Assembly (NCBI GenBank): GCA_012838865.1 | Contig: DUOK01000209.1 | Span: forward strand, 1-46,347 | Reading direction: 5' to 3' | DNA length: 46,347 bases | From: Bacteroidales bacterium | GTDB taxonomy: Bacteria > Bacteroidota > Bacteroidia > Bacteroidales > Marinilabiliaceae | Part shown: piece by piece, positions 1 to 46,347 of the stretch | Position numbering within the stretch: position 1 is the stretch's first letter | Layout of the letters: every line of letters begins with the position of its first letter | Notes under the pieces: generated by a model | Told to the model about the DNA's origin: nothing | What the model saw: only the letters and a program-made list of their open reading frames with translations | Databases searched by the model: none | Translations under genes and position numbers: made by a program

Positions 1-510
1 AAATATGAGGCTGCATTGGCTGTATGGCCGGAAGAGGAAGCTATGGATGAGGCCATGGTTTTTAATATGGCAACCAGTGCACGCAGAAGTCAGAATCACG
101 AAAAGGCCCTAGAGTATTACCAGCAATCGGCTGACTTGGGTTATCGTGCTGATTTTTCTACCTATTATGTAGCTTCATCCCTCAACAATTTGGGGCGTGA
201 AAGCGAAATGGAAGAAGTTTTGGTAGAAGCACTTGAAACTTATAAGAGCAGCTCTGTTTTGGGCCACATGAAAAAAATGCTGGTGACCTACTACCTGAAG
301 CAGGGTGCCGAGCCTTTTAATCGTGCGGCGCAAATTTTGGCCTCTGCGGCCAATGCCGATCCTTCGCAGTACGACGACATTACCGAGCGTGCCAATGCCG
401 CTTTTGCTGAGTCTAAGCCCTGGTTCGAAAAGGTCATTGCTATTGACCCCGCCAACCAAAACGCCCAGGCTTCCTTGCGCGAAGTAGACAGCAGACTCTC
501 TGCCAATTAG
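1..510 (+). CDS. TPR-repeat protein, C-terminal part (5' end outside window)
   Basis: The reading frame is open from the first base (K-Y-E-A-A-L-A-V-W-P...) to the TAG at 508-510, so this is the last ~169 residues of a longer protein. The sequence has tetratricopeptide-type helical pairs (a copy around EKALEYYQQSADLGY; another before the C-terminus). The C-terminal part, with AFAESKPWFEKVIAIDPANQ, resembles the C-terminal part of the TPR lipoprotein at 6045-7205 (TFRQSMPFMERAHELRPDD), so the two are probably paralogues. TPR proteins are scaffolds; no catalytic motif is visible. A strong bidirectional terminator follows directly. Function is unknown. Confidence 0.8.
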   Translation, partial: KYEAALAVWPEEEAMDEAMVFNMATSARRSQNHEKALEYYQQSADLGYRADFSTYYVASSLNNLGRESEMEEVLVEALETYKSSSVLGHMKKMLVTYYLKQGAEPFNRAAQILASAANADPSQYDDITERANAAFAESKPWFEKVIAIDPANQNAQASLREVDSRLSAN

Positions 511-546
511 AATTACTTGGTAATATAGAAAGTTGCCATAAAAAAA

Positions 547-573
547 CACCCGTCTGAGCACATCAGACGGGTG
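547..573. terminator. Bidirectional intrinsic terminator between TPR gene and clpC
   Basis: A perfect 11-bp stem CACCCGTCTGA / TCAGACGGGTG has a 5-nt loop. It is preceded by A6 and followed by T7, so it can end transcription on both strands. It serves the plus-strand TPR gene and the minus-strand clpC, which converge here. Confidence 0.9.
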
Positions 574-599
574 TTTTTTTATGTTGCTTACAGGGCTTC

Positions 600-3146
600 T
601 TAATTTACCGCTTCATTATTCTGCGGGGGAAGTTTGGCAGAAGAGCCCTTGCTGCTGTGCGCTATGATTTTGGTGGTAATCTTCTCGGTTTTTTCGTCAA
701 AATCCACCATTATTTCATCGCCTTCGCTCACCGAGGCCTGAATAATCACCTCGGCCATTTCATCTTCGAGATACTTTTGAATGGCACGCTTAAGTGGCCG
801 TGCGCCGTACTGTATGTCAAAGCCTTTGGAGGCAATAAAGCGCTTGGCCTCGTCGGTCAGTTTCAGTTGGTAACCCAGACTCTCCACCCGGGCAAACAAA
901 CCGGCCAGTTCAATTTCAATGATTTGATGAATATCGGCTTCACTGAGGTTGTTGAAAATAATTACGTCGTCAATACGATTCAAAAACTCCGGAGCAAAGG
1001 CTTTTTTCAAGGCTTTTTCAATAATACCCTTGGCGTAGTCTCCATCGCTGTCGCTTTTTCCTCCCGGTGCAAAGCCAATGCCTCTGCCAAAATCTTTCAA
1101 TTCGCGGGTGCCGATGTTGGAGGTCATTATGATGATGGTGTTTTTGAAATCAACACGGCGGCCCAGACTGTCGGTCAGGCGACCTTCATCCAGGACCTGC
1201 AGCATGAGGTTGAATACATCGGGGTGGGCCTTTTCAATTTCGTCCAGTAAAACAACAGAGTAGGGGCGTCTGCGCACCTTCTCGGTCAACTGCCCGCCTT
1301 CTTCATAACCAATGTACCCGGGAGGGGCACCAACAAGGCGCGAAACACTGAATTTCTCCATGTATTCGCTCATGTCAATCCGAATCAGCGAATCGGTGGT
1401 GTCAAAGAGGTATTTGGCCAGAATTTTAGCCAGGTGGGTTTTACCTACGCCGGTGGGACCAAGGAATACGAAGGAGCCGATGGGGCGATTGGGATCTTTC
1501 AGGCCGGCCCGATTGCGCTGTATGGCTTTTACAATCTTTTGAATGGCTTCTTCCTGACCAATGACCTTGCCCTTGAGCTGTTCGCCCATTTGCAGCAGGC
1601 GAAAGCCTTCGGCTTGTGCCACACGTTGCACCGGTATGCCCGTCATCATAGCCACTACTTCGGCCACTTTTTCTTCATCTACGGTCTCCCGATGCTGTTG
1701 CAGATCCTGTTCCCACTTCTCTTTGGAGCGTTCCAGTTCCTCCTGTAAATGTTTTTCCTTGTCTCTGAAACTGGCTGCCAATTCAAAATTTTGGGCTTTA
1801 ACCGCTTTGATTTTATTTTCCCGCACCTCCTCGATTTGCCCTTCGAGCTTGACAATGGTTTCGGGTACCACAATGTTGGAGATGTGTACGCGCGAACCGG
1901 CTTCATCCAGGGCGTCGATGGCCTTGTCGGGCAGGTGACGATCCGAAATGTATCTTTCGGTCAGCTTAACACAGGCCGAAATGGCTTCCGGTGTATAATT
2001 AACATTGTGGTGATCTTCGTAGCGGCCTTTTATGTTGTTCAAAATAACTTCCGTTTCTTCGGGTGTGGTGGGTTCTACCATCACTTTTTGGAAGCGGCGT
2101 TCCAAGGCTCCATCCTTTTCGATGTGCTGTCGGTACTCGTCAAGTGTAGTGGCACCAATGCACTGAATTTCTCCACGTGCCAATGCCGGCTTCAGCATAT
2201 TGGCGGCATCCAGGGAGCCTGTGGCACCACCGGCTCCCACTATGGTGTGGATCTCGTCGATAAACAGGATGATGCCCGGATTTTTGGCCAGCTCGTTCAG
2301 AATGGCTTTGATGCGTTCTTCAAACTGGCCCCGGTATTTGGTGCCGGCAACAATGGATGCAAGGTCCAGGGTAACTACCCGCTTATCGAACAATACACGC
2401 GAGACCTTCCGCTCTATGATTCGCAGGGCCAGGCCTTCTGCAATGGCCGATTTACCTACCCCGGGTTCGCCAATCAAAACAGGATTGTTTTTTTTGCGGC
2501 GACTCAGGATTTGTGCCAGGCGTTCAATCTCTTTTTCACGGCCTACAATGGGGTCCAGTCTTCCTTCTTCGGCCGCTTTGGTAATGTCGATGCCAAAGTT
2601 ATCCAGTACCGGGGTTTCACTGCTGCTTTTTGCGCCGCCTGCTTTGGGACCTTCAGGATTTCCACCAAAGGGGCTGTCCTGGTCGTCATCGTCGGGCATT
2701 TGCGACCGTGCTATTGGATTTTGCTTTTGAAGCGCATGCTTCAAAGGCTGATATTTTACATTATAATCTTCCATAATCTGTGCTATTGTACTGTTGTTGT
2801 CTCTTAAAAGACCCAACAAAAGATGCAAAGTAGTTATTTTTTCGCTTTTTAGCGACTTGGCTTCCAGGTGAATCAGCTTTAGAATTTGTTCGGTTGAACG
2901 AAGCAGGGGCAGTGAAGTAGCGGCAGGTGTTGTTTGGCCACCTTTTATCTTATCTTCAATGGTTTCGCGCAACTGTTCAAAATCTACTTTCAGTTTTTCG
3001 AGTATCCTGATTGCTTTACCTTCCCGTTGCAACAACAATCCCAGCATAAGATGCTCGGGAGCAATGAACAAATTTCCCAGACGAAGCGCCTCCTCCTTAC
3101 TGTGTAAGAGGACATCCCTGACTCTTGATGAATAGTTTAATTCCAT
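600..3146 (-). CDS. clpC: ATP-dependent Clp protease ATPase subunit ClpC
   Basis: AAA+ unfoldase that feeds substrates to the ClpP peptidase in the cytoplasm. Numbered from the ATG at 3146 (848 aa), the order is: Clp-N repeats (about 1-140), a first AAA+ module with Walker A GEPGVGKSA (226-234), a UVR-type coiled segment between the modules (about 443-470, typical of ClpC and absent from ClpA), and a second AAA+ module with GPTGVGKT (563-570). The ClpP-docking tripeptide IGF is at about 690-692. A TTG 20 codons upstream is open, but it lies in a TAnnTTTG promoter box, and family members begin near the MELNYSSRV sequence, so the ATG at 3146 is preferred. Divergent from gyrA. Confidence 0.95.
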   Translation of the reverse strand: MELNYSSRVRDVLLHSKEEALRLGNLFIAPEHLMLGLLLQREGKAIRILEKLKVDFEQLRETIEDKIKGGQTTPAATSLPLLRSTEQILKLIHLEAKSLKSEKITTLHLLLGLLRDNNSTIAQIMEDYNVKYQPLKHALQKQNPIARSQMPDDDDQDSPFGGNPEGPKAGGAKSSSETPVLDNFGIDITKAAEEGRLDPIVGREKEIERLAQILSRRKKNNPVLIGEPGVGKSAIAEGLALRIIERKVSRVLFDKRVVTLDLASIVAGTKYRGQFEERIKAILNELAKNPGIILFIDEIHTIVGAGGATGSLDAANMLKPALARGEIQCIGATTLDEYRQHIEKDGALERRFQKVMVEPTTPEETEVILNNIKGRYEDHHNVNYTPEAISACVKLTERYISDRHLPDKAIDALDEAGSRVHISNIVVPETIVKLEGQIEEVRENKIKAVKAQNFELAASFRDKEKHLQEELERSKEKWEQDLQQHRETVDEEKVAEVVAMMTGIPVQRVAQAEGFRLLQMGEQLKGKVIGQEEAIQKIVKAIQRNRAGLKDPNRPIGSFVFLGPTGVGKTHLAKILAKYLFDTTDSLIRIDMSEYMEKFSVSRLVGAPPGYIGYEEGGQLTEKVRRRPYSVVLLDEIEKAHPDVFNLMLQVLDEGRLTDSLGRRVDFKNTIIIMTSNIGTRELKDFGRGIGFAPGGKSDSDGDYAKGIIEKALKKAFAPEFLNRIDDVIIFNNLSEADIHQIIEIELAGLFARVESLGYQLKLTDEAKRFIASKGFDIQYGARPLKRAIQKYLEDEMAEVIIQASVSEGDEIMVDFDEKTEKITTKIIAHSSKGSSAKLPPQNNEAVN

Positions 3147-3203
3147 ATAATTGTGTGCTTCTGTTCCTGATTTTATTCCAAATCCAGTCAACAAATTATT
3201 CTT

Positions 3204-3211
3204 CAAAAATA
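3204..3211 (-). promoter_or_regulatory. Candidate clpC promoter -7 box
   Basis: Read on the minus strand this is TATTTTTG, matching the Bacteroidota -7 consensus TAnnTTTG, about 58 nt before the clpC ATG. No good TTTG -33 element is seen at the usual 19-21 nt spacing, so support is moderate. Confidence 0.4.
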
Positions 3212-3398
3212 GTACAAATTATGCAATTATCACAGACAGATAGTTAACATCAGAGCGCAAAGACTGTTCAATAATACACCGACGTAAAAAGGGTAGGCCC
3301 GATGTTCTGAAAATCCGCTCTGGTCGCGGAGAAAATTGTTCATAATAATTGAAAACTTTTTTCACAATTACGCTTTTAATGACTAATTTAGAGCGGTG

Positions 3399-3428
3399 AA
3401 AAAAGGGTCTTTTTGCAGACCTTTTTTT
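3399..3428. promoter_or_regulatory. Terminator-like hairpin in the gyrA leader
   Basis: AAAAAAGGGTCT, a 6-nt spacer and AGACCTTTTTTT form a hairpin (5 bp GGTCT/AGACC, one bulged G, six A-T pairs) ending in a T7 tract. It lies 31 nt upstream of the gyrA ATG, where a terminator for an upstream gene is not expected. It could be a leader attenuator, the end of a short transcript, or chance. Confidence 0.4.
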
Positions 3429-3459
3429 GTGTTCCGGACTCATCAAAAGTTTTAATTAA

Positions 3460-5994
3460 ATGATTGAAGGAGATAGAATAATTAAGATTAACATCGAAGA
3501 GGAAATGAAATCTGCCTACATCGATTATTCGATGTCGGTAATAGTTTCCCGGGCGTTGCCTGATGTAAGAGACGGTATGAAGCCTGTTCACCGTCGGGTA
3601 CTTTTTGGTATGAATGAGTTGGGCATAGCCTCCAACAAGCCTTACAAAAAATCGGCCCGTATTGTTGGTGAGGTACTTGGTAAGTACCACCCGCACGGCG
3701 ACAGTTCCGTATATTATGCTATGGTGCGCATGGCGCAGCCATGGTCGATGCGCTATCCGCTGATTGACGGTCAGGGTAACTTTGGCTCAGTTGACGGCGA
3801 CAGTCCCGCTGCCATGCGTTACACCGAGGCGCGTTTGCACCGAATGGCCGAGGAGGCCTTGTTGGATATCGATAAGGATACCGTAGACTTTCAGCTGAAC
3901 TTTGACGACAGTCTAAAGGAACCTACCGTGCTGCCCACCCGCATTCCGCTTTTGCTGGTCAACGGAGCTTCTGGTATTGCAGTAGGTATGGCCACCAATA
4001 TGGCGCCACACAACCTGGTGGATACGGTCGATGCCATCATTGCCTACATTAATGACAACGACATAAGTATAGACGCCCTGGTGGACATCATTAAGGCGCC
4101 TGACTTTCCGACAGGCGGTTATATTTACGGCTACCAGGGTGTAAGGGATAGTTATGAAACGGGCAGAGGGCGTGTGATTATGCGTGCGAAGACCGATATC
4201 GAGACCGACAGCCACGGACGAGAAAAAATAATTATTTCGGAGATTCCGTATCTGGTGAATAAGGCCGAGCTCATCATTAAAATAGCCGACCTGGTCAACG
4301 ATAAGAAGATTGAAGGCATATCCAATGTGAACGATGAGTCGGATCGCGACGGTATGCGCATTGTCATTGATCTGAAGCGGGATGCCATTGCCAATGTCGT
4401 GTTGAATCACCTCTACAAATACACGCCCATGCAAACCTCCTTTGGGGTCAACAACATTGCATTGGTGAAGGGGCGTCCGGAGCTTTTGAATCTGAAAGGG
4501 CTCATCAGTAATTTTGTTGAGCACCGGCACGACGTGGTGACACGTCGTACCCGCTACGAGTTGGATCAGGCCGAGAAGCGTGCCCATATTTTGGAGGGAC
4601 TCATCATTGCCAGCGACAATATCGACGAAGTCATCCGCATCATTCGTGCTGCGCAAACTCCGGACGAGGCACGTGAGAATTTGATTGCCCGCTTTGAACT
4701 GACCGACATACAGGCCAGAGCCATTGTTGAAATGCGCTTGCGTCAGTTGACCGGTCTGGAGCAGGACAAGCTGCGTGCAGAGTATGAGAGTTTAATGAAA
4801 GAGATTCAGCGCCTTAAGGACATCCTCGAACACCTGCACTTGCGGATGGAAATCATTAAGAATGAATTGATTGAAGTTAAAACCAAGTACAACGAGGGGC
4901 GAAGAACTGAAATTGTTTATTCTTCGGAAGAGTTCAACCCCGAAGATTTCTATGCGGATGATGAAATGATCATCACCATTTCTCATTTGGGCTACATTAA
5001 GCGTACCCCCTTGACTGAGTTCAGGACCCAGAACAGGGGAGGGGTAGGCTCTAAAGGTTCTTCAACAAGGGATGAGGACTTTATTGAGCATATTTATCCC
5101 GCGTCGATGCACAACACCCTGATGTTCTTTACCAAAAAGGGCCGTTGTTTCTGGCTAAAAGTTTATGAAATTCCCGAAGGCAATAAGAGCTCGAAGGGTC
5201 GGGCCATTCAAAATTTGTTGAATATTGATCCGGACGACACCGTTAAGGCCTTTATGAAGGTGAAGCGCCTGGGAGAGGATGTTGCGTTCACCAACTCTCA
5301 TTACATTGTAATGGGAACTAAGAAAGGGGTCATTAAGAAATCCCTTCTGGCCGATTATTCCCGTCCGCGGCAGAATGGCGTTATTGCCCTCACCGTTAAG
5401 GAGGATGACGAACTCATCTCGGCCCGACTGACCAATGGCAGTAACGAAGTGTTGCTGGCTACCCGCTCGGGACGCGCCATTCGATTCAATGAATCCATCG
5501 TTCGAACCATTGGTCGTACCGGTCAGGGCGTCAGGGGGATAACGCTGGCATCTGCAAAAGACGAGGTCGTTGGCATGGTTTGTGTGAAGAATATGGAGGA
5601 AGACATCCTGGTGGTTTCTGAAAAAGGTTTCGGAAAGCGTTCTAAAATAGATGATTACCGGGTAACCAATCGGGGGGGTAAGGGTGTGAAAACCATGCGC
5701 ATTACCGATAAAACCGGGGATTTGATAGCCATTAAGAGTGTTACGGATGAGCACGACCTCATGATCATCAACCGTTCGGGAATTACCCTGAGACTGTCTG
5801 TAGCCGACATGCGCACTACCGGCCGAGCCACACAGGGTGTCCGTTTGATTAACCTGGACAAGAAACAGGATGCCATTGCCTCTGTTACGCGGGTTATGGC
5901 TGAGCAGTTGGAGGAAGAAATGCTGGAAGGAGGAGAGGGGCTTGATGCTTTAGACCAAACTGAAAATCAGGCATCAGATAATAGTGATAATTAA
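3460..5994 (+). CDS. gyrA: DNA gyrase subunit A
   Basis: Breakage-reunion subunit of DNA gyrase, which with GyrB introduces negative supercoils. 844 aa. The N-terminal topoisomerase IIA domain carries the catalytic tyrosine Tyr121 in [10 protein letters not shown]. The quinolone-resistance region reads [12 protein letters not shown], with Ser82 (E. coli Ser83 equivalent, the susceptible residue) and Tyr86 at the E. coli Asp87 position. The C-terminal beta-pinwheel begins around residue 500; a GyrA-box-like QNRGGVG is at about 524-530 and a second RGGKG occurs later. The tail is acidic. ParC was considered, but the GyrA-box and acidic tail favour GyrA. Divergent from clpC. Confidence 0.95.
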
Positions 5995-6006
5995 TTTAAA
6001 AGCTTT

Positions 6007-6014
6007 TAATTTTG
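6007..6014 (+). promoter_or_regulatory. Candidate -7 box for the TPR lipoprotein gene
   Basis: TAATTTTG matches TAnnTTTG and ends 30 nt before the ATG at 6045. It overlaps the end of a perfect 14-bp palindrome TTAAAAGCTTTTAA (5996-6009) just after the gyrA stop. There is no clear -33 TTTG. Confidence 0.4.
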
Positions 6015-6044
6015 GACCTACAAACAAAACAAAAATCAACAAAG

Positions 6045-7205
6045 ATGAAAAGGATACTGTTTTTATTCATGGCCGTGCTGGTTGTTGCAACCAGTTGTGC
6101 ACAAAAAGGAAAGGTAGCAGCAGCCTCTGCTTTTATTGACAACGGCGACCTGGCTGCAGCCGAGGCGCGCATTAAAGACGCTTTGGAACACGACAAAACC
6201 AAGGGCTGGCCCAGGACCTATATTGTAGCTGCCAATCTGGCTACAGCACAGTTTAAGCAGGGCGCAGGAACCGACAAAATTATTGAAGCGGCCGATCATT
6301 ACTTTACTGCTGCAGAGTTGGATCGCAAAGGTGATGAAAAAGGCCGGGGTATCGGACGTGCCGAAAAAGAAATTAAGGTGGCACTGACCTTTTTTATGCC
6401 CGAGTTTCAGAACGCCGGTATCGAAGCCTTTAACGCCAATGACTTTGAAAATGCCCTGGCTGTATTTGAAAGAGTTATCGGGCTGAATCAATTGCCTCTA
6501 TATGAAGAGGACAATATGCCCATTGATTCCGTTTTTGTTTACTATTCCGGTTTGGCAGCCAATCGTTCGCAGCAATTCGACAAAGCTGAAAAGTATTTTG
6601 AAGAGACCATCGAGTTGGGTTTCGCTGAAGGCGATGCGATATTGCTGATGCACGAGCTCTATGTAGAAAAAGGAGATTCCAGTAAAATGGCTGCGAATTT
6701 GCGTCGGGGCTTTGAGCTTTATCCCGATGACGACCGTATTTTGACGACGCTCATCAATCATTATTTGAGCACTGAGCAGAATGAGGAGGCTTTAAACTAC
6801 CTTAATGCTGCACTGGAGAAGGACCCGAACAATCCCAGCTTTTACAATGCACGTGGCGTACTTTATGATTTAAGTAAAGAATATGAAAAGGCCGAAGCCG
6901 AATACAAGAAAGCTTTGGAGCTTAGAGAAGACTATTTTGAGCCGACCTTGAACCTGGGTGTAATTTATTACAACCGTGCTGCAGAAGAAATGAATGCAGC
7001 CAACGACTTGTCTGATAATCGGGCTTACGAAGCCGCCCGTAAAGCAGCTGAGGCTACTTTCCGTCAATCAATGCCCTTTATGGAACGTGCACATGAATTG
7101 CGTCCCGATGATGTAATGGTGCTGGAGACCCTGAAGAATTTGTACTATCGTTTTGAAATGACCGACAAGTACAATGAAGTGGACAGCATTCTTAAAGGTC
7201 TCTAA
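6045..7205 (+). CDS. TPR-repeat lipoprotein
   Basis: 386 aa from the ATG at 6045; an in-frame TTG at 6012 lies in the likely promoter and would spoil the signal peptide. MKRILFLFMAVLVVATSC is a lipoprotein signal peptide with Cys18 as the lipidated residue. The mature protein is mostly tetratricopeptide helices, clearest at about 235-310 (EEALNYLNAALEKDPNNP, YEKAEAEYKKALEL). It is likely anchored in the outer or inner membrane, facing the periplasm. The C-terminal segment resembles that of the partial TPR protein at the window start. Role unknown; TPRs suggest a scaffold in an envelope complex. Confidence 0.85.
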   Translation: MKRILFLFMAVLVVATSCAQKGKVAAASAFIDNGDLAAAEARIKDALEHDKTKGWPRTYIVAANLATAQFKQGAGTDKIIEAADHYFTAAELDRKGDEKGRGIGRAEKEIKVALTFFMPEFQNAGIEAFNANDFENALAVFERVIGLNQLPLYEEDNMPIDSVFVYYSGLAANRSQQFDKAEKYFEETIELGFAEGDAILLMHELYVEKGDSSKMAANLRRGFELYPDDDRILTTLINHYLSTEQNEEALNYLNAALEKDPNNPSFYNARGVLYDLSKEYEKAEAEYKKALELREDYFEPTLNLGVIYYNRAAEEMNAANDLSDNRAYEAARKAAEATFRQSMPFMERAHELRPDDVMVLETLKNLYYRFEMTDKYNEVDSILKGL

Positions 7206-7222
7206 TAGGAGCTGATAGATAC

Positions 7223-7260
7223 ATAAATAAATCCGGGCGGAGAAACCCGGATTTATTTAT
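7223..7260 (+). terminator. Intrinsic terminator after the TPR lipoprotein gene
   Basis: A perfect 15-bp stem ATAAATAAATCCGGG / CCCGGATTTATTTAT with an 8-nt loop lies 17 nt after the stop codon. Being A/T-rich at the base on both sides, it may also act on the minus strand. The stretch 7261-7404 up to the convergent hydrolase gene shows nothing else clear. Confidence 0.8.
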
Positions 7261-7404
7261 ATATATCTTATTTATCATAATAGCAATTATAAGACAAGCG
7301 AGGTTTTTGCTGTTTCCTGCAAAACAACAGGTTTAACCCTTATTGCTGCGCCAGAATAGATTTAAAACCGAATCGCGCAATAAACAAATCAGCTGCGATT
7401 GGTA

Positions 7405-8703
7405 TCAATTCTCAAGTACAGCCAGGTCAAACAAATCGTATTCCGGCCAATTATCCGTTCTGGAAATACCGCGCTGCATCATTATGCGAATGTCGTTGGC
7501 CAACATCGGGCCTTTCCAGGTGCTCGTGTTAAAGAGTACCACATAAGAGATGTCACCGGGACGGTTCACCATCAAAACAGAAGTGCCGGCCAGTGTACCT
7601 GTACGATAGCGCTCTCCACGACGCACCCCGCGCCATCCTAATGGCTGATAACCACGCCCTACGGGCGTTGTCATCACTTCAATACTTTCGGGCGACAGAA
7701 TGTCTTCCGGATAAGGTTGACCGTCAATAGCCAGCATAAAGCGCATCAAATCGGTGGCAGAAGCAATCCATCCCCCGGCAGCACCCAGGGTCTGGATGTC
7801 GTTTCCGCCATAACTGCGCGGAACAAGTCCTTCTCTTCCCTGAAAGTCTGAAATTAAAAGACTGTTTTCTTGTTCATAATACTTTACTTCCAAGTCTTTA
7901 CGGTCTTCTTCATAACTCCCGCCCAAGGTGGCATCAAAAATACCCAAGGGATAAAAGATCTCACTTTTTATGTAGCTCTCGTAGGAATCCCCGCTTACCG
8001 TCTCAATGATTTTACCCAGAATGGCATAGCCCAAATTGGAATAAGAAGACATCGTTCCTGGTCTGAAATGCAAGCGTTTATCCAGCATGAAACAAATGAT
8101 GTCTTCATCGCTGATGGGTAAGTCTTTACCTGTGTTGCGCGCAATTACGGTAGGCATAAACATAGGATCTCCCCAACGGTTGGTCCACCCTCCCGAATGA
8201 TTCAGCAAATGCAGCACTTTGATTTCCTCTACTTTTCGATCGCGGTAACTGTCGTAAGGCGCTGCGCTTAAAATGCCTTCGGGTCCAAAAACTTTATCGT
8301 CGAGGCTCAATCGGCCGGCTTCAACCAGCTTCATAATGCCTGCCGCAGTAATCAATTTCGAAATACTGGCCACCCGAAACAAATGATAAGGCTCTACCTC
8401 CACCTCCTGCTCTTCGTCCGCATAGCCGTATCCTTTGGCAAAGACCATCTGTCCTTCACGGGCCACAGCCACGGAGGCCCCTTTCAGGTTCCATTGCCGC
8501 ATAAAACGGTTCATTTCGCGATCGATGTAACTGAAATCCTCCCCCTGCGCATAAGTGCCTGAAATCCTTACCGAAGTAGTAAGGGGTGCCGGGGGTATAA
8601 AATCGGTACCAAATGTCTGTATGGAGGGTCCTGTAAGGTATTTTACGGCCATCCCCACTATCAATCCTGCCGTTAATAACCCCGGAATGTACTTAATATG
8701 CAT
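7405..8703 (-). CDS. Serine hydrolase of the class C beta-lactamase / penicillin-binding protein family
   Basis: 432 aa. A hydrophobic N-terminal segment (about 5-24) is a signal peptide or membrane anchor. The active-site motifs of the family are in order: SxxK as Ser113-Ile-Ser-Lys116, Y-x-N as Tyr221-Ser-Asn223, and a third-motif equivalent RTGT at about 367-370 in place of KTG/HTG. Members include beta-lactamases, D,D-peptidases and esterases; the third motif with Arg argues against assuming beta-lactamase activity. The likely location is the periplasm. It stands alone on the minus strand, with terminators on both sides. Confidence 0.88.
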   Translation of the reverse strand: MHIKYIPGLLTAGLIVGMAVKYLTGPSIQTFGTDFIPPAPLTTSVRISGTYAQGEDFSYIDREMNRFMRQWNLKGASVAVAREGQMVFAKGYGYADEEQEVEVEPYHLFRVASISKLITAAGIMKLVEAGRLSLDDKVFGPEGILSAAPYDSYRDRKVEEIKVLHLLNHSGGWTNRWGDPMFMPTVIARNTGKDLPISDEDIICFMLDKRLHFRPGTMSSYSNLGYAILGKIIETVSGDSYESYIKSEIFYPLGIFDATLGGSYEEDRKDLEVKYYEQENSLLISDFQGREGLVPRSYGGNDIQTLGAAGGWIASATDLMRFMLAIDGQPYPEDILSPESIEVMTTPVGRGYQPLGWRGVRRGERYRTGTLAGTSVLMVNRPGDISYVVLFNTSTWKGPMLANDIRIMMQRGISRTDNWPEYDLFDLAVLEN

Positions 8704-8763
8704 ATTCTCGACTCAAATTTAATGCTGTCAAAAATACGGATAATTCATGAAAAAGTTATAAAA

Positions 8764-8797
8764 AAGGGCATGAAGTCTGTGGTGACTTCATGCCCTT
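8764..8797 (-). terminator. Intrinsic terminator after the redoxin gene
   Basis: Perfect 14-bp stem AAGGGCATGAAGTC / GACTTCATGCCCTT with a 6-nt loop. On the minus strand it is followed by a T-rich tract, and it lies 22 nt after the stop codon of the minus-strand redoxin gene. Confidence 0.85.
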
Positions 8798-8819
8798 GTG
8801 CTTTGTAAACGTTTAATTC

Positions 8820-9425
8820 TTATTCTTTAAACTTGATGGTGCAGCCTACAGCGCGGGTTTCGGCGGGACTCGGCTGCTCCCCTTTAAGTACTGCCTCAAT
8901 GGCTTGGGCCAGATAGCGGTCCTTTACATCTGATGCATCCTGAGGATTGTCGTCAATAGCACCAATATAGGCCACTGTAAAATGTTTTCCGTCGTTCTTC
9001 AGCAGATAAACATGTGGCGTACGGGTAGCGCCATAGGCCTTAAACAGCTGCTTATCGTCCAGCAAATAGGGAAAGTTAAATCCCTTTTCTGCTGCATTTT
9101 GTACCATGTAGGAAAAGCCGTCTTCGGCAACAATGGTCGAATCATTGGAGTTAATCGCAACTAAGGGGAATTTTCTGGGTCCAAATTCTTCCTGCAGTGC
9201 TACATAACGCTCTTCATAAAGTTTAACGTAGGGACAATGGTTACAGCTGAAAATAACGACCACTCCTTTTTGGTCGCTGTAGTCCTTAAGTGCCACCCAG
9301 CTGTTGTCTACATTCCTGAGTTTAAAGTCAGGTGCTTTATCGCCTATCTTTAACTGTGCCTGCATGGGCGAAGCCAAAATAAGCAGCAGGGCTGCGCTCA
9401 TAAATAAAATCTTCTTCATCTTCAT
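8820..9425 (-). CDS. Secreted thioredoxin-fold protein (AhpC/TSA-like redoxin)
   Basis: 201 aa with an N-terminal signal peptide (hydrophobic stretch, cleavage near MQA-QLKIGD). The redoxin fold begins at LKIGDKAPDFKL. The active site is Cys61-Asn-His-Cys64 (SCNHCPYVKLYEE), typical of the small thioredoxin-like proteins annotated as AhpC/TSA family, and a cis-proline loop is present (RTPHVYLL). A third cysteine lies near the C-terminus (VGCTIKF). Probably a periplasmic thiol-disulfide oxidoreductase or peroxidase; substrate unknown. It is followed 20 nt downstream of a second thioredoxin-like gene on the same strand, suggesting co-transcription. Confidence 0.88.
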   Translation of the reverse strand: MKMKKILFMSAALLLILASPMQAQLKIGDKAPDFKLRNVDNSWVALKDYSDQKGVVVIFSCNHCPYVKLYEERYVALQEEFGPRKFPLVAINSNDSTIVAEDGFSYMVQNAAEKGFNFPYLLDDKQLFKAYGATRTPHVYLLKNDGKHFTVAYIGAIDDNPQDASDVKDRYLAQAIEAVLKGEQPSPAETRAVGCTIKFKE

Positions 9426-9445
9426 AGTGTTTGATTGTTATTGGT

Positions 9446-9919
9446 TTACAATAAGCTTTTCATCCATTCTTCAAGTTGCTCATAAGTGGCTTCGCCCTCG
9501 TGGAAAAAGCGCTTGCCTTTGTAATGCATGATGGTTGCCGGTATCGCGCCCGACCAGGCCGGATCAAGTGCTTCAATCCAGTCGCCCCCCCTGGGGGTAA
9601 GCAGCATAAGCACTTCGTGACGGACCTCATGCTGCTCTAAAAAAGGCAACAAACGCGCTTCCTTTTGATTGGGAAAATCAAGATTGGCCATCAGCACTTT
9701 GACCGGTACACCTTCCAGTTGCGGGGCAATGCGATTAAATTCGGGAATCTCTTTTACACAGGGTTGACACCAGGTGGCCCATAAATTCACCACAAACAAG
9801 GTGTCCGATGCCGTTTCAACGCGTTGCTGCAAATCAGCTACCGGAATATTCTCAACCGGATGGGCTGCTTCAGCCTTAAAAATGGAAATCCACAAAAACA
9901 GAACTAATAAATGTCGCAT
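9446..9919 (-). CDS. Secreted TlpA-like thioredoxin
   Basis: 157 aa with a signal peptide (MRHLLVLFLWISIFKAEA). The thioredoxin active site is WATW-Cys51-Gln-Pro-Cys54, and the cis-proline is Pro127 in AIPAT. The TlpA/ResA subfamily reduces periplasmic disulfides, often for cytochrome or envelope protein maturation. Its gene is 20 nt upstream of the other redoxin gene, so the two probably work in the same envelope redox process. The residue pair between the cysteines (QP) is common in TlpA-type proteins. Confidence 0.88.
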   Translation of the reverse strand: MRHLLVLFLWISIFKAEAAHPVENIPVADLQQRVETASDTLFVVNLWATWCQPCVKEIPEFNRIAPQLEGVPVKVLMANLDFPNQKEARLLPFLEQHEVRHEVLMLLTPRGGDWIEALDPAWSGAIPATIMHYKGKRFFHEGEATYEQLEEWMKSLL

Positions 9920-9977
9920 AACTGATTCTTTGGGTAACTGTAAAGAAACAGCTGAAAGCAGAAAATAGTTCAGCCTG

Positions 9978-11255
9978 CTACCAAATTAAGCGAACGGCCA
10001 TGAGCAACCACAAGGGCCATAAAGCCAATGGCATATCCTGAGGTAAAAAGGGGAAAAGCACTAAGAGAAAAATCAAAGGCAACAGGAGAAGCCAACGGAG
10101 CCGCCGCTGAAACAAAGCGCTGGTTCTGCTTGGGAAAAGCAACAGTAAATACAGGGGATGTGCCCATAAGAGATGCCAGTTGGGACCGGTTACCGAGTGT
10201 GAAGTGAAAAACCAAAGAAAAATAATCAAAAAACCCAGTAAAACCGGAGGCACAAAGGTCACCACATTCAACCAGTGCAGGGACAACTTTCTTTTAACGC
10301 GCCAATGGGTGATGCGAAGGCCAAATAAAGCCAGGATGCTGAATACCAGAAGCGGTGCCCAAAAGACCTTTTTAGGGCTGGTTTCAAACACCAGAAGCTC
10401 CTGCGCTTCACCTACTGCTGCCTTGCCACTGGCATCGTGGGCCCCGGCAAATTGCAGCATCAGGTGGTCGGGTAAAAACTGAATACTCAGTGCATCCACT
10501 GCTTTGTCGGTAGGTTGGCCCAGAATTAAATCGAGGCCAAGTTTGGTCCAGGGTCTGTATTGCAGATAGTCTGCAATGGCAGTACGAAAAGTGCTTTGCT
10601 CAACATTTTGTGTATCCGGAAAAACGAGTCCTCCGGGATATTGAACTGCAATGATGTCGCGCACCCGTGTCGCACAATTGTCGTAGAAAAAATGATAGGG
10701 ATAGTACCTGTTTTCTGGTTGATGGTTCAAAAGCAGCGCTTCCATTAAGGCCGCTTTTCCGGCACTACTTAAAAGCAGCTCCTGTTCCCAAACAGAACGG
10801 CCCTCCATACGGTATTCCCTGAGAAAGCGCTCGAAGGTGGTTATGGAAAGCATATAGTCCAATTCCCCCCGCATAAACTTTAGATAGAAGTTGGGGGTCG
10901 AAAAATCAAAGGTGCCATAATTAAAAACATAATCGCTGCCACTTGCTTCATCCTGAACGCGAATGGCTGTGTGTCCAAAGAGACTGTAGAGTTCTTCACC
11001 AGGGGCACAGGTTAAAATGGTCATTCTACTGTTCTCCCAACGTTCGGCCTGTAAAGCAGTCGCGCTGCTTAACAAAATTAAGCCGGGTAGAAGCGCATAT
11101 TTGCAAATGCTTTTACCCTTGGTGGGGAGCTGCTCAAAAGCCGCTTTAAGTAAGAAAATAAGGGAAATGGCCATAGAAGTACTGCTGTTGATGGCGTAAA
11201 TGAAAAATTTGATTGTCGAAAGATACTGAAATTCCCTAAAAGGTACCCGGGCCAT
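9978..11255 (-). CDS. DUF4105 membrane protein
   Basis: Up to 425 aa. The N-terminal half is a periplasmic domain of the DUF4105 (Lnb N-terminal-like) type: GEELYSLFGHTAIRV, FNYGTFDFSTPNFYLKF and FFYDNCATRVRDI carry the conserved His, Asn and Cys. The C-terminal half has four to five hydrophobic segments. The start is uncertain: ATG at 11255, or ATG at 11174, which gives a protein opening with a signal-anchor (AISLIFLLKAAF...LLPGLILLSSATALQA). The biochemical role is not established; an enzymatic function for the His/Cys cluster is inference. The start region overlaps the end of a small upstream ORF and lies next to a 24-bp repeat array. Confidence 0.85.
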   Translation of the reverse strand: MARVPFREFQYLSTIKFFIYAINSSTSMAISLIFLLKAAFEQLPTKGKSICKYALLPGLILLSSATALQAERWENSRMTILTCAPGEELYSLFGHTAIRVQDEASGSDYVFNYGTFDFSTPNFYLKFMRGELDYMLSITTFERFLREYRMEGRSVWEQELLLSSAGKAALMEALLLNHQPENRYYPYHFFYDNCATRVRDIIAVQYPGGLVFPDTQNVEQSTFRTAIADYLQYRPWTKLGLDLILGQPTDKAVDALSIQFLPDHLMLQFAGAHDASGKAAVGEAQELLVFETSPKKVFWAPLLVFSILALFGLRITHWRVKRKLSLHWLNVVTFVPPVLLGFLIIFLWFFTSHSVTGPNWHLLWAHPLYLLLLFPSRTSALFQRRLRWLLLLPLIFLLVLFPFLPQDMPLALWPLWLLMAVRLIW

Positions 11256-11560
11256 GTCGATGAATTGCGAGTTACATTTGTATCGGGCCTCTTGTTTACA
11301 TTTGTCACAGGCAGCACGTTTACTTTTGTATCAAATTCAGCAGGAAGTTTAAAGAGGTGCAAAAACAGTTTCCCCAGCAAAACAACAAGAAGATCGAGCA
11401 GCCTGGTAAAGCTTTTTAGCTCGTCTGCCTTATCTTCATCATTGGGGATTTCGTGGGACTGGTAATCCGGATCACTAAAGAACTCACCCAGCCAATCGCT
11501 TAATTGCTCCAGCAGGAAAGCGTGGGTGTGACGAAAAGAGGAGTTGTCGGCTTGTTCCAT
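11078..11560 (-). CDS. Small hypothetical protein, possibly real in its first half
   Basis: A 160-codon ORF with an ATG at 11560. The first ~75 residues (MEQADNSSFRHTHAFLLEQL...) look like a plausible acidic, helical protein with a leucine-rich stretch. Residues ~77-101 are a three-copy 8-residue repeat created by the 24-bp DNA repeat. The last ~60 codons overlap the DUF4105 N-terminus in another frame and look like out-of-frame sequence. It may be a truncated gene, or a short gene whose C-terminus has drifted. It faces the gene at 11778 across an array of CTTAA repeats. I do not recognise it. Confidence 0.4.
   Translation of the reverse strand: MEQADNSSFRHTHAFLLEQLSDWLGEFFSDPDYQSHEIPNDEDKADELKSFTRLLDLLVVLLGKLFLHLFKLPAEFDTKVNVLPVTNVNKRPDTNVTRNSSTWPGYLLGNFSIFRQSNFSFTPSTAVLLWPFPLFSYLKRLLSSSPPRVKAFANMRFYPA
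11271..11332. repeat. Three 24-bp-period direct repeats upstream of the DUF4105 gene
   Basis: Three copies of a GTTTACATTTGTA-like element: GTTACATTTGTAT (from 11271), GTTTACATTTGTCA (from 11294) and GTTTACTTTTGTAT (from 11318). The TTAC cores start at 11272, 11296 and 11320, so the period is exactly 24 bp. The copies resemble the palindromic TTACA-NN-TGTAA boxes around the XRE regulator gene. They lie 16-77 nt upstream of the DUF4105 ATG at 11255. If the overlapping minus-strand ORF is translated, the array encodes three imperfect 8-residue repeats (DTKVNVLP, VTNVNKRP, DTNVTRNS). Confidence 0.65.
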
Positions 11561-11561
11561 A

Positions 11562-11757
11562 CTTAATAGTTTATTTAATTATTTGCTTAATTGATTGTTT
11601 TTCACCGGAGCTGTTGCTCTGAACAGCAACACTGTATTTAGTTACAATATTAAACCGCATTTTCTTTTTATTTGAAATAAATTAAGCAGATTTTATGCCC
11701 TTAATTATTGGCTTAAGACTTAATTTAGCTTAAATTTGTGCTTAACTGTTCACTTAA
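11562..11757. repeat. CTTAA repeat array in a divergent intergenic region
   Basis: The plus strand has CTTAA at 11562, 11586, 11700, 11712, 11719, 11729, 11741 and 11753, plus an inverted TTAAG at 11682. Several are GCTTAA. Six copies fall within 58 bp just before the plus-strand gene at 11778, with steps of 12, 7, 10, 12 and 12 bp, close to one helical turn. One copy overlaps the predicted -7 box. This looks like an operator array, but the region is A/T-rich and the motif is only 5-6 bp. Confidence 0.5.
11708..11738 (+). promoter_or_regulatory. Candidate promoter of the hypothetical gene at 11778
   Basis: -33 element TTG (11708-11710), 20-nt spacer, and -7 element TAAATTTG (11731-11738), which matches TAnnTTTG. 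The distance to the ATG at 11778 is 39 nt. CTTAA repeats lie in the spacer, over the -7 box and downstream of it, as expected for repressor or activator sites. Confidence 0.5.
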
Positions 11758-11777
11758 TTTCATTGTGATTGCTGCCT

Positions 11778-12908
11778 ATGCATCAGGTACCTCAACCAAT
11801 ATTGACTCCGCGGGAGTTACTGCTTCGTGCCTGGCCGGATATCTTTCCGGGGCTCGACAGGGTGGTTGTATTGTCCATAGGTGCCGATGGCAGCAGCGAT
11901 GGCTTGGAGTTGTTGCGAAAAGGGCAGCAATACCAACTTAATGAGTTGTTGACCACGGCGCTGGCCGACCAATTGGCTCAAATTGCCAGAGAACAGCCGG
12001 GTTACTTATGGCTGACTCCGGGTCAGGTTCCGTTTGAGGAGGAGGCCAGACAGCAGCGACAATTGGATATATTTTCGGAAGAACAGCATGTGGTCATGCA
12101 GCTGCGTATGAAGGCCGGGCGACAAACCGACTGTTTTTACCTCTACTTTAGAGGAGACCAGAGTAACTTTGGGGTCAGTCGACTTCAAGGACAGTTGGAT
12201 ACAGCGCGAAAGGCCCTCATTGGTACCCTCCTCTTCCGCTTTACGCGTTTCTTTTATCAATCCTCCGGTCAGTTTAAGGACTACATTCATCAGTTTACAA
12301 ATGTAACAAAACAGTTGCTGTCCGGGCAAAATTCCGAAAGTCAAAACCCGCCACTCAGCTGGGTGGACCAATGGTCGCAAGACCAGCTGGAGCAATTGGG
12401 CGCAGCCCGGGGCATTCAACTCCGCCTTAGTAAAGCCGCTTTAGAGCGCCTCGCAACGGCCCCCGATTACCGGGCGGCCAAGTCTGCTTTGGAGCAGGCC
12501 GCTCGTTTTGCATTGATGTTGACCCTGAGCAATGAAGAACAGGACGAAGTGCTGATTGAGGCCCCATATTTGGTATTCCCTGCGGTGAGTGAGCCGGATA
12601 AATCAGCTACAAACTCTTTGCCTGCTGCTGGTGGCCGTATGGAAAAAACCCGTAATTTTTTAGATCAACTGGAGAATGCAGCGGCAGAGCTGGCCCGTCA
12701 GGGAGAAGATTTGACCGGTGCTATGGTAGGGAAATTGATGGAGCGTCCCATTACTGCACCGGCCATTACTGATGCACTGCGTAAGAACAAAAAACGGATT
12801 TTGCTCCTGTTGGAACAAAATCCGCAAAATTGGCCCATCATAAGGCAATATTTCAGACCGCTTATTAATCTGCTCGAAAGAGAGAAGAAACTGCGTCAAA
12901 TAGGCTAA
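11778..12908 (+). CDS. Hypothetical protein with a possible C-terminal DNA-binding region
   Basis: 376 aa from the ATG at 11778 (a TTG three codons upstream is less likely). I do not recognise the family. What can be seen: a mixed N-terminal domain of about 130 residues (VVVLSIGADGSSDG... LRMKAGRQTDCFYLYFRGDQSNFGVSRLQGQ), then a mainly helical middle, and a basic, helical C-terminus (about 290-376: MEKTRNFLDQLENAAAELA, then LTGAMVGKLMERPITAPAI, then KKRILLLLEQNPQNW) whose spacing is compatible with a helix-turn-helix. There is no signal peptide or membrane segment. A TTACA-AA-TGTAA box occurs inside the gene at 12293-12307. Its promoter is embedded in a CTTAA repeat array, so a regulatory role is possible but unproven. 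Confidence 0.7.
   Translation: MHQVPQPILTPRELLLRAWPDIFPGLDRVVVLSIGADGSSDGLELLRKGQQYQLNELLTTALADQLAQIAREQPGYLWLTPGQVPFEEEARQQRQLDIFSEEQHVVMQLRMKAGRQTDCFYLYFRGDQSNFGVSRLQGQLDTARKALIGTLLFRFTRFFYQSSGQFKDYIHQFTNVTKQLLSGQNSESQNPPLSWVDQWSQDQLEQLGAARGIQLRLSKAALERLATAPDYRAAKSALEQAARFALMLTLSNEEQDEVLIEAPYLVFPAVSEPDKSATNSLPAAGGRMEKTRNFLDQLENAAAELARQGEDLTGAMVGKLMERPITAPAITDALRKNKKRILLLLEQNPQNWPIIRQYFRPLINLLEREKKLRQIG
12293..12307. promoter_or_regulatory. TTACA-NN-TGTAA box inside the hypothetical gene
   Basis: GTTTACAAATGTAAC, identical to the box in front of pyrK (14601-14615). It lies within coding sequence (encoding F-T-N-V-T), so it may be coincidental or an intragenic operator. Confidence 0.35.
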
Positions 12909-12919
12909 AAACAGTTCTT

Positions 12920-13831
12920 TTACACCTGCAACGCCCCTTTGAGTTCTGTCACCGAGCTCATTTTGTGGCGAAGGAGGTAGTCTTCAATACCCGCAATGAT
13001 TTTTTCCGTTACTCCGGGATCGATAAAATTTGCAGTCCCAATTTGAATGGCACTGGCTCCGGCCAGCATAAAGGCAATGGCATCTTCGGCATTACTGATG
13101 CCGCCCATCCCTACCACCGGAATTTTTACAGCCTGGGCCACCTGCCAAACCATGCGCAAGGCTACAGGCTTAACTGCTGCTCCCGACAAGCCTCCGGTTA
13201 TGGTGGACAATACCGGGCGTCGCTGCTCCACATCAATGGCCATGCCCAGCAAAGTGTTGATGAGACTGACCGAATCGGCACCGGCGCTTTCCACCCCGAG
13301 GGCAATTTCTGCGATATTGGTTACATTCGGCGACAGTTTTACCATCAGGTGCTTATTGTAAACTGCTCTGACTGCTGCGGTTACAGCGATGGCTGAGGGA
13401 CAGGAGGTTCCAAAAGCCATGCCCCCTTCTTTTACATTGGGACAGCTGATGTTTAATTCAATGCCCGGAATGTGGTCCAGTGCATTTATTTTGGCGGCTG
13501 TCTCTACGTACTCTTCTACTGTTGAACCCGATACATTCACCAGGATGTTGGTGCGGTACTTCTTGATGCGGGGATAAATCTCGCTGATAAAACGGTCAAC
13601 GCCCACATTTTGCAAACCTACCGCATTAAGCATACCCATTGGCGTTTCGGCCATGCGCGGGTAGTCGTTGCCCTGTCGTGGATGCAGTGTTGTTCCTTTA
13701 ACCACGATGCCCCCCAAACGATTGATGTCTACGAAATCTTCGTACTCTTCGCCGTAGCCATAAGTGCCTGAGGCGGTCATTACCGGATTTTGCAGCTCAA
13801 GGCTTCCCAGTTTTACTTTCAGATCTACCAT
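12920..13831 (-). CDS. pyrD: Dihydroorotate dehydrogenase, catalytic subunit (class 1B)
   Basis: Flavoprotein (FMN) that oxidises dihydroorotate to orotate in pyrimidine synthesis. 303 aa, the usual length for the soluble PyrDB form. Motifs: N-terminal [16 protein letters not shown], substrate loop [14 protein letters not shown], and the catalytic base Cys130 in [11 protein letters not shown], which marks class 1 (class 2 has Ser). The FMN-phosphate loop is IPVVGMGGI followed by [12 protein letters not shown]. Its first 7 nt overlap the end of pyrK, the partner subunit that passes electrons to NAD+, so the pair is translated together. Convergent with the hypothetical gene at 11778, with an 11-nt gap. 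Confidence 0.96.
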
Positions 13832-14592
13832 TGTAAGTATTTTGAGTCAAACACAGGACCATCGGTGCAGGTACACTTGTGTCCGTCTTTGGTTGGGGTA
13901 ATACAACATAAACAGGCTCCTATGCCACAAGCCATATGGTTTTCGAGAGATACCTGACAGCTAAGTGCATGTTTGTTGGCATACTTGGCCAGGATGCGCA
14001 TCATGGCTTCTGGTCCACAGGTGTATATCCAGTCGAAATCGGGTGTTTCCGTTTTCATTACCGGGTGATGGATAACGTAGCCCTTGGTACCGGCGCTGCC
14101 GTCTTCGGTGGTTACCATCACCTCGCCCAGTTCACGATAGGCATCCAGGCGCACCAGGCCCGCAGCGGTTCGGGTGCCAATTAAAAACCGTGGTGTTATA
14201 CCGTTTTTCTTTAAGTGACGACCTAAAAACAACAAGGGAGCCACACCGCAACCACCGCCTACAAGCAAAACCCGCTTGCTGTCGGGCAGTGCATAGCCTT
14301 TGCCGAGCGGATAAAGCATATTGATGGTACTGCCCAAAGCCAGGGCCGTAAGGGCGCGGGTTCCGGTACCTACTTCCTGTACCAAAAGCTTTATTTGTTG
14401 CTTATCGTAGTCTACATCGTGGATGGACAGAGGTCTGCGCAGGTAGGCCCCCGGCGCATCCACACGCACTTCGGCAAATTGACCGGGAGTCATTTCCGGC
14501 AGTGCTTCCGGTCCGCCCTGCAGCGTCAACACCACAAAATCGTCGGTCTGCCTTTCGCTGTTGACCAGGGTAAAATCATGAAGATATTTCAT
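13825..14592 (-). CDS. pyrK: Dihydroorotate dehydrogenase, electron-transfer subunit
   Basis: 255-aa iron-sulfur flavoprotein of the ferredoxin-reductase fold that moves electrons from PyrD FMN to NAD+. The FAD-binding motif is RRPLSI (52-57), the NAD-binding glycine loop is [12 protein letters not shown] (about 109-120), and a C-terminal [2Fe-2S] cluster has ligands Cys222, Cys227, Cys230 and Cys242 ([10 protein letters not shown]...CTC). The stop overlaps the pyrD start by 7 nt. It is preceded by a promoter whose -7 box sits inside a TTACA-NN-TGTAA palindrome, and by the XRE regulator gene 75 nt upstream on the same strand. Confidence 0.95.
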
Positions 14593-14600
14593 GGAAGATT

Positions 14601-14634
14601 GTTTACAAATGTAACAAGAGAAAAACTGGACAAA
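14601..14634 (-). promoter_or_regulatory. pyrK-pyrD promoter with overlapping palindromic operator
   Basis: Palindrome GTTTACAAATGTAAC (14601-14615). On the minus strand it contains TACATTTG, a TAnnTTTG -7 box (14606-14613). A TTTG (14631-14634 on the minus strand) lies 17 nt upstream of it, shorter than the usual 19. The box begins 9 nt before the pyrK ATG. The same palindrome occurs at the XRE promoter, which suggests shared control. Confidence 0.55.
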
Positions 14635-14667
14635 TTTAGTGTTTTTTACGCAGCCGGCATAATAAAA

Positions 14668-15120
14668 TCATCCTTTCGGATGATAGCTGCGGAAGCTTTT
14701 GTCCTTATAAAACACAACGATTTGTTCAATTTCCGTTTCCCCCACAACCTTGAGCGCCTCCCCTAAAGGGGACGGGGATGCATGACTTGGTTCCGGAACA
14801 GTACTTTCCATAGATTTTGAGGCAGAAAACAAGTCGTTCTGCTCCGGCCTTGCAGCCGAAGGTAGTGTATCGGGTTTCTTCCCCTGCTGTTCTTCGGAGG
14901 CAGCAGGCAGAGCACGATAAACACTTCCCTTGCCACTTATCAGCCAGTCGCTGCTTACTTCAGGAAAGGCCAGGAGGATTTTTTGTATGAAATCGAGGCT
15001 GGGATTGTTGCGTCCCGAAAGTATGTGACTGACACTGGAGCGCTGTACGCCAACGATTTCGGCAAAGCGCACTGGACTTAAGCCTTCCTTATCCATTAAT
15101 ATCTGTAAACGCTGTTTCAT
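14668..15120 (-). CDS. XRE-family helix-turn-helix regulator
   Basis: 150 aa. The N-terminal ~65 residues form a Cro/CI-type domain (MKQRLQILMDKEGLSPVRF, recognition region GVQRSSVSHILSGRNNPSLDFIQKIL) of a kind widespread in Bacteroidota. It continues into a low-complexity Pro/Ser/Glu-rich linker (about 75-125) and a short conserved-looking tail (EIEQIVVFYKDKSFRSYHP). Ligand and targets are unknown. The promoter has a perfect TTTG-N19-TATATTTG layout, and its -7 box is inside a TTACA-NN-TGTAA-like site, so autoregulation is likely (inference). The pyrK promoter 75 nt downstream carries the same site. Confidence 0.85.
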   Translation of the reverse strand: MKQRLQILMDKEGLSPVRFAEIVGVQRSSVSHILSGRNNPSLDFIQKILLAFPEVSSDWLISGKGSVYRALPAASEEQQGKKPDTLPSAARPEQNDLFSASKSMESTVPEPSHASPSPLGEALKVVGETEIEQIVVFYKDKSFRSYHPKG

Positions 15121-15145
15121 GATAACTGCTTTTAAGCGAATGTTG

Positions 15146-15217
15146 GTTTACAAATATAACACTGAGTTTACATATATCAAAGGCGCCTGGCGACCTTTCT
15201 TTGTTACATTTGTAATC
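15146..15217 (-). promoter_or_regulatory. XRE gene promoter with three operator-like boxes
   Basis: On the minus strand: -33 TTTG (15178-15181), 19-nt spacer, -7 TATATTTG (15151-15158), 30 nt before the ATG. Operator-like boxes are GTTTACAAATATAAC (15146-15160, covering the -7), GTTTACATATATC (15166-15178, filling the spacer, 20 bp away) and the perfect palindrome-core GTTACATTTGTAATC (15203-15217, upstream of -33). Binding at the first two would occlude RNA polymerase. Confidence 0.65.
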
Positions 15218-15663
15218 GGCGACTGGTTTTTTCAGCTGCGAATAACGAAGTGAAACAGACCCCTTTAAACAGCTGTCGAAATAGGAGGGTTTAATGCCTG
15301 TATTATGAGATGAATACAAGTCCTGATTAGGATGCCAGTTTATTCACTCTTAGGGCTGCAATTCGCCGTCCCATCCTTTTTCAGCAAGGGCTTTGCGCTT
15401 GTTATTGCCTCTCTTTCAGCAAGCTGGAAGCTCATACGGATTGCTGATAAAGTAATACTTTTGCTGATATTATTAATAAGCTGGAAATAAACACTTTACA
15501 TTGACTTCTGTGCCCTCAAAAGGCCTTGATTGAATAATTATTCAAGCCCAGTCCTGTATTAATTAAACAAATACTTCTCCTTGCTGTTATAAAACGCTGA
15601 TTATGTGATTTTTATAACTCAAGAAAGGGTTTTTTGTATACATCAAAACAGTTTGTTTTCATG

Positions 15664-15678
15664 GTTTACATTTGTAAC
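15664..15678. promoter_or_regulatory. TTACA-NN-TGTAA palindromic box
   Basis: GTTTACATTTGTAAC, with perfect half-sites TTACA and TGTAA. It is in the gene-less segment and not in front of any recognised gene. On the plus strand it contains a TACATTTG -7-like box, but no TTTG at the right distance. Confidence 0.5.
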
Positions 15679-15983
15679 ATCATGGCGGCGACTTCTCCCC
15701 TGTCCCCTTGCAGGAACGGAACGGCAACTAAGTCCCCACCTAACGAACCTGTAGCGCTATCCTGCCACGTGTAAGGCCCAAACACGAAGTCTTCTTAATG
15801 AATATCGGCCTTTAATTTATTTATCATAATGAAAGCTGTCAGAATGGGCTGAAAATCCTCCTGTTCTACCTCCGTAGAGACCATCGTTTTGGCAAAGTAC
15901 GTTTCAGTGTGTTTGTAGACTTAAAGGTGCCTACCCGGCCCTAAGTCCACATGAGCAGTCTTTAGTGGCTAAAAAGGACAAAA

Positions 15984-16019
15984 AAAGGGGTTGGTCTGCT
16001 TGTGCAGACCAACCCCTTT
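15984..16019 (-). terminator. Intrinsic terminator after the flavodoxin gene
   Basis: Perfect 16-bp stem AAAGGGGTTGGTCTGC / GCAGACCAACCCCTTT with a 4-nt loop. On the minus strand it is followed by a T tract. It lies 19 nt after the flavodoxin stop codon. Confidence 0.9.
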
Positions 16020-16038
16020 GATGCGTATGTACTAAGGA

Positions 16039-16554
16039 TTATTTCTTTTTAGAAAACTCCTTTTGGATATCGGTGATCCATTTTTCTATGCGTTCGTTGC
16101 TTAGCGCAGCCTGGTTTTCGATGTCCAGTGCCAAACCGCAAAACTGGTCGCCTCGCTCCGCTCTGGAGTCCTCATAGCTGTATCCTTTGGTAGAGGTAAA
16201 GCCCACTACTTTGCCACCGCGTTCTTCAATAAACTCGGCCATAATTCCTACACCGTCCACAAAGTTCTCGGGATAGTTCTTCTGGTCGCCTCCGCCAAAA
16301 ATAGCGAATTTCTTGCCTTTGAACGACTCGTCCTCAATGGTGGGCAGATATTCGTCCCAATAGTTGGGCAACTCTCCGTCGAACCAGGTGGGAACAGCAA
16401 AAATGTAGTTGTCGTGCTTCTTGAAATCTTCCAAAGTAGCCACGTCGGCATCGACTTCCTCGCAATTGTCTGCACCCAGCAATTTGATCATTTTTTTTAC
16501 TTGCTGGTGGGTTTTTACCGAGCGAAAACTGTAAAATATGCCTACCTTCTTCAT
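16039..16554 (-). CDS. Flavodoxin
   Basis: 171 aa, the length of long-chain flavodoxins: FMN-binding one-electron carriers in the cytoplasm. The family signature is seen in the W-loop region (AVPTWFDGELPNYWDEYLP), in FAIFGGGDQKNYPENFVDGVGIMAEF, and in the C-terminal FCGLALDIENQ. The N-terminal phosphate-binding loop, usually (T/S)xTGxT, is here degenerate (YSFRSVKTHQQ), without the glycine. It lies 29 nt downstream of the E1 gene on the same strand and may be co-transcribed with the 2-oxoacid dehydrogenase genes. A role linked to them is not shown. Confidence 0.9.
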   Translation of the reverse strand: MKKVGIFYSFRSVKTHQQVKKMIKLLGADNCEEVDADVATLEDFKKHDNYIFAVPTWFDGELPNYWDEYLPTIEDESFKGKKFAIFGGGDQKNYPENFVDGVGIMAEFIEERGGKVVGFTSTKGYSYEDSRAERGDQFCGLALDIENQAALSNERIEKWITDIQKEFSKKK

Positions 16555-16583
16555 ATTATTCTCTTCTGTGGTTTACGATTGAT

Positions 16584-18635
16584 TTAGTATTCCAGTATTT
16601 CTTTGGCTGCCTGCAATATCTTGTCGGTATTGGGCAGTACCGCTGCTTCCAATATGCGGTTGAAACCAACTGGAGTAAAAGCTGAACCTACACGCTTGAT
16701 GGGTGCATCCAGGTATTCAAAAGCCACTTCAGAAATGGTTGCGGCAACTTCACCGCCAAAACCGGCAAAAACCTTGTCCTCATGCACAATCATGGCTCTG
16801 GAAGTCTTTTTCACCGAGGCAATGATCGCGTCGGTATCCAGGGGCGAAAGACTTCTTAAATCAAGCACTTCCACATCTGCAATGCCCTCTTTGGCCAGCT
16901 TTTCAGCGGCTTCCAGACAAAAATGCGTGGTATTGCCGTAGGTAATTATCGTCAGATCCCTGCCTTCGCGACGAATGCGTGCCTTGCCAAAAGGTACTTC
17001 GAAATCATCGGGTACCGGTGTAGCTGCCTTAGGAGCGTTGTACAAGGCTTTGGGCTCTAAAAACAGCGTCATACCCTCTGAGCGCATAGACGTTCTCAGC
17101 AAACCGGCTGCATCGTCAGCAAAAGAAGGATAAACGACCCGCACGCCCGGGAAGGTGGCCAAGGCCCCTTCAATGGTTTGGGAATGGTACAAGCCTCCCC
17201 CAATGTATCCTCCGGAAGCCAAACGAACGGTAATATTGGGCGAAAACTGCCCTTTGGTCCGCCAGTACTCATGGGTAGTTTCTACAAACTGTTCCATAGC
17301 CGGCCAAAAATAGTCGGCAAATTCAGCCCCTTCTACCACAATGCGGATGTCTTTGTTGTAACGCGACATACCGTTGGCGGTACCCATAATGTAGTCTTCG
17401 GCAATGGGTGCGTTAAACACGCGTTTTTTGCCGAATTCCTGCTGCATCCCTTTAGTTACATTAAAGATGCCTCCCTTGTCTTTATTCGCAATATCCTGAC
17501 CCCAAATAAAGGTGTCGGGGTTGTGACGGAACTCTGCCTTCAGGGTTTCGTTCAGGGCTTCAATAAACTTTTTGGCTTCCCCTTCCGAATTGTGCAGGCC
17601 ATCGGGATATTTGTCGGCTGCATAGGGCTCGGGAATTACAAAATCATAGATGGATTCGGGCGTGGGCTGCGGGGCGGTAATACCTTTCTTATGGGCGGCC
17701 TTAACCTCAGCTTTCACCTTCTCCTCTATTTCTTTCAACTCCTCTTCGGTGGCCCGATTGTAACGCAACAACAGACGACGGTACTTGGCCAGGGGATCGT
17801 ACTCCCTTACATAGCGGAGCTCATTTTCGTCGCGGTACAGCTCATGTCGGTCACTGTTACTGTGTGAGCCAATGCGCACACAGTTGGCGTGTACCAAAAC
17901 CGGCTTTTGCTCGCGTTTGGCCCAGGCTACGGCTTCTTCCATGGTGTTCATGGAATCAAACACGTCTTTGCCGTTGCAATATAAAATATGCAGGTTTTTA
18001 AAACCTTCGAAGTTTTTGGCCACCTTACGGTTGGCGGTCTGGTCTTCCTTGGGTACCGAAATACCGTAACCGTTGTCCTGGAAGACAAACACTACGGGCA
18101 ATTCTTCGTTGGAGGCGCCGTTAATGGCTTCGTAAACGTAGCCTTCGGAGACGGAGCTTTCGCCCTGACTGCTGATGACAACGGCATCTTTCTCGCCGTA
18201 TGTCTTTATGGCACGTCCCACACCGCTGGCGTGCAGGGTATGGTTACCGGTACAGCTGCTCACGTTGTGGATGTTCCACTCAGGCTTGGCAAAGTGGTTC
18301 GACATGTGTCGGCCGCCACCAGCCACATCGGCGTCTCTCGAAATACCATTATAAATGATTTCCTCGGCAGTCATCCCCGCCGCCACACAGGTCTGCAGGT
18401 CGCGGTAGTAAGGAAACAAATGGTCTTTGTTTTTGCGGAACATCTGACCAATGGCCAACTGAATACCATCGTGTCCGGCGGCCGGTGCGTGGTACGACCA
18501 GCCAATGGCTTGTTTCAGGTAGTTGGGGGCACGCTCATCGAGCGAGCGACCCAAAAACAACAGATGGTACCACTTCAACAGTAGGTCCTTATCGGTCTTT
18601 TTTATAGAATATTTTACAGGAACATTGCTCTTCAT
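16584..18635 (-). CDS. 2-oxoacid dehydrogenase E1, fused alpha and beta subunits
   Basis: 683 aa. Thiamine-diphosphate enzyme that decarboxylates a 2-oxoacid and passes the acyl group to the lipoyl arm of E2. The alpha-like half (about 1-330) has the YYRDLQTC and GGRHMSNHF signatures and a TPP-binding segment SQGESSVSEGYVYEAINGAS...DNGYGISVP. The beta-like half (about 355-683) has FIWGQDIANKDKGGIFNVT, a transketolase central domain, and a C-terminal swivel domain (TIITYGNTTHFCLEAAE). The fused form is typical of Bacteroidota and closest in type to branched-chain or pyruvate dehydrogenases; the substrate cannot be set from sequence. The E2 gene lies 27 nt upstream on the same strand. Confidence 0.9.
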   Translation of the reverse strand: MKSNVPVKYSIKKTDKDLLLKWYHLLFLGRSLDERAPNYLKQAIGWSYHAPAAGHDGIQLAIGQMFRKNKDHLFPYYRDLQTCVAAGMTAEEIIYNGISRDADVAGGGRHMSNHFAKPEWNIHNVSSCTGNHTLHASGVGRAIKTYGEKDAVVISSQGESSVSEGYVYEAINGASNEELPVVFVFQDNGYGISVPKEDQTANRKVAKNFEGFKNLHILYCNGKDVFDSMNTMEEAVAWAKREQKPVLVHANCVRIGSHSNSDRHELYRDENELRYVREYDPLAKYRRLLLRYNRATEEELKEIEEKVKAEVKAAHKKGITAPQPTPESIYDFVIPEPYAADKYPDGLHNSEGEAKKFIEALNETLKAEFRHNPDTFIWGQDIANKDKGGIFNVTKGMQQEFGKKRVFNAPIAEDYIMGTANGMSRYNKDIRIVVEGAEFADYFWPAMEQFVETTHEYWRTKGQFSPNITVRLASGGYIGGGLYHSQTIEGALATFPGVRVVYPSFADDAAGLLRTSMRSEGMTLFLEPKALYNAPKAATPVPDDFEVPFGKARIRREGRDLTIITYGNTTHFCLEAAEKLAKEGIADVEVLDLRSLSPLDTDAIIASVKKTSRAMIVHEDKVFAGFGGEVAATISEVAFEYLDAPIKRVGSAFTPVGFNRILEAAVLPNTDKILQAAKEILEY

Positions 18636-18662
18636 TTCTACAATATTTTAGTACAACCTTGA

Positions 18663-19973
18663 TTACAATTCGGTGTTGATGTCCCACTCTTCGAGGTAGT
18701 CGGCCACCTTACGCAGGAAAAATCCGCCCAGTGCACCGTCTACAATACGGTGGTCGTACGACAGCGACAGGAACATTTTGTGACGAATGGCAATGACATC
18801 TCCGGCCTCTGTTTCGAGCACGGCGGGTTTCTTCTCAATGGTGCCGGTGGCCAAAATGGCTACCTGGGGTTGATTGATAATGGGTGTACCAATGGCGTTT
18901 TTAAAGGAACCAAAATTGGTAATGGTAAAGGTGCCTCCCTGAATATCGTCGGGCGACAGCTTGTTGTTGCGTGCCTGATCGGCCAAACGGTTGATGTCGC
19001 TGGCCAATCCCACCACATTCTTCTGATCGGCCTGCTTAATTACCGGTACAATCAGGTTGCCCGAGGGCAGTGCCACAGCAATACCCACATTCACATTTTT
19101 GCGGTAGATGATGTTGTTGCCGCTGACCGAAGCATTTACGCCGGGATAATCGCGCAGGGCCTTGGCAACGGCCTGGGTGAAGATGGGCATAAAGGTGAGC
19201 TTTTCCCCGTATTTTTTAAGGAAGGCATCTTTCTGCTTATTGCGCCACAGCACCAGATTGGTCACGTCGGCCTCAACAATAGAAGTTACGTGGGGCGAAA
19301 CCTGCTTAGACATCAGCATGTTGTCGGCAATCAGCTTGCGCATGCGGTCCATTTCAACAATGTCGTCGTTGGCTCCGGCCTTAACTTCAGGCGCCTTAAA
19401 GGCAGGTTTTTCGGCGGCTTTTGGTGCTTCGGCCTTGGCGGCAGGAGCAGCTTTGGCTGCGGGTTGACTGCCACGATTCTTCAGGTAATCGAGCACGTCT
19501 TCTTTGGTAACGCGTCCGTCCTTGCCTGAACCTTTGATGCCATCGAGTTCGGCCACCGATATTTGTTCTTCCTTAGCGATGCTCTTAACCAGGGGAGAAT
19601 AAAAACGATCGCTGTCCTTGAAATCGGCACTACTGTCTGCTGGCGCTGCGGCAGCGGGCTCAGCGGCAGGTGCTTTACGCTCTTCTGCCGGCTTCGCTTC
19701 TGCCTCGGCCGACTCGTCTCCGGCGTCCTCTCCATCCATGGCAATGACTGCCACTACTTCACCTACCGGCACCAGGGCGTCGGTTTCAAATTTAATCTCC
19801 TTGATCACACCGGCAACGGGTGAAGGAATCTCAGAGTCAACCTTGTCGGTTGCAATCTCCAGCAAAACCTGGTCTTCTTCCACGGTATCACCAACTTTTA
19901 CAAACCATTTGGTGATGGTGGCTTCTTCAACACTCTCACCCATTTTGGGCATAAGGATATCAAATGTAGACAT
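18663..19973 (-). CDS. 2-oxoacid dehydrogenase E2 (dihydrolipoamide acyltransferase)
   Basis: 436 aa. Core of the 2-oxoacid dehydrogenase complex. Domains: one N-terminal lipoyl domain with lipoyl-lysine Lys44 (ATDKVDSEI), an Ala/Pro/Glu linker, a peripheral-subunit-binding domain at about 127-165 (YSPLVKSIAKEEQISVAEL, GKDGRVTKEDVLDYL), a second Ala/Pro linker, and the catalytic acyltransferase domain with the active-site motif DHRIVDG near the C-terminus. It is encoded just upstream of the fused E1; no E3 gene is in the window. Acyl specificity (acetyl, succinyl or branched-chain) is undecided. Confidence 0.92.
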   Translation of the reverse strand: MSTFDILMPKMGESVEEATITKWFVKVGDTVEEDQVLLEIATDKVDSEIPSPVAGVIKEIKFETDALVPVGEVVAVIAMDGEDAGDESAEAEAKPAEERKAPAAEPAAAAPADSSADFKDSDRFYSPLVKSIAKEEQISVAELDGIKGSGKDGRVTKEDVLDYLKNRGSQPAAKAAPAAKAEAPKAAEKPAFKAPEVKAGANDDIVEMDRMRKLIADNMLMSKQVSPHVTSIVEADVTNLVLWRNKQKDAFLKKYGEKLTFMPIFTQAVAKALRDYPGVNASVSGNNIIYRKNVNVGIAVALPSGNLIVPVIKQADQKNVVGLASDINRLADQARNNKLSPDDIQGGTFTITNFGSFKNAIGTPIINQPQVAILATGTIEKKPAVLETEAGDVIAIRHKMFLSLSYDHRIVDGALGGFFLRKVADYLEEWDINTEL

Positions 19974-20060
19974 ATTGAAAAGATTTATTTTTTGTTGATT
20001 CTAATGCTATTATTCCGTGTGTTTTAACGTTACTCTCTTATATCTCAATAATTTGGTGCG

Positions 20061-20091
20061 CAAAAATAGCGCTTTGGGTTATATTAAACAA
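20061..20091 (-). promoter_or_regulatory. Candidate promoter of the E2-E1 operon
   Basis: On the minus strand: TTG (20089-20091), 20-nt spacer, then TATTTTTG (20061-20068), which matches TAnnTTTG, 88 nt before the E2 ATG. The remaining 19974-20297 interval holds the terminator of the upstream lyase gene and nothing else clear. Confidence 0.5.
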
Positions 20092-20236
20092 GTCTAAATA
20101 AAACAAAGCGCTTGTTTTGAAACTATCCTATTAACAGCGTTACAGGCTTTTTGTTTTTTGCAGCCGAAAAATTTACAGTTTTGGTCGAAGCACAGCAGTG
20201 CTACGTTTTTCAAGATAGCGATTACCCCTATAAAAA

Positions 20237-20268
20237 GCAAGGCTGTGAACTTGCGTTCACAGCCTTGC
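20237..20268 (-). terminator. Intrinsic terminator after the beta-eliminating lyase gene
   Basis: Perfect 14-bp stem GCAAGGCTGTGAAC / GTTCACAGCCTTGC with a 4-nt loop, followed on the minus strand by TTTTTA. It lies 30 nt after the lyase stop codon. Confidence 0.88.
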
Positions 20269-20297
20269 CCACTTTGGATAGAGGGGTAAAGAAGGTA

Positions 20298-21761
20298 TTA
20301 GAGACTGTCTCCAAAATCCTGCTTAAACTTGGCCACCAGTTTTTCGGGCCAGTCGGAAACAGCATCCAGGCGTCCCATAAAGAAACGCAATACTTTAGGT
20401 TCTTCGGTAAATTTAAGTCCGCCTACCAATTCACGATTCTGATACAGCCAGTTGATCCGGTCGATGAGAAACTTGGTCTGCGAAAGGGTAAACACTCTGC
20501 GCGGGAAAGCCAAACGTAAGAGTTCCATATCTGCCAGGAGATCCTCTCCATTTTCGAGACGAACACTGGAGATGGTCCCCCTTTCCATACCGCGACATCC
20601 CGATATGATGTACAAGGCAGCGGCCAGAGCGCCAGCGGGGTATTCACTTTGAGGTATGTGGGGCAAAAAGCTCATGGCATCTACGTGGGCACCCAGGGCC
20701 CCGGCAGGAGTAATTACAGGAATCCCCAGGCGATCGAGTTCGTTTACGGCGTACTCGATAAAACCGGGCGATTGACTGATGACGGTTTCGTCGGTGGTTT
20801 CGTACAAACCAACTGCCATGGCCTCAATTTCGCGGACCGACATGCCCCCATAGGTCAGGAAGCCTTCATAAAGCGGAATCAATTCGCGCATTTGCATGTA
20901 CAAATCCTTGTTGTTGGTGCAGATACCTCCCCCACGTGTGGAGCTTACCTTGCGGCTCGAGAAATAAACAATGTCGCAGATACCGCACATGGTACGCAGA
21001 ATCTCCTTGATACTGGTCGTGGCAAACTCTGCTTCCCGCTGCTTAATGAACCAGGCATTTTCGCCGATGAGACTGGCATCCAGCACCATCATTATGCCGA
21101 ATTCGTCGGCCACCTTGCGCACCTCGCGCATGTTGGCAATGGAGAAGGGTTGCCCACCAATCAGGTTGGTAGAGGCTTCCATGCGGATAAAGGGAATGTG
21201 TTCCTTGCCAAAGCGCGCAATCAGCTCACGCAACTTATGAATATCGATGTTGCCCTTAAAGGGATGCTTACTTTTTATTTTGAGCGCCTCCTCGGTAAAA
21301 ATCTCGAAAATTTCTCCGCCGTTGAGCTCCATATGCGCCTTGGTGGTGGTAAAGTGATAATTCATGGGAATGGCATCTCCCGGCTTGATAAAAGTCTTTG
21401 AGATAACGTTTTCTGCAGCCCTTCCCTGGTGTACAGGTAATACCAGTTCCTTACCAAATACCTCCTTAATGGCTGCCTCCATCCGGTAAAAACTTTGTGA
21501 ACCTGCATAGGCATCGTCTGCCTGCAGCATCGAAGCCTGTTGGTTGTCGCTCATGGCATTGGTGCCACTGTCGGTGAGCATATCCAAAAAGATGTCTGCC
21601 GTATTCAGTAAAAAGGTGTTGAAGCCACCTTGTTTAATGGCCTTTAGGCGCTCGTCAATGGGCTTTAGGTGTAACTTTTGAACGATCCGTACTTTGTGTA
21701 ATTCTACAGGGATTTGCTCTCCACTGAAAAATTTTACTTTAGGACTTGAATTTTGATCCAT
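20298..21761 (-). CDS. Tryptophanase / tyrosine phenol-lyase family PLP enzyme
   Basis: 487 aa. PLP enzyme of the beta-eliminating lyase family, which cleaves an aromatic amino acid (or a related compound) to pyruvate, ammonia and the side chain. The PLP lysine is Lys271 in YFSSRKVSSTRGGG. Family landmarks: YAGSQSFYRME, PVHQGRAAENVI, LDASLIGENAWFI, and the HVDAMSFLPHIP block. Some are closer to tyrosine phenol-lyase (YAGS, FTTT, PRRVFT) than to tryptophanase, but the usual His/Met/Asp stretch after PRRVFT is replaced by SQTKF. The substrate is therefore open. Monocistronic, with its own terminator; divergent from plsC. Confidence 0.85.
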   Translation of the reverse strand: MDQNSSPKVKFFSGEQIPVELHKVRIVQKLHLKPIDERLKAIKQGGFNTFLLNTADIFLDMLTDSGTNAMSDNQQASMLQADDAYAGSQSFYRMEAAIKEVFGKELVLPVHQGRAAENVISKTFIKPGDAIPMNYHFTTTKAHMELNGGEIFEIFTEEALKIKSKHPFKGNIDIHKLRELIARFGKEHIPFIRMEASTNLIGGQPFSIANMREVRKVADEFGIMMVLDASLIGENAWFIKQREAEFATTSIKEILRTMCGICDIVYFSSRKVSSTRGGGICTNNKDLYMQMRELIPLYEGFLTYGGMSVREIEAMAVGLYETTDETVISQSPGFIEYAVNELDRLGIPVITPAGALGAHVDAMSFLPHIPQSEYPAGALAAALYIISGCRGMERGTISSVRLENGEDLLADMELLRLAFPRRVFTLSQTKFLIDRINWLYQNRELVGGLKFTEEPKVLRFFMGRLDAVSDWPEKLVAKFKQDFGDSL

Positions 21762-21978
21762 GGTTTACGTGAAAAAATGAGTATGTTATAATTATTAGCG
21801 CAAGCAATTGTAAGTTAGGACTGTCTAAAATACTTAAAAGTGTTATTGCTGGTGTGAAAAAACGTAAAAAAGACTGCTGTTACCCCCTATTTTGTTTTGA
21901 TTTTAAATTAGCCAGCCGCATCAAACTTGTAGAAACAGTTTTATTGTTGTTTTTTTGTATGATTTTTTTTGAAGACCT

Positions 21979-22716
21979 ATGCAACTCATCCTTGGTTATC
22001 TGCTCACTCCTCTTTACTACTTGTGGTTTGGCCTGGCTTTGGGCCTCTTTCATCCCATTCAGGTATTGTCCTGGCATCTGGGGGGCTATGAAGCCCATAG
22101 GAAGAGTGTGGGCATTCTTAATTATTTCTTGGTAAAAGGCTTGTGGATATTGGGTGCACGCATCCGTTTCGAAGGTTTTGAACTGCTGCCAAAAGACCGC
22201 CCCCTGGTAGTGGTAGCCAACCACCAGAGTATTTTCGACATCCAGGCCTTTGTTTATGGTTTCAATGCCTGGCATCCCAAATTTGTTTCGAAAATTGAGC
22301 TGAGCAAGGGCATTCCCAGCATATCATACAATTTGCGCCGCAGTGGTTCGGCCCTCATTGACCGCAGTAAAGGCAGTCAGGCCATCCGTGAAATCGTGCG
22401 CCTGGGGCGCTACGTCGAAGCCAACAACTATGCCGTTTGCATCTACCCCGAGGGTACCCGAAGCCGCGACGGCCGGGTTAAACCCTTCCAGTCGGCCGGT
22501 GTAAAATCCCTCCTTAAAGCAGCGCCCTCTGCCCTTTTGGTTCCCTTTGTTATTGAGGGACATTCGGACTTAATGAAGAAAGGTTACTTTCCTCTGCTTT
22601 TTGGGCAAAAGCTGACCTACCGGGTGTTGCCGCCCCTTGAGCCCGGGAAGCGGGAAGCCGAAGAACTGGTGCAGGAGTGTGAGCTGAAAATAAAGCAGGC
22701 TCTGGGACAGGCTTAA
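21979..22716 (+). CDS. plsC: 1-acyl-sn-glycerol-3-phosphate acyltransferase
   Basis: 245 aa. Converts lysophosphatidate to phosphatidate in membrane phospholipid synthesis. The acyltransferase motif I is NHQSIFD (H-x4-D), motif II is around SKGIPSISYNLRRSGSALIDR, and motif III is YPEGTRSRDG. The N-terminal hydrophobic segment anchors it to the inner membrane. The 217-bp gap to the divergent lyase gene shows A/T-rich sequence without a convincing promoter match. The gene is alone on the plus strand here and ends in a strong terminator. Confidence 0.93.
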   Translation: MQLILGYLLTPLYYLWFGLALGLFHPIQVLSWHLGGYEAHRKSVGILNYFLVKGLWILGARIRFEGFELLPKDRPLVVVANHQSIFDIQAFVYGFNAWHPKFVSKIELSKGIPSISYNLRRSGSALIDRSKGSQAIREIVRLGRYVEANNYAVCIYPEGTRSRDGRVKPFQSAGVKSLLKAAPSALLVPFVIEGHSDLMKKGYFPLLFGQKLTYRVLPPLEPGKREAEELVQECELKIKQALGQA

Positions 22717-22746
22717 TGATGCTCAAAAGCTGATTTGCCCCAACAA

Positions 22747-22772
22747 AAAAAGCTGCCCGAAGGCAGCTTTTT
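22747..22772. terminator. Bidirectional terminator between plsC and icd
   Basis: Perfect 11-bp stem AAAAAGCTGCC / GGCAGCTTTTT with a CGAA tetraloop. The A and T tracts let it work for both converging genes. Confidence 0.9.
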
Positions 22773-22808
22773 CTTTATAATGAGACCGAATATCCTTATC
22801 TGATATCC

Positions 22809-24038
22809 TTACTTCGCCATCTTCAACTCAAGATGTGACTTGATGGCAGCCATAAAGCCTTCGGTAGTCAGGTAATGTTCCGACTTCAAATCCTTACCAT
22901 GAATGGTCAGGGCCAAATCTTTGGTCATTTGACCGCTCTCCACCGTCTCTACACAAACTGCTTCCAGCTTCTCTGCAAAATCAATCAAAGCCTGATTGTT
23001 GTCGAGTTTGCCCCGGAAAGCCAGTCCCCGTGTCCAGGCATAAATACTGGCAATGGGGTTGGTTGAGGTGGGCTTACCCTCCTGATGCTGACGGTAGTGA
23101 CGGGTAACGGTTCCGTGCGCTGCCTCTGCCTCCATAGTCTTGCCATCGGGCGTTACCAGGGTCGAGGTCATCAGTCCCAAAGAACCAAAGCCCTGGGCCA
23201 GGGTGTCCGACTGTACATCGCCGTCGTAGTTTTTACAAGCCCAGACAAAGTTTCCGTTCCACTTAAGGGCCGCAGCCACCATGTCGTCGATAAGGCGGTG
23301 TTCGTAGGTAATGCCCAACTGCTCAAACTTTCCTTTATAGTGCTTCTCGTAAACATCCTGAAAAATGTCTTTGAAACGACCGTCGTACTTTTTAAGAATG
23401 GTGTTTTTGGTCGACAAGTACAGGGGCCACTTTTTGTTGATGGCCTGGTTGAAACAGCTGTGGGCAAAACCGGTGATGCTCTCATCGGTATTGTACATGG
23501 CCAAAGCCACCCCGTCGCCCTCAAAGTCGTAAACATCGTAGGACTGTACCTCGCCCCCGTCTTCAGGCGTAAAAGTAATGGTGAGCTTGCCCTTGCCCTT
23601 TACCAGGAAGTCGGTCGCTCTGTACTGATCGCCAAAGGCATGACGGCCAATGCAAATGGGATGCTCCCAACCGGGAACCAGGCGCGGCACGTTCTTGATG
23701 ATGATGGGCTCGCGAAATACGGTGCCGCCGAGGATGTTACGAATGGTTCCGTTGGGCGACTTCCACATCTTCTTCAATCCAAATTCTTCCACACGGTTTT
23801 CATCGGGCGTGATGGTGGCACACTTGATCCCGACATTATATTTTTGAATGGCGTGGGCTGCATCAATGGTCACCTGATCGTTGGTGGCATCGCGATGCTC
23901 CATTCCCAGGTCGTAGTACTTGATGTCCAAATCAACATAAGGAAGAATCAGCTCCTCCTTAATCATCTTCCAGATGATGCGGGTCATCTCATCCCCGTCC
24001 AGCTCCACCACCGGATTCAGCACTTTAATTTTGCTCAT
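22809..24038 (-). CDS. icd: Isocitrate dehydrogenase, NADP-dependent, eukaryotic-type
   Basis: 409 aa. Oxidatively decarboxylates isocitrate to 2-oxoglutarate in the TCA cycle. The sequence is of the homodimeric type II family: [14 protein letters not shown] at the N-terminus, the substrate-binding segment [28 protein letters not shown], and the metal-site region [13 protein letters not shown]...[23 protein letters not shown]. The coenzyme loop [16 protein letters not shown] has the His-Arg arrangement of NADP-specific members. It lies 94 nt downstream of dnaX on the same strand. Confidence 0.95.
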
Positions 24039-24132
24039 GGTATCAGAATTATATTATGATTTAGATAGTTAATTGGATTCACATTTTGTAACAAACCGAA
24101 GGCTGAATTGTTGCAATAAAAAACAAAAATAA

Positions 24133-25838
24133 TCAGTCGATATCCAAATTGAATTGTTGCCGAAGCAGCGCCAGTGCCGGATTCTTTTGCATCATGGCTT
24201 CCAACTTTTCTGTGGCGGTAAATGCTTTTCGGGGACCTTCCTCCTCTTCTGTTTTAATGGCTGTTTCCAATTCGAGAAAATCATTTTTGACTTCCTTTTT
24301 TAAAAACAACATCAACTGGGGCTTTACACGCAGCAAATCGTCCTGCTGGAGACTGCTGGTCAGTTCAACCCGGATACGCTCCTTGTCTATAAGAACGGGC
24401 GGATTGTTCGAAATGATGCTGAAAAGACGTGGATCGTTTTGCTCCAGCGTTTTACCATAAGCCCGCCAGGCCAGATCAAGTGCCTCCGGATCCACGGCTT
24501 CGCGAAGCCGGAGGCTGTTTCCTGCAGGGCTCTCCTGTGTACTTTCTGCATTTTTAGTATCGCTGCCCTTCCCCGCAGCGCTTTTCCCAGGTCCCTTTAA
24601 CAGGGCCTTAACCGAAACACTGGAAATGCGTTGCTGGGGGGTGCGCTGAGCTGGCGAAGGACTGGCAATAGGAGTGCCGGATGGGGCGTTCGCTTTTGCT
24701 GCGGCCGCCTTTTTCCTTTTCTCTGCTAATTCAAGTGCTTTTTTTTTTCAGCCAAAATGCGAGCCAAAGAGAGCAGGGCAAACTCAACATGCAGACGCTT
24801 ATTACGGGCTACTTTGTAGTTCAGTTCACAGGAGGTGGTGATTTTCAAAGCCTCAAACAAGAAGTCGTTGTCGCAGACCCGGGCCTGTTCCTGATACCTC
24901 AGTTTTATAGAAGCACCTACCTCAAGCAAATTAACGGTTTGCGGATCGCGGCACATCATCAAATCACGCAGGTGACTGGCCATCCCCTCTAAAAAGTGAC
25001 TGCCATCGAAACCGTGATTCAATATTTCATTAAAAATCAAAAGTGCCGAGGTGGCATCTTCCTTCAAAAAAGCTTCGGTCAACCGAAAATAGTAATCGTA
25101 ATCGAGTACGTTTAAGTTTTCGATGACCTGTTGGTAAGTGATGTTTTTACCGCTAAAAGCCACAATCTGGTCGAATATGGACAAGGCATCCCGCATGGCA
25201 CCATCGGCCTTCGTGGCAATTACGTTAAGCGCCTCTTCCTCGATGGTAACACCTTCCTTGCCGGCCACATACTTCAAATGCGCCACCGCCGTTTCTACCG
25301 CTATCCTGTTGAAGTCGAAGGTCTGACAACGCGACAGAATGGTGGGTAAAATCTTGTGCTTTTCGGTGGTAGCCATGATAAACACCGCATGCCTGGGAGG
25401 TTCTTCCAGAGTTTTAAGAAAAGCGTTAAAGGCCTGGGACGACAGCATGTGCACCTCGTCGATGATGTAAACGCTGTACTTGCCCATTTGTGGAGGGATG
25501 CGCACCTTATCGATAAGGAGGCGGATATCGTCCACCGAGTTATTGCTCGCCGCATCCAGTTCGTGAATATTGAAGGACTTGTTCTCGTTAAAGGATTTGC
25601 AGGACGCACATTCGTTACAGGCCTCATAATCGGCCCCGATATTTTGGCAATTAATGGTTTTGGCAAAAATTCGTGCACAAGTGGTTTTGCCTACCCCGCG
25701 TGGACCGCAAAACAAATAGGCATGGGCCAGCTGCTCATTTTTAATGGCGTTTTTAAGGGTGGTGGTAATGTTCTCCTGCCCTTCCACCGAGGCAAAGGTG
25801 CCCGGCCGATATTTTCGTGCTGAAACAATGTATTCCAT
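24133..25838 (-). CDS. dnaX: DNA polymerase III tau subunit (dnaX, needs a -1 frameshift)
   Basis: Clamp-loader subunit that holds the polymerase cores. The start is the ATG at 25838 (MEYIVSARKYRP, typical for the family); an in-frame TTG seven codons earlier is unlikely. The AAA+ motor has Walker A GPRGVGKTT (45-53), zinc cysteines 64, 74, 77 and 80, DEVHMLSSQAF and the arginine-finger SRCQ. Frame 0 ends at a TAG (24726-24728) after ten A's. Shifting -1 at the run gives an uninterrupted frame (ALELAEKRKKAAAAK..., no stop) down to the TGA at 24133, with a linker and tau C-terminal domain (DPEALDLAWRAYGKTLEQ...LLRQQFNLDID). The full product is 568 aa. A homopolymer sequencing error is the alternative. 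Confidence 0.88.
24726..25838 (-). CDS. dnaX: DNA polymerase III gamma product (frame-0 dnaX)
   Basis: Reading without a shift gives 370 residues ending K-K-K-H-L-N-stop. It contains the whole ATPase and clamp-loader collar but lacks the tau-specific linker and C-terminal domain that contacts the polymerase and helicase in other bacteria. This is the shape of gamma made by frameshifting in E. coli dnaX. Confidence 0.6.
   Translation of the reverse strand: MEYIVSARKYRPGTFASVEGQENITTTLKNAIKNEQLAHAYLFCGPRGVGKTTCARIFAKTINCQNIGADYEACNECASCKSFNENKSFNIHELDAASNNSVDDIRLLIDKVRIPPQMGKYSVYIIDEVHMLSSQAFNAFLKTLEEPPRHAVFIMATTEKHKILPTILSRCQTFDFNRIAVETAVAHLKYVAGKEGVTIEEEALNVIATKADGAMRDALSIFDQIVAFSGKNITYQQVIENLNVLDYDYYFRLTEAFLKEDATSALLIFNEILNHGFDGSHFLEGMASHLRDLMMCRDPQTVNLLEVGASIKLRYQEQARVCDNDFLFEALKITTSCELNYKVARNKRLHVEFALLSLARILAEKKKHLN
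24739..24751 (-). other. dnaX slippery site
   Basis: The mRNA reads GCT GAA AAA AAA AAG CAC TTG AAT TAG. The ten-A run contains the in-frame heptamer A-AAA-AAG, identical to the E. coli dnaX slip site. A one-nucleotide backward slip (or an A11 transcript) opens the tau frame. A stop four codons later limits frame-0 product size. A GC-rich stretch with GGCGGCCGC follows about 35 nt later and might help stall ribosomes. Confidence 0.7.
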
Positions 25839-25870
25839 AGAAGCAAAAACTGCCTTCAATTGCAGTCACA

Positions 25871-25901
25871 CAAAGATAAAAAAATACCCGGCTGTCGCAA
25901 A
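25871..25901 (-). promoter_or_regulatory. dnaX promoter
   Basis: On the minus strand: TTTG (25898-25901), 19-nt spacer, TATCTTTG (25871-25878). Both elements and spacing match the Bacteroidota consensus. The -7 box is 32 nt before the ATG at 25838. Confidence 0.7.
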
Positions 25902-25933
25902 CAAAAATAAACCGGGGCAACGGCAAGACGCAA

Positions 25934-27571
25934 TTATTCGGGCATGGGCTCGTGGGCCTCCCGCATAAATACCAGGCGTCCGAAGTTGGTGGCGCGACTG
26001 TTGATGATGCGCAATAAGTTTAAAAGCTCCATATGCACCTTGCTCGATTCGAGCGAGGTGGTATTGGGGGTGAGTAAGCGTTTGTAATGCTGACGTTCAA
26101 AATCAAAAGCCATTAGGGCATATTTGCGGTATTTCCTTTTCATGCGCAGGGCCTGATCCGGATCCCAGTGGTGCATCAATACCAGGGCCCGCTCCAATTG
26201 CTTGAGGCAGCGGGCGTGATAATCTTCCAGTTCTTTCTTACCGCTGGGCGAAAATTGTATGTTGTTCTGCAGCCATTTTTCGGCTTGCCGCACCACATTC
26301 ACCGCCACAATATCGGCTATTTGTTCCAGCTCATTAACCACATGCAACATCCGGTAATAGTCTTCCGACCAGTTTTCAATGGGGTGCTTCTGATTCATTT
26401 TCACCAGAAAATCATTGATGGCTTCCCGGTAAAAATCGGCCTTTTCTTCCCATTTTTTTATTTGGTCTACCGCCGCAGCATCCCGCTCAAAAAACGGACG
26501 CATGGAGGCTTTAACCATGCTGTAAACCACTTCGCCCATATCCTGAACCTCTTTTTGCAGAAAGGGCAGCGATAAGTCGGGACTGCTCATCAAGTCCTTG
26601 TTTAAATATTGGAGCGAATGTACGGACTTCTTGCGCGGGGCTTTCACCAGCTTGCCGGCCAGTGCACCTATTAGGCCGGTAAAGGGCAAAAAGACCAGGG
26701 CCATCATCAGATTAAACAGGGTATGCGCATTGGCCAAAAGGCGGGCATTGGGCGCAGTGTGACCGCTGATCCAATAGGTGGCCTGGGCCCAATAACCCAA
26801 AAACCAGATCAACAAAAGGGCGCCCAAAAAGCGAAAAAGTGCATTGGCAACAGCCAGTTTTCGACCCGGGTAAGAGGCGGTTAATGAGGCCAGAAGTGCC
26901 GTAACCGTGGTCCCAATATTGGTACCCAATATCAGGGGCAAAGCCGCCTCAAAGGTGATTAATCCACTGGTGGTGAGGGTAATCAATATGCCGATAAAGG
27001 CGGCACTGCTTTGTATCATGGCGGTCAACACCATGCCCGTGAGTAAGCCGGCCCAGGGGTGTTCGAGATGCAGCAACAAGTCAATGAAGCGCGGCATTTC
27101 ACGCAAGGGCGCCATCCCGTCGGCCATCAGCTTCATTCCAAAAAAGAGAATGGCAAAGCCCAGAATGATTTGCCCCACATCGCTCCACCTGCCTTTGGCA
27201 AAGGCCTTTATAAAGAAGCCCAGTCCGACAAACAGCAAGGCGTAATCGCCCAGATTAAAGGAAATCAGCTGCGTGGTAATGGTGGTACCGATGCCGGTGC
27301 CCAGGAGTACCGGTAAGGTCTGTGCAAAGGTGATGAGCGAGGCATCTACAAAGCCTACCAGCACCACCGAGGCGGCACTGCTGCTTTGGAAAAGCAGGGT
27401 CAGCAATACGCCAAAGGCTACTCCGCCCGGTTTCGACCGCAGAAAACGGTCCAGAATGTAACGCAGTTTACCGCCGGCCAGCTTTTTGGACCCGGCGCTC
27501 AGCAACTCCATGCCCAGGAGAAAAATCCCCAGGCCGCCCAACAAATTTACCACCAGCATAAAAGTGTCCAT
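25934..27571 (-). CDS. Na/Pi-cotransporter family membrane protein with PhoU-like tail
   Basis: 545 aa. The N-terminal ~310 residues carry about eight to nine hydrophobic segments with the two inverted family signatures QSSSAASVVLVGF and IQSSAAFIGI, each followed by a GTxIGTT element, as in NptA/YjbB-type sodium-phosphate transporters. The C-terminal ~200 residues are a helical PhoU-like domain (MGEVVYSMVKASMRPF, ADFYREAINDFLVKM). It probably moves phosphate across the inner membrane, in or out depending on the subtype. It lies 27 nt downstream of rimO on the same strand, likely by read-through. Confidence 0.9.
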   Translation of the reverse strand: MDTFMLVVNLLGGLGIFLLGMELLSAGSKKLAGGKLRYILDRFLRSKPGGVAFGVLLTLLFQSSSAASVVLVGFVDASLITFAQTLPVLLGTGIGTTITTQLISFNLGDYALLFVGLGFFIKAFAKGRWSDVGQIILGFAILFFGMKLMADGMAPLREMPRFIDLLLHLEHPWAGLLTGMVLTAMIQSSAAFIGILITLTTSGLITFEAALPLILGTNIGTTVTALLASLTASYPGRKLAVANALFRFLGALLLIWFLGYWAQATYWISGHTAPNARLLANAHTLFNLMMALVFLPFTGLIGALAGKLVKAPRKKSVHSLQYLNKDLMSSPDLSLPFLQKEVQDMGEVVYSMVKASMRPFFERDAAAVDQIKKWEEKADFYREAINDFLVKMNQKHPIENWSEDYYRMLHVVNELEQIADIVAVNVVRQAEKWLQNNIQFSPSGKKELEDYHARCLKQLERALVLMHHWDPDQALRMKRKYRKYALMAFDFERQHYKRLLTPNTTSLESSKVHMELLNLLRIINSRATNFGRLVFMREAHEPMPE

Positions 27572-27598
27572 AGGCAGTTGCTAAAAAGGAGACTTGTA

Positions 27599-28897
27599 TT
27601 ACTCCGCCACTTCGGCAAATAAATCATAATCTTCTGCCCCGGTAATTCGTAGCTCATAAAAAGTGCCGGGCGCTAATGCCCGGGTACTGCTGATCAGTAC
27701 TTCCGGGTCTACTTCGGGACTGTCGAACTCACTGCGTCCCACATAATAGCCGTTTTCTTCCCGATCAACGATGACTTTGAGCACCTGTCCCACCTTGGCC
27801 TCGTTGTGGGCGCGACTGATGCCGTTTTGCAGCTCCATCAGTGCATCGGCACGTTCCTGCTTGAGTTCGGGATCTACATCGTCTTTGTAATGACGGTAGG
27901 CATAAGTATCTTCTTCGTGCGAATAGGAAAACACCCCCAAACGCTCAAATTTCATCTCCTCCACAAAAGCCATCAGATCCTGAAAATCAGCCTCTGTCTC
28001 CCCCGGGTGTCCGGCAATAAGGGTGGTGCGCAAATGAATACCGGGCACCGTTTCGCGCATTTTGTGCAGGAGCGCATAGGTCTGCTCCCGGGTCACCTTT
28101 CTGCGCATGGCGGTCAACATAGGATCAGATATGTGCTGAAGGGCGATGTCCATGTACTTGCAAACCTTGGGGTTTTGGGCCATTTCATCCAGCACATCCA
28201 TCGGAAAACCTGCCGGATAAGCGTAATGCAAGCGAATCCATTCAATGCCATCAACCTTGGAGAGTTCGCGAATCAGAGGAGCCAACATCTGTTTCTTATA
28301 CAAGTCGACCCCGTAGTAGGACAAGTCCTGGGCAATTACCTGCAACTCTTTAACCCCTTTTTTGGCCAGACGCTCTGCTTCATCTACCAGACTCTCGATG
28401 CTGCGCGACTGGTGCTTGCCGGTGATGATGGGAATGGCGCAATACGAGCAGCTGCGGTTGCAACCCTCCGACACCTTTAAGTAAGCATAATGGCCCGGGG
28501 TGGTCAAACTGCGCTCGTTTTTCAAGTCGGCCCGATACGCAATGCCCATCTCCGAAATGAGGTCCTTCCACTTGAACTTACCGTAAAACTTATCTACTTC
28601 GGGAATTTCCTTACCCAGCTCATCGAAGTAGCGCTCAGAGAGGCAGCCCATTACGAAGAGCTTGGATATTTTGCCCTGTTTGCGGGCTTCCACAAAGTTT
28701 AAAATGGTCTCGATCGATTCCTCTTTCGCATCTCCAATAAAACCACAGGTATTGATGACAATTACTTCGCCCTGCGGGTTGGGCGAATCGTGCTCCACCA
28801 GATAGCCGTTTGCCTGAAACTGCTTAATCAACAACTCCGAATCCACCAGGTTTTTTGAGCAACCCAGGGTAATCACATCCACACGCTTTTTTATCAT
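27599..28897 (-). CDS. rimO: Ribosomal protein S12 methylthiotransferase
   Basis: 432 aa. Radical-SAM enzyme that methylthiolates the conserved aspartate of ribosomal protein S12. The N-terminal UPF0004 domain holds the auxiliary cluster cysteines Cys13 (TLGCSKN), Cys51 (NTCGF) and Cys85 (VMGCLSERY). The radical-SAM CxxxCxxC is in GCNRSCSYCAIP, and the C-terminal TRAM domain follows residue ~365. TLGCSKN and the short insert distinguish it from MiaB. It starts 5 nt after ftsY, so the two are co-transcribed. Confidence 0.95.
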   Translation of the reverse strand: MIKKRVDVITLGCSKNLVDSELLIKQFQANGYLVEHDSPNPQGEVIVINTCGFIGDAKEESIETILNFVEARKQGKISKLFVMGCLSERYFDELGKEIPEVDKFYGKFKWKDLISEMGIAYRADLKNERSLTTPGHYAYLKVSEGCNRSCSYCAIPIITGKHQSRSIESLVDEAERLAKKGVKELQVIAQDLSYYGVDLYKKQMLAPLIRELSKVDGIEWIRLHYAYPAGFPMDVLDEMAQNPKVCKYMDIALQHISDPMLTAMRRKVTREQTYALLHKMRETVPGIHLRTTLIAGHPGETEADFQDLMAFVEEMKFERLGVFSYSHEEDTYAYRHYKDDVDPELKQERADALMELQNGISRAHNEAKVGQVLKVIVDREENGYYVGRSEFDSPEVDPEVLISSTRALAPGTFYELRITGAEDYDLFAEVAE

Positions 28898-28902
28898 AGA
28901 GC

Positions 28903-29856
28903 TTATTTGCCAAAAAGAGAATCTACAAAGGCTGTGCGACTGAATGGTTCCAAATCGTCGATGCCCTCACCTATGCCAATATATTTTACAGGAATTTGAA
29001 ACTGGTCCGAAACCCCAATCACCACCCCGCCTTTTGCTGTACCATCGAGTTTGGTAATGGCCAGGGCATTGACTTCGGTGGCCTTGGTGAATTGGCGGGC
29101 CTGTTCAAAGGCATTCTGACCGGTAGAGCCATCCAGTACCAGAAGGATTTCGTGGGGGGCATCGCCCACCACTTTTTGCATAACCTTCTTGATCTTCGAC
29201 AACTCATTCATTAGGTTGACTTTGTTGTGCAGGCGACCTGCGGTGTCTATGATAACCACATCGCTGCCCGCTGCATGGGCCGAAGCCAGGGTGTCGTAGG
29301 CTACAGAAGCCGGGTCGGAGCCCATCTTCTGTTTAACCAGGGGCACTTCTACGCGCTGGGCCCAAATCTCCAACTGCTCAATGGCAGCGGCCCTAAAGGT
29401 GTCCGCCGCCCCCAGCATCACCGATTTCCCGGCTGCTTTAAACTTGTGGGCCAATTTGCCAATGGTAGTGGTTTTGCCTACTCCGTTAACGCCTACCACC
29501 ATAATGACATAAGGTTTTTTGTCGGCAGGAAGGTCAAAATCCAGGCCCTCGTTTACCTGGTTTTCAGCCAGTAAACCGCTGATTTCTTCCCTGAGAATGC
29601 GATCCAACTCATCGGCATTGACAAACTTGTCGCGGGCCACCCGCTTTTCAATGCGCTGGATAATTTTAAGGGTGGTCTCCACCCCTACATCTGAGCTGAT
29701 GAGCATTTCCTCCAGTTCATCCAATACATCATCGTCCACCCTGGATTTGCCCACAACCACTCGGGCCAGCTTTTGCAGAACACTTTCCTTGGTTTTGGAC
29801 AAACCCTGGTCCAGCTTATCCTTCTTCGCTTTATTAAAAACACCAAATATTCCCAT
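28903..29856 (-). CDS. ftsY: Signal recognition particle receptor FtsY
   Basis: 317 aa, without the long acidic A domain of E. coli. GTPase that receives ribosome-SRP complexes at the membrane and hands them to SecYEG. An N domain (about 1-100) precedes the G domain with P-loop GVNGVGKTTTIGKLA, DTFRAAAIEQL, DTAGR and TKLDGTAKGG. It lies after the terminator of the rpmB-rpmG-DUF4295 group and has its own -7 box. It is co-transcribed with rimO. Confidence 0.95.
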   Translation of the reverse strand: MGIFGVFNKAKKDKLDQGLSKTKESVLQKLARVVVGKSRVDDDVLDELEEMLISSDVGVETTLKIIQRIEKRVARDKFVNADELDRILREEISGLLAENQVNEGLDFDLPADKKPYVIMVVGVNGVGKTTTIGKLAHKFKAAGKSVMLGAADTFRAAAIEQLEIWAQRVEVPLVKQKMGSDPASVAYDTLASAHAAGSDVVIIDTAGRLHNKVNLMNELSKIKKVMQKVVGDAPHEILLVLDGSTGQNAFEQARQFTKATEVNALAITKLDGTAKGGVVIGVSDQFQIPVKYIGIGEGIDDLEPFSRTAFVDSLFGK

Positions 29857-29880
29857 GATAGTTGTTTCTTATCTAAACAG

Positions 29881-29888
29881 CAAATATA
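29881..29888 (-). promoter_or_regulatory. Candidate ftsY -7 box
   Basis: TATATTTG on the minus strand, 24 nt before the ftsY ATG and after an intrinsic terminator, as expected for a separate promoter. The nearest TTTG is 24 nt upstream, longer than the usual spacing. Confidence 0.45.
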
Positions 29889-29923
29889 ACCATATTTAGT
29901 CAACCGGCATTTCAAAATGAAAA

Positions 29924-29949
29924 AAGCCCTCTTAATGCTAAGAAGGCTT
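29924..29949 (-). terminator. Terminator after DUF4295 gene
   Basis: Stem AAGCC-C-TCTTA / TAAGA-A-GGCTT with one mismatch and an ATGC loop, followed on the minus strand by T6. It separates the ribosomal-protein group from ftsY-rimO. Confidence 0.8.
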
Positions 29950-29978
29950 CTTTTAATACAATTCCTGAAAGGAGATTC

Positions 29979-30134
29979 TTACTTGGCGAAAAAATCTTTT
30001 ACCTTATCGTTGACAACCATTTCCTCCTGGAAAGAATAGGCGCCAGTCTTAGGTGATTTCACCATTTTGATAACACGGGTGTGTCCCTTACCTGCTCCTT
30101 TATTTTGCAGTGTTGCTACAACTTTCTTTGCCAT
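29979..30134 (-). CDS. DUF4295 small basic protein
   Basis: A 51-aa lysine-rich protein beginning MAKKVVATLQNKGAGKGH and ending KDFFAK. This family is specific to Bacteroidota and is found almost always next to rpmG and rpmB. The role is not established; basic composition and neighbours suggest a ribosome-associated protein (inference). It starts 10 nt after the rpmG stop. Confidence 0.9.
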   Translation of the reverse strand: MAKKVVATLQNKGAGKGHTRVIKMVKSPKTGAYSFQEEMVVNDKVKDFFAK

Positions 30135-30144
30135 GATTTATAGT

Positions 30145-30333
30145 TTACTTGATTTCACGATGAACGGTCATACGCTTCAAAATAGGATTGAATTTTTTCA
30201 ATTCCATTCTGTCGGGCGTATTCTTCCTGTTTTTAACGGTAATGTACCTGGATGTTCCGGGTTGTCCGCTTTCTTTATGTTCGGTGCATTCCAGAATAAC
30301 CTGGATGCGGTTGCCTTTACCTTTTTTAGCCAT
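30145..30333 (-). CDS. rpmG: Ribosomal protein L33
   Basis: 62 aa of the 50S subunit: [37 protein letters not shown]. It is the zinc-free (C-minus) form, since the second CxxC pair is replaced by NPILKR and only one cysteine remains. It lies between rpmB and the DUF4295 gene in a conserved Bacteroidota order. Confidence 0.95.
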
Positions 30334-30350
30334 TTTTACTACCCTCCATC

Positions 30351-30596
30351 TTATATTTTAGCACTTAAGTAACCTTTCTCCTGTGCCGACTTGATAGCTG
30401 CCTGCACACCTACCTTGTTGATTACACGCAGTCCGGCAGCCGAAACTTTCAGCTTAACCCAGCGCTTATCTTCGGGCAGAAAAAATTTCTTATCAAAGAG
30501 GTTTATATCAAACCTTCTTTTGGTACGTCTTTTTGAGTGAGAAACATTATTTCCCACCATAAAGCGCTTTCCTGTTATTTCACAAACTTTTGACAT
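30351..30596 (-). CDS. rpmB: Ribosomal protein L28
   Basis: 81 aa of the 50S subunit, starting [29 protein letters not shown], with the L28 core [23 protein letters not shown]. First gene of rpmB-rpmG-DUF4295. The 230-bp interval up to cinA (30597-30826) is A/T-rich; it has a TATTTTG (30635-30641, minus) and a TTTG 21 nt upstream that could be its promoter, and no ORF. Confidence 0.95.
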
Positions 30597-30826
30597 TTCT
30601 CAACCGTTTTAATCTACGTTTTTCAAACAGAGCGCAAAATACGCGATTTTCTACCAAAAAAACAAATAGTTCTCTTTTTTATTTCTCTGTTTTTGAATTT
30701 TTTATTCCATTTTCGCTGCGCTGGAAACCCGGGCTCCCAAGACGCTTGTTTAAATAAAGCATACATATAAACAGATATAAAATGCTGAAATAAAGCGATA
30801 AGCAAATTGTGAAAACCGCTTACTGT

Positions 30827-32074
30827 CTACAATTCTCCCTTTTCCAGCAAGCACTTCAAAACAATGATGCCGGCCTCTGCCGTGCGCAAAATATTCCGCT
30901 CCCGTTGCGGTCCAAATTGAAAAACACGGCTTTGCACCTTTCCATTTCCGGCCCAGGCCAACCAGACCGTTCCTACAGGTTTTTCGGGACTTCCGCCGGA
31001 TGGACCGGCAATGCCGGAACTGGCAATGGCGTAATCGCTTTCGAGGCTACGGCAAGCTCCAAGGGCCATTTGTTCAACCACTTGCTGACTTACTGCGCCA
31101 TATCTCCTGATTACCTCCGGATCTACGCCCAACTGCTTTATTTTCGCGGTATTTGAATAGGCCACCACACTGCCATTGAACACAGCCGAAGCACCCGGTA
31201 CCGCCGTTAATAAATGGGCCATATAACCACCCGAACAGCTCTCTGCTGTAGCCAGTTTGGCACCTTTGGCTTCCAACATGTTCAGCACCGCCTCTTCCAC
31301 CTTTTCGTTGTCGTAGGCAAAAATATGGGGACCAATAAGCGCCTGCAAGGGCGGTAAAACCGAAGCAATGGCGGCCGAAAGTACTGCCTCGTCGCTTCCT
31401 CTGGCGCTCAGGCGCAAACGCAATTTGCCCGGAGCGGGCAAATAAGCCAGCTTCAGGGGGGCTGGCAGTCCATCCTCCCAATCGCTCAGTTTTTCGGCTA
31501 AAGCAGCCTCCGGAACATTAAAAACATGTATCGTTTTGTGTAATACGACTCCAGGCACAAAGCGTTCTGCCAAGTAGGGCAAAATTTCATTGCTCATGGC
31601 CGTCATCATCTCAGAAGGTACCCCCGGCATGGCCACCAAAACCCCTTTGGGATGGTCAAAGCGCATGATTGGAGCGGTGCCTACCGGGTTGCGTATCACG
31701 GTGCAATCTTCAGGAACCAGGGCCTGATCGAGGTTTAATTGGTTCAAATGCGTAACCCGTCCTTTAAGTAGGCGTTCTACATCTTCCAAAACCTGCGCGT
31801 TCCTCACCAGGCGCGTATTAAAGAAACGACACAGCGCCAGCTTGGTCAGGTCGTCCCGCGTAGGTCCCAAGCCCCCCGTTACCAGCACGACTTCCGAACG
31901 CTCAGTGGCTTCCTTAAATGCGGCTAAAACATCGTCCAGCTCATCGCTGATGGTCGTAATCCGGCACAGCGAAAGGCCGATTTTATTGAGTTCCCGACCC
32001 ATCCAGGCCGAGTTGGTGTCTGTAACCTGACCAATCAGCAATTCATCGCCAATGGTTATTATTTCTGCTTGCAT
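30827..32074 (-). CDS. cinA: CinA-family protein (nicotinamide-nucleotide amidase)
   Basis: 415 aa from the ATG at 32074 (MQAEIITIGDELLIGQ); a TTG five codons upstream would overlap the preceding gene's stop. The N-terminal molybdopterin-binding-like domain (TGGLGPTRDDLTK) in related CinA proteins has ADP-ribose or NMN pyrophosphatase activity. The C-terminal PncC domain (TAESCSGGYMAHLLTAVPGAS, SSGIAGPSGGSPEKPVGTVW) deamidates nicotinamide mononucleotide in pyridine nucleotide salvage. It is downstream of the M48 protease gene with a 4-nt gap. Confidence 0.92.
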   Translation of the reverse strand: MQAEIITIGDELLIGQVTDTNSAWMGRELNKIGLSLCRITTISDELDDVLAAFKEATERSEVVLVTGGLGPTRDDLTKLALCRFFNTRLVRNAQVLEDVERLLKGRVTHLNQLNLDQALVPEDCTVIRNPVGTAPIMRFDHPKGVLVAMPGVPSEMMTAMSNEILPYLAERFVPGVVLHKTIHVFNVPEAALAEKLSDWEDGLPAPLKLAYLPAPGKLRLRLSARGSDEAVLSAAIASVLPPLQALIGPHIFAYDNEKVEEAVLNMLEAKGAKLATAESCSGGYMAHLLTAVPGASAVFNGSVVAYSNTAKIKQLGVDPEVIRRYGAVSQQVVEQMALGACRSLESDYAIASSGIAGPSGGSPEKPVGTVWLAWAGNGKVQSRVFQFGPQRERNILRTAEAGIIVLKCLLEKGEL

Positions 32075-32078
32075 AATG

Positions 32079-33311
32079 TTACGAATCAAGTGCTTCCAGT
32101 CGCTTCAAGAGCGGGGGGTGCGAATAATGAAAAAATACATACCAGGGATGCGGTGTAGGATTACTCAAAGCCTCTGCAGATATCTTCTTAAGGGCGGTTT
32201 GCAAGGCCGCTCCGCTTGCATATTGGGCGGCAAAGGCATCGGCCTGGTACTCGTGCCTGCGCGACAAAATGGTGGAAGCCAGTCCCATTACCCCACTGAT
32301 GGGCGAAAACAGTAAGCCAAATCCCAAGAGCCCAATATGAAAGGAGGCGTCAGGTGCGCCCAGGGCCTGAGCTATGGCAGGGTGCAAAATAAAAAGGCTC
32401 AACAACCAGAGGGTAAAGCCGGTCTGCACCAAACCAACAGCAGTTCCCTTATGGATGTGCTTTAAACGATAATGCCCAATTTCGTGGGCCAATACCGCTA
32501 CTACTTCCTCCTCATTCAGTTGATCCAACAGCGTATCGAATAATACAATGCGCTTTTGTCGCCCCCAACCGCTGAAGAAGGCATTGGCCTTAGTGCTTCG
32601 GCGGGAACCATCCATAACATAAACCCGGTCGAGCCGAAAACCGGCTGCTTTACTCATACTTTCAATAGCCTGTTTTAAGCTGCCCTCTTCCAGCGGTTTA
32701 AGCTTATTGAATAAGGGCAGAATTAAGGTGGTATAAAAGCGACCAAAAAACAAGGCAAAAAGACTCGCCAATCCCCATGCCCACAGCCAGAACCAGGGCC
32801 CGGTCCACTCGAAGAACCAGCGAAACAGGCCCAACAACAAACCACCCAGCAGGGCACCCAACAACAAGGATTTTAGGGTGTCGGCGAAAAACAGGCGCGG
32901 TGTAGATTTATTAAAACCAAAGCGCTCCTCAATAACAAAAGTGTGGTAAATGGAAAACGGAAGACTCAGGGCCGTGGACAGCAGTCCCACCACCCCCAAA
33001 AACACCAGCGAATGCCAAAAAGGCGACAGGCCAAAATTTTCAAGTCTTGCGTCCAGCCAACCAAAACCATGAAGAAACAAAACCACCAGAATCAGAAGCA
33101 GAGAAGTGACGGAGTTTATTAATGAAAAGCTGTGATTAACTCGTCTGTAGTCCTTCTGCTTTTGAAATTTATCTTCAGGAAAAACATCCTTAAGGCGTTC
33201 CGGAACGTGGGCCGCCCAACTCTTTCGGTTGAGTCCTTCCAATGCCTGGTCCCACCCCCACTCGAGCAGCAAAACAGCCACTATCACATACCACAAAAAG
33301 CCATAATCCAT
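32079..33311 (-). CDS. M48-family zinc metalloprotease (Ste24/CAAX-protease-like)
   Basis: 410 aa. Integral inner-membrane protease. The zinc motif is HEIGH at 276-280, with the third ligand in HEYQADAFA near 350. Several hydrophobic segments lie at 1-20, 62-84, 100-125, 145-195 and 290-340. In the Ste24 type it carries the GSRRSTKANAFFSG signature preceding the active site. Its bacterial substrate is unknown; related proteins degrade membrane or misfolded proteins. The start is 4 nt downstream of lgt, so lgt, this gene and cinA form one transcription unit. Confidence 0.9.
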   Translation of the reverse strand: MDYGFLWYVIVAVLLLEWGWDQALEGLNRKSWAAHVPERLKDVFPEDKFQKQKDYRRVNHSFSLINSVTSLLLILVVLFLHGFGWLDARLENFGLSPFWHSLVFLGVVGLLSTALSLPFSIYHTFVIEERFGFNKSTPRLFFADTLKSLLLGALLGGLLLGLFRWFFEWTGPWFWLWAWGLASLFALFFGRFYTTLILPLFNKLKPLEEGSLKQAIESMSKAAGFRLDRVYVMDGSRRSTKANAFFSGWGRQKRIVLFDTLLDQLNEEEVVAVLAHEIGHYRLKHIHKGTAVGLVQTGFTLWLLSLFILHPAIAQALGAPDASFHIGLLGFGLLFSPISGVMGLASTILSRRHEYQADAFAAQYASGAALQTALKKISAEALSNPTPHPWYVFFHYSHPPLLKRLEALDS

Positions 33312-33315
33312 AGCG

Positions 33316-34167
33316 CTATTTCTCTTCTCTGCGTCGTTCGTTTCGGGTAATGTCTACTTCTATCGGTTCGCGGGTCATACTGCGATAAATGAGGTAGATG
33401 GCGCCAATCATAAAGGGAATACTTAACCACTGCCCCATGTTCAGCATCATGCCTGCCTCAAAAGCTTCTTGATCTTCTTTTATAAATTCAATAAAAAAGC
33501 GGGTGGCAAAAATGCCAATCAAGAATACGCCAAAAATCAATCCCTGACGTCGTGCGGCATTCCGCTTCCAATACATATACATCAAAACGGCAAAAGTAAT
33601 CAGATAGCTGAGGGCCTCGTACAATTGAGAAGGGTGTCGGGGCAACTCCGGGTTGGCAATGCCATGGGCCTTAACAAAGGCAAAACCCCAGGGTAAGTCG
33701 GTGGGCATACCAACAATCTCAGAATTCATCAGGTTGCCCAAACGGATAAAAACGGCCGCCAAAGCTACGGGAATTACCAGCTTGTCCATGGTCCACAACA
33801 TCGAGCGGCGCGTCACATTTTTAGAATAGAGCCACATGGCAATTAAAATACCAAAAGCACCACCGTGACTGGCCAGTCCACCCTGCCAGATCTTCAGAAT
33901 TTCACCGGGATGCTGCGAGTAATACTCCCAGCCATAGAAAAACACATGCCCCAGACGTGCCCCTACAACTGTGGCTACCATTACATAAACAAACAGCTTA
34001 TCGACCCAGGCTTCCGGCGCATTTTCGCGTCGAAACATGCGTTCTACAATATAGTAGCCCAACAAAAAGGCAATGGCAAAAAAGAGTCCGTAATAACGCA
34101 CCGAAATCGGGCCGAAGGAAAACAGTTCGGGATCGGCGGTCCATGTAATGTAGGAAAAGAGTTGCAT
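33316..34167 (-). CDS. lgt: Prolipoprotein diacylglyceryl transferase
   Basis: 283 aa, about seven membrane segments. Attaches diacylglycerol to the lipobox cysteine of pre-lipoproteins at the inner membrane. Conserved elements: SVRYYGLFFAIAFLLGY, the HGGAFG loop, and the Lgt signature RLGNLMNSEIVG with the essential Arg and Asn, plus HPSQLYEAL with the essential region near the C-terminus. The TPR lipoprotein in this window is an expected substrate. Downstream of secA, separated by a hairpin. Confidence 0.95.
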   Translation of the reverse strand: MQLFSYITWTADPELFSFGPISVRYYGLFFAIAFLLGYYIVERMFRRENAPEAWVDKLFVYVMVATVVGARLGHVFFYGWEYYSQHPGEILKIWQGGLASHGGAFGILIAMWLYSKNVTRRSMLWTMDKLVIPVALAAVFIRLGNLMNSEIVGMPTDLPWGFAFVKAHGIANPELPRHPSQLYEALSYLITFAVLMYMYWKRNAARRQGLIFGVFLIGIFATRFFIEFIKEDQEAFEAGMMLNMGQWLSIPFMIGAIYLIYRSMTREPIEVDITRNERRREEK

Positions 34168-34221
34168 AGTATAGCGTTTAATCCATTAACAACAATAGTG
34201 AAAAGCTTTGGCTTAAAAGCA

Positions 34222-34258
34222 GAAAGTCCGCCCTGCACCAGGCAGTAAACGGACTTTC
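34222..34258 (-). terminator. Probable terminator after secA
   Basis: 9-bp outer stem GAAAGTCCG / CGGACTTTC (34222-34230 and 34250-34258) with an inner CCTG/CAGG pairing. On the minus strand it is followed by a T-rich stretch. It sits just after the secA stop and before lgt. Confidence 0.55.
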
Positions 34259-34266
34259 ATCATCTT

Positions 34267-37200
34267 TTATTTACCATGGCATTGCTTGTACTTCTTACCA
34301 CTGCCACAGGGACAGGGTTCATTGCGCCCCACCTTTTTCTCGGTACGAATGGGCTGTACCGGCTGCGGTTTTTGGGGAGCCTGGGGCTCACCCGGCATGG
34401 GGGGGCGACCTGCAGGTGCGCCGGCACCCGGATCGTCTTTTTGCGTACGCAGCGCGCTCAAATCGGGTCGTCTGCGTTGCTCCGCTTCTCTTACCTGACT
34501 GGCATCCCTTATGGGGATGTGCGCCTTGGCCAGGGAAGATACTACCGATTTGTTGTTTTTGTCGATCATCCCTTTGAAAAGGTTGAAAGACTCAAACTTA
34601 TAAATCAACAAGGGGTCTTTCTGCTCATAGGAGGCATTTTGTACCGCCTGTTTCAGATCGTCGAGTTCACGAAGATGCTCTTTCCAGGCCTCGTCAATGG
34701 TAATGAGCATAATGGCCTTTTCAAAAGATTTGGCCAACTCCTTTCCTTCTGTTTCATAGGCCTTTTTAAGATTGGTGGTGATTTGGAAAACCCGATGTCC
34801 ATCGGATATAGGCACCACGATGTTCTGATAGATTTCGGCCTTGGTTTCAAAAACATTTTTCACTACCGGATAGGCCTGACGGGCCATATGCTCAATTTTC
34901 CTGAGGTAGCCCTTCCAAATTTGATCGTGCAGCTGATCGGTCAGTTCCTCTGCTTTACCTTTCATCAGGGCATCCTGATCGAAGGGGCACTCGGCAGAGA
35001 AAATCCGAATCAACTCCATTTTGAAGGTTTCAAAATCGTTGCTCTCCTGAGCGTCTTGTACCAGTCCCTCAATGGTATCGAACATCATATTGGAGATTTC
35101 GACCTGCATGCGCTCTCCGTACAAAGCTCTTCTGCGCTTGGTGTAAATCACCTCACGCTGCGAATTCATTACATCGTCGTACTCCAACAAACGCTTACGA
35201 ATACCGAAGTTGTTCTCTTCTACTTTTTTCTGAGCTCTTTCGATCGACTTGGTAATCATACTGTGCTGAATCATCTCTCCGTCTTCCACGCCCAAGCGAT
35301 CCATATACTTCACCAGTCGGTCCGACCCGAACAAACGCATCAAATCGTCTTCCAGAGAGACAAAGAATTGCGACGAACCGGGGTCGCCCTGGCGACCGGC
35401 ACGTCCGCGCAACTGGCGGTCAACCCGACGCGATTCGTGCCTTTCGGTACCCACAATGGCCAAACCTCCGGCCGCCTTGACTTCGGCCGACAGTTTGATG
35501 TCGGTTCCCCTACCGGCCATGTTGGTGGCAATGGTTACAATACCCTTCTTACCGGCCTCGGCCACAATGTCCGCTTCCCGCTGGTGCAGCTTGGCGTTCA
35601 GGACATTATGCTGAATGCCCCTTAATTTGAGCATGCGGCTGAGCAGCTCGGAGACTTCCACCGAAGTCGTACCCACCAGAACGGGTCGTCCGGCATTCAC
35701 CAGCTCCACAATCTCTTCGATTACCGCATTGTATTTTTCACGCTTGGTTTTATAAACCTTATCGTTCATATCCTTGCGCTGAATGGGACGGTTCGTGGGG
35801 ATGACCACCACATCCAGTTTGTAGATGTTCCAGAGCTCACCGGCTTCGGTCTCCGCAGTACCGGTCATACCGGCCAGTTTGTTGTACATGCGGAAGTAGT
35901 TCTGCAAGGTAATGGTGGCATAGGTCTGCGTAGCTGCTTCTACCTTCACCCTTTCCTTGGCCTCAATGGCCTGGTGCAGACCGTCGGAATAACGCCGGCC
36001 TTCCATGATACGCCCCGTTTGCTCATCTACAATTTTCACCTTGTTGTCCATCACCACATATTCCACATCCTTTTCGAACATGGCGTAGGCCTTCAGCAAC
36101 TGGTTGATGGTATGTACGCGCTCCGACTTAACGGCGTAGCTTTGCATCAGCTCGTCTTTCTTCTGGAGCTTTTCCTCCTCCGAAAGACCTGCTTTTTCGA
36201 GGACCGCGATTTCCGATCCGATATCCGGTAAAACAAAAAACTGAGGATCTTCTGAGTCGCCGGTGATCAAATCAATACCCTTGTCGGTGAGTTCCACCGA
36301 ATTGGTTTTTTCGTCAATTACGAAAAACAGGGGATCGGTGACCACATGCATGTTCTTATTGTTTTCCTGCATGTAGAAATTCTCGGTTTTAAGCATACTG
36401 GCCTTGATGCCCGGCTCGCTTAAAAATTTAATCAAAGGCTTGTTTTTGGGCATGCCCTTAAAAGCACGCAGCAACAGCAAGGCACCTTCCTCCTGCTCCT
36501 TGTTGTCCGAAGAAGCCATTTTTTGTTTGGCATCGGCCAACAAACGTGAAGTCATGGCACGCTGGCTTTCAACCAGGCGCTCCACTTTGGGACGAAGTTC
36601 GGTAAAGAGCTGATCGTCGCCGCGCGGTATGGGACCCGAAATGATCAAAGGTGTACGTGCGTCATCAATCAATACCGAATCCACCTCATCCACGATACCA
36701 AAGTTGTGCTTGCGCTGCACCAAATCATCGGGCGAAACCGCCATGTTGTCGCGCAAATAGTCGAAACCAAATTCATTGTTGGTACCATAGGTGATGTCGG
36801 CCTGGTAGGCTTTACGACGCTCTGCCGAATTGGGCTGATGCTTATCGATGCAATCTACACTCAAACCGTGGAACATGAAGATGGGCCCCATCCACTCTGA
36901 GTCCCGTTTGGCCAGGTAGTCGTTTACGGTAACCACGTGCACACCCCGTCCGGCCAAAGCATTCAGGAATACCGGCAGCGTAGCCACCAATGTTTTACCT
37001 TCACCCGTTGCCATCTCGGCGATTTTTCCCTGGTGCAGGACAACCCCGCCAATCAGCTGCACATCGTAGTGCACCATGTCCCAGGTTATCTCAGTGCCAC
37101 CGGCCAGCCAGCTGTTGGCAAAGCGCGCTTTGTCGCCGTCAATTTCTACAAAATCGGCACGCGCAGCCAGGTCGCGGTCAAACTCGCTGGCGGTTACCTC

Positions 37201-37590
37201 CACCGAACTGTTTTCCTTGAAGCGACGCGCAGTTTCTTTAACAATGGAGAAGGCTTCGGGGAGTATTTCATCCAGGGTTTTCTCAATAAGGTCGGTAATT
37301 TCCTTTTCCAGGCGATCAATTTCTTCATACATCTTCTCCCGTTCATCTACTTCGGGATTTTCATGCTCAATGCTCTGTTTCAAAGCATCAATACGTGCCT
37401 GTTGCTCGGCATAGCCGGCAGCAATTCGCTGTTTAAGCTCCTGGGTGTGCTGACGCAAGCCATCGTTCGAAAGTTTTGAAATTTCAGGATAGGCAGCCTT
37501 AATTCTTTCCAGATAAGGTTGCACTTCCTTCATGTCACGTTTGGACTTATCGCCCAAAAACAGGGCCAGTATGCTATTTACTACACTCAT
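34267..37590 (-). CDS. secA: Preprotein translocase ATPase SecA
   Basis: 1107 aa from the ATG at 37590 ([19 protein letters not shown]); a TTG three codons earlier is not needed. Motor that drives preproteins through SecYEG. The DEAD-motor NBD1 has [20 protein letters not shown] and LIISGP. NBD2 has [10 protein letters not shown] and a [13 protein letters not shown] segment. The C-terminal zinc motif [14 protein letters not shown] binds SecB or membranes. Length is larger than E. coli SecA (901 aa), as in other Bacteroidota. Directly upstream is a small secreted ORF ending in RAGP, a candidate arrest peptide controlling secA. Confidence 0.97.
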
Positions 37591-37607
37591 ATTAATCAAG
37601 GTGTTGA

Positions 37608-37628
37608 AAACCGTTGTTTTAACGGTTT
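37608..37628 (-). promoter_or_regulatory. Hairpin in the spacer just before secA
   Basis: On the mRNA, AAACCGTT - AAAAC - AACGGTTT forms a perfect 8-bp stem ending 17 nt before the secA ATG, inside the span an initiating ribosome covers. An additional weak outer pairing TTAAT/ATTAA could extend it to within 4 nt of the start codon. It may control secA translation, as the secM-secA hairpin does in E. coli; a weak terminator is the alternative. Confidence 0.5.
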
Positions 37629-37680
37629 ATTAAAATAAAAAGTATTACAGGGAAATGGCTTCCTCGATAGGGGAAAGACC

Positions 37681-38169
37681 TTAAGCAATAAAGGCAGGAC
37701 CAGCACGGGAGGGACGCACACTCCAGAGTACTGAGCTGGCGTGGCCGGACTCAGGGGCTGCGCACAACAGTGCAGTTTGGCTTGTCCAAAAATCAGATTC
37801 ACCGCCGCCAAGACCAGCATCACAGAGAAGTTGATCAGAAAAATCCTCGTGGGAAGTAAAGGCTGACCCTACAATGAGTGGTGCAGAAGGACAGCAATAC
37901 AGTGCTTCAAGTACATCTTTAAGAGAAGTATCTACAGTGCCAGCTGCCAGGGATCTGTGCTCAAAAACAAAAGAAGTATCCTGAGCAGCCAGTACTCTAA
38001 AGGCCTCCTGGATGTCCTGCACTTTGAGCAAGCAAATTTGCTGACCTCGAAGTCGGGCCGACTTAAATACGCTTGCCTCCTCTTCAGCGCGACCATGTTG
38101 CATGGTAAGCACCATACTGAGTGAAAAACTCAATAGAGTCCAATAAGCCATGTCGGATCGCTGTTTCAT
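37681..38169 (-). CDS. SecM-like secreted leader peptide (candidate translation-arrest peptide)
   Basis: 162 aa, ATG at 38169. An N-terminal signal peptide (MKQRSDMAYWTLLSFSLSM..., cleavage near GRA-EEEA) is followed by a ~130-residue Ala/Ser/Leu-rich body with a weak resemblance to a secretin/STN domain (IQEAFRVLAAQDTSFVFEHRS). The C-terminus is W149-S-V-R-P-S-R155-A-G-P158, then A-F-I-A and stop. E. coli SecM is 170 aa, has a signal peptide, its arrest motif ends in I-R163-A-G-P166 followed by four residues, and sits just upstream of secA. Here the gene is 90 nt upstream of secA on the same strand. Seen: position, signal peptide, RAGP plus four residues. Inferred: arrest. The spacing from the upstream Trp to Arg is 6 here versus 8 in E. 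coli. Confidence 0.75.
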   Translation of the reverse strand: MKQRSDMAYWTLLSFSLSMVLTMQHGRAEEEASVFKSARLRGQQICLLKVQDIQEAFRVLAAQDTSFVFEHRSLAAGTVDTSLKDVLEALYCCPSAPLIVGSAFTSHEDFSDQLLCDAGLGGGESDFWTSQTALLCAAPESGHASSVLWSVRPSRAGPAFIA

Positions 38170-38267
38170 TTGATGTTGATTTGAAAACGTAAAGATGCCA
38201 AAAGATTTTCAAAAACCCGCGCCTCTATGTGCTAAAAAAATTGCAACTTTAGGATTCAAAAAATCAG

Positions 38268-38332
38268 ATGGCGTGCCCCTGAGTGCCGTATTCATCAGCC
38301 ATGACTACCTAGCGGCAAGGGGGACACGCCAT
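38268..38332 (-). terminator. Long stem-loop after the FAD oxidoreductase gene
   Basis: Arms 38268-38288 and 38313-38332 pair as ATGGCGTG/CACGCCAT, CCCCT/AGGGG and TGCCG/CGGCA with small bulges; the loop is 24 nt. On the minus strand a T6 tract follows 4 nt after the stem. It separates the FAD oxidoreductase gene from the SecM-like gene. The large loop is unusual. The rest of 38170-38408 shows no ORF and no clear promoter. Confidence 0.5.
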
Positions 38333-38408
38333 CGTTCTTTTGCCTATATTAACAAGCAGCGCCCCATGTGGTTCAAAAATGACCTGCTTTCCGGGCTGTT
38401 TTTTACAC

Positions 38409-39470
38409 CTATCCACGAAAAAAACGTTGTACCTGCATCGATTTGGGAATGCAAATTTCTCCTTTGTTCCAGCTGCGCACCAGCAAATCGGCACAGTAGG
38501 GTGCCCAAAAAACGCCCCTGGAGCCCATGCCATTGAGCACATAAACCTCTTCTTGTCCAGGCAGCGCCCCCACTACCGGCATGCGGTCACGCACCGCAGG
38601 CCGAACACCCGCACGGTGTTCCACCACCTCAAAACCGACCGTCAGCATAGTGCGCAGTCGCTCTTCCAGCCATTGGCGTCCTGTCACGCTGGGGACAGCA
38701 TCCAGCGTTTCCCGCTTGTAAGTCGCACCAGCCCTAAAGCGGTTTTCGCCCAAAGGCAGTACAAAAAGCTCATCCCGCCAAATAAAATCCTCCGCCAAGC
38801 CAGGGGCAACAAATTCGAGCAATTCGCCCTTGTTCGGCGTCCAAGGCACCCCCTGGAGCCAGGGATTGCTGCGGACTGCTGCCCCCTCACAAAAAACGAT
38901 CTTCCGAGCCTTTAGATGGCCGCCCTTCCACAGCCAGTTGTTGTTTTTTCGGCTTAAATCCTGCGGCTCCACTTTTGCATCAATCAGCCAATTTTTGCTG
39001 CGCAGGCGTGCTCCCGATACCTCCAACCAAGGTGCAACATCCAGGTAGCCCGAACCGCTGTAGCGGCCCCAACCGGCAGACGAACGCAAGCCAGGAAGCT
39101 TTCCGTCCGCTTTAAGCTCGCCCAAAAACACCCCAAAGTCCTTACTTCGCCCCCGCTCCCACTCTAACAACTCTTGTTCATTCAGCAACTTAACGCTGTC
39201 CTTCCAATGTAAAAATTGAAGTCTGTATAAAGCCTCTAAGCGGCCGTATGCTTCATTCAACAATGGCCAGACCTGGGCCACTCCCCGGGCAGCTCTAAGT
39301 TTGCGAAACATCAAGGGGTTGATTAAACCTCCCGCTACTTCCGAAGCACCAGGCTGCGTCGAATCACTGACCACCCTGAAATCCATCCCTGCTTCCTCCA
39401 GACGATGCGCCAGCAACGATCCAGCTAATCCATAGCCCACAATCAAAACTTCCGTTTTCTCCTTTGTCAT
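38409..39470 (-). CDS. FAD-dependent oxidoreductase (DAO family)
   Basis: 353 aa. N-terminal dinucleotide-binding loop GYGLAGS (about 12-18) followed by an acidic-free beta strand, and the C-terminal DAO-family GMGSRGVFWAPYCADLL. The family includes glycine/D-amino acid oxidases and the C-terminal domain of MnmC, which removes carboxymethyl groups in tRNA; here there is no MnmC methyltransferase half. Substrate is unknown. Divergent from trhO-dus, both tRNA-modification genes, so a tRNA-modification role is possible but unproven. Confidence 0.85.
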   Translation of the reverse strand: MTKEKTEVLIVGYGLAGSLLAHRLEEAGMDFRVVSDSTQPGASEVAGGLINPLMFRKLRAARGVAQVWPLLNEAYGRLEALYRLQFLHWKDSVKLLNEQELLEWERGRSKDFGVFLGELKADGKLPGLRSSAGWGRYSGSGYLDVAPWLEVSGARLRSKNWLIDAKVEPQDLSRKNNNWLWKGGHLKARKIVFCEGAAVRSNPWLQGVPWTPNKGELLEFVAPGLAEDFIWRDELFVLPLGENRFRAGATYKRETLDAVPSVTGRQWLEERLRTMLTVGFEVVEHRAGVRPAVRDRMPVVGALPGQEEVYVLNGMGSRGVFWAPYCADLLVRSWNKGEICIPKSMQVQRFFRG

Positions 39471-39511
39471 CTTCCTTTAAGGCGTTTCAGATAAAATTAT
39501 CCTAAAATGCT

Positions 39512-39519
39512 TATCTTTG
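39512..39519 (+). promoter_or_regulatory. trhO-dus promoter -7 box
   Basis: TATCTTTG, a perfect TAnnTTTG, 16 nt before the trhO ATG. The nearest -33-like element is TTTC (39485-39488), 23 nt upstream, so the -33 is weak. The 5' leader would be very short (under 15 nt). Confidence 0.55.
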
Positions 39520-39535
39520 CAAAAAAATAATTCTC

Positions 39536-40521
39536 ATGGCACTTTATAACAAACTCGGACGCCCCCAGCTCCTGGCCCGCTTGCAGGCAGAGGACTTTGA
39601 GCGACGCACCCTGTCGTTTTACCGTTATGTAAACATAGCGGACCCCGATATGTTTCGCGATGCATTGTATCTGGCCCTCGATGCTTTGCGCTGCAACGGC
39701 CGAATCTATGTCGCCCGGGAGGGTATTAACGCCCAGATGAATGTACCCGAGCACCACATCAAGGACTTCCTGCGCTACATGGACTCCGTGCCCGAATTGC
39801 GCGACATGCCGCTCAAATGGGCCATTGAAGATCAGCGTGAATCCTTCCTTAAGCTGATTGTAAGGGTGCGTCCGAAAATTGTGGCCGACGGTCTCAACGA
39901 TGGCGTATTCGATACCACCAATGTAGGCACCCACCTCTCGCCCCTTGAATTTCACGAACTCTCGCAAAAGGAGGACGTATTGGTGGTAGACATGCGCAAT
40001 GCCTACGAAAGCGAAGTCGGTCACTTTGTCAACGCCTGGTGTCCCCCCGCCGACACTTTTCGGGAAGAAATAGAATTGGTGGTCGACAAATTGAAGGAGA
40101 AAAAGGACCAAAAGATTCTCCTGTATTGCACCGGAGGAGTGCGCTGCGAAAAGGCCAGCGCCTGGTTGCGCCACCATGGTTTTAAAGACGTGAACCAACT
40201 GCATGGCGGCATCATTGCCTATGCAGCTGAAATAAAGCAGCGGGGACTGGAACCTCGTTTCATTGGAAAGAATTTTGTGTTTGATGAACGCCTGGGCGAA
40301 CGCATAACGCCCCATGTATTGGGCAAATGCAGCAGCTGTGGTTGTGCCTGCGACACCCACACGAATTGCGCCTGGGACCCCTGTCATGAGCTCATCATAC
40401 TCTGCCCCGCGTGCAGCGATAAGCACCAGGGCTGTTGCAGCAGCGCCTGCAGCGAAAAACTGCAAGCCCACAACAAAGCCGGTAAACCCATGGCCCAAAC
40501 CCCGGAAAGCGTTCCCAGTCT

Positions 40522-40525
<4 letters not shown>
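39536..40525 (+). CDS. trhO: tRNA uridine(34) hydroxylase TrhO (rhodanese-related)
   Basis: 329 aa. Oxygen-dependent hydroxylase that makes 5-hydroxyuridine at wobble position 34 of tRNAs (YceA family). An N-terminal acylphosphatase-like domain (RYVNIADPDMFRDALYLALDAL, GRIYVAREGINAQM) precedes the rhodanese domain with catalytic Cys198 in YCTGGVRCEKA. A cysteine-rich C-terminal tail (CSSCGCACDTHTNCAWDPCHE... CPACSDKHQGCC) is typical of the family and may bind zinc. The stop codon overlaps the dus start by 4 nt (ATGA). Confidence 0.93.
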
Positions 40526-41550
<1,025 letters not shown>

Positions 41551-41561
41551 AACACCCGCAT

Positions 41562-42482
41562 TTACCCTTGTCCGGCTTCCCTGGCCTTGCTTTGGTTGAC
41601 CAAATAAACACCGGCCACCACCAGGAGTATGGCCAGGGCCTTCAGGCCATTGAATACATCGAGCTGCCAAAGCACAGCCACAACCGTTGCCACTATGGGC
41701 TGAACATTGTTGTACATGCTGGCCACAGTAGGCCGCAGGTATTTCTGACCGGTAGGCAACAGCAAGTAGGTCAGCCAGGTACTGCCGAGCACAATAAAAA
41801 TAATGTTCCCGTAGGTCGCTGCAGGAAGGGCACTGTAATCAATCACCGACACCTGCTGCCACGAAAAAGGCAGGTAACAACAGGCAGCGAACAAAAACAT
41901 CCACTTCATAAGGGTAACCGGCGAATAGCGCGAGACCAGTCCCTTAAACAAAACAAAGTACAAGGCGTAACTGAACTGAGCCGCAAAGCAGAGCGTAATC
42001 CCCAAAAGATGCCGGTCGCCCACCACGCCACCGGCATTGAGCTGACTGTTCACAATAATGATGACTGCGCCGGCACCACCTATGGCGATGCCCAGCATCT
42101 TCTTCCAAGTGATGGGCTCTTTCAGGTAGAAAAAGGCAATGAGCATGGTAATCAGCGGCAAGGTGGTGGTAACAATGGAGGCGTTGATGGGACTGGTATG
42201 CGAAATCCCCATCATAAAAACACCCTGATTAAAAACAATGGCGAAAAGGGCGGCTACAAAAAACAACAAGAGATCCTTTCGGGGCACCTTTTCACGCGGC
42301 AGCCACAAGGAGGTCAGCCAAAACACCCCGGCTGCGCCCACCATCCGAAAAGTCACCAGGGCCAGAGCACTCACCTCTCCCATCATGACCGATTTTGACA
42401 TGGGCGACATCAAGCCCCACGCCACATTGGCCGTCAGCATAGCCAAATGGCCCGCCAGCACCTTGTTGCTTCTATAATTCAT
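41562..42482 (-). CDS. EamA/DMT-family transporter
   Basis: 306 aa from the ATG at 42482 (MNYRSNKVLAGHLAMLTANVAWG). An in-frame extension of 82 codons upstream overlaps the rhomboid gene out of frame, is Trp/Arg-rich and not credible. There are about ten hydrophobic segments in two EamA repeats (first around AWGLMSPMSKSVMMGEVSALALV; second around LCFAAQFSYALYFVLFKGL). Members export amino acids, nucleotide sugars or other metabolites; substrate unknown. The start overlaps the rhomboid stop by 11 nt, so the two are translationally coupled. Confidence 0.9.
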   Translation of the reverse strand: MNYRSNKVLAGHLAMLTANVAWGLMSPMSKSVMMGEVSALALVTFRMVGAAGVFWLTSLWLPREKVPRKDLLLFFVAALFAIVFNQGVFMMGISHTSPINASIVTTTLPLITMLIAFFYLKEPITWKKMLGIAIGGAGAVIIIVNSQLNAGGVVGDRHLLGITLCFAAQFSYALYFVLFKGLVSRYSPVTLMKWMFLFAACCYLPFSWQQVSVIDYSALPAATYGNIIFIVLGSTWLTYLLLPTGQKYLRPTVASMYNNVQPIVATVVAVLWQLDVFNGLKALAILLVVAGVYLVNQSKAREAGQG

Positions 42483-43176
42483 TTTCGTTTTTATCCTTTG
42501 TCGTTTTGTCGTCGGCAGGCAGCTTCCAGAAAGCTTCTGCCTCTTCCACTTCTTCCTCCTGTTCCTCTGCAAAGGGCGAAGGCGGCTTTTGGGGCCCTTC
42601 CTTACGAAACACCACTGCTGCTGCCAGTCCCGCCACAAAGCCCCACAAATGGCCCTCCCAGGAGTGCGGAAGACGTGGGGCCAGAGGGAACATGCCCCAG
42701 ACCAGACTGCCGTACCAAAACACCACAATCAGGGCCAGCGCCATCAGCGGAATATGCCGCCTTATAATGCCACTCACAAACAAAAAGGAGGCCAAACCAT
42801 AAACCAGTCCACTGGCCCCAATATGCCATACCTCGCGACCACCAAACCACAACCAAATGCCGGCCAAAAGGTAAATAAGCGGAAAAACGCGGTAAGCAAT
42901 CTCCCTATAAAAATAAAACAGTGCCACGCCCAGTACAAAAAGGGAGCTGATGTTGTTGCCCAGATGTTCCCAACTGCCATGAATAAAAGGCGAAAGCAGA
43001 ATGCCCGGCAAACCCTCCAACGACAAAGGCTTCACCCCCAGGAAAACCAGATCCCAGTCCTCCAGCCAGCTCAGCAGGTGTACCAGAAACATCAGCACCA
43101 CGAGCGTAACCGGCACAAAAAGACTGTGCATCAGGCGCCTTTTTTCAGGTTTTTGATGGGGACCGGCCAACTTCAT
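42472..43176 (-). CDS. Rhomboid-family intramembrane serine protease
   Basis: 234 aa from the ATG at 43176; a TTG eight codons upstream would run into the aldolase stop. Six hydrophobic segments. Catalytic dyad: Ser122 in HIGASGLVYG (GxSG) and His176 in SWEGHLWGF. The oxyanion-loop HGSWEHLGNN is near 66-75. The C-terminal tail (about 195-234) is charged and cytoplasmic. Cleaves membrane proteins inside the bilayer; substrate unknown. Lies 4 nt after threonine aldolase and overlaps the EamA gene: one operon. Confidence 0.92.
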   Translation of the reverse strand: MKLAGPHQKPEKRRLMHSLFVPVTLVVLMFLVHLLSWLEDWDLVFLGVKPLSLEGLPGILLSPFIHGSWEHLGNNISSLFVLGVALFYFYREIAYRVFPLIYLLAGIWLWFGGREVWHIGASGLVYGLASFLFVSGIIRRHIPLMALALIVVFWYGSLVWGMFPLAPRLPHSWEGHLWGFVAGLAAAVVFRKEGPQKPPSPFAEEQEEEVEEAEAFWKLPADDKTTKDKNENEL

Positions 43177-43180
43177 CCTT

Positions 43181-44218
43181 TCAGCCCTTAAGTTCAGCAA
43201 TGCGACGCATTTGCGCTACAAATTCATGAATATCGGCTTCGGTAGTATCGAAGGAAGTCATCCAACGCACCTCCGAACGGTTTTCATCCCACACATAAAA
43301 AAAATAAGCGGCTTGTAAAGGAGCGATCCACTCCTTAGGTATAAGAGCAAAAACAGCATTGGACTCCACCTTCTGGGTAAGTTGCACCTCCTTAATTGCC
43401 CCCACCTCGCGGGCCAGTAATTGGGCCATTTGATTGGCGTGTCGGGCCGACTTGCGCCACAGCTCATTTTTCAGGAAGGCGGTGTACTGGGCCGACAAGA
43501 AGCGCATTTTACTGAACAGTTGGGTGCTTTGCTTGCGAATGTACTTAAGCGGGCCCTGTAGTTCAGGATTAAAGACCAAAACCGCTTCACCAAACATCAA
43601 ACCATTTTTGGTGGCACCCAGCGACAGTACATCTACACCAACCTTTACTGAAATATCGGCCAGGGAGCAATTTAAGGCAGCAGCGGCATTGGACAGACGG
43701 GCCCCGTCCATGTGCACCAACAAGCCCCTTTCGTGGGCATAAGCACATAAAGCACGTAATTCTTCTATGCTGTAAAGGGTCCCCATTTCACTGGCCTGAG
43801 TGAGCGACAGCACACGGGGTTGTACATGGTGTTCAAAGCCAAAGCCATGTAAAACAGGTGCAATCAACTCAGGACTCAGCTTCCCGTCGGGCGTAGGAAC
43901 ATCTATTAATTTGCAACCCGATAGTTTTTCTGGCGCGCCACACTCATCTACATTAATGTGGGCAGTTGCCGCACAAACAACACCTTCGTACGAACGGGCC
44001 ATGGCCTGCAGCGCCACAACATTGGCCCCGGTACCATTGAACACAAAATAACATTGGGTGGCTTCACCAAAAACCCTACGCAAAGCCGCTTCGGCCTCCC
44101 TCGTGTATTCGTCTCCCCCATAAGCTATTGCGTGACCGCTGTTTGCATCGGCTATTGCCTGCATCACTTCAGGTAAAACGCCGGCATTGTTGTCGCTGGC
44201 AAATCCTCTATTCCCCAT
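43181..44218 (-). CDS. Low-specificity L-threonine aldolase
   Basis: 345 aa from the ATG at 44218 (MGNRGFASDNNAGVLPE). An in-frame ATG seven codons upstream abuts the previous terminator stem and is less likely. PLP enzyme cleaving L-threonine or allo-threonine to glycine and acetaldehyde. Landmarks: FASDNNAG at the N-terminus, VHMDGARLSNA, and the PLP lysine Lys204 in SLGATKNGLMFGE. First gene of the aldolase-rhomboid-EamA operon. Confidence 0.9.
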   Translation of the reverse strand: MGNRGFASDNNAGVLPEVMQAIADANSGHAIAYGGDEYTREAEAALRRVFGEATQCYFVFNGTGANVVALQAMARSYEGVVCAATAHINVDECGAPEKLSGCKLIDVPTPDGKLSPELIAPVLHGFGFEHHVQPRVLSLTQASEMGTLYSIEELRALCAYAHERGLLVHMDGARLSNAAAALNCSLADISVKVGVDVLSLGATKNGLMFGEAVLVFNPELQGPLKYIRKQSTQLFSKMRFLSAQYTAFLKNELWRKSARHANQMAQLLAREVGAIKEVQLTQKVESNAVFALIPKEWIAPLQAAYFFYVWDENRSEVRWMTSFDTTEADIHEFVAQMRRIAELKG

Positions 44219-44239
44219 AATACAAAGGCTTTTATACAT

Positions 44240-44267
44240 AAAAGCACCCCGGAGATGGGGCGCTTTT
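44240..44267 (-). terminator. Terminator after the UspA-type gene
   Basis: Stem AAAAGCACCCC / GGGGCGCTTTT with one A-C mismatch and a 6-nt loop, followed on the minus strand by T's. It lies 37 nt after the stop of the universal-stress gene and just before the aldolase start. Confidence 0.75.
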
Positions 44268-44304
44268 ACAAAGATAACATTTCCACCAGAAAGGAAAAAC
44301 AGCC

Positions 44305-45426
44305 CTAGGCATGGAAAACCAGCATGGGCGTATTCGAGTGAAACAGCATTTTTTTACCCACAGAAGGATTAATCAGCCGGGCAATGAGGTTGCGGCGGCG
44401 GGTGGTGAGACTAATGATGTCGATTTTCTCCTTCTGAATGAAGCCTTCCAGGCCCACCCAAAAGTCTTCATGCTCAATATAATCACACATGATCTCAGTC
44501 TGCGGAAAACGCTCTTCCATATGCTTTTTTAGCCCCTCCAACTTTAAGCGGTCCCAGCGACTGTCGCTTTGCGGCCCCACATGAACAAAATAGATTTTAA
44601 CCTCAAGTGGCTTTAAGATGCGTTCCAGTTTTTCAAGCGCGACAAAGTCGCTGTCCTCAAAATTGGTGGCATAAAGCACATTGTGAATCTTGTCTACCCC
44701 GTGGTACTCAAAATCCTCCGGAATGGCCAAAACCGGAACCCGTGCCATCTCCATCACCTCAGCAGTTACACTGCCTATCAAATCGGCAGCTTTCCGGTCC
44801 TTTCCCCTGGTGCCCATAACGATGACCGTAGGATGATAGTCTTCACTGAATCGCAATATTTCTTCTTCGGCCACTCCACGCAAAAGCTTATGCTTTATGC
44901 TCACCTTTTTCTCATAACCCAAGGTCCGCTTCCGTTCCTTAAAGCTTTTTAAAAAAGCCTGCATGTCTTGCTCTGCCTGCTCCTCCATATCCACCATCAT
45001 CTCGTCCATGCTGGAATCGTACACATAGGCTTCGGAAAAAGGCAGGGTATTTACTATGGGGTTAAAGTAAACATTAAGGATCGTGATTTCAGCTTCGAGG
45101 CGCACGGCCCAATCCAGGGCCATGTGTGCAGCTTTTTCTGAATAATCACTGAAATCGATGGGCAGCAAAATCCTTGGTTTAGCAGGCCTTCCCGGCTTCT
45201 TGTCTCCCATCTTCTCCAAGCCGGGTTCCTCTATACGTTCCATAATTTTCATGGCCCGTTCCAGGTCGGTTTCTTTAATGCGAATTTTCACACTTGAATT
45301 AAAAGCACCCTGAATCAGGTTGGCATTCTGCAGAAAGCATTCGATGCCTTCCGATTCCAGTACACCCTTCAATACCTGGGCGTGCTGAAAGGTATGCGTA
45401 GCCAGCGTAATGATTTTTTCGTCCAT
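44305..45426 (-). CDS. DUF2007 plus tandem universal stress (UspA) protein
   Basis: 373 aa. Residues ~1-70 match a DUF2007-type putative signal-transducing domain (IITLATHTFQHAQVLKGVLESEGIECFLQNANL). Two Usp domains follow (about 84-235 and 247-373). The first keeps the ATP-binding G-2x-G-9x-G(S/T) pattern in GTRGKDRKAADLIGSVT; the second has lost it (LTTRRRNLIARLINPSVGKK), so it is probably structural. Usp proteins are dimeric stress-response proteins; a partner is unknown. There is no signal peptide. The 64-bp gap to the relA/spoT stop holds no clear element. Confidence 0.85.
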   Translation of the reverse strand: MDEKIITLATHTFQHAQVLKGVLESEGIECFLQNANLIQGAFNSSVKIRIKETDLERAMKIMERIEEPGLEKMGDKKPGRPAKPRILLPIDFSDYSEKAAHMALDWAVRLEAEITILNVYFNPIVNTLPFSEAYVYDSSMDEMMVDMEEQAEQDMQAFLKSFKERKRTLGYEKKVSIKHKLLRGVAEEEILRFSEDYHPTVIVMGTRGKDRKAADLIGSVTAEVMEMARVPVLAIPEDFEYHGVDKIHNVLYATNFEDSDFVALEKLERILKPLEVKIYFVHVGPQSDSRWDRLKLEGLKKHMEERFPQTEIMCDYIEHEDFWVGLEGFIQKEKIDIISLTTRRRNLIARLINPSVGKKMLFHSNTPMLVFHA

Positions 45427-45490
45427 AGCGGTTGGTTTAAAGTATGCTATAAGTTAGCACTTCAGCCTTAATAAAACAAATATTTACTGC

Positions 45491-46347
45491 TCAACTGCTC
45501 AGTCCATCGATGCGGCTGACCGATAAAACACCCCTAATCCCTTTAACCTTTTTTATTAGGGAGCTTAAAATCTGGTTGTTATTAACAAACACTGTAACCG
45601 TCCCTTCAAACAAGCCCTCGTGACTCTCCACCGAAATGGCACGCATTTTCAGTTTCAGCTCCTTGCTCACAATCTGTGAAATATTGCTTACAATGCCTAT
45701 ATCGTCCTCTCCGACCACCTTAATGGCCGCCAAATAACTGCCTCCGGCTTCGCCGGTCCACTGCGCCTTAACAATCCGGTAGCTGTATTTACTGCGCATA
45801 TCGGGCGCATTGGGACAAGAGCTGCGGTGAATACGGATGCCGCCCGAAACCGAAACAAATCCAAATATCTCGTCGCCAAAAATGGGATTGCAACAGCGTG
45901 CCAGTTTGAAATCCACATTGGTCAGATTTTTATCAATCAGCAAAACATCCCCACCATTGTTTTCCTCCGCATCGACCGGCGGCCTCACAAAATTTTCGGC
46001 GCTCCGCACAGCCGGAGCGTTTTCAGTCAGTTCCCGTTCGTGATCTTTCCGCGACTGACCAATAATGAACTCCTTAATGGCAACCACATCCAAACGCTCA
46101 ATGGCTATGTCCCGGAAAAAGTCGTGCACACTCTTGTATTTGAAGTGCTTTACCAACAAGCCCGTCAACTGATCGTTCAGTTCTAACTTCCTGTTCTTCA
46201 GTCGCCGTATCAGCGTTTCCCGGCCAATCTCCGATTCCTTGTACTGAATTTCGCGCAGCGCCTGCTTCAACTTGGTTCGCGCTCTTGATGTGGCCACTAC
46301 ATTGAGCCAATCCTGTTTGGGCGCCTGATTGGAGGTGGTAAGGATTT
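45491..46347 (-). CDS. RelA/SpoT-family (p)ppGpp synthetase/hydrolase, C-terminal part
   Basis: The frame is open to the window edge (ILTTSNQAPKQDWLNVVATSRARTKLKQ...), so the N-terminal hydrolase/synthetase domains lie outside. Visible: the helical region after TGS (residues QDWLNVVATSRARTKLKQAL), the conserved-cysteine domain (ARCCNPIFGDEIFGFVSVSGGI...RSSCPN), and the C-terminal ACT domain (AIKVVGEDDIGIVSNISQIV...). These regulate the enzyme on the ribosome. Stringent-response enzyme; whether it is Rel/SpoT bifunctional or RelA cannot be decided from this part. Confidence 0.9.
   Translation of the reverse strand, partial: ILTTSNQAPKQDWLNVVATSRARTKLKQALREIQYKESEIGRETLIRRLKNRKLELNDQLTGLLVKHFKYKSVHDFFRDIAIERLDVVAIKEFIIGQSRKDHERELTENAPAVRSAENFVRPPVDAEENNGGDVLLIDKNLTNVDFKLARCCNPIFGDEIFGFVSVSGGIRIHRSSCPNAPDMRSKYSYRIVKAQWTGEAGGSYLAAIKVVGEDDIGIVSNISQIVSKELKLKMRAISVESHEGLFEGTVTVFVNNNQILSSLIKKVKGIRGVLSVSRIDGLSS

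Follow-up and report, generated by a model that had tools for sequence, protein, structure and literature searches.

The Escherichia coli SecM protein, which is 170 amino acids long, reports on protein export by stalling its own ribosome; its arrest sequence is FxxxxWIxxxxGIRAGP, and Pfam includes a SecM family. Upstream open reading frames of secA (uORFs) with RAPP-like ends have been described across many phyla, and they include uA_RQH_Bacteroidales_1 and uA_RQH_Bacteroidales_2 (PMC10987492); the arrest-peptide idea for secA uORFs is already published there for Bacteroidales. According to the same source, both of these arrested B. subtilis ribosomes in a purified translation system and were less effective on those of E. 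coli; uA_RQH_Bacteroidales_2 carries RAPG, and its E. coli signal did not lie at the motif. In the mapped cases the P site held the third residue of the motif, a signal-to-motif spacer of more than 30 residues was demanded for the class, and the screen covered proteins of fewer than 300 amino acids without annotated function (PMC10987492). Its Discussion leaves open whether RAPP-like arrest peptides had one origin or emerged repeatedly. Of the sequences of RAPP/RAGP type tested there (14 E. coli and 9 B. subtilis), most failed to stall efficiently, so the motif alone is not enough (PMC10987492). RAGP is underrepresented in diverse bacterial proteomes, and it supports arrest in some other arrest-peptide contexts (PMC12992588).

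The secA locus of the window and its relatives

We analyzed a contig of 46,347 nucleotides from a Marinilabiliaceae genome (DUOK01000209.1; here called the window). The genome (G000) is that of a Geofilum relative, in the same genus as G004 and G002, and its SecA is 98% identical to that of G004. The features of the locus are collected in Table 1. A sequence-only reading of this DNA had described a 162 amino acid ORF with a signal peptide and the end SRAGPAFIA-stop, 90 nt before secA, and the length, the end and the place are confirmed; the frame reads through without an internal stop to the C-terminus LWSVRPSRAGPAFIA, with RAGP four residues from the stop codon. The gap to secA is counted to its ATG, although the mechanical ORF list begins secA at an upstream TTG (37599). 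The signal peptide of that reading stands as a hydrophobic N-terminal core (12-residue mean hydropathy 1.91), and is called signal-like here on the basis of hydropathy only. The window uORF matches no Pfam family at E ≤ 1, and an STN-like domain guessed by eye in its body is unsupported by that search. Downstream of secA on the same strand, lgt is found 10–343 nt away in all 29 of the family loci L001–L029. SecA is split into several pieces in the G017:C301 and G002:C208 assemblies, with internal stops in G017.

Table 1. Features of the secA locus of the window, in the order of transcription
Feature	Position	Strand	Basis or remark
FAD-dependent oxidoreductase	38409-39470	minus	upstream of the uORF
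Conserved block AAAATCTTTTGGCATCTTTA, 21-40 nt before uORF start	38190..38209	minus	block search in relatives
uORF, 162 aa, proposed secretion-monitor arrest peptide	37681..38169	minus	translation; R/KAGP ORF here in 56/65 family genomes
Hydrophobic core, signal-peptide-like N-terminus (about residues 8-23 of uORF)	38101..38148	minus	hydropathy
RAGP codons, R155-P158	37696..37707	minus	translation and conservation
uORF tail AFIA and stop codon	37681..37695	minus	translation
uORF-secA gap, 90 nt	37591..37680	minus	between uORF stop and secA ATG
secA, proposed regulated gene	34267..37590, ATG at 37590	minus	PF07517, E 1.4e-115
lgt (prolipoprotein diacylglyceryl transferase), next gene on same strand	33316..34167	minus	PF01790, E 4.8e-74

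The DNA before secA was examined in a first sample of 60 relatives plus the window genome, and then in a family sample of 71 genomes. The 65 of these that have at least 450 nt upstream of secA were counted; the six left out are G018, G033, G075 and G088 (no SecA match), G083 (SecA at a contig edge) and G009 (257 nt upstream). An ORF with R/KAGP lies before secA in 56 of the 65, with RAGP in 55 and KAGP in one (G020). Fifty of the 56 are short forms, in which the motif lies 2–10 residues before the stop, and six are long forms, in which it lies 43–47 residues before the end. The motif is absent in nine genomes, namely G011, G023 and seven of genus g6 (G027, G036, G084, G086, G091, G092 and G093). 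No such uORF lies before secA in G011 (locus L196), and G036 (L048) has a uORF with a similar signal segment and the end HSPPVA in place of RAGP. An R/KAGP ORF is missing from this place in all 24 genomes of other families of the order (three of them with less than 500 nt of upstream sequence).

When one genome is taken from each of 19 lineages, the R is present in 18 (K in the other), and the A, G and P are present in all 19; nothing else between –14 and +6 approaches such conservation. The residue before the R is T or I in 12.6 of the 19 lineages (lineage-averaged; p 1.8e-7, uncorrected for 270 tests, for a residue set that was picked after the position-by-position conservation table was known); the window uORF has S there. 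The expectation that the last 20 residues would be conserved as a block thus fails, since only RAGP is kept together with the T/I preference before it, and what is conserved in these monitors is RAGP and the signal-like segment rather than a 20-residue end. RAGP codons vary freely among relatives and the amino acids are constant. Ten short-form pairs (some of them saturated, and G061 entering two of them) were pooled, and pN/pS came to 0.05 at RAGP itself, 0.24 for the residues surrounding the motif and 0.34 for the body; dN around RAGP exceeds that of the body in three of the ten. Between genera the bodies are so divergent that no common alignment is visible by eye. A faint common HI-x-x-x-SAD behind the signal segment can be seen by eye in the bodies of G001, G002, G012 and G010 (Geofilum and neighbours). 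The hydrophobic core is separated from the R by 131 residues in the window and by 102–158 in the short forms (one mis-picked row excluded).

Among the 202,254 residues of the six-frame open frames (250 amino acids or longer) of 80 named loci, RAGP is found three times, always in the ORF directly upstream of secA; this, its low pN/pS relative to that of the body and the retention of R/KAGP in 56 of 65 genomes and across 19 lineages make it highly improbable that RAGP is a coincidence in an otherwise unremarkable small exported protein. The sequence-only reading had named non-conservation of the RAGP end in relatives as evidence against its proposal, and the end is in fact retained against a variable body. 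Its central proposal, an export-sensing arrest peptide, gains support from that conservation, from the divergent bodies and from the in vitro stalling reported for Bacteroidales members of the same class (PMC10987492). It is weakened by the inefficient stalling of most RAPP/RAGP-type sequences in that study together with the lack of a longer conserved context here, by the pairs whose residues around RAGP vary more than the body, and by the nine genomes without the motif and the one with KAGP. By the features of its sequence, the window ORF very probably encodes an export-sensing secretion monitor that acts on secA.

In its placement, signal-like segment, long spacer and RAGP, the uORF agrees with a published model in which export relieves the stall of a monitor. 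Under that model, the Sec machinery would engage the signal-like N-terminus of the uORF product during its translation, and if export were slow the ribosome would stall on reaching RAGP, which lies 131 residues beyond the hydrophobic core. By analogy with the mapped sites of PMC10987492, the stalled state would have the G157 codon in the P site and that of P158 in the A site, and on the same analogy we infer that the window peptide itself stalls. The stall would presumably lead to more SecA from the downstream gene, and active export would end it by pulling on the nascent chain.

A lipobox-like Cys (TASC, MSSC or VGSC) ends the signal segment in 31 of the 56 monitor rows under a loose pattern; the count is rough because the automatic choice of N-terminus is wrong for some rows, G022, G025, G072 and G015 among them. 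Since such a Cys is found in many signal segments and lgt follows secA, the monitor may be a prolipoprotein in the lipobox-bearing lineages; the window uORF has no lipobox-like Cys.

Upstream block and RNA structure

The conserved block that precedes the window uORF overlaps a promoter-like TTG-N18-TACGTTTT (38184-38212, minus strand). Block-type sequences are found before 29 of the 56 uORFs (0.33 expected by shuffling) and in none of the 56 uORF-secA gaps, by a pattern that was chosen after the relatives' sequences were known; only two of the six long forms (G029 and G015) are preceded by one. The block core occurs once in the genome of the window and has 0 to 5 matches in other family genomes, not all of them near secA. 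A generic promoter scan (TTG-N16-21-TAnnTTT) gave a weak signal, far below that of the block, with matches upstream of the uORF in 8 of 55 rows (2.9 expected) and in the gap in 2 of 55 (1.9 expected). We consider the block a candidate promoter or regulator site specific to this gene, and, because it lies before the uORF and not between uORF and secA, its distribution fits a single transcript that would start before the uORF. The block AAAATCTTTTNNCATCTTTA of the window (38190-38209) also precedes secA in G011, where no monitor was found.

In the window gap, base pairing is predicted between UUAAGGU (37678-37684), which spans the uORF stop, and ACCUUGA (37596-37602), which closely precedes the secA ATG. 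This pairing would adjoin a ribosome halted at RAGP, and the stall would possibly free ACCUUGA before the secA start. RNA was folded with and without a ribosome at RAGP for 56 rows, with 12 shuffles per row (G074 is uninformative, having a run of N in its gap). The secA start of the window goes from 0.35 to 0.47 unpaired, a gain of 0.12 that was equalled in 2 of 12 shuffles, and G004 gains 0.06 (0 of 12 shuffles as high). E. coli SecM has a stem-loop over the secA start, whereas in the RAGP uORFs a hairpin switch of that type was not detected family-wide (on average the secA start gains 0.010 in openness and its shuffled counterparts gain 0.003; p 0.065), and several rows lose openness there (for example G080, –0.27, and G006, –0.18). 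Overall, the real secA starts have a slightly higher openness (0.535) than the shuffled ones (0.511; p 0.004, 56 rows), which argues against a covering hairpin. The proline codon of RAGP is separated from the secA ATG by 63 to 429 nt in the short forms and by 174 to 361 nt in the long forms, and this spread argues against a single fixed RNA switch.

FGE-like proteins upstream of secA

The six long forms, from three genera (G014, G073, G074 and G029 of g11, G015 of g12 and G021 of g18), resemble formylglycine-generating enzymes (FGE). They are 318–327 amino acids long except that of G029, which has 210. That of G074 covers positions 2–255 of the 255 in the PF03781 profile (E 1.3e-63) and also matches solved formylglycine-generating enzymes (best E 9.1e-54), and the other long forms align with it. 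The loop that carries RAGP is followed by the RGGS motif; in many other FGE proteins NPxGP stands in this loop. In an AlphaFold model of the G074 form (18-row alignment, mean pLDDT 71), RAGP (277–280) lies in a loop between strands 257–265 and 284–290 (block mean pLDDT 65). The cysteine pair behind the RGGS of FGE is catalytic; the FGE-like forms do not have this pair of GGSxxC....C (they read GGSFMYDE.., against GGSFLCNDSYC in A1). Their nearest FGE relatives (L247–L249), which are 54–59% identical and come from three other families of the order, also have no cysteine pair. We found no paper in the open-licence literature that joins FGE with an arrest peptide. The new observation is a set of secA-adjacent FGE-like forms with RAGP in a loop, in which either a lipoprotein with an enzyme fold would have become a monitor or a monitor would have captured a fold.

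The FGE parts of the secA-adjacent forms make up one clade (100/99; five rows, without G029) beside Cys-less FGE proteins of other families. SecA, on the other hand, does not unite the genomes that bear them in a single clade (quick tree of 39 rows, AU p 2.5e-48). Together these indicate either several losses of the FGE part after one origin or a gene that was passed on.

Which form came first can be argued both ways. It is quite possible that the short peptide is ancestral, and that its signal segment was fused to an FGE lipoprotein domain in one subclade, with the motif re-made in the loop and the domain later lost or passed on. All six FGE-like N-termini match a profile of the short-form N-terminus (E 4.1e-13 to 0.0019), and among 29 other FGE rows the lowest E is 0.051 (6 of the 29 are cut, with the true N-terminus absent); the profile was made from 50 short forms, some of them mis-picked rows, and its E-values apply to a small set. 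The G015 FGE-like form agrees with the G013 short form at 22 of 23 residues over the signal segment. L247–L249 likewise speak for an ancestral short peptide, as they have different N-termini and no SecA match within the surrounding 9.7–13.5 kb. This course requires, however, that the motif was lost at the old end and that the same four residues were re-made in the loop.

The opposite course, in which an FGE-like lipoprotein with a RAGP loop is the older form and the short peptides arose by truncation just behind RAGP, is a more tentative possibility. It is favoured by the presence of an FGE-like form before secA in six genomes with RAGP 43–47 residues from the end, and by the distribution of one FGE clade over scattered SecA lineages, as repeated loss of FGE would give. 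The G029 gene resembles an intermediate, in that about 115 residues have been lost in frame (210 amino acids instead of 325) and the last stretch is altered, with RAGP kept at a spacer of 134 residues; that assembly is in about 380 pieces. L249 has REDP at the RAGP columns, so point changes would suffice to make the motif. Y/F-x-G with N precedes RAGP in 8 of the 9 short forms of g3, as in the FGE loop, and a similar pattern is present in G013 (single-row shuffle p 0.0001 to 0.023; the rows are related, and all 50 short forms were inspected). But in a search with a profile of five secA-adjacent and three near FGE proteins the 50 short bodies scored no better than shuffles and show no remaining FGE similarity, the short form is commoner and is also found outside the subclade that holds the FGE-like forms, and the long form may have moved between lineages. 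That subclade is neither supported nor rejected (AU p 0.247, 39 rows), and G021 is a long branch in both the SecA and the FGE tree. We lean slightly towards capture of the FGE fold by an existing monitor over an origin in the FGE-like form.

It is also conceivable, although unlikely, that the RAGP of the FGE-like forms belongs to the fold and is unrelated to stalling. GP is common in the same loop of other FGE proteins (NPxGP), and pN/pS in three g11 pairs is 0.12–0.13 before RAGP and 0.05–0.09 after it; this purifying selection on both sides suggests that the whole protein is made and used in g11, and thus that the full length matters. Pairs that include G029, G015 or G021 give larger values, reaching 0.70 after RAGP where G021 is compared. 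However, RAGP is found in all six secA-adjacent FGE-like proteins and in none of 23 other FGE rows of the family genomes (23 of 24 loci, among the matches listed) nor in any of 19 FGE rows from the wider order (from 18 of 30 loci), L247–L249 have no GP in the loop, and RAGP has been retained in G021, at 39% identity, and in the shortened G029.

The boldest form of the monitor reading is that in some Marinilabiliaceae the FGE-like lipoprotein serves as the secretion monitor, its fold bearing the stalling RAGP in a loop 43–47 residues before the end, and that the short peptides of sister lineages are cut-down versions of it; this could be so, and we put it forward with some reserve. If true, the cell would stall partway through making a conserved domain protein, use the pause to judge export, and afterwards complete the synthesis, and there would be a direct view of an arrest peptide arising from, or turning into, a folded protein.

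Comparison with known systems

The FGE-like forms have the FGE-sulfatase domain in common with the formylglycine-generating enzymes, whose cysteine pair has no counterpart in them. They differ from their Cys-less FGE lipoprotein relatives in lying directly upstream of secA and in having the N-terminus of the monitors and RAGP. Because they tie a RAGP uORF to a recognisable fold, they bear on the question of one origin or many that is left open in PMC10987492. The five full-length ones (318–327 amino acids) would escape the screen described there because of its limits of fewer than 300 amino acids and no annotated function; screens restricted to short unannotated ORFs can miss candidates within annotated domain proteins.

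Fifteen Marinifilaceae loci (among L076–L103) have a secA uORF ending in IRAPG (9) or IRAPV/VRAPV (6). These resemble the RAGP uORFs in their place before secA, their signal-like segment and their RAP-type end, but they have RAPG or RAPV instead of RAGP and a signal segment of the LTGC/LTAC type, and their bodies, which resemble one another, are unlike those of the RAGP uORFs. Judged by their ends, the Marinifilaceae RAPG uORFs are perhaps of the published uA_RQH_Bacteroidales_2 type.

By sequence the window uORF is not a SecM homologue: the Pfam search above gave no family, and the uORF lacks FxxxxWIxxxxGI. Its end, SSVLWSVRPSRAGP, has none of the F, W, I and GI that precede RAGP in SecM, and RAGP is all that the 19 lineages have in common. 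The two are nevertheless alike in lying upstream of secA, in their exported or signal-like N-terminus, in length (170 and 162 amino acids) and in having RAGP four residues before the stop. The 56 genomes of 19 lineages give a bounded set of SecM-like monitors in Bacteroidota in which nearly everything but RAGP is variable; this set can be used to ask which context RAGP needs for stalling.

The closest likeness is with the RQH family. Both the family members and the window uORF are small secA uORFs without annotated function (162 amino acids, 90 nt before secA, in the window) that have an N-terminal signal or transmembrane segment (by hydropathy only in the window) and a long variable spacer, which at 131 residues in the window is well over the 30 demanded. 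A RAPP-like C-terminal motif is conserved in the family, as R/KAGP is at the C-terminus of 50 of the 56 Marinilabiliaceae uORFs. The Marinilabiliaceae RAGP set may or may not correspond to uA_RQH_Bacteroidales_1, for which the main text of PMC10987492 names no species. By its size, place, signal, motif and spacer, all of them criteria read from sequence, the window peptide fits the published RQH class.
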